Virus record (IMG/VR): IMGVR_UViG_3300009081_000029 | Coordinates: 1 to 32,432 of that record | Direction: 5' to 3' (one strand) | Length of the DNA stretch: 32,432 nt | Source: a virus | Part shown: one piece after another, positions 1 to 32,432 of the stretch | How positions within the stretch are numbered: the first letter of the stretch is position 1 | How the letters are laid out: each line of letters starts with the position of its first letter | Notes under the pieces: generated by a model | Database searches by the model: none | Told to the model about the DNA's origin: nothing | Seen by the model: only the letters and a program-made list of their open reading frames with translations | Translations under genes and position numbers: made by a program

Positions 1-94
1 ACTTGTGCTGCTTGTTTAATTTCTGAAGTCGCTCATTGAACTTGTGTACTTCAAAGTTTATTGCTTTCTGTTCGTCTGCTTCTGTCATATCCAT
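1..94 (-). CDS. Small hypothetical protein, 3' end cut by window edge
   Basis: A leftward reading frame starts at the ATG at 94-92 and stays open to the window edge, giving 31 residues that begin MDMTEADEQKAINFEV. It is charged and predicted helical (NERLQKLNKQHK). It begins 28 bases after the stop of the leftward gene at 123-386, so the two probably share one transcript. I do not recognise a family, and because only the N-terminus is visible no function is proposed. Confidence 0.5.
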   Translation of the reverse strand, partial: MDMTEADEQKAINFEVHKFNERLQKLNKQHK

Positions 95-122
95 TCGTTT
101 TGATTTTCGTAAATATCCTGCA

Positions 123-386
123 TTACTCTAATTTAATTCTATCAATAATCCACGCTTTAATAGCGTTTGGTTCCTTGTCTTTCAGATTAGGAAAAGTATC
201 TAATACCTCGTAGTAAGTGGCAAACACATGTGCTGCCATCTTACTCTCATTACACTCCCTTTTAATACAATCTTCTAAAAACCGATTTTTTGTACTACCT
301 CTCACGAATGTAGTAACTCGTATTGCGTAACATTCTTTCTTACTCGTAAGAGCATCGTGAAGTTTCTCGGTTTTGATTCTACTCAT
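123..386 (-). CDS. Hypothetical 87-aa protein, first gene of a leftward transcript
   Basis: The gene encodes 87 residues starting MSRIKTEKLHDAL. It is basic at the N-terminus and mixed helical afterwards, with two cysteines and no membrane segment. It is transcribed away from the late operon that starts at 469. A perfect -7 element (TACATTTG, complement at 410-417) sits just upstream, with a TTTC at the -33 position that falls inside the 19-bp box at 432-450. Its expression may therefore be tied to the same regulator as the late genes. I do not recognise the family. Position and divergent orientation suggest a small regulatory or accessory protein, but this is inference only. Confidence 0.6.
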   Translation of the reverse strand: MSRIKTEKLHDALTSKKECYAIRVTTFVRGSTKNRFLEDCIKRECNESKMAAHVFATYYEVLDTFPNLKDKEPNAIKAWIIDRIKLE

Positions 387-409
387 TAATGTTACATTAC
401 ACGGTTTCC

Positions 410-460
410 CAAATGTAGCACTCTAACTTTGTATAGCGAAAAGTAGATATTATACTTTTT
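410..460. promoter_or_regulatory. Divergent promoter region with 19-bp late box, copy 1
   Basis: Between the divergent genes at 386 and 469 lies the sequence TATAGCGAAAAGTAGATAT (432-450). It recurs at 27690-27708 with a single mismatch, upstream of the other late operon. For rightward transcription a TTTG at 428-431 is followed after 21 bases by TACTTTTT (453-460), close to the Bacteroidota -33/-7 pattern. For leftward transcription TACATTTG (complement of 410-417) pairs with TTTC (complement of 438-441), 20 bases away. The box therefore lies in the spacer or -33 zone of both promoters, where an activator or repressor would act. The repeat is seen; its role is inferred. Confidence 0.6.
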
Positions 461-468
461 CAACAAAT

Positions 469-1596
469 TTGGACGGGTTTAAATATATCAAGAATATTTC
501 CGAAGGTGTGGGCGAAATCCGCATCTATGAACCCATTGGAATTTCTATCCGCAATGGCAAAGAAATTGGAATCTCCGGCTCTCAATTCGCAAATGAAATG
601 GCACATCTTAAAATGGTGTGCAACAAAATTAATATTCGCATTAATAGTGATGGCGGGAGTGTTATTGACGGCTATGCTATCTTTTCTAGTATTATTAATG
701 CAGGCGTAGAAACCGAATCATTTATTGATGGTGTTGCTGCTTCTACTGCCGGATGGTGTGCAATGGCTGCATCTAAATGTTCAATCATGGACTATGCCAC
801 ATTAATGGTGCATGGTGCTTCTGGTAGCGATGACAAAGAACTCATTTCTTTAGTCAATAGCAGTATAGCGAAAATGATAAGTAACCGGTCCGGAATGACT
901 GAGGACGAGGTTAATGAATTGATGAAAACCGAGACCTGGTATTCTGCTACTAAAGACAAAGAAACCCTTTTAAATAAAAAGTTTGTTGATGAGATTATAT
1001 CAACAGGCAAGAAGGTAAAACTGAAAAACGCTGATAGGGGCAATCTGTCTGCTATCTACAACTCTATAATTAATCCGAAAAAAAACATGAGCAAAATCAA
1101 CACGCTTCTGAAGCTCCGCAATGATGCCGAGGAATCAGAACAAGAACAGGCGGTTGCTAGTCTTAACAAAGAGCTGACTGAAGCTAAGAGTGAGGTTGAG
1201 CAATTGCAGAACAAGCTGAAGGCTATCGAGGAAGAAGCTGCTAAAAAAGCAGAAGAAGCTAAGGAAGCCTTGAAAGCGAAAGCAACTGCACTCGTTAATC
1301 AAGCGCACAAAGAAGGTAAGTTATCTGCTGAAGAAGTAGCTATGACCATCGAGAACGCAAGTAAAGACGATGCAAACTTCGCATTCATCTCTAACATGAT
1401 CTCTAAGCTGGGTAACGGCAAAGAATCTAAAAAGCCCTTTGACTTTAAAAATGTCGCAGGCAAAGAAGGCGCAAACGACCGCTCAGACTGGTCTTTCACC
1501 CGTTGGTCTAAGGAAGACCCTAACGGACTTCAGAAACTCCAAAATGAGAATCCTGAGCAATTCACTGATTTGTATAACAAAGAATTTAAAAAATAA
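469..1596 (+). CDS. ClpP-like (S14) prohead protease fused to capsid scaffold
   Basis: The 375-residue protein has a ClpP/S14 serine-protease fold in residues 1-200: the strand-turn RINSDGG near 58-63, the nucleophile Ser92 in GVAAS, and His115 in LMVHGASG. Residues 207-375 are a charged scaffold-like tail with a coiled coil (ELTEAKSEVEQLQNKLKA). Such proteins process the prohead and guide capsid assembly. The start is a TTG at 469; the first downstream alternative is GTG at 508, and there is no suitable ATG before the fold begins. It heads the late operon directly behind the promoter and box at 428-460, which leaves almost no 5' leader. Family assignment is firm; the exact start is less sure. 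Confidence 0.88.
   Translation: MDGFKYIKNISEGVGEIRIYEPIGISIRNGKEIGISGSQFANEMAHLKMVCNKINIRINSDGGSVIDGYAIFSSIINAGVETESFIDGVAASTAGWCAMAASKCSIMDYATLMVHGASGSDDKELISLVNSSIAKMISNRSGMTEDEVNELMKTETWYSATKDKETLLNKKFVDEIISTGKKVKLKNADRGNLSAIYNSIINPKKNMSKINTLLKLRNDAEESEQEQAVASLNKELTEAKSEVEQLQNKLKAIEEEAAKKAEEAKEALKAKATALVNQAHKEGKLSAEEVAMTIENASKDDANFAFISNMISKLGNGKESKKPFDFKNVAGKEGANDRSDWSFTRWSKEDPNGLQKLQNENPEQFTDLYNKEFKK
1087..1596 (+). CDS. Possible nested scaffold protein from an internal start
   Basis: Within the protease-scaffold gene an in-frame ATG at 1087 follows an A-rich run (ccgaaaaaaaac). It opens a 169-residue product beginning MSKINTLLKLRND, which is exactly the scaffold part without the protease. 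The layout matches lambda C/Nu3 and similar phages, where free scaffold is made from an internal start. A-rich sequence before an ATG is the usual start context for other genes in this window. The open frame and context are seen; use of this start is inference by analogy. Confidence 0.45.
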   Translation: MSKINTLLKLRNDAEESEQEQAVASLNKELTEAKSEVEQLQNKLKAIEEEAAKKAEEAKEALKAKATALVNQAHKEGKLSAEEVAMTIENASKDDANFAFISNMISKLGNGKESKKPFDFKNVAGKEGANDRSDWSFTRWSKEDPNGLQKLQNENPEQFTDLYNKEFKK

Positions 1597-1597
1597 A

Positions 1598-1987
1598 ATG
1601 AAAAAACTAATCGCAGCAATGGCCCTGTTTGTCGGCCTTTCTTTAAATGCGCAAACAACAACTAAGTGGCCTTTTGGCGCAGCGTCTAATGTAACTCTTG
1701 GAGCAGGAGCAACTAACAATGTAACTTTGGTTAATGGCCTTAATTACGTTGGAACTATTCCTACTTTGACTGCTAACACTACCGTAAGCGTTACCGTAGA
1801 ATCTAACGTAAAAGCAGGTGCAATCCTTCTTCTTACCGTTAAAACTACTTCTACTGAAACAACTACTTTCACAGGTGCAATTGTTGCTCCGGTTGTAACA
1901 GGTGTTTCCGGTAAAACATGGTCACAAGCCTTTGTTTATAACGGAACCAAATTCTATCCGGCAGGTGCTAAAATCCAAGTTGACTAA
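1598..1987 (+). CDS. Secreted-type small protein in capsid decoration position
   Basis: The 129-residue protein starts one base after the scaffold stop. It opens with a clear Sec-type signal (MKKLIAAMALFVGLSLNAQ, probable cut after LNA), followed by a Thr/Val/Gly-rich, beta-strand-like body ending AGAKIQVD. Between scaffold and major capsid genes phages often encode a head decoration protein (lambda gpD position), and the low-complexity beta content fits a surface protein. A signal peptide on a virion protein is odd, because capsids assemble in the cytoplasm. It could be a decoration protein with a misleading N-terminus, or an exported protein carried in the head operon. No family recognised. 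Confidence 0.7.
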   Translation: MKKLIAAMALFVGLSLNAQTTTKWPFGAASNVTLGAGATNNVTLVNGLNYVGTIPTLTANTTVSVTVESNVKAGAILLLTVKTTSTETTTFTGAIVAPVVTGVSGKTWSQAFVYNGTKFYPAGAKIQVD

Positions 1988-2007
1988 TTAAATAACTAAA
2001 AAGAAAA

Positions 2008-3132
2008 ATGAAAACTACAAAGCAAATAGCTAACATCTTTAACGCATTCCTCGTTACATTGATGTTCACCGTATTATTCGGTATCAACAATCCTCTGGAA
2101 ACTGCAATCAGCGTTACTGCTATTGTTGGCGTACTTCAATTAGCACTTATCAGTTTAGGCTTCCAGTCTAAAGCTCCTAAAGCTGCTTACATGAGCTTAT
2201 TAACAGAAGTTTGGTCAAGCCAAATCTCTGAGAACTTGTATCAAAACAATGACTTCATGAAGCGTGCAACTGACCACTCTATGTGGGTTCGTTACAAAAC
2301 CGTTCACGTTCCGCAATCAGGTGCTAAGCCAACAGTTGAGAAGAACCGTTCAGTTCTCCCTGCAACCATCGGAAGCCGCACAGATAGCGAATTAACTTAC
2401 AACTTGAATCAGTACACCGCTGACCCTATTCTTATCACTAACCTGGAAGAATTACAAATCAGCTACGCTAAGCGTCAATCTGTATTAATGAACATCATGA
2501 GTCAACTTCAGTTTGTTGTTAGTACTCAAACTCTCTACACATGGGCTCCTGCTGGTGCTTCACGTATCGTTCGTACTTCTGGTTCAACTTCTACCACAAA
2601 CCTGCCTCACACAACTGCAACAGGAAGCCGGAAGATGTTAACTTTTGCTGACATTACTGCTGCAAAACAAATCCTTGATAATGATTATGTACCTGCTGAA
2701 GGTCGTGTTCTTTTGGTTCCTGCTTATATGTATAATACCGACTTGTTAAACATCGCAGGAGTTATCCAAGCGTATGCTTTCGGTCAAGCGGTTGCTCCAA
2801 CAGGTGTTGTTGCTCGTGTAGCAGGATTCGACATCATGATTCGTCCTGACGTATTGGTTTATGACAACACAGCTACTCCGGTAATCAAAGGAATCGAAGG
2901 TGATGGCTCTTTAACAAGTGCTGCTGCAACTGATAACGGTGCAATCTTAGCTTACCATCCAAACTTCGTAGCTCACGCTCTTGGTTCAATTACTCCATAC
3001 TACAACGCTGGCTCTAATGGTTCTGGTCTTCCTGAGTACTATGGTTCTATCTTCTCTGCTGAAGTAATGCACGGTGCAAGCCTGTTGTATTCAAATCAAA
3101 AGGGAGTAGTAGCAATCGTACAATCTGCCTAA
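2008..3132 (+). CDS. Major capsid protein with hydrophobic N-terminal extension
   Basis: The 374-residue product is called capsid from its position: after protease, scaffold and putative decoration genes, and before a strong terminator. From about residue 60 (MSLLTEVWSSQISENLYQNNDF) it reads like a phage capsid, with a long mixed alpha/beta body and a C-terminus ending NQKGVVAIVQSA. Residues 8-54 are unusual: two hydrophobic stretches (IFNAFLVTLMFTVLFGI and SVTAIVGVLQLALISLGF) look like membrane helices. This N-arm could be the delta domain removed by the protease, or could hold the protein at the membrane. The start ATG follows aaaaagaaaa. Capsid call fairly sure; subfamily not identified. 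Confidence 0.8.
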   Translation: MKTTKQIANIFNAFLVTLMFTVLFGINNPLETAISVTAIVGVLQLALISLGFQSKAPKAAYMSLLTEVWSSQISENLYQNNDFMKRATDHSMWVRYKTVHVPQSGAKPTVEKNRSVLPATIGSRTDSELTYNLNQYTADPILITNLEELQISYAKRQSVLMNIMSQLQFVVSTQTLYTWAPAGASRIVRTSGSTSTTNLPHTTATGSRKMLTFADITAAKQILDNDYVPAEGRVLLVPAYMYNTDLLNIAGVIQAYAFGQAVAPTGVVARVAGFDIMIRPDVLVYDNTATPVIKGIEGDGSLTSAAATDNGAILAYHPNFVAHALGSITPYYNAGSNGSGLPEYYGSIFSAEVMHGASLLYSNQKGVVAIVQSA

Positions 3133-3138
3133 TTAAAC

Positions 3139-3163
3139 GGGGGGTGTAATAGCCCCCCTTTTT
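3139..3163 (+). terminator. Rho-independent terminator after the capsid gene
   Basis: Six G (3139-3144) and six C (3153-3158) form a stem closing the loop TGTAATAG, followed by five T. It begins six bases after the capsid stop codon. Such terminators commonly raise capsid mRNA relative to downstream tail genes, with read-through feeding the gene at 3178. The structure is plain in the sequence; partial read-through is inferred because no promoter is evident before 3178. Confidence 0.85.
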
Positions 3164-3177
3164 AAATCCTCACAGAA

Positions 3178-3408
3178 ATGAAAAAGACAGAACAAGAACT
3201 CGCAGCGCAAATGGCTGCACCACATCTTCAGAAGGAAGGTGTTGAAAGGGTATTCATTAATAACCACGGTCTTGTTTGGATTAACAATGACAAGGAGCAG
3301 ATGGAATCTTACTTTGCATCGAAGGGTGAAAAGTACTACTGCTTTGAGAATGTCACCGTAGCTGAAAAGCCGGCAGAAGTTAAACCAAAGAAGACTAAAA
3401 AAGACTAA
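3178..3408 (+). CDS. Small hypothetical head-tail region protein, 76 aa
   Basis: A charged 76-residue protein begins MKKTEQELAAQMAAPHLQ and ends in a lysine-rich tail (PAEVKPKKTKKD). The middle has short strands (VERVFINNHGLVWINN). It sits between the capsid terminator and the sheath gene, where phages encode small joining or head-completion proteins. The last four codons of the gene are followed by only three bases before the sheath ATG. No family is recognised and the role is inferred from place only. Confidence 0.6.
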   Translation: MKKTEQELAAQMAAPHLQKEGVERVFINNHGLVWINNDKEQMESYFASKGEKYYCFENVTVAEKPAEVKPKKTKKD

Positions 3409-3411
3409 CAA

Positions 3412-4965
3412 ATGGCATTGAACGGAATTACAATCAACAAAGGACAAGGCGGCCTAGGCAGACCCTTAGAGGGTACTGACTATGTCAGCTCTCTTTTGTT
3501 TTACAGCGGTGCTACTTTACCGACAGGCTTTGATTCTTCAAATAGAACAAAGATTGTGTATAGTGTAGAGCAAGCTGAATCGCTTGGCATTACTAACACT
3601 CATTTAGGTGAGACTGCTGCTGTTGCAAAAATCGTTATCGGCGGCATCCCTGCCGTTGGTGATACACTAGCGGTAACCTATACAGGAATTAACGGTGTTG
3701 ATACCGTATTAAGCACTTATGCGCTTATTAGCGGCGAGGAAACTACCACTACAACCGCTGCTGCTGCCTATGCTGATCAAATCAACGCAAACACAATTAA
3801 TACAGGCTTTAGCGCAAGTGCTTCCACAGGAACAATATTAATTACTACAAAGGGTGGTGAGGGTATTTTTCCGAACTCAATAATGGCATCACCTTATGCG
3901 GTTACAGTAACAGGTGGAAATACTGCAACTTTAACCCAGCCAACAGGAAGTGGCTCAACCGTTCTCGGTATCGCTTCTGATATCGACATCATGCACTACC
4001 ATATCTCTGAGTTCTTCCGGATTCAGCCTAAAGGTAAATTGTATGTGTCTATTCAAGCTACTGCTGACGTTGGGACGTTTGCAAAGGTTACTGAGATTCA
4101 GAACGCTGCGCAGGGTGAGATTAAGCAAATGGGGGTGTATTACAAATCCACTTCATTCGCAACTTCAGCTTGTAACGCACTTCAGAGTGTATGTACTGCC
4201 TTATCCGGAAATAGCAAGCCAATCAGCTCTGTTATCTTAGCCGGTGAGATTAGCGGTACCGCTGATGTAACAACTCTATCATCTAACCTTCACGCTTTAT
4301 CTTGCCCGAATGTGTCAGTCACAATCGCACAGGACGGGGCTAATGTAGGTTATAAGCTATTTAAAGCTACCGGTAAATCAATCACTAACGTAGGTGAGAT
4401 GCTTGGTGCAGTTGCCTTATCTAAGGTATCTGAATCAATCGCATGGTTTGGAAAATTCCAGGTAGCGAGTTCAGAGTTAGATACTCTCGCATTTGCAAAT
4501 GGTCAGACTTACCTTTCCTTATCAGATGCAGCAATCACGAATCTCGATTCTTATGGTTACTGCTTCCTACGCAAGGTAATTGATCTTAACGGTTCATTCC
4601 ACAATCGTCCTTACACTAGCGTATCACTTACAAACGATTACGCTTTCATCTATTCAAACAGAACGATTGACAAGGCTATCAAGAACCTTCGTCAAACAAT
4701 CCTCCCAAGCGTTGCAAGCCCTATTAAGGTAAACGCAGACGGAACTTTGAGTGTAGATGTAATTAACTTCTTTAAATCACTCGGTCAACAGGCACTAGAT
4801 ACCATGCTGCGTAATGCGGAGTTAAGTAACTACCAGATTTTAATAGACCCTTCACAGGACGTATTATCAAGCGGTACACTTGAATTAACTGCAGAGCTTC
4901 AGCCATTAGGTGTTGCTGACTTCATCACAATCAACGTAGGTTTCACATTAGCATTATCTAACTAA
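3412..4965 (+). CDS. DUF2586-family tail sheath protein
   Basis: The 517-residue protein starts MALNGITINKGQGGLGRP, typical of DUF2586 tail sheath proteins, and shows the family's late segment NDYAFIYSNRTIDKAIKNLRQ followed by ILPSVASPI. The C-terminal strands (LELTAELQPLGVADFITINV) match the handshake region by which sheath subunits interlock. It therefore implies a contractile tail. Residues about 75-165 look like an inserted surface domain rich in Thr/Ala/Gly. The tube gene follows after two bases, as in other myophages. Confidence 0.85.
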   Translation: MALNGITINKGQGGLGRPLEGTDYVSSLLFYSGATLPTGFDSSNRTKIVYSVEQAESLGITNTHLGETAAVAKIVIGGIPAVGDTLAVTYTGINGVDTVLSTYALISGEETTTTTAAAAYADQINANTINTGFSASASTGTILITTKGGEGIFPNSIMASPYAVTVTGGNTATLTQPTGSGSTVLGIASDIDIMHYHISEFFRIQPKGKLYVSIQATADVGTFAKVTEIQNAAQGEIKQMGVYYKSTSFATSACNALQSVCTALSGNSKPISSVILAGEISGTADVTTLSSNLHALSCPNVSVTIAQDGANVGYKLFKATGKSITNVGEMLGAVALSKVSESIAWFGKFQVASSELDTLAFANGQTYLSLSDAAITNLDSYGYCFLRKVIDLNGSFHNRPYTSVSLTNDYAFIYSNRTIDKAIKNLRQTILPSVASPIKVNADGTLSVDVINFFKSLGQQALDTMLRNAELSNYQILIDPSQDVLSSGTLELTAELQPLGVADFITINVGFTLALSN

Positions 4966-4967
4966 CA

Positions 4968-5396
4968 ATGGCACAATCACTCCCGGCACTTATTAACGGA
5001 AAGTCCTATGAATGGGCTGATATCTTAATCAACATTCTAGGTTCAACCTTCGCAGGTGTAACCGCCATTGAATACGAAGATTCTCAGGAAATGGAGAACG
5101 TAATGGGGGCGGGTAACAGACCAGTTTCACGGGTTTACAAAAACTTCGTGCCGACTGCTAAGGTTACTCTCCTTATGGAAGAACTTGAAGCTATCCAAGC
5201 GGTTGCACCGAATGGAGTTATTCAACAAATTCCAGAGTTCGACATCACCGTTGCTTATGTTGATGCTGCGTTAATTACACGCATTCACACTATCAAAAAT
5301 TGTCGATTCATGAAGAACCTCAGAAAAATTGCACAGGGCGATGGAGCCATTGCTTGTGAACTTGATCTGATTATCTCTCATGTGAATTTCATCTAA
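4968..5396 (+). CDS. Tail tube protein
   Basis: The 142-residue protein begins MAQSLPALINGKSYEWADI and carries the segment EYEDSQEMENVMGAGNRPVSRVYK, which I associate with tube-like proteins of Bacteroidota myophages. It lies directly after the sheath gene and before the tail chaperone and tape measure, the standard place for the inner tube. It is predicted mostly beta, and its length is usual for tube monomers. The call rests on order plus this motif, since no invariant catalytic residues exist. Confidence 0.75.
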   Translation: MAQSLPALINGKSYEWADILINILGSTFAGVTAIEYEDSQEMENVMGAGNRPVSRVYKNFVPTAKVTLLMEELEAIQAVAPNGVIQQIPEFDITVAYVDAALITRIHTIKNCRFMKNLRKIAQGDGAIACELDLIISHVNFI

Positions 5397-5414
5397 CTTT
5401 TAATCCCCACATAA

Positions 5415-5732
5415 ATGGAAAATGAACAATTAATCGCTGATTTAAAGGCGAAGTTTGGAAAAGTAAAAACAATTATCATCCCAACGGATGAGGATGAGGA
5501 CTGCGAAAAGTTAGTCTTTCATCTGAAGTCACCGGACAAGCAAACACGGAAAATGATTTCCGGATTAGCTGAGAAATCATCTGAGAAGGCTGTTATGGCT
5601 GGTTACAGAGCGTTATGGGTTGGTGGTGATGATGTTTCCGAACTAGAGAGAAATGATTACGCATTAATCTCAGCCGAAGATGCCCTTATCGAAATTCTGA
5701 AGGTTCAGAAAGCGACTATAAAAAAAAATTAG
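5415..5732 (+). CDS. Tail assembly chaperone, short (unshifted) form
   Basis: The 105-residue acidic protein (MENEQLIADLKAKFGKVKTI, LVFHLKSPDKQTRKMISGLA) lies between tube and tape measure genes, where tail assembly chaperones are encoded. These coat the tape measure protein during tail assembly and do not stay in the virion. The final codons run into nine consecutive A (5720-5728) just before the TAG, a slip site that would add a second domain in the -1 frame (separate entry). The short form is what normal reading yields. Confidence 0.78.
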   Translation: MENEQLIADLKAKFGKVKTIIIPTDEDEDCEKLVFHLKSPDKQTRKMISGLAEKSSEKAVMAGYRALWVGGDDVSELERNDYALISAEDALIEILKVQKATIKKN

Positions 5733-5908
5733 AAAAGTATAGGGCTTTATTATTGGCGGATGAGATTGCGAAGAATAACGCTCTCATCCGCTTTTATTTT
5801 AAAGTCGACCCCGAAAAACTAAGCGACAATAAGTGGTGTCAGTTAGTCGAGGAACTTGATTTTGTTTTAAAATACACCGGGCAGTTAGTCCCAAAAGATG
5901 GACAATAA
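5415..5908 (+). CDS. Tail assembly chaperone, -1 frameshifted long form
   Basis: At the run of nine A at 5720-5728 a -1 slip during AAA AAA decoding bypasses the TAG at 5730. Reading then continues as KLEKYRALLLADEIAKN and ends VPKDGQ at the TAA at 5906-5908, giving about 164 residues in all. The added part is a normal-looking alpha-helical sequence with no good start codon of its own. It fills the otherwise empty gap to the tape measure gene, whose ATG at 5898 it overlaps by 11 bases. This copies the lambda G/GT arrangement. The open frame and slippery run are seen; the slip itself is inferred from the family pattern. Confidence 0.78.
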
Positions 5909-7313
5909 TTTATCATACAGATTAACCCTAAAGGACTTTTTTAGAAAGACCATGTTAGGAGCTTCCGAGGACACAAAGAAGCTAGACGGAAACATGAATA
6001 AGTTAGAGGGGTCTATCAATCGTGCCGGTAAGGCTATTGGGGCTTACTTTGCCCTTTCATCAGTTAAGGACTTTATTGCAGGAGTTGTTCAGTCCTCTGC
6101 AAGCATGCAGTCATTCAACAATGCTATTATCGCAAGTTCAAGGTCTGAAGGAGAGGGAAGGATGAATCTTATCTTTCTTAATTCGGAAATCGACAGGCTT
6201 GGTTTAAATCTTAACGCTGCTAGGGATGGATATAAGACCTTTAACGGGGCTGTCATGGGAACTAGCATCCAAGGTCTTGCTGCTAATAAAGTATTCACAC
6301 AAGTGGCAGAGGCAACGACTGTGATGGGCTTATCTGCTGACCAGCAGCAAGGTGCTTTTTTAGCATTAGGACAGATGATTTCAAAAGGAACGGTACAGGC
6401 TGAAGAATTAAGAGGTCAATTAGGCGAGCGCATTCCTGGTGCCTTTCAGATTGGTGCAAGGGCCATGGGTATGAGTACTAAAGAACTTGGTGTTGCCATG
6501 CAGAAGGGGTTGATTAATGCTGAGGACTTTGTTGTCAAGTTTGGTAATGAATTACAAAAAACATTCGGTGAAAAGTTAGAGGCTGCGACCATGAGTACAA
6601 CGGCCAATATTAATAGAATGGGCAATGCATGGGAGCGACTGATGGCAAACATCGGTAACTCAAATGCCGGAGTCATCAACTCAACCGTTTCTTTCTTTGG
6701 AGAAATGACCGCAGCGTTAAGCAAGTATTTTGAAGATGCTAATGTAATGACTGCCAACTTTGCTGCTAATGGAGCGAAGGATTTTAATATGTGGCAAAAA
6801 TCACTCCACGAGGTGCTGGGAGTTGCGTCCGGTTACGGGATGGGGCTAGGCAGTATTGTATATCAAGAGCAATTCCAAAAAGAAGCGTATGCGTTAACAC
6901 AACCTAAAGACCTGCAGGAGGGGTACAGAAATAAAGTAAGCCTTTACAAAATGTCCCTAGAGAAAGACAAATGGCTTAAAGAGGGTGGTATTGATAATGT
7001 TACCGCTGATCGATATCAAGCGACTTTTAAAGGCGCATTAGCGTTGGTTAATGCGAGTATAGCTTCGTTCAAAACCGCAACCAAATCCGAAAAGGATAAA
7101 ACAAATGACCCTATAAAAAACACCTCTATCGGCTCACCTACTGAAGTAAATGGACCACGCCCGCAGAATGTAACTATTAACGTAAACAAGCTCGGAGTGG
7201 TGGAGAATATGACAGTAGATAGTATGACTGATGGGGCTAGAATGGTAAAGGAGGAATGGAGTAAGGAACTGCTTGAAGTGTTGAATGATGCCAATTTAAT
7301 TGCGAGACGATGA
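5898..7313 (+). CDS. Tail tape measure protein (short)
   Basis: The 471-residue protein has the tape-measure N-terminal domain, with the family block QMISKGTVQAEELRGQLGER, then IPGAFQIGARAMG and STKELGVAMQKGLINAEDF (roughly residues 155-215). It sets tail length and helps DNA ejection. At 471 residues it is short, and at about 1.5 Å per residue it predicts a tail near 70 nm. The C-terminus lacks an obvious lysozyme or peptidase domain. It begins inside the shifted chaperone frame and overlaps the next gene by four bases (ATGA), indicating tight coupling. Confidence 0.88.
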   Translation: MDNNLSYRLTLKDFFRKTMLGASEDTKKLDGNMNKLEGSINRAGKAIGAYFALSSVKDFIAGVVQSSASMQSFNNAIIASSRSEGEGRMNLIFLNSEIDRLGLNLNAARDGYKTFNGAVMGTSIQGLAANKVFTQVAEATTVMGLSADQQQGAFLALGQMISKGTVQAEELRGQLGERIPGAFQIGARAMGMSTKELGVAMQKGLINAEDFVVKFGNELQKTFGEKLEAATMSTTANINRMGNAWERLMANIGNSNAGVINSTVSFFGEMTAALSKYFEDANVMTANFAANGAKDFNMWQKSLHEVLGVASGYGMGLGSIVYQEQFQKEAYALTQPKDLQEGYRNKVSLYKMSLEKDKWLKEGGIDNVTADRYQATFKGALALVNASIASFKTATKSEKDKTNDPIKNTSIGSPTEVNGPRPQNVTINVNKLGVVENMTVDSMTDGARMVKEEWSKELLEVLNDANLIARR

Positions 7314-7948
7314 TCAACGATAATTTATTAAAGCCCATCCCGAAGATGGCAGAAGGTCAGGCAAAACTTATTTTAAAGAGTGCCGGATTAGCATTGCTTA
7401 AACCTAAGTTGTTCTCAATCGACCAACGCAAGGCAAGTAAAGAGGCTGAGACTTACGAAAGAATTGACCTAATAGGTTACGATAAGAAGGGTGGAATGTT
7501 TGGCCTGCCAATATGGGACACGGTTACATTGATTAGCCCTAATTACACAGATAATAAAGGGAATAACGTACCGAGTCAGAGCTTAACCCTTGACATTGCA
7601 TTAATAGAGGTTAACAACGATAGGAATATTGTTCGTACTGCCGTTGCCGGACGGAACGGGACAGTAAAGGAATACATGAGTGACGGAGATTACGAGGTGA
7701 ATATTAAGGGTATGTTAGTAAGCGAATACTCTAATCTTCCACCGGCAGAACTCTTAAAGGCTTGGAGATTCATTACTACCTGTCCGGAAGCGGTAAGCAT
7801 TGAAAGTAACTTTTTAGATTACATGGAGATTTTTACGGTTGTAATCAATCGGCCAAATATTAAACAGATTGAAGGGACGAGAAACGCAGTATCTTTTGAA
7901 TTAGACTGCTACTCAGACACTCCATTTGAGATTGATACAAATGCTTAG
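7310..7948 (+). CDS. DUF6046-like baseplate/tail protein
   Basis: The 212-residue protein follows the tape measure with an ATGA overlap. It carries the segment GTVKEYMSDGDYEVNIKGML, which I recognise from DUF6046-type tail proteins of Bacteroidota phages, along with WDTVTLISPNYTDNKGNNV. By position it corresponds to the hub-attaching or tail-terminating adaptor next to the gpD-like hub gene. No membrane or signal segment is seen. The family name is given from memory of the motif and the role from position. Confidence 0.65.
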   Translation: MINDNLLKPIPKMAEGQAKLILKSAGLALLKPKLFSIDQRKASKEAETYERIDLIGYDKKGGMFGLPIWDTVTLISPNYTDNKGNNVPSQSLTLDIALIEVNNDRNIVRTAVAGRNGTVKEYMSDGDYEVNIKGMLVSEYSNLPPAELLKAWRFITTCPEAVSIESNFLDYMEIFTVVINRPNIKQIEGTRNAVSFELDCYSDTPFEIDTNA

Positions 7949-9005
7949 ACCTAGGGCTTACATAACAATTACAAAGGATTCGGGAGATAAGATTGAGTTT
8001 GACTTCTGCAATCAATTTGAAACTTACGAGAGTTACGAGGTCTTAACCGATACCGCATCTGTTATTGTACCTAGGAAACTTACTCAGAATGGCCTCCCGC
8101 TGTTCACCGGTCCAGACCCAATATTTAAAAGAAAGGATAGGATAAAGATTGAAGCGGGCTATTTCCCCAATAAAGAGTTATTGTTTGATGGTTACATTTC
8201 CCATGTCTCTGCTAACATTCCGGTAAGACTTGAATGCGAAGATTCAATGTTTATTTTCAAGCAATTCAAAGTTACATACCCCAAAAAAACAACACTCAGA
8301 ACTACAAGTAAAAGCGGAAAGCCATTAAAATCACCTAAAGTAATTAGTGAGAATATTACACTAAAACAATTAGTCGACTACATCTTTAACGAGGGTGAAT
8401 ATAACGACCTATTAGACGGGATTAGTTATGAAATTGTCAATGATATTAAGTTAGGGCAATTCAGAGTAAACAATGCAAGCCCTGCACAGGTATTCGACAA
8501 GTTGAGGGACTTATACGGCCTATTTACGTATATGATCGGGCAGAAATTATACATCGGATTTGCGAGTAACGCACTTACAACAAAGGAACGTGAGTTTAAG
8601 ATGGAGGAAGTCTGTATCAACTCGAATAGCCTAGATTATCAGCAGCAGGAAGATGTTACTATCAAAGTAAAGTGCATTAGCATTCTGCCAGACAATACTA
8701 AAGTCGAAGCAGAGGCGGGAGACCCTGAAGGTGAGCAAAGAACCTACCACTATTACAATATTACTTCCAAGGAGGAATTAAAACAGATAGCGGAAAAAAG
8801 AGTAAAGGAAAACAAATACACCGGCTTCAGAGGACACTTTGAAACATTCGGAGAACCCACACTTAGACACGGGGACAGATTAAAAATGACTTCCGTTAAG
8901 TTACCGGAAAGAAACGGAACGTACTTAGTTAAGTCGGTAAAGAGAAGGTTATCAGTTGAAGGTGGTTACCGCCAATTATTTGAATTAGGATTAAAATTAG
9001 ACTGA
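7941..9005 (+). CDS. Baseplate hub protein, gpD/gp27-like
   Basis: The preferred start is the ATG at 7941 (MLRPRAYITITKDSG, 354 aa), which overlaps the stop of the previous gene by eight bases; a TTG at 7926 would add five residues. The order of beta domains, a central helix-rich part (SPAQVFDKLRDLYGLF) and a late domain ending HGDRLKMTSVKLPERNGTYLV fits late-control-gene-D/hub proteins, which join tube and spike. The spike gene follows with a TGATG overlap. The fold call is by pattern and gene order. Confidence 0.78.
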   Translation: MLRPRAYITITKDSGDKIEFDFCNQFETYESYEVLTDTASVIVPRKLTQNGLPLFTGPDPIFKRKDRIKIEAGYFPNKELLFDGYISHVSANIPVRLECEDSMFIFKQFKVTYPKKTTLRTTSKSGKPLKSPKVISENITLKQLVDYIFNEGEYNDLLDGISYEIVNDIKLGQFRVNNASPAQVFDKLRDLYGLFTYMIGQKLYIGFASNALTTKEREFKMEEVCINSNSLDYQQQEDVTIKVKCISILPDNTKVEAEAGDPEGEQRTYHYYNITSKEELKQIAEKRVKENKYTGFRGHFETFGEPTLRHGDRLKMTSVKLPERNGTYLVKSVKRRLSVEGGYRQLFELGLKLD

Positions 9006-9574
9006 TGGGACCAGGAGAAAAACAAAAACTTATCGCTGCGTTGACTGATTTTGTTGATAGCAAATCAAAGCAAACAGATAGCCTTGTATGTAAGGTAAAG
9101 GAAATTAATTCCACCGACTACACGTGTTATTGCGAGCCGATTGGAGATTATGCCGATGTGCAACAAGTTAAAATAAAACTCGCTGCTGATAAGTTCGGAT
9201 TCTTTGTGATTCCAAAACTAGAAAGTTTAGTTGTCGTTTCATTTTTAAGCGATAGCTCTGGATATATCTCAATGGTTACCGAGATTGATAACCTAGTTAT
9301 CTACATTGATTCTAGTAATAAGTTAGACGTTAGTTCATCCGGATTTATATTCAATGACGGCACGTTAGATGGATTGGTGAAAATTAATTCACTAATCACT
9401 AAACTAAATAATTTAGAAGATTTAGTTAATCAATTCGTTACAAATTTTAACGCATGGTTTCCGGTTCCAAATGATGGTGGTGCAGCATTAAAGGCAACAT
9501 TCACCGGAAATCCGGTTACCCCGTTAATTCCGACTATAAAAGTTGATTTAGAAAATACAAAAATTAAACAATAA
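9005..9574 (+). CDS. Baseplate spike protein, gpV-like
   Basis: The 189-residue protein starts in a TGATG overlap with the hub gene. An OB-like region (LVCKVKEINSTDYTCYCEPI, FGFFVIPKLESLVVVSFLSD) is followed by EIDNLVIYIDSSNKLDVSS, a repetitive strand part typical of gpV/gp5-like spikes, and then a helix and a flexible end. Such trimers sit under the hub and pierce the outer membrane. No lysozyme domain is fused. Assignment rests on position, size and the OB-like pattern. Confidence 0.7.
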   Translation: MGPGEKQKLIAALTDFVDSKSKQTDSLVCKVKEINSTDYTCYCEPIGDYADVQQVKIKLAADKFGFFVIPKLESLVVVSFLSDSSGYISMVTEIDNLVIYIDSSNKLDVSSSGFIFNDGTLDGLVKINSLITKLNNLEDLVNQFVTNFNAWFPVPNDGGAALKATFTGNPVTPLIPTIKVDLENTKIKQ

Positions 9575-9575
9575 T

Positions 9576-9653
9576 ATGGCGGTGTGGGGCTGCCTTGGGT
9601 GGGGCTTAGGCCCTGCCCTTTATTTAAAAGGATGGTACAAGATATATTATTAA
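9576..9653 (+). other. Unusual GC-rich patch with 25-codon frame
   Basis: An ATG at 9576 opens a 25-residue frame, MAVWGCLGWGLGPALYLKGW followed by YKIYY. It overlaps the start of the gp25-like gene in another frame. The stretch 9577-9618 is far richer in G+C than its surroundings because it includes the hairpin described next. The peptide is hydrophobic and glycine-rich, but its sequence may be dictated by the hairpin. I do not claim it is translated. Confidence 0.25.
9597..9625 (+). terminator. Hairpin with T-rich tail inside the tail operon
   Basis: GGGTGGGGC (9597-9605) can pair over nine positions, two of them G-U, with GCCCTGCCC (9610-9618), leaving the four-base loop TTAG. TTTATTT follows. 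It looks like an intrinsic terminator or attenuator between spike and gp25 genes, 13 bases before the ATG at 9632. It may lower downstream expression or control that start. The structure is read from sequence; activity is inferred. Confidence 0.55.
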
Positions 9654-9937
9654 ACAATAGCGATGACCTTTCAATAGTTAATGGGGATTTCAATGTTGGA
9701 GAAAGCAACGAACAACACGCTATTCTTATTGTAAATACCGCACCTGGTTCATGGAAACAATTTCCCGTTGTCGGTGTTGGCATTGGCGCATTCATTGGCT
9801 CTAGTGGTCAGACGGCCACGATCAAAAGAAGAATTAATGTCCAGATGGAAAAGGATGGCTATACAAATGTACAGGTATCAATTGTCGAAGACGGTAATTC
9901 ATTTAACTATTATTTAACGGCAAACAGAAATGAGTAA
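9632..9937 (+). CDS. gp25/gpW-like baseplate wedge protein
   Basis: The chosen ATG at 9632 gives 101 residues (MVQDILLNNSDDLSIVNGDF). An upstream in-frame GTG at 9584 would run through the GC-rich hairpin and is unlikely. The pattern of a leading DLSIVNGDF strand, a WKQFPVVGVGIGAFIGSSGQ block and a terminal strand-helix (INVQMEKDGYTNVQVSIVED) matches GPW/gp25-like wedge proteins. These link the hub to outer baseplate parts. The gene overlaps the next by eight bases. Confidence 0.75.
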   Translation: MVQDILLNNSDDLSIVNGDFNVGESNEQHAILIVNTAPGSWKQFPVVGVGIGAFIGSSGQTATIKRRINVQMEKDGYTNVQVSIVEDGNSFNYYLTANRNE

Positions 9938-10229
9938 GAAAAGAGCAAGCAGTAACCAGACATTGGTTGATTTAGCACTTCAACTTTATGGAAATGTGGA
10001 TAAGGTATTCGACATGATGGATGCTTCCGGAATTGATAATCTTGAAACCGACCCAACGGGAGTTGAGATAGTTTACGAGGTAAATAATTCCTTTGCGCAG
10101 AAGTACTTTATCTCACAGGGGTTAGACGTTGCAACTAAGCCATCAGACTACGCTAACACGGATGGACCCGCTCTATTGGCTAATATCGGATTTCTTCTTC
10201 AAGAGGATGGTTACCGGTTATTAATGTAA
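9930..10229 (+). CDS. LysM-like / tail protein X-like baseplate protein
   Basis: The 99-residue protein contains SNQTLVDLALQLYGNVDKVF in its first 30 residues, the helix pattern of LysM-like tail proteins that bind inside the baseplate hub. It overlaps the gp25-like gene and ends the baseplate block. Here the expected next genes (baseplate J and I homologues) are absent and fibre genes begin. The call is from motif shape and position. Confidence 0.6.
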   Translation: MSKKRASSNQTLVDLALQLYGNVDKVFDMMDASGIDNLETDPTGVEIVYEVNNSFAQKYFISQGLDVATKPSDYANTDGPALLANIGFLLQEDGYRLLM

Positions 10230-10258
10230 CAAAGGCACTAAAAAAAATAACACATAGA

Positions 10259-10266
10259 TAATTTTG
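10259..10266 (+). promoter_or_regulatory. Possible -7 element before fibre genes
   Basis: TAATTTTG fits the Bacteroidota -7 consensus TAnnTTTG exactly and ends six bases before the ATG at 10273, so transcripts would be nearly leaderless. No TTTG is found at the expected -33 position, and an 8-base pattern with six fixed positions will occur by chance several times in this window. The gap at 10230-10272, the only clear break in this part of the operon, is the main support. Confidence 0.35.
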
Positions 10267-10272
10267 TAATAA

Positions 10273-10695
10273 ATGGCACAAGACAAGAAAATAAGCGAAT
10301 TAGACTCGCTACCATTAGCTCTAACGGGTACCGAAGATATGGCAGTAGTGCAAAATGGGGTTACTTATAGGTTAAATCCGGCTCAAGTATTGGACTATGT
10401 AGAAAGCAATAATGTTGATTTTACCGGCAATCTTTCTCAGGATGCCGGAAAGACTATCACGTTTAAGACAGGATCGGGTCAGAGAGGCGGTAATGCAACT
10501 CTAGTGGCTGGGAGTGTAATTGTAAATAACGCGACTATCTCTGCATTTAGCGTGGTAATTCTTTGTAGAAAGACTATTGGAGGTGTTCCCGGTAATCTTA
10601 CTTATACTTTATCAGCAGGGTCTGGATTCACCATTACATCAAGTAACGCTTCAGATACAAGTACGGTTTCATATTTAATTGTAGAAGTAAAATGA
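10273..10695 (+). CDS. Tail fibre-associated protein
   Basis: The 140-residue protein begins MAQDKKISELDSLPLALTGT and continues EDMAVVQNGVTYRLNPAQVL, a start widely seen in phage fibre and adsorption proteins that attach to the baseplate. The second half is Thr/Ser/Val-rich beta sequence (LTYTLSAGSGFTITSSN). It opens the adsorption block after a 43-base gap with a possible promoter and overlaps the next gene by four bases (ATGA). Confidence 0.65.
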   Translation: MAQDKKISELDSLPLALTGTEDMAVVQNGVTYRLNPAQVLDYVESNNVDFTGNLSQDAGKTITFKTGSGQRGGNATLVAGSVIVNNATISAFSVVILCRKTIGGVPGNLTYTLSAGSGFTITSSNASDTSTVSYLIVEVK

Positions 10696-11066
10696 CAAAG
10701 ATAGACTTATCGCAAGCTGCAAAGGCTCAGATAACATGTAAGAGAGGTGATACTTTTCAATTAGAATCTATGCGATTCTGGACCGATGCAAATAAGACTA
10801 TTCCGTTAGACATAACAGGATTTGATTTTGAGATGGACGTAAAGAATAGAGCAGGGGAGTTAATTGTTGCATTCACTAGTGCCGATTTTGTTATTTCAGA
10901 CACAAATAGATTAGATGTCATTAAAAGTTCATCAGGAATGTTAGTTCCTGCAAGTCCGCTCGGCCAGCCATACCAATACGATTTGGAAATGACTGATTTG
11001 AGTGGGGTAGTTAGCACCATCCTGTATGGTGATTTCATAATTGAACAAGACATAACTAATGCCTGA
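10692..11066 (+). CDS. BppU-like N-terminal domain baseplate/fibre adaptor
   Basis: The 124-residue protein shows the pattern KRGDTFQLESMRFW, DITGFDFEMDVKNRAGELIV, then YQYDLEMTDLSGVVSTILYG and DFIIEQDIT. I associate this order of strands with the N-terminal domain of upper baseplate proteins (BppU) and related fibre adaptors. It probably links fibres to the baseplate. Overlaps of four and eight bases with its neighbours place it firmly in the adsorption operon. Confidence 0.6.
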   Translation: MTKIDLSQAAKAQITCKRGDTFQLESMRFWTDANKTIPLDITGFDFEMDVKNRAGELIVAFTSADFVISDTNRLDVIKSSSGMLVPASPLGQPYQYDLEMTDLSGVVSTILYGDFIIEQDITNA

Positions 11067-12462
11067 TTATATTGATATAGTTGTCCAAGAGACCCCTGTT
11101 TATGTTGATGTTATAAAGTCTGGTGGAGTTTATCTCGACATTGTTTATTCAACCGGTGGAGCAGTTGATTCTGTTAACGGTCAAACGGGAACGGTATTAA
11201 TAAATGCAGTACCGGATGGCGGGACAACGGGTCAGGTACTTGCAAAGGCAAGCGATGACGATAACGATACTGAATGGATTAATCAGCAATCCTCTCACCC
11301 TTTTTTATCTTTATTAGGAAATTATAAGGTTGATGCCAATGACACGACACCGCCGGCAGCAAATGGCAGGATTAAGTATTCAAATGCCACTCAAATAAAT
11401 TCTGCTAATCTGTATGTAAGTGCGATTACAGATGAGGGAATGGACGTTGAGGTATTGATATCTTTATTGAATGTCGGAACAATTTTATTAATTCAAGACG
11501 AGAACGATGCTGCAAATTATCAAAAATGGCAGATTAGTTCTACCCCTACATTCCAAAGTATTTCAGATTCTTACACAATTCCGGTTACGTTATTAACATC
11601 TGCCGGGACAGGTACATCTAATTTCCCTAATAACCATGAAGTTTTTTTCAGTGCTTTTCTTTCTGCTGCCAATCCTGTATGGGGTGGCATCACAGGAACA
11701 TTAAGTAGTCAGACGGACTTGCAATCTGCTTTAGATGCTAAACAAAATAGTTTAGGATTCACCGCTGAGAATGAAGCTAACAAGGACACAGATGGTACTT
11801 TAGCTGCTAATAGCGATACAAAATATCCTAGTCAAAAGGCAGCTAAAACTTATATTGATACGGGACTTTCCGGTAAAGAAAATACACTTGGATTTACTCC
11901 CGAGAATGTATCTAATAAGGATATTGATGGCACTTTAGCGGCCAACTCTGATACTAAATATCCTAGTCAGAAAGCGGCTAAAACATACATTGATACTGGT
12001 CTAGCAACTAAACAAAATAGTTTAGGATTCACCGCTGAAAATGAGGCCAACAAAGACACGGACGGAACCCTTGCAGCAAACAGCGACACCAAATATCCTA
12101 GTCAGAAAGCGGTTAAGACTTACGCTGATACTAAGAGGGGATTAACTCCTAGGGTAACATCTACAACGACTGCTACCACACTAACTATTAATTGTGATAC
12201 AACGGATGAGGCGGTATTAACTGCACTAGCTTCGGCCTTAACTATTGCTAATCCAACGGGAACGGCTTTAGATGCTCAGAAATTATTTATCGCAATTAAA
12301 GACAATGGGACGATTAGAACAATAACATTAGGTGCTAATATTATTGATGTATTTGGTCAAGTCCCTGCAAGCACAACTGCTAATAAATGGGTTTACATAG
12401 GATTAAGATATAACACAAGTGCTGCTCAGTGGCACGTCTTAGCAGCTAATACACAGGCGTAA
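11059..12462 (+). CDS. Tail fibre protein with three 45-residue repeats
   Basis: The 467-residue protein starts with a strand-rich attachment region (MPDYIDIVVQETPVYVDVI). A SVNGQTGTVLINAVPDGGTT linker common in fibres follows, then a globular part. Residues 228-362 are three tandem 45-residue units built on LGFTAEN, DGTLAANSDTKYPSQKA and KTYIDTGL. The end (residues ~365-467) is a compact beta domain. Repeats of this sort form the shaft of trimeric fibres. The lectin-like gene follows directly, so this fibre may carry it at the tip. Synonymous codons of the repeats diverge strikingly. Confidence 0.8.
   Translation: MPDYIDIVVQETPVYVDVIKSGGVYLDIVYSTGGAVDSVNGQTGTVLINAVPDGGTTGQVLAKASDDDNDTEWINQQSSHPFLSLLGNYKVDANDTTPPAANGRIKYSNATQINSANLYVSAITDEGMDVEVLISLLNVGTILLIQDENDAANYQKWQISSTPTFQSISDSYTIPVTLLTSAGTGTSNFPNNHEVFFSAFLSAANPVWGGITGTLSSQTDLQSALDAKQNSLGFTAENEANKDTDGTLAANSDTKYPSQKAAKTYIDTGLSGKENTLGFTPENVSNKDIDGTLAANSDTKYPSQKAAKTYIDTGLATKQNSLGFTAENEANKDTDGTLAANSDTKYPSQKAVKTYADTKRGLTPRVTSTTTATTLTINCDTTDEAVLTALASALTIANPTGTALDAQKLFIAIKDNGTIRTITLGANIIDVFGQVPASTTANKWVYIGLRYNTSAAQWHVLAANTQA
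11740..12144 (+). repeat. Three tandem 135-bp repeats in fibre gene
   Basis: Units begin at 11740, 11875 and 12010 (AAA codon each) and are 135 bp long. Units 1 and 3 share 29 identical leading bases, and all share AAATATCCTAGTCA. In between, 14 of 20 codons differ between units 1 and 3 without any amino acid change. Unit 2 differs by a few residues. The units lie in frame and are part of the fibre shaft. Confidence 0.85.
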
Positions 12463-13085
12463 TGAGTACATTAAAAAACGGATTAGTCAGGGCTTATAAC
12501 TTCAACAATAGTTCAGTTGATTTAAGTGGCAACCATACAAGTGTTCCTACTGCCATAACTTACGGAGTGGGAATAAAAAAAGAGGCTGCGGTATTTAACG
12601 GAACCACCTCAAAAGTATTTATCGGAAGACCTTTTAATCCGACTGCTGGTTCAATATCAATATGGGTTAATCCTGCTAATCTATTAATCAATAGAAGATA
12701 CATCGCTGATGCGGGAGGATATTGTTACATAGAATCTAACGGTTCTATTGTGCAGTTCTCGGTGTTCCCTTGGGGAAATTTATCAATAGGAGCAATTCCG
12801 TTAAACTCATGGACTCACATTGTAGGTACTTGGGTTTCCCCTACATTTAAAGTTTACAAAAACGGAGTGCTTACAGCCTCGGCCCCGTTTAACGGCATCA
12901 ATGCCGGAGTTAATAACTTTGATGTTCATATCGGCTCAGGTAATTTTGTAGGGGGTTTTATGACTGGGCTAATAGACGCTACCTACGTTTATAATCGCGA
13001 ACTCACTCAGGCTGAAGTTACAACTCTATACGCTCAAAAATTAGAATATCCTTTTGTTCAATCTAACTTTTTTCCATTCTTCTAA
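12462..13085 (+). CDS. LamG/concanavalin A-like lectin, probable receptor-binding protein
   Basis: The 207-residue protein has the laminin-G-like jelly roll pattern: LVRAYNFNNSSVDLSGN at the N-terminus, AAVFNGTTSKVFIG, then SISIWVNPA, NSWTHIVGTW and VYKNGVLTASAPF, ending GLIDATYVYNRELTQAEVTT. Such domains bind sugars on the cell surface and are often placed at phage fibre tips. It starts one base from the fibre stop (TAATG overlap), so it is probably a separately made tip or adhesin. No signal peptide. Family call is firm; the receptor is unknown. Confidence 0.85.
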   Translation: MSTLKNGLVRAYNFNNSSVDLSGNHTSVPTAITYGVGIKKEAAVFNGTTSKVFIGRPFNPTAGSISIWVNPANLLINRRYIADAGGYCYIESNGSIVQFSVFPWGNLSIGAIPLNSWTHIVGTWVSPTFKVYKNGVLTASAPFNGINAGVNNFDVHIGSGNFVGGFMTGLIDATYVYNRELTQAEVTTLYAQKLEYPFVQSNFFPFF

Positions 13086-13507
13086 TGATAACAGAAATCT
13101 CAAATAGCTGGATTACTCTTGACGAGCAGCGCAATGAAGTAACAGTACAACGTGCCTTCGCAGGACTTCACACAATGGTAGGTGAACCGATTGAAGGTTT
13201 ATCTGAAGTGAAACAATGTATTGTTTACTATCACGAACGGGAACTATACCCTAATGGTGAAGTAATTAAGACAGAGTTAAAGAACTACACTCTGCAAGAC
13301 TTAGACTACACCGAGGAAGAAATTGATTCAATCCTATACTACATGGATGAACTCAAAGTATTAACGGGGTTTGTCAATCAATTAGGTTATAACGGTATTA
13401 TCAATCCATCGCGTGAGACCATTGAGAACACTAGCATACTTCCTTTAACAGTGGAGAATGGTTATCCACTTCGCAGAGACACACGAGTAAAAGTAGTTAA
13501 GGAATGA
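13085..13507 (+). CDS. Hypothetical 140-aa protein after the lectin gene
   Basis: An acidic protein (MITEISNSWITLDEQRNEVT) with a helix-rich centre (LQDLDYTEEEIDSILYYMDE). It starts in a TAATG overlap with the lectin gene and overlaps the next by four bases. By position it could be a fibre assembly chaperone or a small baseplate protein, which commonly follow receptor-binding genes. No domain is recognised; this is a context guess. Confidence 0.6.
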   Translation: MITEISNSWITLDEQRNEVTVQRAFAGLHTMVGEPIEGLSEVKQCIVYYHERELYPNGEVIKTELKNYTLQDLDYTEEEIDSILYYMDELKVLTGFVNQLGYNGIINPSRETIENTSILPLTVENGYPLRRDTRVKVVKE

Positions 13508-13845
13508 CGGACTTAGTAGCATTTATATTAGTTCTGTTCGCTAAATTGATCGTGAGACTATTCGGTATTGTCTTATTTCCTTGGTCTATTATTATTGCGA
13601 TTAAAGATAAGAAGCTAAACGCTTACTTCTATGAAGTTGCAAGGGGATGGGACATTCTCGCTAATAAATTGTACGCACCCGCATTCAACAAAAAACTTGG
13701 TCCAAACTTCGGAGGGGATGAAACAATTTCTCAAAGAATGGCAAAGAATAAATATTCAGGAATAGCCTATCCTGCGGCTTATAAATGGGAAAAACGAATT
13801 GATTATTTTGATAAAAACCACCTTGAAAAAACCCTAAATAAATGA
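13504..13845 (+). CDS. Hypothetical membrane protein, 113 aa
   Basis: Residues 3-33 are strongly hydrophobic (LVAFILVLFAKLIVRLFGIV, LFPWSIIIAI) and can form one or two membrane helices; the rest is soluble and basic-aromatic (RGWDILANKLYAPAF, YPAAYKWEKRIDYF). It sits at the head of the lysis genes with four-base overlaps on both sides. It may help host lysis or modify the envelope. I do not recognise the family. Confidence 0.6.
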   Translation: MTDLVAFILVLFAKLIVRLFGIVLFPWSIIIAIKDKKLNAYFYEVARGWDILANKLYAPAFNKKLGPNFGGDETISQRMAKNKYSGIAYPAAYKWEKRIDYFDKNHLEKTLNK

Positions 13846-14084
13846 ACATTGAAAATATCCCAACTTCTGTAATACTATTCTTCATCGGTCAAACCGCAAC
13901 GGCTGCATGGGCAATCATAACTATGTTTTTTGATATCAAAACTTTGAAGCAAAAACACGAATCAATAATTAAAGAGAATGAAGAACTGAAACATCAGTTA
14001 AAGGATTTGTCTGATACATTATTAATCGTGAAGAATAACACTGAACTATTAGTATTAGGTAAACTAAAGACGGGACAGAAATGA
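13842..14084 (+). CDS. Single-span membrane protein with coiled coil, lysis accessory
   Basis: The 80-residue protein has one membrane helix near residues 9-30 (VILFFIGQTATAAWAIITMF). A coiled coil follows (LKQKHESIIKENEELKHQLK, DLSDTLLIVKNNTELL). This is the reverse layout of XhlA-type lysis accessory proteins and resembles small phage membrane proteins next to endolysins. It overlaps the endolysin start by four bases. A role as holin partner or pinholin-like protein is inferred. Confidence 0.6.
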   Translation: MNIENIPTSVILFFIGQTATAAWAIITMFFDIKTLKQKHESIIKENEELKHQLKDLSDTLLIVKNNTELLVLGKLKTGQK

Positions 14085-14485
14085 GTAGAGATAAAAAAGA
14101 TTTGCATAGTGAATTGGTAACGGCCTATGAGTATGCTTGTGAAGAATATTCCAAGTTATACCCCTCAGACCCCAAGCCATTCCTAACGCAGACACACCGC
14201 AGTAATGGCGAACAGAACAAATTGTATGCTATCGGACGGACTGAAAAAGGAAAGATTGTAACCAACGCAAAGGGTGGGGAAAGCCCTCACAACTTTCTGC
14301 CTAGTATGGCATTCGACATCGCATTCATTACCCTCACTAAGCAATTAAGTTGGGATAAGAAGTACTTTAAAAAGTTCGCAGATATTATTAAAACTAAGTT
14401 TCCGCAGGTAGAGTGTGGAATAGACTGGAGATTCGTTGACCCCCCACACTTTGAATTGAAGGCATGGAAAACGTTAAAGAAATAA
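14081..14485 (+). CDS. Endolysin, L-alanyl-D-glutamate peptidase-like (M15)
   Basis: The 134-residue protein has the M15/VanY-type metal site: THRSNGEQNKLYAIGRT near residue 39, SPH70...AFD79, and PPHFE with His123. These three residues (His, Asp, His) bind zinc in T5-type endopeptidases that cut the L-Ala-D-Glu bond of peptidoglycan. There is no signal peptide, so a holin is needed for release, and a holin candidate lies at 14703. Length is usual for the family. Overlaps on both sides place it in the lysis operon. Confidence 0.9.
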   Translation: MSRDKKDLHSELVTAYEYACEEYSKLYPSDPKPFLTQTHRSNGEQNKLYAIGRTEKGKIVTNAKGGESPHNFLPSMAFDIAFITLTKQLSWDKKYFKKFADIIKTKFPQVECGIDWRFVDPPHFELKAWKTLKK

Positions 14486-14706
14486 GAAGTAGCAGGGAAT
14501 CAGATTACGGCTCACCTGTCGAGAACATGGAAACGCAGATGCAGATTTTCCATGCGTATTTTAAACACAAACCCGCATCTGAATTTACCCGCCAAGACAT
14601 GGCAATGATTGGAATCATAATTAAGTTAGCCCGCCAATCGTTCAAGAACAAAGAAGATAATCTAATCGACATCGCAGGTTGGGCAGACGTAGCCAATAAA
14701 GTATGA
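14464..14706 (+). CDS. DUF6378-like small protein between lysis genes
   Basis: The 80-residue protein (RSSRESDYGSPVENMETQMQ, TRQDMAMIGIIIKLARQSF, EDNLIDIAGWADVANKV) follows the pattern of small phage proteins annotated DUF6378. These share the helix plan and acidic residues of MazG-like nucleotide pyrophosphohydrolases. It begins 22 bases inside the endolysin gene and overlaps the holin gene by four bases. A nucleotide-metabolism gene placed inside a lysis cassette is curious; enzymatic activity is not claimed. Confidence 0.6.
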   Translation: MENVKEIRSSRESDYGSPVENMETQMQIFHAYFKHKPASEFTRQDMAMIGIIIKLARQSFKNKEDNLIDIAGWADVANKV

Positions 14707-14951
14707 AGGAATTTATAAAGAAATTAACCAACTCATTAGACACGACTAGCAACGGGTTCTCAGGACGTAAATTAACGGCTCTGGCATCTATTATTATCGC
14801 AGCCTATGTTACTTATCAATTACCTGCTGATGCGAAGCTATACGCTCTCTATTCATGGCAAGCACTAGCCTTATTGTGTTTGGGAATAGTAACAGTTGAG
14901 CAGGTTATTAAATTAAAGAATGGGGGAAAAGATGAAGTACCAGCAAAATAA
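14703..14951 (+). CDS. Holin-like protein, two membrane segments
   Basis: The 82-residue protein has a short amphipathic start (MKEFIKKLTNSLDTTSNGFS) and two hydrophobic segments, about residues 25-40 (LTALASIIIAAYVTYQL) and 48-66 (LYSWQALALLCLGIVTVEQV). It ends in a charged tail (LKNGGKDEVPAK). Size, two spans and the place between endolysin and spanin genes fit a class II-like holin. It overlaps the next gene. Function is inferred. Confidence 0.68.
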   Translation: MKEFIKKLTNSLDTTSNGFSGRKLTALASIIIAAYVTYQLPADAKLYALYSWQALALLCLGIVTVEQVIKLKNGGKDEVPAK

Positions 14952-15393
14952 ATACTTTCTCTATTCAGTAATTACCGCTCTAATCATTCTGATTTGTTTC
15001 CGTGAATGCGGCAGCTATCCGGAAATTCCGGATAACTCAAAGAAAGAATTTGTTAGCCTCAAAAAAGACATCGATTCAGTCAAGCCTATTATAATTGAAA
15101 GGGAGAAAGAGGTTATTAAATGGCGAACTAGGTGGAGAGATGTGAGGCACGATTCGTTAATCCCCTGCGAGGAACTACTAGTCTATTGTGATACGTTAGT
15201 ATTGGCCGATTCATCACTAATCGCAGAGCAAAAGGTATTAATAGGGATTCAGGATTCAGTTATCAGAATGCAGGATATTGTAATCAAGTCAGATAGCGTA
15301 ACGATTAGAGACCTAAGTAAAGAAATAAAAAAACAGAAGCGATTAAAATGGTTGTTTCTGGGAATAGGATTAGTACCTAACATAATTAGATAG
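14932..15393 (+). CDS. Spanin-like inner-membrane protein
   Basis: From the ATG at 14932 (an upstream ATG at 14920 adds four residues) the 153-residue protein has an N-terminal membrane helix (YFLYSVITALIILICF). A long charged periplasmic coiled coil follows (DIDSVKPIIIEREKEVIKWR, SLIAEQKVLIGIQDSVIRMQ), and then a second hydrophobic end (WLFLGIGLVPNII). This matches i-spanin-type proteins, which act with an outer-membrane lipoprotein to fuse membranes at lysis. The two hydrophobic ends could also make it a single-molecule spanin. No separate o-spanin gene is seen. Confidence 0.6.
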   Translation: MKYQQNKYFLYSVITALIILICFRECGSYPEIPDNSKKEFVSLKKDIDSVKPIIIEREKEVIKWRTRWRDVRHDSLIPCEELLVYCDTLVLADSSLIAEQKVLIGIQDSVIRMQDIVIKSDSVTIRDLSKEIKKQKRLKWLFLGIGLVPNIIR

Positions 15394-15394
15394 T

Positions 15395-16384
15395 ATGAGC
15401 GTTAAAGGAGATATAGTAAAAAAAGAATTAACCCGATTCCCAACCACACCAATACTCACGTTAGCAAAAAAAATATACAAAGACAATCCTAAGGTATTCA
15501 CAAATGTAGCCGATGTCAGGGGTACTCTTAATTACCATACCGGAAAGAGTGGAGTAAAGAATAGAAAAAAGGTCATAGACAGAAGCCATATCCAAATTGT
15601 AACCAATGACACTAACCCATTCAAGTTGCCGGAATCATTCGAGGAGTCATTTGAACCGTACATTATCAGCCAATCTAAGACACTTATAATATCAGACCTA
15701 CATTTCCCCTACCAAAACAATCAGGCTATCACCGCTGCGATTAAATACGGCTTAAAAGAGAAAGTAACCTGCATCCTTATTAACGGTGATTTATTAGACT
15801 TCGCTTCGATTTCACGGCACGAAAAGGATTGGAGACAACGTTCAGTTTATGAAGAATTTGAATCGGTCCGTAATTTCTTAAAGATGTTGCGAGATAAGTT
15901 CCCAAAAGCAAAGATAATTTTTAAAGAAGGAAACCACGACGAGCGGTGGGAAAAGTGGTTGTATGTTAAGGCTCCCGAACTATTTGACGACCCCGAATAT
16001 AAATTAGAAGTCCGGTTAAGATTAGGTGAATTAAAGATTGACATAGTTAAAGACCGCAGACCCGTTAAGATTGGTAAGTTAACCGTATTACATGGACATG
16101 AGATGGCCGGCACTTCGGGAGGGGTGAATCCTGCGCGTAGCACCTTCACTAAGACTTTAGAGAGTGTATTGATAGGACATTTCCATAAGTCGAGTTCCCA
16201 TTCCGAATCCTCAATGTGGGGCGATCTAAAAGTAACTGAAAGTGTCGGTTGTTTATGCGGACTGCACCCGCAGTTCATGCGTGTGAATAAGTGGAATTTC
16301 GGCTTTGCAATAGTTGACCTTAATGTCAAGACGGGGGAGTACCTGGTTGGGAATAAGAAAATAATTAACGGAAAGGTCTACTAA
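15395..16384 (+). CDS. Calcineurin-like metallophosphoesterase with N-terminal HTH-like region
   Basis: The 329-residue protein shows the full set of metallophosphoesterase motifs: SDLH (D101, H103), GDLLD (131-135), GNHDE (179-183), HGHE near 235 and GHFH near 260. Residues 1-60 resemble a helix-turn-helix (LTRFPTTPILTLAKKIYKDN, VRGTLNYHTGKSG) seen in related phage phosphoesterases. Substrate unknown: nucleic acid or nucleotide hydrolysis is likely. As a late-expressed enzyme it could act in DNA processing or counter a host defence. It starts two bases after the spanin gene and overlaps the next (TAATG). Confidence 0.88.
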   Translation: MSVKGDIVKKELTRFPTTPILTLAKKIYKDNPKVFTNVADVRGTLNYHTGKSGVKNRKKVIDRSHIQIVTNDTNPFKLPESFEESFEPYIISQSKTLIISDLHFPYQNNQAITAAIKYGLKEKVTCILINGDLLDFASISRHEKDWRQRSVYEEFESVRNFLKMLRDKFPKAKIIFKEGNHDERWEKWLYVKAPELFDDPEYKLEVRLRLGELKIDIVKDRRPVKIGKLTVLHGHEMAGTSGGVNPARSTFTKTLESVLIGHFHKSSSHSESSMWGDLKVTESVGCLCGLHPQFMRVNKWNFGFAIVDLNVKTGEYLVGNKKIINGKVY

Positions 16385-16674
16385 TGATATTCGAATTCAC
16401 AATTTGGGACACCCACAAGCAACCAATCCAGACAGAGGATGGTGATTTAGTATGGCACAATGTCGAGGATTCTGATGATGATGCCCCCTGGAAGACCTTT
16501 AAGTTTGCTCTGGAATTTAAGCAGGTTAAAGTAGATTACTTTTACGAAACCGTCATATTTCAGCAGGACGTTCCAATCCGTTGCACACGGGTTGTCCTGA
16601 GTGATGGTTCATCCGTTCTTGCTAAATGGCAATACGACACCTTTCGGGATAGATACAACGAGTTGAAGGAGTAG
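16384..16674 (+). CDS. Hypothetical 96-aa protein ending the late operon
   Basis: A protein rich in acidic and aromatic residues (MIFEFTIWDTHKQPIQTEDG, DDDAPWKTFKFALEFKQVKV). Its first residue overlaps the phosphoesterase stop. The predicted beta content and the tight coupling suggest it works with, or modulates, the phosphoesterase, but there is no recognised domain. It is the last rightward gene before the convergent junction near 16690. Confidence 0.6.
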   Translation: MIFEFTIWDTHKQPIQTEDGDLVWHNVEDSDDDAPWKTFKFALEFKQVKVDYFYETVIFQQDVPIRCTRVVLSDGSSVLAKWQYDTFRDRYNELKE

Positions 16675-16680
16675 GGGATA

Positions 16681-16728
16681 ATAGAGGGTAGATACTAGTT
16701 ATTAGTAATTATACACGCCATCCTCTAT
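16681..16728. terminator. Nested dyad at the convergent operon junction
   Basis: ATAGAGG (16681-16687) is matched by CCTCTAT (16722-16728), and within it TACTA (16693-16697) by TAGTA (16703-16707). It lies where the rightward late operon and leftward early operon meet and overlaps the last codons of the leftward gene at 16709. A bidirectional terminator would be expected here. The stem is interrupted and lacks a T-run, so the call is modest. Confidence 0.4.
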
Positions 16729-17026
16729 CCGTTTGAAATTTAATCTGCTCAGAATAATTTTTACGGACAATCTCTATTTGTTTTAAGATTGCATTTCCAA
16801 ATTCTTCAAGCTCATCAATTTCAACATCAAACATTATTGCCTTTTCTTTATCTTTTCCGCAGTTAATCCAGAGTGAAAAAATTGTATCATCAGGCATTTC
16901 TTGTTCATCGTTTGTATAACTTAATAAATCGTCTGTAGTTGAAAAAACAAAAACTTCCGCTTCCTGTTGAAAATCTTTTATTGTTGCATCAATTGAACAA
17001 CTCCTTAAAGGCATTTTTATATTCAT
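16709..17026 (-). CDS. Hypothetical acidic 105-aa protein
   Basis: The last leftward gene encodes MNIKMPLRSCSIDATIKDFQ, then an acidic mixed region (DDLLSYTNDEQEMPDDTIFS). Its C-terminal helix has aromatic and basic residues (ILKQIEIVRKNYSEQIKFQ). It is separated from the rest of the early operon by 151 bases and may have its own promoter, although none is clear. No family recognised. Confidence 0.6.
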   Translation of the reverse strand: MNIKMPLRSCSIDATIKDFQQEAEVFVFSTTDDLLSYTNDEQEMPDDTIFSLWINCGKDKEKAIMFDVEIDELEEFGNAILKQIEIVRKNYSEQIKFQTDRGWRV

Positions 17027-17177
17027 AAAATATAATTTTTGTGTTTTTAAATTAGTATTCTTGTTTGTTAATTTGATACGCTTTGATACGCAAATATCCG
17101 TACTAATATGTCATAAAAGCTACATTAAGGCAAGTTTTGCTCCTTATTGAACAAGTTATAATACATTAGTTAATACA
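17027..17177. other. AT-rich gap with two short direct repeats
   Basis: This 151-base gap separates two leftward genes. TTTGATACGC is repeated in tandem at 17072-17081 and 17082-17091, and TACATTAGT recurs at 17162-17170 and 17174-17182. I see no full -33/-7 pair and no strong hairpin. The tandem 10-mer, one helical turn apart, could bind a regulator of the gene at 16709-17026. Role unknown. Confidence 0.4.
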
Positions 17178-17405
17178 TTAGTCTTGTTTAGGTTCCTCCG
17201 AAAATTCCGGAGGAAGTTTCATCCAATATTCTACATCTTCAACATCGCAGAAGTAATCATCTCCTGATTCATCATCCCAACACTCATGCTCATGATTAAA
17301 GCATAGCATCATTACTTCCCTTTTATAATATACAATAACACTAGGGTTTGAATATTTTACATTAGGCTCTCTTGGCGGCTTTTTTTCACTTGTTTTAATC
17401 CACAT
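17178..17405 (-). CDS. DUF551-like small protein
   Basis: The 75-residue protein opens WIKTSEKKPP and contains NPSVIVYYKREVMML and VEYWMKLPPEF near the end. This layout (W...P near the start, a strand, WMPLP-like end) is that of DUF551 proteins common in phage genomes. The centre is acidic with cysteines (CWDDESGDDYFCDVEDVE). The function of the family is unknown. It follows the 71-aa gene by one base. Confidence 0.6.
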   Translation of the reverse strand: MWIKTSEKKPPREPNVKYSNPSVIVYYKREVMMLCFNHEHECWDDESGDDYFCDVEDVEYWMKLPPEFSEEPKQD

Positions 17406-17406
17406 A

Positions 17407-17622
17407 TTAGTCTTGTTTGTTTAGTTTAAGTAAAAGGTGAGAATACCGATTTGCTAATTCAGAATAAGCAGCATCCTTCAATCCCATCTGCTCCTTTAAA
17501 TCGTTTATCTGCTCTCTTTCCATTTCCAACGCTTGTTGAATCTCATTGTGAAGTAATTGAATCTGATAAGAATCATACTCCTTAAACCTTTCAATTAACC
17601 ATTCTACCGCCGTCTGTTTCAT
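17407..17622 (-). CDS. Hypothetical coiled-coil protein, 71 aa
   Basis: Begins MKQTAVEWLIERFKEYDSYQ and is almost wholly helical with heptad-like spacing (IQQALEMEREQINDLKEQMG). The opening motif TAVEWLIERF is frequent in small phage early proteins of unknown role. It lies four bases after the next upstream gene. No enzymatic motif is present. Confidence 0.6.
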   Translation of the reverse strand: MKQTAVEWLIERFKEYDSYQIQLLHNEIQQALEMEREQINDLKEQMGLKDAAYSELANRYSHLLLKLNKQD

Positions 17623-17626
17623 ATTA

Positions 17627-17905
17627 TTATTTATCTAATTGTTCATACTTACTAACCGCCCCATTCCTTATCTCAATATTGATATTGTGATAGACGTCTG
17701 TAATACCTTGAATGAAGTCTTTTTCATTATCAGTTAACTTACCCTCAAAGTCTTTGATTAAATTGTCTGTGAGCCTTACTAATCCGTTAAAGTCCTGCTT
17801 TAGTTTCATCTTCAACTCCCCCGTTAAGTAGGTAGAGTGTTCGGATAGATTCTTCATTATGGCTATGAAGATTAGCCTCTCTGCTTGTAGTTGTGTTTGG
17901 TTCAT
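17627..17905 (-). CDS. Hypothetical helical protein, 92 aa
   Basis: The protein (MNQTQLQAERLIFIAIMKNL, LKQDFNGLVRLTDNLIKDFE) is predicted helical and has no membrane or metal motif. It begins two bases after the primase-helicase stop, so it is made with the replication proteins. A small replication accessory role is possible but not shown by sequence. Confidence 0.6.
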   Translation of the reverse strand: MNQTQLQAERLIFIAIMKNLSEHSTYLTGELKMKLKQDFNGLVRLTDNLIKDFEGKLTDNEKDFIQGITDVYHNINIEIRNGAVSKYEQLDK

Positions 17906-17907
17906 AA

Positions 17908-19728
17908 TTAAAATGGTTTATCGTTTAGAAAATCATTGTTTTGCTCTAACCCCTGTCCGTAACTCTTTCTGATTGCCTGGTCGAGATAGTCGATGCCGCC
18001 AAATAAAAACCGTCTGCTCGCTCGTTCTAATCTGAACTCCAGGGTCCCGGTCTTGCCGACAATCTTCTGCCTCCTTATTTTTTTGCTTGAATGGGTGCAG
18101 GTTGGGTTCTCAGGGTCTTCACCTCTGTATGGACGGTGGTAAATTATAATATTGTCCATCTTATTATTCCACATCGCTCCCCCAGCTAAATCAAATACGT
18201 CTGGCTCCGGATAATTTAACGCATCCTTTGGCTTGTGCATAGCCTTCGGGTGAGCAACTATTATAAAGCACTGGTCATTGATTAGTGCGAACTTTTTAAA
18301 GTCACTTAGGACCACATCGAGATACTTGTCATCCCGACCTCCGGTTGACTTGTAATCGTTAACCATTTGATTGAATGGGTCAATCACGCAGAAAGTAACT
18401 TTTTCCTTTATGATTAATTCCAAAAACCGCTCCTTAATGTAATCCGGTGTCGGGCTTAAGTCTTTTGGATAAACGAAAAAGAAACTTTTACTAATCCAAT
18501 CATACACCGCTTCAAAGGTTTTTAAGTCATGCCTAGATAACATATCAGGGGTCTGCGCACCACCTAAGTACATTTCAGTCAGGTCAAAGTAAAATTCATG
18601 CGCAGGGGCATCTTCGGGAGCGAACAAGGCCACCTTGTTACCATTGATGACTTGAATCAATAACAGATACTTTAGGTAGGTGGATTTCCCATAGTTACCA
18701 ATTCCGGACAATAATGTAATCTCCCCCTTTTTATATTTGAAATAATAATCCAGGTCATCTATTCCGGTACTCATTGCACCCTGGTACCCGTTCAAATAAA
18801 TATCAAGTGCCTCAGCTTTTACATCTTCACCAAAAATCACATCTTTAGGCCGGACTTCAAGGTCATAAATTGACGGGTCGAATTCAACCTCTTTTTTATC
18901 TATTTTATTTACGAGGGTTTCTCTACTGAACTCAGCCGTCCCAAAACCCACAGAATTGGCTTTATACGCGCTTTTAATCGTTCGAGTGGTTTCACCCTTA
19001 CTGAAGTCGGTAACCCCGCTTAAAAACGACCCTGTGAAGTATTGCTCACATTCATATTCATTAATCCCAAACCTGCAACACGCTGAAGCTAATTTGTAGA
19101 GAAATAAGTTTCGCTCTCCGGTTCTAAAAGCATCGCCTTTATTCGATAGCCATTTTAGGATATTGTTAAAAGTTTCGCTCTGCGATGCGACTACCGATGT
19201 GACTTCTTTTGGCTCGATCAAATCCGCATAGGTATCGCAACTTTCATTGATTATAATCTCAGGGTCATAACTTTCGTAACAAACCCGGCTCGGATTGATT
19301 CCAGACCTGTCGGCTTCCGGAAAGTGCTTTTTCAACGCTTCGAAATGCTGACGGTGCTTTTTTCCGTCTTTCACTTTAACCAACGCCTTGACGCCTTTTC
19401 CGCTCGGACTAGTCCAAATGGCTTTAAAAAAAGTGTATTGGCAGAGGTCTGACTTGAACGATGACACATCTTCGAGGTCATCAAAGTCCAAAACAATGAA
19501 TGCGCTATGTTCAATTAAATCTGAGTCTTGCCTGTTAGCTGCGAACTTGCCGGAGAAACAAACAGAGGGTAAATTCTTTTTCAGTTCGTTGGCCCGTTCT
19601 TTGTCAAGTGCCTGCCTAATCGCTTCAACTTTTACTTTCGACCTACCTTCTTTGATTCGGAGTAGGGCCTTGTCCACCGAAATGTAATTCGGTTCTTTGC
19701 TGAATATGTTTGAGTATATCGTTACCAT
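17908..19728 (-). CDS. BT4734-like primase fused to DnaB-type helicase
   Basis: The 606-residue protein combines priming and unwinding for phage DNA replication. Residues ~50-165 match the BT4734-like/archaeo-eukaryotic primase region (FIVLDFDD at 77-84, SPSGKGVKALVKV at 108-120). Residues ~185-260 resemble a primase C-terminal linker domain. The C-terminal half is a RecA-like helicase with Walker A SGIGNYGKST (341-350) and Walker B CVIDPFNQ, followed by IIVAHPKAMHKPKDA, which fits motif H3. It starts seven bases inside the preceding small gene. Domain calls firm; exact activities inferred from the families. Confidence 0.85.
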   Translation of the reverse strand: MVTIYSNIFSKEPNYISVDKALLRIKEGRSKVKVEAIRQALDKERANELKKNLPSVCFSGKFAANRQDSDLIEHSAFIVLDFDDLEDVSSFKSDLCQYTFFKAIWTSPSGKGVKALVKVKDGKKHRQHFEALKKHFPEADRSGINPSRVCYESYDPEIIINESCDTYADLIEPKEVTSVVASQSETFNNILKWLSNKGDAFRTGERNLFLYKLASACCRFGINEYECEQYFTGSFLSGVTDFSKGETTRTIKSAYKANSVGFGTAEFSRETLVNKIDKKEVEFDPSIYDLEVRPKDVIFGEDVKAEALDIYLNGYQGAMSTGIDDLDYYFKYKKGEITLLSGIGNYGKSTYLKYLLLIQVINGNKVALFAPEDAPAHEFYFDLTEMYLGGAQTPDMLSRHDLKTFEAVYDWISKSFFFVYPKDLSPTPDYIKERFLELIIKEKVTFCVIDPFNQMVNDYKSTGGRDDKYLDVVLSDFKKFALINDQCFIIVAHPKAMHKPKDALNYPEPDVFDLAGGAMWNNKMDNIIIYHRPYRGEDPENPTCTHSSKKIRRQKIVGKTGTLEFRLERASRRFLFGGIDYLDQAIRKSYGQGLEQNNDFLNDKPF

Positions 19729-20012
19729 TTGTCTCTTTCTGTTGGAACGTAAGAGGAACTAATTGCGTTTAAGTCTTTAACTATCTGAGCGAACCCGTTT
19801 TCTTTTTTAAAAGACCTTAAGCCTGTCAGGTATTTGTCCATTAGGAATGTCAACGACTGTAAACTTACATCAGGCATAATCCTTAGTAGGGTCTTGGCCA
19901 TGTAATCAATCGTTTCATCTGAGTATGGATAAACCACTAAAAGATTTAGTTTAAATAATTCTCCCCCGATCAGGTCAGAGGTTGTTGAATTTTGATTTTT
20001 TTGTAATTCCAT
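19722..20012 (-). CDS. Small protein between initiator and helicase, possible helicase loader
   Basis: The 96-residue protein has helices (SDETIDYMAKTLLRIMPDVS, LQSLTFLMDKYLTGLRSF) and no ATPase motif. It overlaps the initiator gene by 38 bases and the helicase gene by seven, so the three are translationally linked. The gene order initiator - small protein - helicase parallels lambda O-P with its host helicase, which suggests a helicase loader or adaptor. That is inference from order only. Confidence 0.6.
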   Translation of the reverse strand: MELQKNQNSTTSDLIGGELFKLNLLVVYPYSDETIDYMAKTLLRIMPDVSLQSLTFLMDKYLTGLRSFKKENGFAQIVKDLNAISSSYVPTERDKW

Positions 20013-20745
20013 TATTTGTCTTGTTTTTAATTTGTTCCATTATTTCATTGAACTTACCATCTAGGACTTGCAGTTCTTTGTCCTTAAACCAATCAGGCAG
20101 GTTTAAACAGAAGTATTTGAAGGCTCCCACCAAATCCTGTTCGCTTGCATTAGGAAAGACCTTTTGCAATTTCTCGAGGATTGACTTTATTTTTTTTCCT
20201 TGCACCCCTCCGAAGCTCCATCCTACATGAAACTCTTTCAGCCAAAAATCAACTGCAAGTTGATATGTGTTATCTTTACTTGGTATATTAGTACTTAGTT
20301 TATTAGTACTTGGTATATTAGTACTTAGTAGTGTACGGTTTACCGTAGACGGTTCAACCGTTAACGGTCCCACCGTTGACGGCTCCACCGTTGACGGTTT
20401 TTCAGTAAGCGGTGGAACATTATTCCGTGGAACATTATTTTGGTTTGAAGGCTCTCCATTGAATGGTTTATCGTAAACAATATGCTCGTAAATGATTTTA
20501 CCACTTTGTCGTTTCTCAACACTAATAATGTACCCACACTCTGTAAGTTCTTTGAAAATATTATTTAACTTGTCCCTGCCTATTTTTAGCTGACTATGTA
20601 AAGTCGTTTTGTAAATAACCCAGTCAGCGGGAAGGCTTAAAAAATATGCTAATAAACCAATCGCCTCAATACTTAAATCCGCTTTGAATATGTCATTCGG
20701 TAAGACGGTATAGTTTGATGCGTGTTTTGATTTATAAATTGCCAT
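19975..20745 (-). CDS. Replication initiator with winged-helix N-domain and repeat-built linker
   Basis: The 256-residue protein has an N-terminal winged helix (SIEAIGLLAYFLSLPADWVI, IGRDKLNNIFKELTECGYI). A linker of pentapeptide repeats follows at residues ~100-160 (PSTVEPSTVGPLTVEPSTV, STNIPSTNKLSTNIP). A C-terminal helical domain completes it (LAVDFWLKEFHVGW, VFPNASEQDLVGAFKYFCL). This plan of DNA-binding domain, repetitive linker and C-terminal partner domain is that of phage replisome organisers such as lambda O. The linker-coding DNA is a run of 15-bp repeats that looks like the origin. It is preceded by its own promoter and RNA leader. Confidence 0.82.
   Translation of the reverse strand: MAIYKSKHASNYTVLPNDIFKADLSIEAIGLLAYFLSLPADWVIYKTTLHSQLKIGRDKLNNIFKELTECGYIISVEKRQSGKIIYEHIVYDKPFNGEPSNQNNVPRNNVPPLTEKPSTVEPSTVGPLTVEPSTVNRTLLSTNIPSTNKLSTNIPSKDNTYQLAVDFWLKEFHVGWSFGGVQGKKIKSILEKLQKVFPNASEQDLVGAFKYFCLNLPDWFKDKELQVLDGKFNEIMEQIKNKTNNGITKKSKFNNL
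20266..20440. repeat. Putative replication origin: three families of 15-bp repeats
   Basis: Inside the initiator gene an unbroken 15-bp periodicity runs for about 175 bp. AT-rich units TGGTATATTAGTACT or TAGTTTATTAGTACT occupy 20281-20325, with a degenerate unit before them. Palindrome-like units of type ACCGTTGACGG plus four bases occupy 20342-20401 (four copies). GTGGAACATTATT recurs at 20412 and 20427. Dyad iterons next to an AT-rich block match lambda-type origins (iterons plus unwinding element) placed in the initiator gene. Repeats are seen; origin function is inferred. Confidence 0.7.
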
Positions 20746-20755
20746 ATTTTTAAAT

Positions 20756-20842
20756 AAAAAAAGCCCGCTCTATACTTTTCTCAGTCAGATTGAGAATTTC
20801 TAAAAACGGGCAATAAAATCTTGAATCCCGTATCTGACACGG
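20756..20842 (-). promoter_or_regulatory. Leader RNA with complementary-loop hairpins and terminator (attenuator)
   Basis: Read leftward from the promoter at 20849-20880. Hairpin I has stem CCGT/ACGG (20842-20828) and loop GTCAGAT (20838-20832). Hairpin II has apical stem TTCTCA/TGAGAA (20796-20778) and loop ATCTGAC (20790-20784), the exact reverse complement of loop I. Its base GCCCG/CGGGC (20811-20807, 20767-20763), extended by U-A/U-G pairs, is followed by seven T, ending 10 bases before the initiator ATG. ACGGG at 20831-20827 can alternatively pair with CCCGT at 20810-20806, breaking both stems. This has the parts of a regulated attenuator; what it senses is unknown. Confidence 0.6.
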
Positions 20843-20848
20843 TTAATG

Positions 20849-20899
20849 CAAATTTACTCTCTTTGTAAAGTCTATGCAAACACTATGCATACACTTTAC
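20849..20899 (-). promoter_or_regulatory. Leftward promoter within a 35-bp operator dyad
   Basis: Leftward TTTG (complement of 20877-20880), a 20-base spacer and TAAATTTG (complement of 20849-20856) form an exact Bacteroidota promoter, with the start point expected near 20844-20846. The -33 element lies in a dyad at 20865-20899: arms GTAAAGTCTATGCA and TGCATACACTTTAC match at 13 of 14 positions around a 7-base centre. A dimeric repressor bound here would block the promoter. TTTGCATA at the -33 is shared with the promoter at 26134-26165. Confidence 0.72.
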
Positions 20900-20905
20900 T
20901 AACAA

Positions 20906-20925
20906 TGTGAATAGAGATGTTCACA
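20906..20925. promoter_or_regulatory. Second dyad upstream of the replication promoter
   Basis: TGTGAA (20906-20911) and TTCACA (20920-20925) are perfect inverted copies eight bases apart. They lie just downstream of the gene at 20936 and upstream of the 35-bp dyad, at about -60 to -80 of the leftward promoter. This could be a site for an activator or second repressor. On the transcript it has no T-run in the leftward direction, so it is unlikely to be a terminator there. Confidence 0.45.
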
Positions 20926-20935
20926 CTTTTTGGGG

Positions 20936-21172
20936 TTAAACTGATAGTTTTTTGATAAGGGATTTTAGTTCTGATTCACTCGCTTTGCCTCTGCCGATAT
21001 AGACGTGCATCTTATGTTCAATGTCTACCGCCCACAACGTGTAGTTTCCATTCTCTACGCTAATATGACAGCCGTTAATGAATGACTTAATGTTTAACTG
21101 CATCCAATAACCGGAGCGGTCTGATAGCCATTTGCGTTTAAATCCGAGTTGTTTTAATTCTGTTTCGCTCAT
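20936..21172 (-). CDS. Hypothetical 78-aa protein
   Basis: The protein (MSETELKQLGFKRKWLSDRS, GYWMQLNIKSFINGCHISVE) appears to be a compact alpha/beta domain with a C-terminal helix (ASESELKSLIKKLS). It overlaps the start of its partner upstream by four bases (ATGA). It is the last gene before the regulated gap at 20746-20935. Family not recognised. Confidence 0.6.
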   Translation of the reverse strand: MSETELKQLGFKRKWLSDRSGYWMQLNIKSFINGCHISVENGNYTLWAVDIEHKMHVYIGRGKASESELKSLIKKLSV

Positions 21173-21363
21173 AATTCCTCCCTTTGGTTTTTAATCTCGT
21201 TGTAAAGGTCCTGGATTGTCTTGCGCTCATCCTGCCTGTAAGTAATCCACTCTCCACCGTATTTAATGGTTAAAAGAAAATGTCTAATTGCGTGATAATT
21301 GTAGGCGATTAGAATGATACAGAGTAGGAAGGGGCTGCCTAATAATCTTATAAGTATTTTCAT
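21169..21363 (-). CDS. Small membrane protein, 64 aa
   Basis: The preferred start is the ATG at 21363 (MKILIRLLGSPFLLCIILIA); a GTG at 21387 would add eight residues but runs through a hairpin. One membrane helix covers residues ~3-22. A cytoplasmic or periplasmic part follows (YGGEWITYRQDERKTIQDLY). It overlaps the next gene by four bases. Function unknown; small membrane proteins are frequent in this operon. Confidence 0.6.
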   Translation of the reverse strand: MKILIRLLGSPFLLCIILIAYNYHAIRHFLLTIKYGGEWITYRQDERKTIQDLYNEIKNQREEL

Positions 21364-21379
21364 AATGTGGGTTTTAAAT

Positions 21380-21402
21380 CCCCCCACTAGATTAGCAGGG
21401 GG
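21380..21402 (-). terminator. Weak hairpin between two early genes
   Basis: CCCCC (21381-21385) pairs with GGGGG (21398-21402), and within the loop CTA pairs with TAG. On the leftward transcript the stem is followed by ATTTAAAA rather than a solid U-run, so it is at best a partial terminator or an mRNA-processing or stabilising structure. It stands in one of the few gaps of the early operon. Confidence 0.4.
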
Positions 21403-21410
21403 AGTTGTTA

Positions 21411-21626
21411 CTACTTTCTTTTTTTGCCTAATGTGTACTTACCATCCGCACACACTACGTTCAATCCTTCACGTCTGAATACACTCATCTGTGCGCTCAG
21501 GCAATTAGAGTTGTTGAACTTCACGGTGTTCTGTGATACTTTTTTTCCGGCTAATAATAAGCTGCGGAGTTTTTCTGCTTTGCTTTTTGTTTTCATGGTT
21601 TGTTTTTTTATTGGTTTTGATTTCAT
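21411..21626 (-). CDS. Small helix-turn-helix protein (HTH_39-like)
   Basis: The 71-residue basic protein contains KAEKLRSLLLAGKKVSQNTV, then CLSAQMSVFRREGLNVVC and a short wing. This is the plan of small winged helix-turn-helix domains (HTH_39-like) found in phage early regions. The ATG at 21626 overlaps the previous stop (TAATG). An ATG at 21596, preceded by AAAACAAACC as at several other starts here, would give 61 residues without losing the domain. Probably a DNA-binding regulator. Confidence 0.6.
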   Translation of the reverse strand: MKSKPIKKQTMKTKSKAEKLRSLLLAGKKVSQNTVKFNNSNCLSAQMSVFRREGLNVVCADGKYTLGKKRK

Positions 21627-22051
21627 TAATCTTCGTCCTCATCTTCAAAGTCGGATACTTCCGGCTTATTATCCCAATTTGCTATTTCACCACTTTCATC
21701 AATATTCAAGATTATGTAGTCACCGAAAGAACCTCTTTCCACATCTAAAATATCCGGCACATAACCTTCCTTAGTCAGTAAAATATTTCCTTCTGAGTCA
21801 GCCAAATGATAAATCCCATCGTCACAGATTTTATAATGTACATTGGCAACTACTCCTTTTGTCCAATTAGTAATTACACCACTTTCAATGTCAATTACCG
21901 GCTTCCATCTTTCGCCATCTCTACAAGGTATTAAATCCCCTTGCTCATCCTCTATACCGTTTACCGTTGCATCCTCCCAATAACGAACACCTGCATCTAC
22001 TAATAGCGTCGTAAGATCCACTTCTTTTTTTGTTTTGATTTTTACTTTCAT
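21626..22051 (-). CDS. Hypothetical acidic 141-aa protein
   Basis: The protein has a basic start (MKVKIKTKKEVDL) and a beta-rich body with WKPVIDIESGVITNWTKG and the segment EGYVPDILDVERGSFGDYII. The very acidic tail is SDFEDEDED. The GDYIILNID...GEIANW pattern recurs in unnamed phage proteins in my memory, without a known function. A DNA-mimicking acidic tail is conceivable but unproven. It overlaps both neighbours by one to four bases. Confidence 0.6.
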   Translation of the reverse strand: MKVKIKTKKEVDLTTLLVDAGVRYWEDATVNGIEDEQGDLIPCRDGERWKPVIDIESGVITNWTKGVVANVHYKICDDGIYHLADSEGNILLTKEGYVPDILDVERGSFGDYIILNIDESGEIANWDNKPEVSDFEDEDED

Positions 22052-22578
22052 TTTTCTAGTTGTTTGATTTTTAAATTATACTTTGTGATTATTTCTTTAT
22101 ACTCATCCCTTGTTAACCTTTTAACCCGATTAAAGTCTGCTATGCTTTCAAGTTGATAGACTCTTTCTGGCCCGATCCGTTTTATTAATCCTTTCTTATA
22201 CTCGTGGAAGTTGCCGTGCAATATCCTGTTACAATGGTGACATTGTGGCCAGACATTATCTTCGTTGAATATTAATCCAGTGTAGGCTTCGGCTGAAAAG
22301 AAGTGTCCTGCATCTATTTTACTTGTAACACTCTGACAACTGATACATTCATTTCCTTTAGTTAACCGAATCCATTTTTGAAAAACCGTCCTTGCCTTAC
22401 CTTCCCACCAACTTAAAGTTTTGACTTCCTCTTTTAGTTCCTTTACACGCTTGTCGACTTCTTTGGGTGAGTTGTGGGTCTTGATACATTCGTACTTCGG
22501 GCAGCAAGGCTGAGTAGATTTGAACGGCTTAAATACTACCCCACAGTACTTGCAGATTTTGGGCTTGGTTTCTCTCAT
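22048..22578 (-). CDS. ninG: NinG-like recombination protein (Rap family)
   Basis: The 176-residue protein has a zinc-binding start (CKYCGVVF...CCPKYEC) and the NinG signature WIRLTKGNECISCQS, IDAGHFFSAEAYTGLIFNED, then CHHCNRILHGNFHEYK. Lambda NinG (Rap) is a structure-specific nuclease acting on Holliday junctions and D-loops during phage recombination. It sits with ERF and Gp157-like genes in a recombination block. It overlaps its neighbours by four bases each. Assignment is firm. Confidence 0.9.
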   Translation of the reverse strand: MRETKPKICKYCGVVFKPFKSTQPCCPKYECIKTHNSPKEVDKRVKELKEEVKTLSWWEGKARTVFQKWIRLTKGNECISCQSVTSKIDAGHFFSAEAYTGLIFNEDNVWPQCHHCNRILHGNFHEYKKGLIKRIGPERVYQLESIADFNRVKRLTRDEYKEIITKYNLKIKQLEK

Positions 22579-22931
22579 TCAATCTTTGATTTGTAGTGTT
22601 CAATTATCCTTTCCATTTCAGATTTATAGAACTTATCAAAGCTATCCTCATCCCCACCGCTCGCCTTGTTGACTAAAAAAAGAACGTTCCTTAATCTTTG
22701 AGCGGAGGACTTAGTTTTCTTACCGTTAACGATTTGCTCCCCGTCAATTAATTCTTCCTCAATCTTCGTTACGTTAGTGTCAGAGAGTAGGCATTTGACG
22801 TACTTGTTTCTGAATGAGAATAACCGTCCTACACTTTCAGCATCTAATTCCTGAGTGGCGAGGGTGAACACGACAGACCCATCCTGCCGTGTTTTTATCC
22901 CCTCTACCGAGCCGTCTGTTAATAGCTTCAT
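22575..22931 (-). CDS. Hypothetical protein in the recombination block, 118 aa
   Basis: The protein (MKLLTDGSVEGIKTRQDGSV, VGRLFSFRNKYVKCLL) starts with a beta-like part and ends in charged helices (FDKFYKSEMERIIEHYKSKI). It sits between the Gp157-like and NinG genes with a three-base gap and a four-base overlap. Place suggests a partner of recombination proteins, but no motif shows a function. Confidence 0.6.
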   Translation of the reverse strand: MKLLTDGSVEGIKTRQDGSVVFTLATQELDAESVGRLFSFRNKYVKCLLSDTNVTKIEEELIDGEQIVNGKKTKSSAQRLRNVLFLVNKASGGDEDSFDKFYKSEMERIIEHYKSKIE

Positions 22932-22934
22932 AAA

Positions 22935-23429
22935 TTAGCGAATCTGAAGATTTTGGTTTACCTGAATGTGCGCTCCGATTGTCAACTCACCCGCTTTAAT
23001 AGCTGCTTTAATCGCAGTCTTATCCGGTTGGGTAGTTGTCTTAGTTACCATGAACTTCGCAGGGATAGATTCCACATCGTCAATCTCTACCGATTCAGAG
23101 GCACGGAATGAGATTTTTAAAAGCGGGGATTCAATTTTGCTAACACCAAAATGATTCATTCCTTCGGCTATAAATCGCTTCATTGTTTTGATAGACTTTT
23201 CCTCAGCCTCTTTTAATGCAGTTAATCGTTCAATATTAGCCGTCAGGATATCAATTCTTGACAAGCTGCTGACAATGGAAAGCCCGTGGTCAACAAAGAT
23301 TTCGGTTGAACTCTCAGCCGTTAATGCTAATTCTTTCTCAATCTCAGGGGTTAATTCACCGCCATTTTCAACCAACTGATTGAAAAGGGCTTCCCTTTTT
23401 TGGTCTATTTTATAAAGTTGGTAGTTCAT
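22935..23429 (-). CDS. Siphovirus Gp157-like protein
   Basis: The 164-residue protein matches the Gp157 family layout: a helical N-terminal part with IDILTANIERLTALKEAEEK, TMKRFIAEGMNHFGVSKIES, then a strand part FRASESVEIDDVESIPAKFM and PDKTAIKAAIKAGELTIGAH at the end. Gp157-type genes accompany ERF or RecT genes, and the family was first linked to phage resistance in Streptococcus phage Sfi21-type viruses. Its biochemical role is unclear. It overlaps the ERF gene by four bases. Confidence 0.85.
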   Translation of the reverse strand: MNYQLYKIDQKREALFNQLVENGGELTPEIEKELALTAESSTEIFVDHGLSIVSSLSRIDILTANIERLTALKEAEEKSIKTMKRFIAEGMNHFGVSKIESPLLKISFRASESVEIDDVESIPAKFMVTKTTTQPDKTAIKAAIKAGELTIGAHIQVNQNLQIR

Positions 23430-23956
23430 GCTGCTGCTTTTTTAGATTGGTTAATTAATTCCATTTTAACTTCTGCTGATACGACATACTTAGATTCAAT
23501 CTGCTCCATCGTTCCTTTACCTGTTTGCAAGGCAATTAAGCAATTGTTAAAGTTCTCAGTACCTAGGTTTAGGAATGGTTTACTTGCCGCCTTTGGCTCT
23601 GGTTTCTTACTTGCCTCATTCCCATCGTCATCTTCAATCTCTAAGGATAATAGACTAGCAAGGGTGTATCTGCGATAGTAAGTAATAGCAGACCCAACCT
23701 GTTGAGGGGTAAGGTTAGTTGGTAGCGGGAGTGAACTTTCAATCACTTCAGCCCCCATCATAAGAACCGTGCTAACGTTACCGTCTTTAATCGGCTGCAT
23801 TAATACGACTCCTAATTCCGACAGAATGGGTTTCACTTCTGAAATTATTTGAGTAAGTGTAGCGTACTTATTTTTGAAGTGGGGATTAACCCCATCCTTC
23901 TTAACCGCTTGCACTCGTTTTTGAAACTCTAATAGTTTTGATGTTAAATTTTCCAT
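23426..23956 (-). CDS. erf: ERF-family single-strand annealing protein
   Basis: The protein from the ATG at 23956 has 176 residues. An upstream ATG at 24010 would add 18 residues that do not resemble the family and overlap the previous gene. The ERF core is clear: VNPHFKNKYATLTQIISEVK, ILSELGVVLMQP, VGSAITYYRRYTLASLLSLE and IEDDDGNEA. ERF proteins anneal complementary single strands, supporting genome circularisation and recombination. It follows a DUF3127 protein that probably binds single strands. Confidence 0.9.
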   Translation of the reverse strand: MENLTSKLLEFQKRVQAVKKDGVNPHFKNKYATLTQIISEVKPILSELGVVLMQPIKDGNVSTVLMMGAEVIESSLPLPTNLTPQQVGSAITYYRRYTLASLLSLEIEDDDGNEASKKPEPKAASKPFLNLGTENFNNCLIALQTGKGTMEQIESKYVVSAEVKMELINQSKKAAA

Positions 23957-23990
23957 GATTGTTTTTTTTACAAGATTTAATTGATTGATT

Positions 23991-24353
23991 TTAGAAAGGG
24001 AGGTCTCCATTATCAGGTTGGTCAGCGATAGGCCAATTCTTTGCCGGAGCGTTATCAGTTGAACGTGCTACTTCATTAGACGTAGAGTCAATTCTCCACA
24101 CCTCCAATGTGTTGAAGTACTTAGCCCCTTGTGGACCATTCCACTCACGGCCACGCAGATTGAATTGCACCTTAATCTCCTGCCCTTCATCGAACTTGTC
24201 TAACAGATTACACTTGTCTTGAGTGACTTGAAACGATACGTGTTGAGGATACTTACTATCCGCCTCAGTTGTCAATACAAACTCTCTCTTAGAGAACTTA
24301 TCGCTAACCATTACCGTGTTTTCTTTTTTCTTTAATAATCCTGTGATTTCCAT
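23991..24353 (-). CDS. DUF3127 protein, SSB-like
   Basis: The 120-residue protein (MEITGLLKKKENTVMVSDKF, FVLTTEADSKYPQHVSFQV, FNLRGREWNGPQGAKYFNTL) is DUF3127, a family with an OB-like strand plan common in Bacteroidota phages and plasmids. Its C-terminus, PDNGDLPF, resembles the acidic DDDIPF tip with which single-strand binding proteins recruit partners. It lies just before ERF. A single-strand binding role in recombination and replication is inferred from these two features. Confidence 0.8.
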   Translation of the reverse strand: MEITGLLKKKENTVMVSDKFSKREFVLTTEADSKYPQHVSFQVTQDKCNLLDKFDEGQEIKVQFNLRGREWNGPQGAKYFNTLEVWRIDSTSNEVARSTDNAPAKNWPIADQPDNGDLPF

Positions 24354-24364
24354 GTTTGTTTTTT

Positions 24365-24541
24365 TTATTTGTTTATTGATTCTATTGTTTTTTCTAGTTG
24401 CTCAATGCGTTTTTTGTACGTATCAATTATATCATTGTACGTTGCCGAATACATAGCATTTACTTTTTCTTCGACTTGTAGCCGATGAACTAACTCAGTT
24501 ATCCGCTTATTCTGTTGCTCAATTAATTCTTGGTTACTCAT
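24365..24541 (-). CDS. Small coiled-coil protein, 58 aa
   Basis: The ATG at 24541 (MSNQELIEQQNKRITELVHR) gives 58 residues of near-continuous coiled coil (YKKRIEQLEKTIESINK). A longer frame from 24598 would run through the newly noted 51-aa gene and add non-helical residues, so it is not used. No domain beyond the coiled coil; role unknown. Confidence 0.6.
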   Translation of the reverse strand: MSNQELIEQQNKRITELVHRLQVEEKVNAMYSATYNDIIDTYKKRIEQLEKTIESINK

Positions 24542-24552
24542 GATTTCTTTTT

Positions 24553-24708
24553 TTAATATTGATATGATTGTAAAACTGATTGGACTTCCTGATACCAATC
24601 CTTACTTAGTGTGTCTGCTTGACTTATTAGTTCCTGACAGCAGAATATTGCAACTTCAAGTGAACCTGTGTTATCGATTAGATAATCTGCATATAGTTCC
24701 GGTGTCAT
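24553..24708 (-). CDS. Small hypothetical protein, 51 aa
   Basis: A frame from the ATG at 24708 to the TAA at 24553-24555 encodes 51 residues (MTPELYADYLIDNTGSLEVA, ISQADTLSKDWYQEVQSVLQ). It fills the gap between two called genes and overlaps the upstream stop by four bases (ATGA), as do most genes in this operon. The acidic, helical sequence looks natural. No family recognised. Confidence 0.65.
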   Translation of the reverse strand: MTPELYADYLIDNTGSLEVAIFCCQELISQADTLSKDWYQEVQSVLQSYQY

Positions 24709-24938
24709 AGTTTCCGAAGTGTTAGTTGGTGAATTTCCTCCTTGTCTAGCCCGATCGACTTGTAAAATACCAGGTGCTTTTCTGCCTCATGGCAGTCATT
24801 ACAGAAGCGGTCCCCCTCATAATCAACTCCGAATCCTGAGTCGAAGTCTGCATCGCAGAGCATACACTTGTAGTCGTATGTCAGGACTTCTTTGTGGTAA
24901 TAGATGCAAGCATCTGCTATTGGATTATCTGTTCTCAT
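24705..24938 (-). CDS. Zinc-ribbon-like small protein
   Basis: The 77-residue protein has two cysteine pairs, CMLCDADF (near residue 25) and CNDCHEAEKH (near 46), spaced as in a zinc ribbon or treble-clef finger. Short helices follow (LDKEEIHQLTLRKL). Such small proteins in phage early regions often contact host proteins or nucleic acid. It overlaps both neighbours by four bases. The metal site is seen; the role is not known. Confidence 0.65.
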   Translation of the reverse strand: MRTDNPIADACIYYHKEVLTYDYKCMLCDADFDSGFGVDYEGDRFCNDCHEAEKHLVFYKSIGLDKEEIHQLTLRKL

Positions 24939-25177
24939 AGTAGTTTATGTATTAAATTGTTTAACTTAATTGCTTCCTGTTCAAACCGCATCCGGTGGCA
25001 ACTTAGGGAGCGGGACTTATTCTTTAGGTCGTAGAGGTCGAAGGTTTCAATAGGGTGCTTGTTCATTGCCAATTCCATCAATCCCTCCTTTGCTTTAGTT
25101 AGCATTTCCACATCGTAAATGGTGGCCGGCTCGTATTTATTTATGCGTGAGAATTTCTCCTTTGTTATTACTTCCAT
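24935..25177 (-). CDS. Hypothetical helical protein, 80 aa
   Basis: A basic helical protein (MEVITKEKFSRINKYEPATI, YDLKNKSRSLSCHRMRFEQE). It overlaps the stop of the tiny membrane-protein gene at 25168 by ten bases and the zinc-ribbon gene by four. No motif recognised. Its early-operon place suggests a host-takeover or regulatory role, unproven. Confidence 0.6.
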   Translation of the reverse strand: MEVITKEKFSRINKYEPATIYDVEMLTKAKEGLMELAMNKHPIETFDLYDLKNKSRSLSCHRMRFEQEAIKLNNLIHKLL

Positions 25178-25278
25178 GCTTTCTCGATTAAAAAAGTTAT
25201 GATGAGAATAGCAGCTCCGAAGGATAAGGATAGGAGGCAGAAGAATGCTAACGGGTTGTTTGTTGCGAAGTCAATCAT
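25168..25278 (-). CDS. Tiny membrane protein, 36 aa
   Basis: The ATG at 25278 opens a 36-residue frame, MIDFATNNPLAFFCLLSLSF followed by GAAILIITFLIEKAWK. It has one clear membrane helix and a basic end, the normal topology for a small inner-membrane peptide. The start overlaps the previous stop as ATGA, and the gene fills the gap between two longer ones. Coupling plus natural topology support it. Function unknown. Confidence 0.6.
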   Translation of the reverse strand: MIDFATNNPLAFFCLLSLSFGAAILIITFLIEKAWK

Positions 25279-25637
25279 ATTGATAGTATAAAAAGGGTTA
25301 ATAATCCGATGAGCATTAAGGCTGCGAGGGTGAAGAATGCGATGTCAAATCGTCTGTTGACTTCTTGAATATCCTCGTCTTTCTCAATTAATTCCAGAAG
25401 TTCTTTGTCTGCTTTCATTACTTGTGATTTTAAGATTGTTTCTATTTCCTGTGAAGTTGCCTCACGCATTAATCCGATCGTGGTACACCAATCCGGCTGA
25501 ATTCTATACACTCCTTCGGTAAATGATTCGGAGTAGTATATTCTCTTATCACTTAGGCTAGTGAATTTGAAGAAGAGTTCATCATTCACACCCGCCCACA
25601 AGTACCATCTGCCTACTTTACATTCTGTTGCTTTCAT
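25275..25637 (-). CDS. C-tail-anchored membrane protein, 120 aa
   Basis: The protein has a soluble beta-rich domain (VGRWYLWAGVNDELFFKFTS, FTEGVYRIQPDWCTTIGLM), a helical linker (ADKELLELIEKDEDIQEVNR), and one membrane helix at the very C-terminus (FFTLAALMLIGLLTLFIL). The soluble part would stay in the cytoplasm. It overlaps the 34-aa gene by 20 bases. Family unrecognised. Confidence 0.6.
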   Translation of the reverse strand: MKATECKVGRWYLWAGVNDELFFKFTSLSDKRIYYSESFTEGVYRIQPDWCTTIGLMREATSQEIETILKSQVMKADKELLELIEKDEDIQEVNRRFDIAFFTLAALMLIGLLTLFILSI

Positions 25638-25722
25638 GTTTCTGTTTTTTAGCGTTATTAATTCCTATTATTACTGCTCTTATTATTATCAGGGCCGAGA
25701 GGATGGGGAGGATGAGAATCAT
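25618..25722 (-). CDS. Tiny membrane protein, 34 aa
   Basis: The ATG at 25722 opens a 34-residue frame starting MILILPILSALIIIRAVIIG, then a basic tail (NNAKKQKHESNRM). It is a single membrane helix plus a positive tail. The start overlaps the previous gene's stop (ATGA) and the end overlaps the next gene's start. It is the second such peptide within 600 bases. Function unknown. Confidence 0.5.
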   Translation of the reverse strand: MILILPILSALIIIRAVIIGINNAKKQKHESNRM

Positions 25723-25871
25723 TTTACCGAGTTATAATGTCTTAGCTTCTGCGCCCAAGACCGATTAATACTTTCCTGTTTCTGCTTCTCCAATTCCTTT
25801 AAGTATTCTAGTTGTGCGAATACCCTACGGTTATCTTTGACGGAGGATAGATTGCGGAGGATTACTATCAT
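25719..25871 (-). CDS. Small basic helical protein, 50 aa
   Basis: The ATG at 25871-25869 shares its first base with the stop of the Cro-like gene and opens a 50-residue frame (MIVILRNLSSVKDNRRVFAQ, LEYLKELEKQKQESINRSWA). It is basic and helical and fills what would otherwise be a 230-base gap. Its own stop overlaps the next start. The tight packing on both sides is the main support; no family. Confidence 0.55.
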   Translation of the reverse strand: MIVILRNLSSVKDNRRVFAQLEYLKELEKQKQESINRSWAQKLRHYNSVK

Positions 25872-26101
25872 TAGTCTTGGTCTTGATTGATTAATACTTT
25901 AGCCGCCTTAGATTTAATCTCAATCCTTTTGGCTATTAGATAGTCGTTAATCTTATCGTACACATTCTGGGTGCAAGTGCCCATTTTGATCGCAGAGCGG
26001 ACGGTACGGTAGTTCAGATTCATTTCTGAGGCGGAACGCATAATGCCATATCCTTTCAGTTCGGTTTCCCAATTTTTTAAAAGTTTCTTTGGTATTGTCA
26101 T
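25871..26101 (-). CDS. Cro-like small helix-turn-helix regulator
   Basis: The 76-residue basic protein has a helix-turn-helix (YGIMRSASEMNLNYRTVRSA, with IKMGTCTQNVYDKINDYL after it). It is the first gene of the leftward early operon and divergent from the XRE repressor at 26215. That is the position of Cro in lambda-type switches, where it represses repressor synthesis and tunes early transcription. Its upstream promoter is exact. The family is assigned by helix pattern and position. Confidence 0.7.
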   Translation of the reverse strand: MTIPKKLLKNWETELKGYGIMRSASEMNLNYRTVRSAIKMGTCTQNVYDKINDYLIAKRIEIKSKAAKVLINQDQD

Positions 26102-26117
26102 AATATTTGTATATTTG
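26088..26117 (+). promoter_or_regulatory. Possible rightward promoter of the repressor gene
   Basis: TTTG (26088-26091), an 18-base spacer and TATATTTG (26110-26117) fit the -33/-7 rule for rightward transcription, with the start point near 26122. The -33 part lies inside the start of the Cro-like gene. A transcript from here would have a ~90-base leader and would cross the leftward promoter. Spacer slightly short; call moderate. Confidence 0.45.
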
Positions 26118-26129
26118 TGTTATAATTGT

Positions 26130-26176
26130 TTGACAAATATATACACTATACATAGAATATGCAAATTATTTGTCAA
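26130..26176 (-). promoter_or_regulatory. Early leftward promoter flanked by inverted operator sites
   Basis: Leftward TTTG (complement of 26162-26165), a 20-base spacer and TATATTTG (complement of 26134-26141) give an exact promoter for the Cro-like gene. TTGACAAAT (26130-26138) overlaps the -7 element, and its inverted copy ATTTGTCAA (26168-26176) lies just beyond the -33. TTTGACAAA is itself palindromic. Repressor dimers at both sites would close the promoter, possibly with a DNA loop or cooperative contact. Confidence 0.7.
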
Positions 26177-26184
26177 GTATTTTA

Positions 26185-26203
26185 TTAACATAACAATGTT
26201 TAA
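26185..26203. promoter_or_regulatory. Third operator-like dyad before the repressor gene
   Basis: AACAT (26187-26191) and ATGTT (26196-26200) are inverted four bases apart, within TTAACATAACAATGTTTAA. The core TTAACATAA recurs in the perfect palindrome at 26677-26691 on the other side of the repressor gene. This is a candidate site for the repressor or the Cro-like protein. Confidence 0.45.
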
Positions 26204-26214
26204 AACCGGGAACC

Positions 26215-26625
26215 ATGAAAAAAGAAACATTAGGAGAGCGAGTGAAGCTCTTAAGAAAGGCTTACGGCCTTAGTCAGTCGGGGTTTGCGCAAGAGATTAA
26301 TATGTCTCATATCGCAATCGGCAATTTAGAAAGAGGGCTAGCGACCAACCCGCAACCCGATACTATACATAGTATTGTTAATAAGTTTGGGACCACAAGC
26401 GAGTGGTTAATGGAGGGAAAAGGCGAGATGTTGCCGAAGGGCGTGTCTATTTTGGAGCAGAAAGAAGCCCCAGGCCAGAACATTTACCAGGACACCTTGT
26501 ATAAGGAGTTGAGAGACCAGATTGAATTTCTGCGGGATATGCTGCGAGCGAGGTCTTTTCACAAGGTCACTAACCTTCCGAGTCTGCGAAAAAAACGCAG
26601 ATCGTTAGTGGCCAAGACGGCATAA
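26215..26625 (+). CDS. XRE-family phage repressor (CI-like, no peptidase domain)
   Basis: Residues ~5-65 of this 136-residue protein form a classic XRE helix-turn-helix: LGERVKLLRKAYGLSQSGFA, INMSHIAIGNLERGLATNP and IVNKFGTTSEWLMEGKGEML. The rest is a short helical tail (LYKELRDQIEFLRDMLRA) and a basic end (LRKKRRSLVAK). No S24 self-cleavage domain is present, so induction cannot work by classic RecA-aided autoproteolysis. It probably holds the early promoters at 26134 and perhaps 20849 closed in a lysogen. Confidence 0.8.
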   Translation: MKKETLGERVKLLRKAYGLSQSGFAQEINMSHIAIGNLERGLATNPQPDTIHSIVNKFGTTSEWLMEGKGEMLPKGVSILEQKEAPGQNIYQDTLYKELRDQIEFLRDMLRARSFHKVTNLPSLRKKRRSLVAKTA

Positions 26626-26776
26626 TTTGTCGTCAATCGGGATGCCTTATTTTTATAATAAGGTATATGGTTCTACTTAACATAATGTTAATCATGGGCC
26701 GCCCGATAAAAGCTAACTATTTAAGTATTAAATAATCAAGAATATTGTTAAAGTATAATTATGCAATTTGCAAACC
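26626..26776. promoter_or_regulatory. Dyad-dense gap after the repressor gene
   Basis: This AT-rich 151-base gap holds four inverted repeats. They are CCTTATT/AATAAGG (26645-26663, loop 5), TTAACATAATGTTAA (26677-26691, perfect), GGGCCGCCC (26696-26704), and TATTTAA/TTAAATA (26718-26734, 3-base centre). The first may end repressor transcription; the others look like operators for the gene at 26777. No complete promoter is recognised. Confidence 0.45.
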
Positions 26777-27088
26777 ATGAAAACACACATAGCAAGCCCC
26801 GCAAAGAGGGTATTAGTATTAGGTGCAAAAGAGTTACTTCTGACCCGTGAATTTATAAATTTATGTCAAACCAGCGCATTCTCCGGAATTAATAATTTCA
26901 GCAGGGTTAATGAAACTAGGGAGTTCTTTTACCAGTGGCATTTAAAGGAAATATCTAAAAAAGTTAACAAAGCAAATAGGGGGGGGCATCTTACATTAAC
27001 ATCTCCTGAAGTTAAGACCTTGAATGCAATGTATCAGCGGGTAGAATCAGACGAAATACTCAGGTCCTTGTTTCTCAAACTAAGATAA
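26777..27088 (+). CDS. Hypothetical basic protein in the immunity region, 103 aa
   Basis: The ATG at 26777 follows GCAAACC, the usual start context here; an upstream TTG at 26768 is not preferred. The 103-residue protein is basic and helical (MKTHIASPAKRVLVLGAKEL, FFYQWHLKEISKKVNKANRG, EVKTLNAMYQRVESDEILRS). Expressed from the repressor side, it may be active in lysogens, for example in immunity or superinfection exclusion. Family not recognised. Confidence 0.55.
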   Translation: MKTHIASPAKRVLVLGAKELLLTREFINLCQTSAFSGINNFSRVNETREFFYQWHLKEISKKVNKANRGGHLTLTSPEVKTLNAMYQRVESDEILRSLFLKLR

Positions 27089-27103
27089 TCGGAATTAATC
27101 CGA
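27089..27103 (+). terminator. Short hairpin after the 103-aa gene
   Basis: TCGGA (27089-27093) pairs with TCCGA (27099-27103) over a 5-base loop, directly at the end of the gene, and is followed by an AT-rich stretch without a pure T-run. It may be a weak terminator that separates the gene from the lipoprotein gene at 27141. Confidence 0.35.
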
Positions 27104-27140
27104 CTATTAATTATTAATTTTACATTAAAAACCACCAAAC

Positions 27141-27440
27141 ATGAAAAAAGTAATCTCAATATCAGCATTATTAGCCATGTTCTCATGCGCAACAATAGCA
27201 CCGGTAGCCAACAATAACACCAACGGCTCAGCCTGTCAGCATCCGCAATACATTGTTACGGTTGCGAAATTAACAGGAACACTAACCACATCAGCCCACC
27301 TTTATACATTAACTAAAGAAGCCCAAACAAATTACGGCCAAGATGTTACTATTCAGAACATTCGTTATGATCGGGTGAAGGGAAAGATTGTATCTGTGGT
27401 TTACGATGTAGTAAAATGTGATACTATTTTTGGAAAATAG
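27141..27440 (+). CDS. Small lipoprotein, possible lysogenic conversion gene
   Basis: The 99-residue protein begins MKKVISISALLAMFSCATIA, a signal with a lipobox-like end (AMFSC, lipid-modified Cys16). A short asparagine-rich linker follows, then a beta-rich domain (HPQYIVTVAKLTGTLTTSAH, IQNIRYDRVKGKIVSVVYDV). It is next to the repressor in its orientation, so it may be made by lysogens. Phage lipoproteins in such places often block superinfection, which is inference. It overlaps the end of the opposite-strand gene at 27424 by 17 bases. Confidence 0.65.
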   Translation: MKKVISISALLAMFSCATIAPVANNNTNGSACQHPQYIVTVAKLTGTLTTSAHLYTLTKEAQTNYGQDVTIQNIRYDRVKGKIVSVVYDVVKCDTIFGK

Positions 27441-27654
27441 TTCCCGTACCAAGTAGTAACCATCTTGCATTAACACGAGGAAAAGCCCGAAGTATCGCAC
27501 AGATATACTCATAACCAGGCTTATTCTTTTCCTTAATTATCTTATCAGTAGTGGCAGGACCCTGACTTATTGTAACAGAGAATGAGTTGGGGTTCATGCC
27601 ATACACCTGCATTATAAATTTAATTCTTTCTCCTATGGTCTGTGGGGATTCCAT
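27424..27654 (-). CDS. Small XRE-like regulator facing away from the packaging operon
   Basis: The ATG at 27654 gives 76 residues (MESPQTIGERIKFIMQVYGM, NPNSFSVTISQGPATTDKII, ICAILRAFPRVNARWLLLGT), the plan of a short XRE helix-turn-helix domain; the ending NARWLLLGTG is typical. A longer frame from 27762 reads through the promoter region and is not used. It is divergent from the terminase operon with the 19-bp box between them. It may control that operon and, through the second box copy, the late operon at 469. Confidence 0.65.
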   Translation of the reverse strand: MESPQTIGERIKFIMQVYGMNPNSFSVTISQGPATTDKIIKEKNKPGYEYICAILRAFPRVNARWLLLGTGTIFQK

Positions 27655-27681
27655 TCTGTGAATATAAAGGTAATAACTAAA

Positions 27682-27712
27682 TTTGGAAATATAGCGAAAA
27701 GTTGATATCTTG
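27682..27712 (+). promoter_or_regulatory. Promoter region with 19-bp late box, copy 2
   Basis: TATAGCGAAAAGTTGATAT at 27690-27708 repeats the box at 432-450 with one change. TTTG at 27682-27685 and TATCTTG at 27706-27712 are a loose -33/-7 pair with a 20-base spacer for rightward transcription. Their offset from the box differs by about four bases from copy 1, so the box is more likely a protein-binding site than part of the core promoter. Confidence 0.55.
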
Positions 27713-27734
27713 CAAGTCAAAATAATGATTATCA

Positions 27735-28019
27735 GTGGCAAAGTTTCAGAAAGGCACTCCAAAACTAGGAGGACGAGAGAAGGGCGTAGCTAATAAAGTA
27801 ACGCAAGATGCACGCAAATTATTTACCTACACCCTAGAGCGTCAGGTGGTACATATTCATGATGCATTTATGGAAGTGCGAGAGAAAGACCCTGCAAAGT
27901 TCTTAGAACTATTCGCTAAGTATGCACAATACTTTGTTCCCAAGCAGGTTGACATCACCACCAACGGCGAGCAGGTAAGGCAGGTATTTAAGATTGGAAA
28001 CGTTGAGGTTGAACTTTGA
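27735..28019 (+). CDS. Terminase small subunit-like protein
   Basis: Starting at a GTG (27735), the 94-residue protein opens MAKFQKGTPKLGGREKGVAN, then KVTQDARKLFTYTLERQV and FLELFAKYAQYFVPKQVDI. The GGREKGVANKVT start and helical body match short terminase small subunits or DUF5681-like packaging proteins that select phage DNA for cleavage. The nearby ATG at 27725 is in another frame. Its stop overlaps the large subunit start. Confidence 0.75.
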   Translation: MAKFQKGTPKLGGREKGVANKVTQDARKLFTYTLERQVVHIHDAFMEVREKDPAKFLELFAKYAQYFVPKQVDITTNGEQVRQVFKIGNVEVEL

Positions 28020-29407
28020 CGAAACAAATCATATTTGAATCTTTCCCAAAGCAGGAGGAGTTCCTTGAAGCGGTATTCTCTAATAAGTTCAATATTATTC
28101 TTTATGGAGGTGCAATTAGGGGGGGCAAGACCTTTGCCGGCATAGGAGCATTATTACTACTCTCTAAGATGTACCCTGGTTCTAAATGGGTAATTGTCCG
28201 TAATACGTTACAGACATTAAAGTTAAATACTATCCCATCCTTCCGGAAGATTTGCCCTCAATCATTCATTAAGACATACAACCAAGATACCCAGACCGTA
28301 ACATTCAATAATGGAAGTCAATTAATCTTCCTAGGCGAGAACTTTGCAGACGATAAAGAGTTAAACCGGTTTAAGGGATTGGAGTGTAACGGGTTCCTAT
28401 TAGAAGAAATTAACGAACTTCAGCAAAAGACTTTCTATAAGTGCATTGAGCGTGCCGGCTCTCAAATTATCAGCAAGCAACCCAAACCATTAATACTTGC
28501 AACGTGCAACCCTGCGAGTAATTGGGTTAAGGATTTATTCTATGACCGGTGGAAATTAAATTCCCTGCCGCATAATTGGCTTTACATTCCATCCAAAATT
28601 ACAGACAATCCATTCATTCCAGAAGATTACAAAGAATCACTTAAGACCATGCCACCTTATGAATACGAGGTGTTTGTTAATGGTAATTGGGATTTGCAGG
28701 AAAGAAACGGAGCGGAGTTTTACAAGTACTTCAGTTTGGATAAACACGTGGCACCATGTAATTACGAACCATCCCTACCTCTGCACATTAGTTGGGATGA
28801 GAACGTTAACCCATATTTACCCTGCGGCATCTTCCAGGTGCAGGGAAAGGACATTCGATTTATAGATTTGATCTTAGGTATTAATCCTAAGAATACGATA
28901 AAAGATGTGTGTAGGGAGTTCACTAACAGATACCCTCATCACAAGTCTGGACTATTTGTGTATGGGGATGCTACCTCACAGAAAGAAGATGTCAAGCAAG
29001 AGAAGGGATATAACTTTTTCAGCATGGTGCTTAAAGAGCTTCATAAATACAATCCCCAGAAAAGAGTGCCGCCGAGTAACCCATCAGTAGTTATGCGGGG
29101 GCAATTCTTTAACGGTGTTCTTTACAACAATTATGCCGGCATCACTTTTAAAATCGCACCTCACTTAAAAGAAGCTATCACAGACTTTAGCAACACCAAA
29201 GAAGCGGCAGACGGGACCAAAGCTAAGATAACGGTGAAAGATGCTAAGAGCGGAGTGTCTTATCAGCAATACGGACACATCACAGACCTATCAGATTATC
29301 TACTCTGCAAGCTATTCCCATCAGACTATCAATCATTCCAGACAGGTGGAGTGGTTAGTTTTTCACGAAGTGGTGGAGGAAATAAGAGCGAGCGACTGCG
29401 CCTGTAA
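28016..29407 (+). CDS. terL: Terminase large subunit
   Basis: The 463-residue packaging motor has Walker A LYGGAIRGGKT (residues 29-39), Walker B NGFLLEE (125-131) and a C-terminal nuclease domain with spaced acidic residues (ISWDENVNPY, GLFVYGDATSQ, HITDLSDYLL). It translocates DNA into the prohead and cuts it. The start is a TTG overlapping the preceding stop (TTGA); no other start precedes the ATPase. Length is normal. Confidence 0.92.
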   Translation: MTKQIIFESFPKQEEFLEAVFSNKFNIILYGGAIRGGKTFAGIGALLLLSKMYPGSKWVIVRNTLQTLKLNTIPSFRKICPQSFIKTYNQDTQTVTFNNGSQLIFLGENFADDKELNRFKGLECNGFLLEEINELQQKTFYKCIERAGSQIISKQPKPLILATCNPASNWVKDLFYDRWKLNSLPHNWLYIPSKITDNPFIPEDYKESLKTMPPYEYEVFVNGNWDLQERNGAEFYKYFSLDKHVAPCNYEPSLPLHISWDENVNPYLPCGIFQVQGKDIRFIDLILGINPKNTIKDVCREFTNRYPHHKSGLFVYGDATSQKEDVKQEKGYNFFSMVLKELHKYNPQKRVPPSNPSVVMRGQFFNGVLYNNYAGITFKIAPHLKEAITDFSNTKEAADGTKAKITVKDAKSGVSYQQYGHITDLSDYLLCKLFPSDYQSFQTGGVVSFSRSGGGNKSERLRL

Positions 29408-29446
29408 ATTAATGTAACAATCACCCATTTTATTTTAAACCCTCGG

Positions 29447-29454
29447 TATTTTTG
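29447..29454 (+). promoter_or_regulatory. Possible -7 element after terminase
   Basis: TATTTTTG matches TAnnTTTG exactly and ends five bases before the ATG at 29460, the same near-leaderless spacing as at 10259-10266. It lies in a 52-base gap, the only one in this operon. No TTTG is seen at -33, so this may be chance. Confidence 0.35.
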
Positions 29455-29459
29455 CAGTA

Positions 29460-30311
29460 ATGGCAAGATTACTCAGGGATTTAGATTATTTGCGTGTTAT
29501 CCAATCGGACAACCTATCTCAGATAATTGAAGCCAATCAACAGGTTAAGCTAGATGTGGAGCAATCTGCACAGGCTGAAATGATTTCTTATCTAGCGCAA
29601 CGCTACAACGTATCTGAAGTGTTTTCCGACACTACTGTATTTAGCGATAGTGTAGTTTATTATGGGAAGAATTTAGTTGAATATACTGAGACTGCATTCA
29701 GCGCAACAGCCACCTATTCACAAGGTGATAGAGTAGTTTATTTATCTAAGATATACGAAGCTAACACCGCAGTAACTGCCGGTGCATTTGATGCTTCAGA
29801 ATGGGACTACATCTGCGCTGACAAAGCGTTATTCTATGCTAAATTACCCTACTCACAATACAACCCTGATACTTCTTACGAGATAGGTTTTACGGTATGG
29901 TTTGAGAACAAGACCTACACTTCCCTTCAGAAATGCAAGAACATCGACCCAAGTAATACGGCATTCTGGGGAACCGGAACTGAATACTCATTCTCCGGTC
30001 AATTGCCTGATGATACAAATTATTGGGCAGCGGGAGATAACAGGAATCAACAAATAGTATTATTTCTGATTGACATTACCCTCTATCACCTTCACTCACG
30101 AATCAATCCGAGGAACATTCCCGATTTAAGGAAGGAGCGATACAATGGTAACAGTCCTACAGATAGCGGTGGTGCGATTGGCTGGTTGAAGTCTGTTGCT
30201 CACGGTAACGTGCAAGCAGATTTACCAGTCTATACCCCGCAACAAGGATTATCAATGAGATACGGCAATGCTGCCACCTTTGATGGTCCATCACCTAACA
30301 TGATGTGGTAG
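29460..30311 (+). CDS. DUF1320 (Mu gp36-like) protein with inserted carbohydrate-binding modules
   Basis: The 283-residue protein splits the DUF1320 fold. The N-terminal part (residues 1-60, DNLSQIIEANQQVKLDVEQS) and C-terminal part (~185-283, LYHLHSRINPRNIPDLRKER, AIGWLKSVAHGNVQADLP) match Mu gp36-like head-neck proteins. Between them are two modules of CBM5/12 type: YSQGDRVVYLSKIYEAN...EWDYI (84-118) and YEIGFTVWFENKTYTSLQ...AFWG (138-172). The insert would decorate the virion surface and could bind polysaccharide. It overlaps the portal start. Confidence 0.75.
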   Translation: MARLLRDLDYLRVIQSDNLSQIIEANQQVKLDVEQSAQAEMISYLAQRYNVSEVFSDTTVFSDSVVYYGKNLVEYTETAFSATATYSQGDRVVYLSKIYEANTAVTAGAFDASEWDYICADKALFYAKLPYSQYNPDTSYEIGFTVWFENKTYTSLQKCKNIDPSNTAFWGTGTEYSFSGQLPDDTNYWAAGDNRNQQIVLFLIDITLYHLHSRINPRNIPDLRKERYNGNSPTDSGGAIGWLKSVAHGNVQADLPVYTPQQGLSMRYGNAATFDGPSPNMMW

Positions 30312-31549
30312 TGAAAAACATTGAACGTATAAAAAATAAAGCGCAAAGCACTCCACAAGAAGCGAAGGCTTATAACGCTATTAAAATACCTACTCAGTTA
30401 TTCCGTATCACTACGGACTTAAGTAAGTACCGGATAGCGGTTAGTGCTGCTGAGAATATTTATAACCCTCAGCGATACACCCTATATCAACTATACCAAC
30501 AAACCGAACTAGATGCACAGGTAACTGCGTGTATTCAACAGGCGAAGGACTTAGTTCTTTCCTGCGAGTTTTGCGTTTATAACAAGGACGGTTCTGAGAA
30601 TGAGGAAAAGACTAAACTAATCAGACAGAAGTGGTTTAGGGAATACCTGGATTACGCAATGGATGCGGTCTATTGGGGACACTCCTTAATTCAGTTCGAA
30701 GATATTATCTCAATGAACGGGATTGATATCTTTAAAGAAGTTGAGTTGGTCCCTAGGATGTACGTCAAACCAGAGTTTCACATGGTTATGGCTTCGACTG
30801 CTAGTCTTCCACCGGATGGTATTGACTACTTAGAACAGCCGTATATAAATTGGAGTATATCAGTCGGTAAGTCAAGAGACTTAGGTTTGTTTCTAAAAAT
30901 CACACCCCTTGTAATTTGGAAAAAGAATGCCATCGGGGCATGGGCTGAATTTATTGAAAAGTTTGGTTCACCTATTCGTATTGGGAAAACAGATTCAACA
31001 GATCAGCAGTCAGTCGATAACATGGAAGGCATGCTTCGTAATATGGGAGTAGCCGCATGGGGTCTATTCAAGACGGACGATATTATAGAATTAGTAGAGT
31101 CTAGTCATACAGATGCTTATGAAGTCTTTGATAAGATGATTGAGCGGTGTAATTCAGAGATAGCGAAGTTAATCCTAGGTCAGACAATGACTACCGATAA
31201 CGGTTCTAGTAGAAGTCAGGCAGAGGTTCACGAGCGTATGCTTGACATGATGGGCTATCGCTTAAAACAATTCATTTATTCAGTTAATAACAATCAGTTA
31301 ATTCCAATGATGAACGCTCTAGGCTTCGGTCTGGATGGTTGTTATATTGAGATTGAGAGCGAAGATGAGTTTAGCCTTGAAGATAAAGGGAAATTTGATA
31401 TTGAATTATTAAAGACCGGTAAGTACAAGTTTACACCGGAATATTTGAAGGAGAAATACGGAACCGAGGTAATGGAGGTTGAAGAACCTAAAGAGGATAA
31501 GAGTTTAGCTAAGTATAAAAACGTTCTTTCACAAGTTTATCCGGATTAA
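30305..31549 (+). CDS. Mu-like portal protein (DUF935)
   Basis: The 414-residue protein shows the DUF935 signatures WAEFIEKFGSPIRIGK and CNSEIAKLILGQTMTTDNGS followed by SRSQAEVHERM. It forms the portal ring through which DNA enters and leaves the head. A GTG at 30305 is used; a GTG at 30311 sharing a base with the previous stop (TAGTG) is equally possible. It lies between DUF1320 and Mu F-like genes, consistent with a Mu-like head module. Confidence 0.9.
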   Translation: MVVKNIERIKNKAQSTPQEAKAYNAIKIPTQLFRITTDLSKYRIAVSAAENIYNPQRYTLYQLYQQTELDAQVTACIQQAKDLVLSCEFCVYNKDGSENEEKTKLIRQKWFREYLDYAMDAVYWGHSLIQFEDIISMNGIDIFKEVELVPRMYVKPEFHMVMASTASLPPDGIDYLEQPYINWSISVGKSRDLGLFLKITPLVIWKKNAIGAWAEFIEKFGSPIRIGKTDSTDQQSVDNMEGMLRNMGVAAWGLFKTDDIIELVESSHTDAYEVFDKMIERCNSEIAKLILGQTMTTDNGSSRSQAEVHERMLDMMGYRLKQFIYSVNNNQLIPMMNALGFGLDGCYIEIESEDEFSLEDKGKFDIELLKTGKYKFTPEYLKEKYGTEVMEVEEPKEDKSLAKYKNVLSQVYPD

Positions 31550-32356
31550 ATGTGTTCGGTCTGCGAAGTACATAACAAGTACGATGAGAAGCCTATACAT
31601 CTGTTTACGCAGGAGGAAATAGATATGATTATCCTTGCCATTTATGCAGGAACTATATCTACTCATAACCTTGACGTAACGACATACCTAAAGACAGCCC
31701 GTAAGCTGTCTGAGGGTGTGTTTGATGGCTATGGCAAAGGACTGAATGACGTTGTCTATGCTTCTGAAGATTACTACATGCTTAAGGCATTAACAGACAA
31801 CGTTTATATTTTCTCCGGCGCAAAGACTTATCAGCAGACCAGAGAAATTACTGATTTGCTTTTAAAGAGTAAGATAGAGGTCAGATTGTTTGAGGACTTT
31901 AAAAAAGAGGCTACAAAGATATTCGTTAACTACAACGAGAATTATCTAAGGGCTGAATACAACTCGGCAATCGCTCAGGCAAGGACCGCAAGTCAATGGC
32001 AGGAGATACAGAGGGAGGTTGAATTCTTGCCGATGCTTACTTATCACACGGTAGGGGATGGAAGGGTAAGACCAACCCATCAGGCATTGAATGATATCGC
32101 TCGACCGGTTGAAGATAAGTTTTGGGACATCTACATGCCGCCTAATGGATGGAATTGCAGATGTACTGTATTACAGGATAGCGAGGCTAAAAAGACTAGT
32201 TTAAAAGGATTTAAAGCCCCTGACGATGTGCCGGAGGTGTTTAAATTTAATGCCGGCAAGGATAGGATTATTTTTAGCAATAAGCACCCTTATTATGACA
32301 TAGCACCACAAGACAAGTCTTTTGCCCGTCAGAACTTTAATCTGCCATTACCATGA
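31550..32356 (+). CDS. Mu F-like head morphogenesis protein
   Basis: The 268-residue protein ends with the phage Mu F signature: YHTVGDGRVRPTHQALND, then MPPNGWNCRCTVLQ. These minor head proteins enter proheads through the portal and are found next to DUF935 portals. The ATG immediately follows the portal stop. It overlaps the next gene by four bases. Confidence 0.9.
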   Translation: MCSVCEVHNKYDEKPIHLFTQEEIDMIILAIYAGTISTHNLDVTTYLKTARKLSEGVFDGYGKGLNDVVYASEDYYMLKALTDNVYIFSGAKTYQQTREITDLLLKSKIEVRLFEDFKKEATKIFVNYNENYLRAEYNSAIAQARTASQWQEIQREVEFLPMLTYHTVGDGRVRPTHQALNDIARPVEDKFWDIYMPPNGWNCRCTVLQDSEAKKTSLKGFKAPDDVPEVFKFNAGKDRIIFSNKHPYYDIAPQDKSFARQNFNLPLP

Positions 32357-32432
32357 GTTTCAATGAAGCAAGGAAAATACTAGCCGATTTAAAGCGGTTT
32401 GAGTCGCAGTTACCTGCGGTAGTGTCCGAGAT
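32353..32432 (+). CDS. Next head/tail-completion gene, cut by window edge
   Basis: An ATG at 32353 in an ATGA overlap opens a frame that runs to the end of the window (MSFNEARKILADLKRFESQL, PAVVSE). In Mu-like head modules the gene after F is the virion morphogenesis protein G, and the helical start fits, but only 26 residues are visible. Confidence 0.55.
   Translation, partial: MSFNEARKILADLKRFESQLPAVVSE

Follow-up and report, generated by a model that had tools for sequence, protein, structure and literature searches.

On the minus strand of the window, the whole 32,432-bp stretch of viral DNA analysed here, a gene for a predicted replication initiator (P0001) is followed by a small open reading frame (ORF) and by a primase-helicase gene (Table 1). 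Among PHROG families, P0001 matches those of phage replication initiators and of DnaD-like loaders (phrog_186, E=1.7e-16; phrog_428, E=5.6e-13), and it has a sub-threshold match to Pfam HTH_36 (E=0.0058), a domain matched at E<=0.01 by 16 of the 25 aligned members of the family. The primase-helicase gene is the neighbouring replication gene expected of HTH_36/DnaD-like initiators, and from its sequence we assign P0001 to this kind of phage initiator, represented by 80alpha ORF20 and TP901-1 Rep. The AlphaFold2 model consists of a winged helix at residues ~15-95 (pLDDT mostly 83-93 from residue 21 to 90), a disordered linker at residues 104-158 and a helical C-terminal part modelled at low confidence (pLDDT 45-73). 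In a fold comparison that covered the winged helix only, the best structural neighbours were replication proteins, namely primosomal DnaB (5wtn, Z 9.2), the N-terminal domain of pSK41 Rep (4pql, Z 8.7, rmsd 2.4 over 80 residues; 5kbj, Z 8.1) and RctB (5ube, Z 8.4), at Z scores of 8-9 that are modest beside the ~7 of unrelated winged helices. Judged from gene context, the C-terminal part is a probable recruiter of helicase/primase. The small ORF overlapping the end of the initiator gene is conserved in a relative (L002) that has the same C-terminal part.

Table 1. Features of the initiator gene, its internal repeat array and the neighbouring genes, with positions in the window
Feature	Position	Strand	Basis or remark
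Replication initiator gene, 256 aa (P0001)	19975-20745	-	PHROG 186/428/270/4707, AlphaFold2
N-terminal winged-helix DNA-binding domain (predicted), residues 1-94	20464-20745	-	AlphaFold2, structural matches
Third repeat family, two 15-bp AATAATGTTCC units (GTGGAACATTATT on + strand)	20413-20442	-	Read CAAAATAATGTTCCA / CGGAATAATGTTCCA
Decayed iteron unit CCGCTTACTGAAAAA, in phase	20398-20412	-	
Four iteron units CCGTNNACGGTNNNN (written CCGTNNACGG for all four)	20397-20338	-	
Dyad iteron ACCGTTGACGGT	20387-20398	none	
Dyad iteron ACCGTTGACGGC	20372-20383	none	
Dyad iteron ACCGTTAACGGT, perfect palindrome	20357-20368	none	
Dyad iteron ACCGTAGACGGT	20342-20353	none	
Junction unit CGTACACTACTAAGT	20337-20323	-	
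Conserved junction element CTACTAAGTACTAAT	20317-20331	-	Cross-validated motif, p=0.003 here
Three AT-rich 15-bp ACTAATAnACnAAGT units (ACTAATA), probable unwinding element	20278-20322	-	
C-terminal helical part, probable helicase/primase recruiter	19978-20268	-	Gene context; exchanged between relatives
96-aa ORF overlapping initiator gene end, possible loader/accessory	19722-20012	-	
Primase-helicase, BT4734-like N-terminal domain and DnaB/primase-helicase-like C-terminal part	17908-19728	-	

On the coding (minus) strand of the gene at 19975-20745, the linker consists of eleven consecutive 15-mers in a single phase. The first-pass annotation had described three repeat families at this place sharing one unbroken 15-bp phase, and both repeat finders and direct reading confirm this arrangement. 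The third family, two copies of AATAATGTTCC, is the weakest part of the array and was not seen in the close relatives L002-L006. The junction element CTACTAAGTACTAAT begins 21 bp past the start of the last iteron core, and the AT block of the window has a GC content of 0.28 and a GC3 of 0.00.

Among periods of 7-45 bp, the array is the strongest local periodicity of the window. Against a null in which the peptide was held fixed and codons were redrawn from genome usage (5,000 draws), it has 109 lag-15 identities out of 165 (null mean 80.8, maximum 100) and a best run score of 56 (null maximum 39), and the four iterons contain 20 of 24 possible dyad pairs (null mean 11.7, maximum 19). Recent duplication could account for the lag-15 identity, but not for the dyad symmetry. 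The word ACCGTNNACGGT, at no more than one mismatch, occurs nine times in the window against 0.5 expected, with four of the nine occurrences falling within the array. Fisher tests of single codons give borderline values when confined to the window (CCG, p=0.056; ACG, p=0.039). Elsewhere in the window, a separate 135-bp unit is repeated 2.9 times at 11738-12131, within an ORF at 11059-12462 that probably encodes a tail fibre.

A survey of the linkers of 50 related clusters (85% identity) found 108 CCGN4CGG cores, where codon shuffling gave 8.6 on average and no more than 17. The cores are spaced by 15 bp in 56 cases, 16 bp in six, 30 bp in four and other distances in three, and a clear array is missing in a few of the 50 clusters (L034, L046 and L189). 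Close IMG/VR relatives (L002-L006) have PxTVK repeats followed by QSK/LSTN repeats, a layout best preserved in L002 and L004. Arrays of this kind, of varying clarity, occupy the corresponding position in named phages of Bacteroides, Parabacteroides, Alistipes, Parageobacillus, Geobacillus, Lactobacillus, Sinorhizobium, Agrobacterium, Burkholderia, Vibrio, Pseudoalteromonas, Arthrobacter and Rhodococcus, with variant arrays in Oenococcus and Terrisporobacter phages; a scan queried with the protein of the Parabacteroides phage PDS1 gave no matches. A linker built throughout of repeats with a five-codon phase had been put forward as new to this phage, but most relatives show the same. We also scanned 2.9 million viral contigs blindly for two ACCGTNNACGGT words at any spacing of 13-43 bp, ignoring the protein, and obtained 45 stretches. 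At spacings of 15 or 30 bp, 27 of the 30 loci lie inside initiator homologues recognised by profile, and at other spacings one of 15, several of these loci being near-copies so that the counts are not independent. Of the three profile-negative loci with these spacings, two appear to be initiators too, L063 with a divergent HTH protein and L069 with the same gene truncated by the locus end, and the remaining one, L060, is an unrelated repetitive ORF. For profile scans of contigs a closer alignment (A2) worked, the first profile (A1) having been too diverse.

Origins lying inside initiator genes are already known from lambda, SPP1, 80alpha and pSK41, and the window provides a further such initiator, with its nearest named relatives infecting Bacteroidota. 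The replisome organizer ORF20 of the Staphylococcus phage 80alpha has an N-terminal domain 37% identical to that of P0001, and a rep_origin is annotated at the matching place in the homologous gene. As in the window, ACCGTTAACGGT dyads ~15 bp apart are followed by ACTAAT-rich units, but the dyad is read in another frame, and the partner is a DnaC-like protein that loads the host helicase, in place of which the window phage encodes a primase-helicase of its own. The N-terminal domain of Rep from the Lactococcus phage TP901-1 is likewise homologous, and its gene carries CCAGATGTGG dyads spaced 15 bp apart and then a junction word, CTACTAAATACTAAT, one base different from that of the window; unlike the window, it has the half-site CCA instead of CCG and a different C-terminal part. 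In the Bacillus phage SPP1, with its origin oriL, the reported 80alpha ORF20 homologue G38P binds repeats within gene 38 adjoining an AT-rich unwinding region (PMC6316719). Outside the initiator gene SPP1 possesses another origin, oriR. For 80alpha, ORF20 and ORF21 suffice for autonomous replication, and loss of ORF20 is not complemented in trans (PMC5499656).

Because these genetics place the 80alpha origin inside the homologous gene, and because the dyad array is conserved in relatives, an origin within the initiator gene, as first proposed from the window alone, is well supported. The array is very probably the replication origin of the phage, carried within the gene of its own initiator. 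The dyads could alternatively be operators for the initiator or for a repressor, with the true origin elsewhere, given that dyad-binding winged-helix proteins are often regulators and that MarR-type structures match the domain too. This is unlikely, however, as the array is situated mid-gene beside an AT-rich block and not at a promoter, the 80alpha genetics put the origin in this gene, and a ACCGTNNACGGT word search found no second dyad array in the 32,432-bp window.

The dyads are read in more than one frame. Two or more cores are present in 32 genes, of which 22 have them in frame 0 (PxTVx), six in frame 1 (TVNGx) and four in mixed frames, the last because their core spacing is 16 bp. All three frames occur within single 16-bp arrays in L024 (dyad peptides YRSRD, LPISV and STEVG) and L090 (TVNG, NRQR and PSTG), and the same dyad word is PLTVE in the window and TVNGK in 80alpha. 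The most likely tree of the N-terminal domain entails at least eight frame changes, 2-3 per group are required even when only well supported branches are counted, and the sister group of the window (L023, L024 and L033) reads the dyad in another frame than the window does. The occurrence of the same word in different frames therefore points to selection on the DNA, with the pentapeptides as a by-product, and suggests that the dyad array is conserved as a DNA word recurring at an almost constant interval, which the encoded peptide follows; flexibility is probably all that the linker peptide has to provide. A joint expansion of DNA signal and linker had been suggested. The linker does expand, but a five-codon phase is no rule, and the 16-bp arrays and differing frames indicate instead that the DNA leads.

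According to a second alternative, the repeats are a feature of the protein, a pentapeptide linker (PxTVE, TNxxS) serving flexibility or partner binding, and the DNA repeats reflect recent duplication. The disorder of the linker in the AlphaFold2 model and the commonness of pentapeptide repeats among relatives agree with this, as does the junction element, which is in one frame in 35 of 37 linkers and for which selection on the peptide is possible. It is difficult to reconcile with a dyad word that stays constant while its frame varies between phages and within one gene, with a second commonest spacing (16 bp) that is no multiple of three, and with a dyad symmetry above that of all 5,000 synonymous recodings. 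Moreover, pSK41 Rep still works in trans after an in-frame deletion of its linker (PMC5703833), and we consider this protein-level explanation of the repeats about as unlikely as a set of operators. Initiators of the pSK41 type (RepA_N) resemble that of the window in their winged-helix fold (Z 8.1-8.7), in Rep boxes placed mid-gene, in a linker that is dispensable as peptide and in a modular C-terminal part. They differ in being encoded by plasmids rather than phages and in a DNA-binding domain of another Pfam family, RepA_N, to which P0001 has no match in Pfam. The plasmid pPR9, an HTH_36 hybrid, is described as a pSK41 in which only the DNA-binding domain and origin were replaced, which is similar to the exchange seen among the phages.

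The label lambda-O-type, given to the locus in the first-pass annotation, is apt for the layout, iterons and then AT-rich DNA inside the initiator gene being common to ori-lambda and the window, but not for the family. A true lambda-O replicon, comprising an O-family protein and lambda-style iterons, has this layout and the weak matches of some PHROG 'O-like' profiles to both lambda O and members of the window family in its favour, but is scarcely credible given an hhalign probability of 0.2% between the family profile and lambda O, no match of the window protein to lambda O's own families (phrog_277 and phrog_2365), and lambda iterons of 18 bp at 20, 24 and 23 bp as opposed to 12-bp dyads at 15 bp. 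On these profile comparisons lambda O is an analogue only, not a relative.

Returning to the putative origin, the side of the array facing the C-terminal part carries a second conserved signal. The motif CTA(C/G)TAA(A/G)TACT(A/G)AT, cross-validated by clusters, is present at p<=0.01 in 30 of the 50 linkers and at 0.05 in 37, mostly 21 or 23 bp downstream of the beginning of the last core. In GC-rich phages the AT block is depleted in GC3 relative to the rest of the gene (0.15 vs 0.84 in Burkholderia phage JC1; 0.35 vs 0.75 in the Sinorhizobium phage), which argues for selection at the DNA level. On the coding strand, TnnT occurs 231 times in 44 blocks, where codon shuffles give 168.5 and base shuffles 117, counts that are inflated by within-block repetition and kinship, and other T-T spacings are enriched less. 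Bacillus DnaD binds single-stranded DNA via TnnT pairs (PMC10201434), making a single-strand recognition role plausible, and by analogy we put forward as a hypothesis that the junction element may be recognised as single-stranded DNA. We also considered a DnaA-trio, which fits partially (3'-GATGAT-5'); a frequent C-to-G change at the fourth position breaks the trio and keeps TnnT, and on sequence TnnT is the better fit to the element. Near-identical S. aureus phages (L097 and L158 compared with L007) differ in the number and make-up of their AT-rich 15-bp units, the iterons being constant, so that it seems to be the AT block that grows and shrinks.

Beyond the array, its phase, its dyads and their conservation, all of which are observed, we infer binding, melting and helicase recruitment for the window phage. 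The predicted N-terminal winged helix would bind at intervals of about 15 bp to the four dyad iterons, either as dimers or as paired monomers, and the resulting nucleoprotein complex would strain and melt the adjoining AT-rich units. The CTA(C/G)TAA(A/G)TACT(A/G)AT element could then offer a single-strand recognition sequence, perhaps to the initiator itself, and the C-terminal part would recruit the phage's own primase-helicase, encoded just downstream. With the origin placed between the DNA-binding and recruiting parts, reader and sites would stay together while the recruiter is exchanged. In L003, the N-terminal domain is 81% identical to that of the window and the C-terminal part is unrelated, resembling that of L006 instead. 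Sequence comparison thus indicates that C-terminal parts are exchanged at the putative origin while the N-terminal domain stays. In the genes downstream, two unrelated types of primase-helicase N-terminal part are swapped among L002, L004, L006, L020, L022 and L040, six relatives that have similar initiator domains.

A broader reading, which we hold tentatively and at somewhat less than even probability, is that phages of four bacterial phyla share one origin grammar maintained at the DNA level. Palindromic CCN6GG dyads would recur every 15 (rarely 16) bp, followed ~21-23 bp on by the strand-specific CTA(C/G)TAA(A/G)TACT(A/G)AT element, in which TnnT is conserved and which a DnaD-like initiator would read as single-stranded DNA, making it analogous to the DnaD recognition element of Bacillus oriC. 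The dyads could be in any frame, the protein adapting to the origin, and under the same reading the initiators of these phages would share little beyond the winged helix. Such a cross-phylum grammar and its independence of frame are apparently undescribed; we found no description of the iteron word or of an intragenic-origin rule in the open-licence literature. Intragenic origins have so far been described phage by phage, and the survey suggests a searchable rule, a dyad every 15-16 bp and then a TnnT-rich element, that predicts an origin in phages infecting Bacteroidota, Bacillota, Pseudomonadota and Actinomycetota; for the majority of these phages no origin has been mapped. The arrays would also offer a clear example from nature of a DNA signal taking precedence over protein coding, with one word in two or three frames, and a possible reason for origins lying between domains, namely that sites and reader travel together while the helicase-recruiting part is exchanged.

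Several minor observations concern individual relatives and the record itself. In the close relative L022 (~1775-2443), with 66% identity in the domain, CCATAGCATGG dyads replace CCGN4CGG, and the recognition-helix region reads TQQK where the others have GRDK, a possible natural change of specificity. In three S. aureus phages (L153, L154 and L155), one-base differences in the length of A-runs between iterons shift the frame, and the ORF ends soon past the array so that the C-terminal part is lost; these may be sequencing errors or defective prophages. Cumulative GC skew, earlier proposed as a check on the origin, turns in the window where gene direction turns and is uninformative as an origin mark for that reason. 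The ends of the record split the late operon, with a head gene running to 32356 and a protease starting at 469, which looks like a circularly permuted whole genome with an arbitrary cut point.

Follow-up and report, generated by a model that had tools for sequence, protein, structure and literature searches.

Replication of ColE1 is controlled, with the participation of Rom/Rop, by RNA I and RNA II, the complementary hairpin loops of which are about 7 nt long and pair along their entire length; changes in these loops define incompatibility groups. Purine-type riboswitches combine an intramolecular loop-loop contact, the loop pair of which is conserved, with a terminator arrangement. The put RNA of phage HK022, a short structured leader of conserved sequence, opens an early operon and acts on downstream terminators via contact with the polymerase. 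The attenuator that controls the replication initiator of plasmid pT181 has a first hairpin that kisses an antisense RNA (PMC3753616).

The last of these is the nearest functional parallel to the leader described here, which was found in a virus record of 32,432 bases (the whole stretch of DNA analysed, hereafter the window) and lies with its gene on the minus strand. Both the pT181 RNAI/repC leader and the phage leader place a 5' hairpin and an intrinsic terminator before a replication-initiator gene, with specificity located in kissing loops (PMC3753616). The partner in pT181 is a counter-transcribed antisense RNA, whereas the phage leader holds both loops itself and the partner is the apical loop of the terminator. 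An antisense gene would be unnecessary because the partner loop is already on the same strand, and a check of the + strand of the window leader for antisense promoters gave only weak sigma-70-type matches, no more than in shuffles. As in ColE1, the loops are of about 7 nt and fully complementary and the pairing is limited to them, but neither primer RNA nor antisense gene appears to be involved, both partner hairpins belong to a single mRNA leader of lytic phages, and the leader precedes protein initiators. We have filed it as a kissing-RNA transcription attenuator that is not a member of the pT181 or ColE1 families. Our preferred reading, to which we assign a probability of about 0.62, is that it would represent a widespread family of cis-encoded RNA attenuators of Bacteroidota phages, in which kissing alters termination and the terminated leader can additionally act in trans.

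In the window, a Bacteroidota-type promoter was read from the sequence at 20849..20880 (minus strand), with TTTG at 20880-20877, an N20 spacer and the -7 box TAAATTTG at 20856-20849. The boxes match the consensus of the Bacteroidota primary sigma factor perfectly. This promoter, absent from the first-pass annotation, ends 6 nt 5' of hairpin I, and TAnnTTTG is found 5' of hairpin I in nearly all related leaders. Hairpin I, CCGT[GTCAGAT]ACGG (20828..20842), is assigned from sequence and fold to the predicted 5' end of the transcript, with arms CCGT at 20842-20839 and ACGG at 20831-20828 and loop I, GTCAGAT, at 20838-20832; its stem and loop covary in relatives. A single-stranded A/U-rich spacer of 16 nt (20812..20827; sequence and predicted fold), which measures about 14-25 nt in relatives, leads to the intrinsic terminator (20756..20811), where the GC-rich stem of GCCCG (20811-20807) and CGGGC (20767-20763) encloses hairpin II and is immediately followed by T7 (20762-20756); the GC arms and the T tract are conserved among relatives. 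Hairpin II, TTCTCA[ATCTGAC]TGAGAA (20778..20796), has arms at 20796-20791 (TTCTCA) and 20783-20778 (TGAGAA) and was read from the sequence, with two-sided changes of the kissing helix in relatives. Its loop, ATCTGAC (20790-20784), is the exact complement of loop I, and the T7 tract ends 10 nt before the ATG at 20745. The hairpins, loops, terminator, T7 and 10-nt gap had all been placed correctly to the base by the first-pass annotation.

The gene under putative control (19975..20745, minus strand) encodes a 256-aa wHTH DnaD-like replication initiator or helicase loader, assigned by the PHROG families for DnaD-like helicase loaders and replication initiation. It is followed in the replication operon by a 96-aa ORF (19722..20012, minus strand) with no family match and by a 606-aa DNA primase/helicase (17908..19728, minus strand; Pfam BT4734-like_N, PHROG DNA primase/helicase). 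Within the initiator gene, four tandem 15-nt repeats of a ACCGTTGACGG-like unit were seen at 20342-20401 and a second 15-nt periodic repeat at 20270-20329, and these repeats look like origin iterons.

The predicted MFE fold of the window leader (-25.5 kcal/mol, z = -2.96) lengthens the terminator stem to 9 bp; in hairpin I, G-U and U-A pairs form within the 7-nt loop and leave a 6-bp stem and a 3-nt loop. Loop I is thus partly closed in the prediction, which counts against the preferred reading. As a single sequence, the window pattern was not significant in 32 kb and shuffles at times scored equally high; we therefore turned to comparison across relatives.

Leaders were collected in three ways, by gene homology, by patterns that left the loops free and by blastn. 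With the replication protein of the window as query, relatives were retrieved from IMG/VR, the leaders of which have the layout in common but not the sequence, for example AGCTT[GTGCAG]AAGCT with GGA[CTGCAC]TCC, GTAG[TTGCAG]CTAC with a CTGCAA loop, and GATG[AGTTGCGG]CATC with GAG[ACCGCAAC]CTC. Of 55 distinct regions upstream of homologous genes, 25 carried the arrangement in a descriptor scan with strict settings and 43 in one with relaxed settings; the corresponding numbers for 1100 shuffles were 39 and 272. On this comparative evidence, the leader pattern is far beyond chance. Three leaders missed by the scanner were found by eye (L007, L082 and L083), and in two further cases missed at the initiator the leader stands before a small upstream ORF (L013) or an inserted GIY-YIG-like gene (L063). 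No leader was found at the initiator in the upstream regions of five homologues (L019, L059, L066, L073 and L079), and in G402, the only full record checked among the leader-less relatives, no leader was found anywhere. Because of these few relatives and G402, the leader is not essential to every such replication module.

In two further scans of viral contigs, the variable loop bases were left unspecified. When the stem-only pattern GAGTGTNNNNNACTCATTAA followed a TAnnTTTG box, a full 7-nt complement lay downstream in 16 of 17 matches, compared with 2 of 28 matches without the box. With TTTGN{15,40}TWARAACTTATTGCCC, a spacer and terminator pattern in which neither hairpin I nor the loops are fixed, the hairpin I loop was wholly complementary to the terminator loop in 66 of 69 distinct sequences, the remaining three having no plausible leader ORF. 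Variant leaders lacking a clear hairpin I were observed in L001/L008 (2900-3000) and L021 (3867-3990), where a 5' tail (CCGACCAA and GCATACCC, respectively) is complementary to the terminator loop.

Twenty nearly full phage records carry, with few exceptions, one leader per genome, at the replication gene or at the ORF directly before it; the copy detected in G410 stands before a ParB-methyltransferase-like gene that lies upstream of the initiator. The leader is also present in more than 100 records of cultured Flavobacterium phages. These cultured members were found only via a downstream initiator protein, as blastn of the window leader against cultured phages returned chance pieces only and blastn of three metagenome leaders gave no cultured-phage matches. 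Among homologues in gut Bacteroides, Parabacteroides and Alistipes phages, the initiator lies mid-operon with no space for a leader. A single pattern match was obtained in 395 Bacteroidota genomes, and the initiator protein was found in only 2 bacterial genomes; because matches in bacterial genomes are so few, the leader is treated here as a phage element that is, judging from these searches, essentially absent outside phages.

Whole-leader alignment by MAFFT misplaced the variable loops, so the hairpin cores were aligned instead. The covariation set comprised 21 leaders with a 7-nt kiss, which had been chosen by the scanner on complementarity and are therefore 100% paired by construction; within it, two-sided changes occur at all seven kissing pairs, and the kissing covariation score was 0.903, against 0.184 for shuffles and about 0.1 when the partners were slid. 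Sliding by a single base abolishes the pairing. The stems of both hairpins covary as well. Kissing sequences in the scan set are of 25 kinds and stem I tetramers of 18, and with the alleles found outside it (GTGCAG, TTGCAG, TTCGCG, GTCGTCG, GTGAGACG, GTGAGAAG, GTGGAACG, GTGAGATG and TGAGAGC) the distinct loop pairs number at least 30. Cross-matches among kissing alleles amount to 6 of 600 and are read as nested alleles. The cultured alleles GTGAGACG/CGTCTCAC, GTGAGAAG/CTTCTCAC and GTGGAACG/CGTTCCAC are all perfect complements in leaders that are 86-94% alike. The helix measures 6 to 10 bp, usually 7, and the usual frame is GUNNNAK for loop I and MUNNNAC for loop II, so that U2 and A6 are common to both loops.

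This U2/A6 frame resembles anticodon-type U-turn loops, by resemblance only. By eye, the internal loop below hairpin II is often AGUA opposite GAA (L010, L014 and L017); it is also present in the window with the strands swapped, and it resembles the bulged-G (loop E) motif.

These data make a kissing RNA nearly certain. Uncompensated loss of loop complementarity in homologous leaders, which the first-pass annotation had named as evidence against its loop-loop contact, is the opposite of what was found: essentially every homologous leader is compensated, and the kissing half of the earlier reading is thus strongly supported. Its other half, a strand exchange through ACGGG of hairpin I and CCCGT of the terminator stem, did not hold. 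In this alternative, GTCAGATACGGG would pair with CCCGT...ATCTGAC as an antiterminator helix, and the ACGGG-CCCGT pairing is indeed present in the window; this 5-nt match is, however, unique to the window, such complementarity does not exceed 4 nt in most other leaders, and immediately beyond the loops pairing is depleted. Watson-Crick complementarity was found in 1 of 39 cases at each of the positions +-1 and +-2 beyond the loop edges, a low level that is partly due to the habitual U-A and A-U closing pairs. The restriction of pairing to the loops favours loop-loop kissing over a longer strand exchange, which we regard as highly improbable; conserved strand exchange or pre-emptor pairing between the hairpin I strand and the terminator arm, seen in the window only, was rejected.

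The two 7-mers GTCAGAT and ATCTGAC could also act at the DNA level, as inverted operator half-sites or recombination sites, since they form inverted repeats the sequences of which change together. They sit, however, exactly in the loops of hairpins with independently covarying stems (18 stem I tetramers), their orientation is constant, they always lie between promoter and T tract, and the one-base slide abolishes their pairing. We consider a DNA-level function extremely unlikely, and a DNA inverted-repeat operator was rejected on the stem covariation.

Scans with Rfam 15 covariance models gave nothing at the gathering cut-off at the leader in the window or at 23 leader-bearing loci, and the sub-threshold matches at a permissive threshold were due to chance. 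No description of a kissing-loop leader was found in the searchable literature, and the text of the paper on the Baltic phages (PMC7077304) mentions neither RNA nor promoters. The family is apparently undescribed, in agreement with the earlier statement that no described family has this layout. A different, known cis-regulatory motif was observed close to the same module in the Flavobacterium phage morran9-1, where a DUF805b RNA (RF02914; L355 856-890) precedes a ParB-like gene. The lack of an Rfam match also bears on the idea of a riboswitch that senses a ligand, with kissing loops as tertiary contact and a terminator as expression platform. Aptamer-like kissing hairpins with a terminator do resemble purine riboswitches; yet the phage leaders have no conserved core like a ligand pocket, their loops, stems and internal loops vary, only complementarity and the loose GUNNNA frame are common, and the loop pair that is conserved in purine riboswitches is hypervariable here. 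A riboswitch is accordingly very unlikely.

The genes behind the leader are unrelated to each other and include wHTH/DnaD-like, HTH_36, Lin1244/Lin1753-N and DUF1376-like proteins, two kinds without a Pfam match, and GIY-YIG or HNH-like ORFs. In the mumin and snusmum phages, a ResIII helicase and VirE module stands behind a leader that shares 92-94% identity with the one found in phages carrying an initiator and a TOPRIM primase. Since unrelated genes follow the leader, autoregulation through a single initiator protein appears unlikely, and the regulator of such a variable module is more likely to be RNA or a factor able to recognise every kissing complex. At the level of sequence, the comparison establishes the two hairpins, the compensated kissing, the terminator, the promoter and the position before non-homologous replication modules.

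Two side observations concern these modules. Endonuclease ORFs (GIY-YIG, HNH and NUMOD4-type) occur directly behind the leader, some with a leader copy of their own (L063 3572-4000, L221 415, L234 5524, L032 2244 and L356 2700-2800), and insertions of homing-endonuclease-like ORFs seem to have a hot spot just 3' of the leader. The replication proteins of L024, L093, L198, L115, L149, L199 and L226 have unrelated N-terminal domains and common short C-terminal tails (..NVPTNKITTQIKLK and ..YAEREW..LKNL), as if origin-binding domains had been swapped between a constant leader and a constant tail that would contact the helicase.

Leader alleles differ even between closely similar phages. Between L032 and L039, identity reaches 96% and 95% in the two flanks but 64% in the leader. 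The Flavobacterium phages elemoA_13-1A and elemoA_13-1B, which share the same host and come from one Baltic mesocosm study, were compared in 150-bp windows, for which the median identity is 100%; only 14 of 407 windows fall below 88%, and the leader is in one of them. Its identity is about 73%, compared with about 91-100% in the flanks, and over the 3.5 kb to each side, end effects aside, no other stretch of 100 aligned columns falls below about 91%. The other windows below 88% include the region of a tail-fibre-like (YapH) gene and a gene indel. The few divergent loci, which are the leader, a small early gene present in only one of the two phages and the YapH gene, lie at 9601-9750, 16051-16500 and 27451-28200 of elemoA_13-1A (L368). 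Among 63 elemo records, 4 carry one leader allele and 59 the other. Two genomes have two leaders with different loops: L032 carries GTACCAG before an HNH-like gene and GTCGGAT before the initiator, and sniff9-1 carries GTCGTCG before a NUMOD4-type endonuclease and GTGAGACG before the replication module. On these alignments, leader alleles are exchanged as cassettes and form a hypervariable locus in the near-isogenic elemoA phages. Because of the allele swaps and the differing loops in the two leaders of one genome, loop identity is suggested to matter between molecules.

The exchange bears on a purely cis-acting element, in which kissing would set basal terminator efficiency or timing, for example by sensing the speed of RNA polymerase, and loop diversity would result from neutral compensatory drift and recombination. 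A single transcript does hold every part needed for this, and the stepwise compensated variants GTGAGACG, GTGAGAAG and GTGGAACG are expected from drift; on the other hand, the leader cassette is replaced between near-identical phages as one of few divergent loci beside the tail-fibre region, and one genome can hold two leaders with different loops. We regard this explanation as possible but doubtful.

Alternatively, the kissing complex could be a platform for a phage or host protein that enables read-through, as in put and nut RNAs or Rop-bound kissing loops. Like HK022 put and lambdoid antitermination, the phage leader is a short structured RNA that would control termination; it differs in having its own terminator and in conserving complementarity rather than sequence. 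A factor reading structure would tolerate any loop sequence, which matches the observed diversity, and the loops have the common frame GUNNNAK/MUNNNAC. No candidate gene has been identified, however, and none of the proteins encoded close to the leader differs strongly between elemoA phages of the two loop alleles, although a sequence-independent factor would not need such a difference. Antitermination of this kind is, in our judgement, somewhat unlikely.

In the preferred reading, in which the leader likely attenuates the replication module, the transcript would begin at hairpin I and meet the intrinsic terminator before the first codon of the module. While the terminator arm is still open, the nascent leader would kiss its own loop II, and the helix between loops I and II, restricted to the loops, would alter termination, the leader thereby gating transcription into the module. 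By a rough estimate from spacer length, kissing in cis looks sterically possible with a fully closed terminator, and kissing therefore need not oppose termination. The terminated leader, about 90-130 nt long, would carry both loops and could engage, in trans, the hairpin I of a newly started transcript; such competition would lead to a dose-dependent shut-off that varies with copy number or time and is specific to the loop allele. Loop alleles would then act as specificity groups, with the specificity residing in the RNA or in a sequence-blind reader of the kissing complex and not in an allele-specific initiator protein. The trans step, which we infer from the allele data, is the least certain part of the model. 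An extension that we put forward as speculative and rather improbable is an RNA-only self/non-self system, in which the terminated leader of an established phage would act in trans, by way of its loop allele, on the nascent replication leader of a co-infecting phage with that allele, limiting copy number and blocking such competitors.

The at least 30 loop pairs constitute a natural library, apparently mutually orthogonal; kissing attenuators with this property are in demand for building RNA circuits. The cultured, near-isogenic elemoA_13-1A and elemoA_13-1B with their different alleles make both the cis and the trans hypotheses directly testable. In the biology of these phages, one RNA leader has been retained while the replication module behind it changes for unrelated ones, and if the self/non-self reading were true, the leader would be a hypervariable 'incompatibility' locus of lytic phages. 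Little is known of gene control in Bacteroidota phages, and the leader gives their replication modules a regulatory RNA that is defined by sequence.
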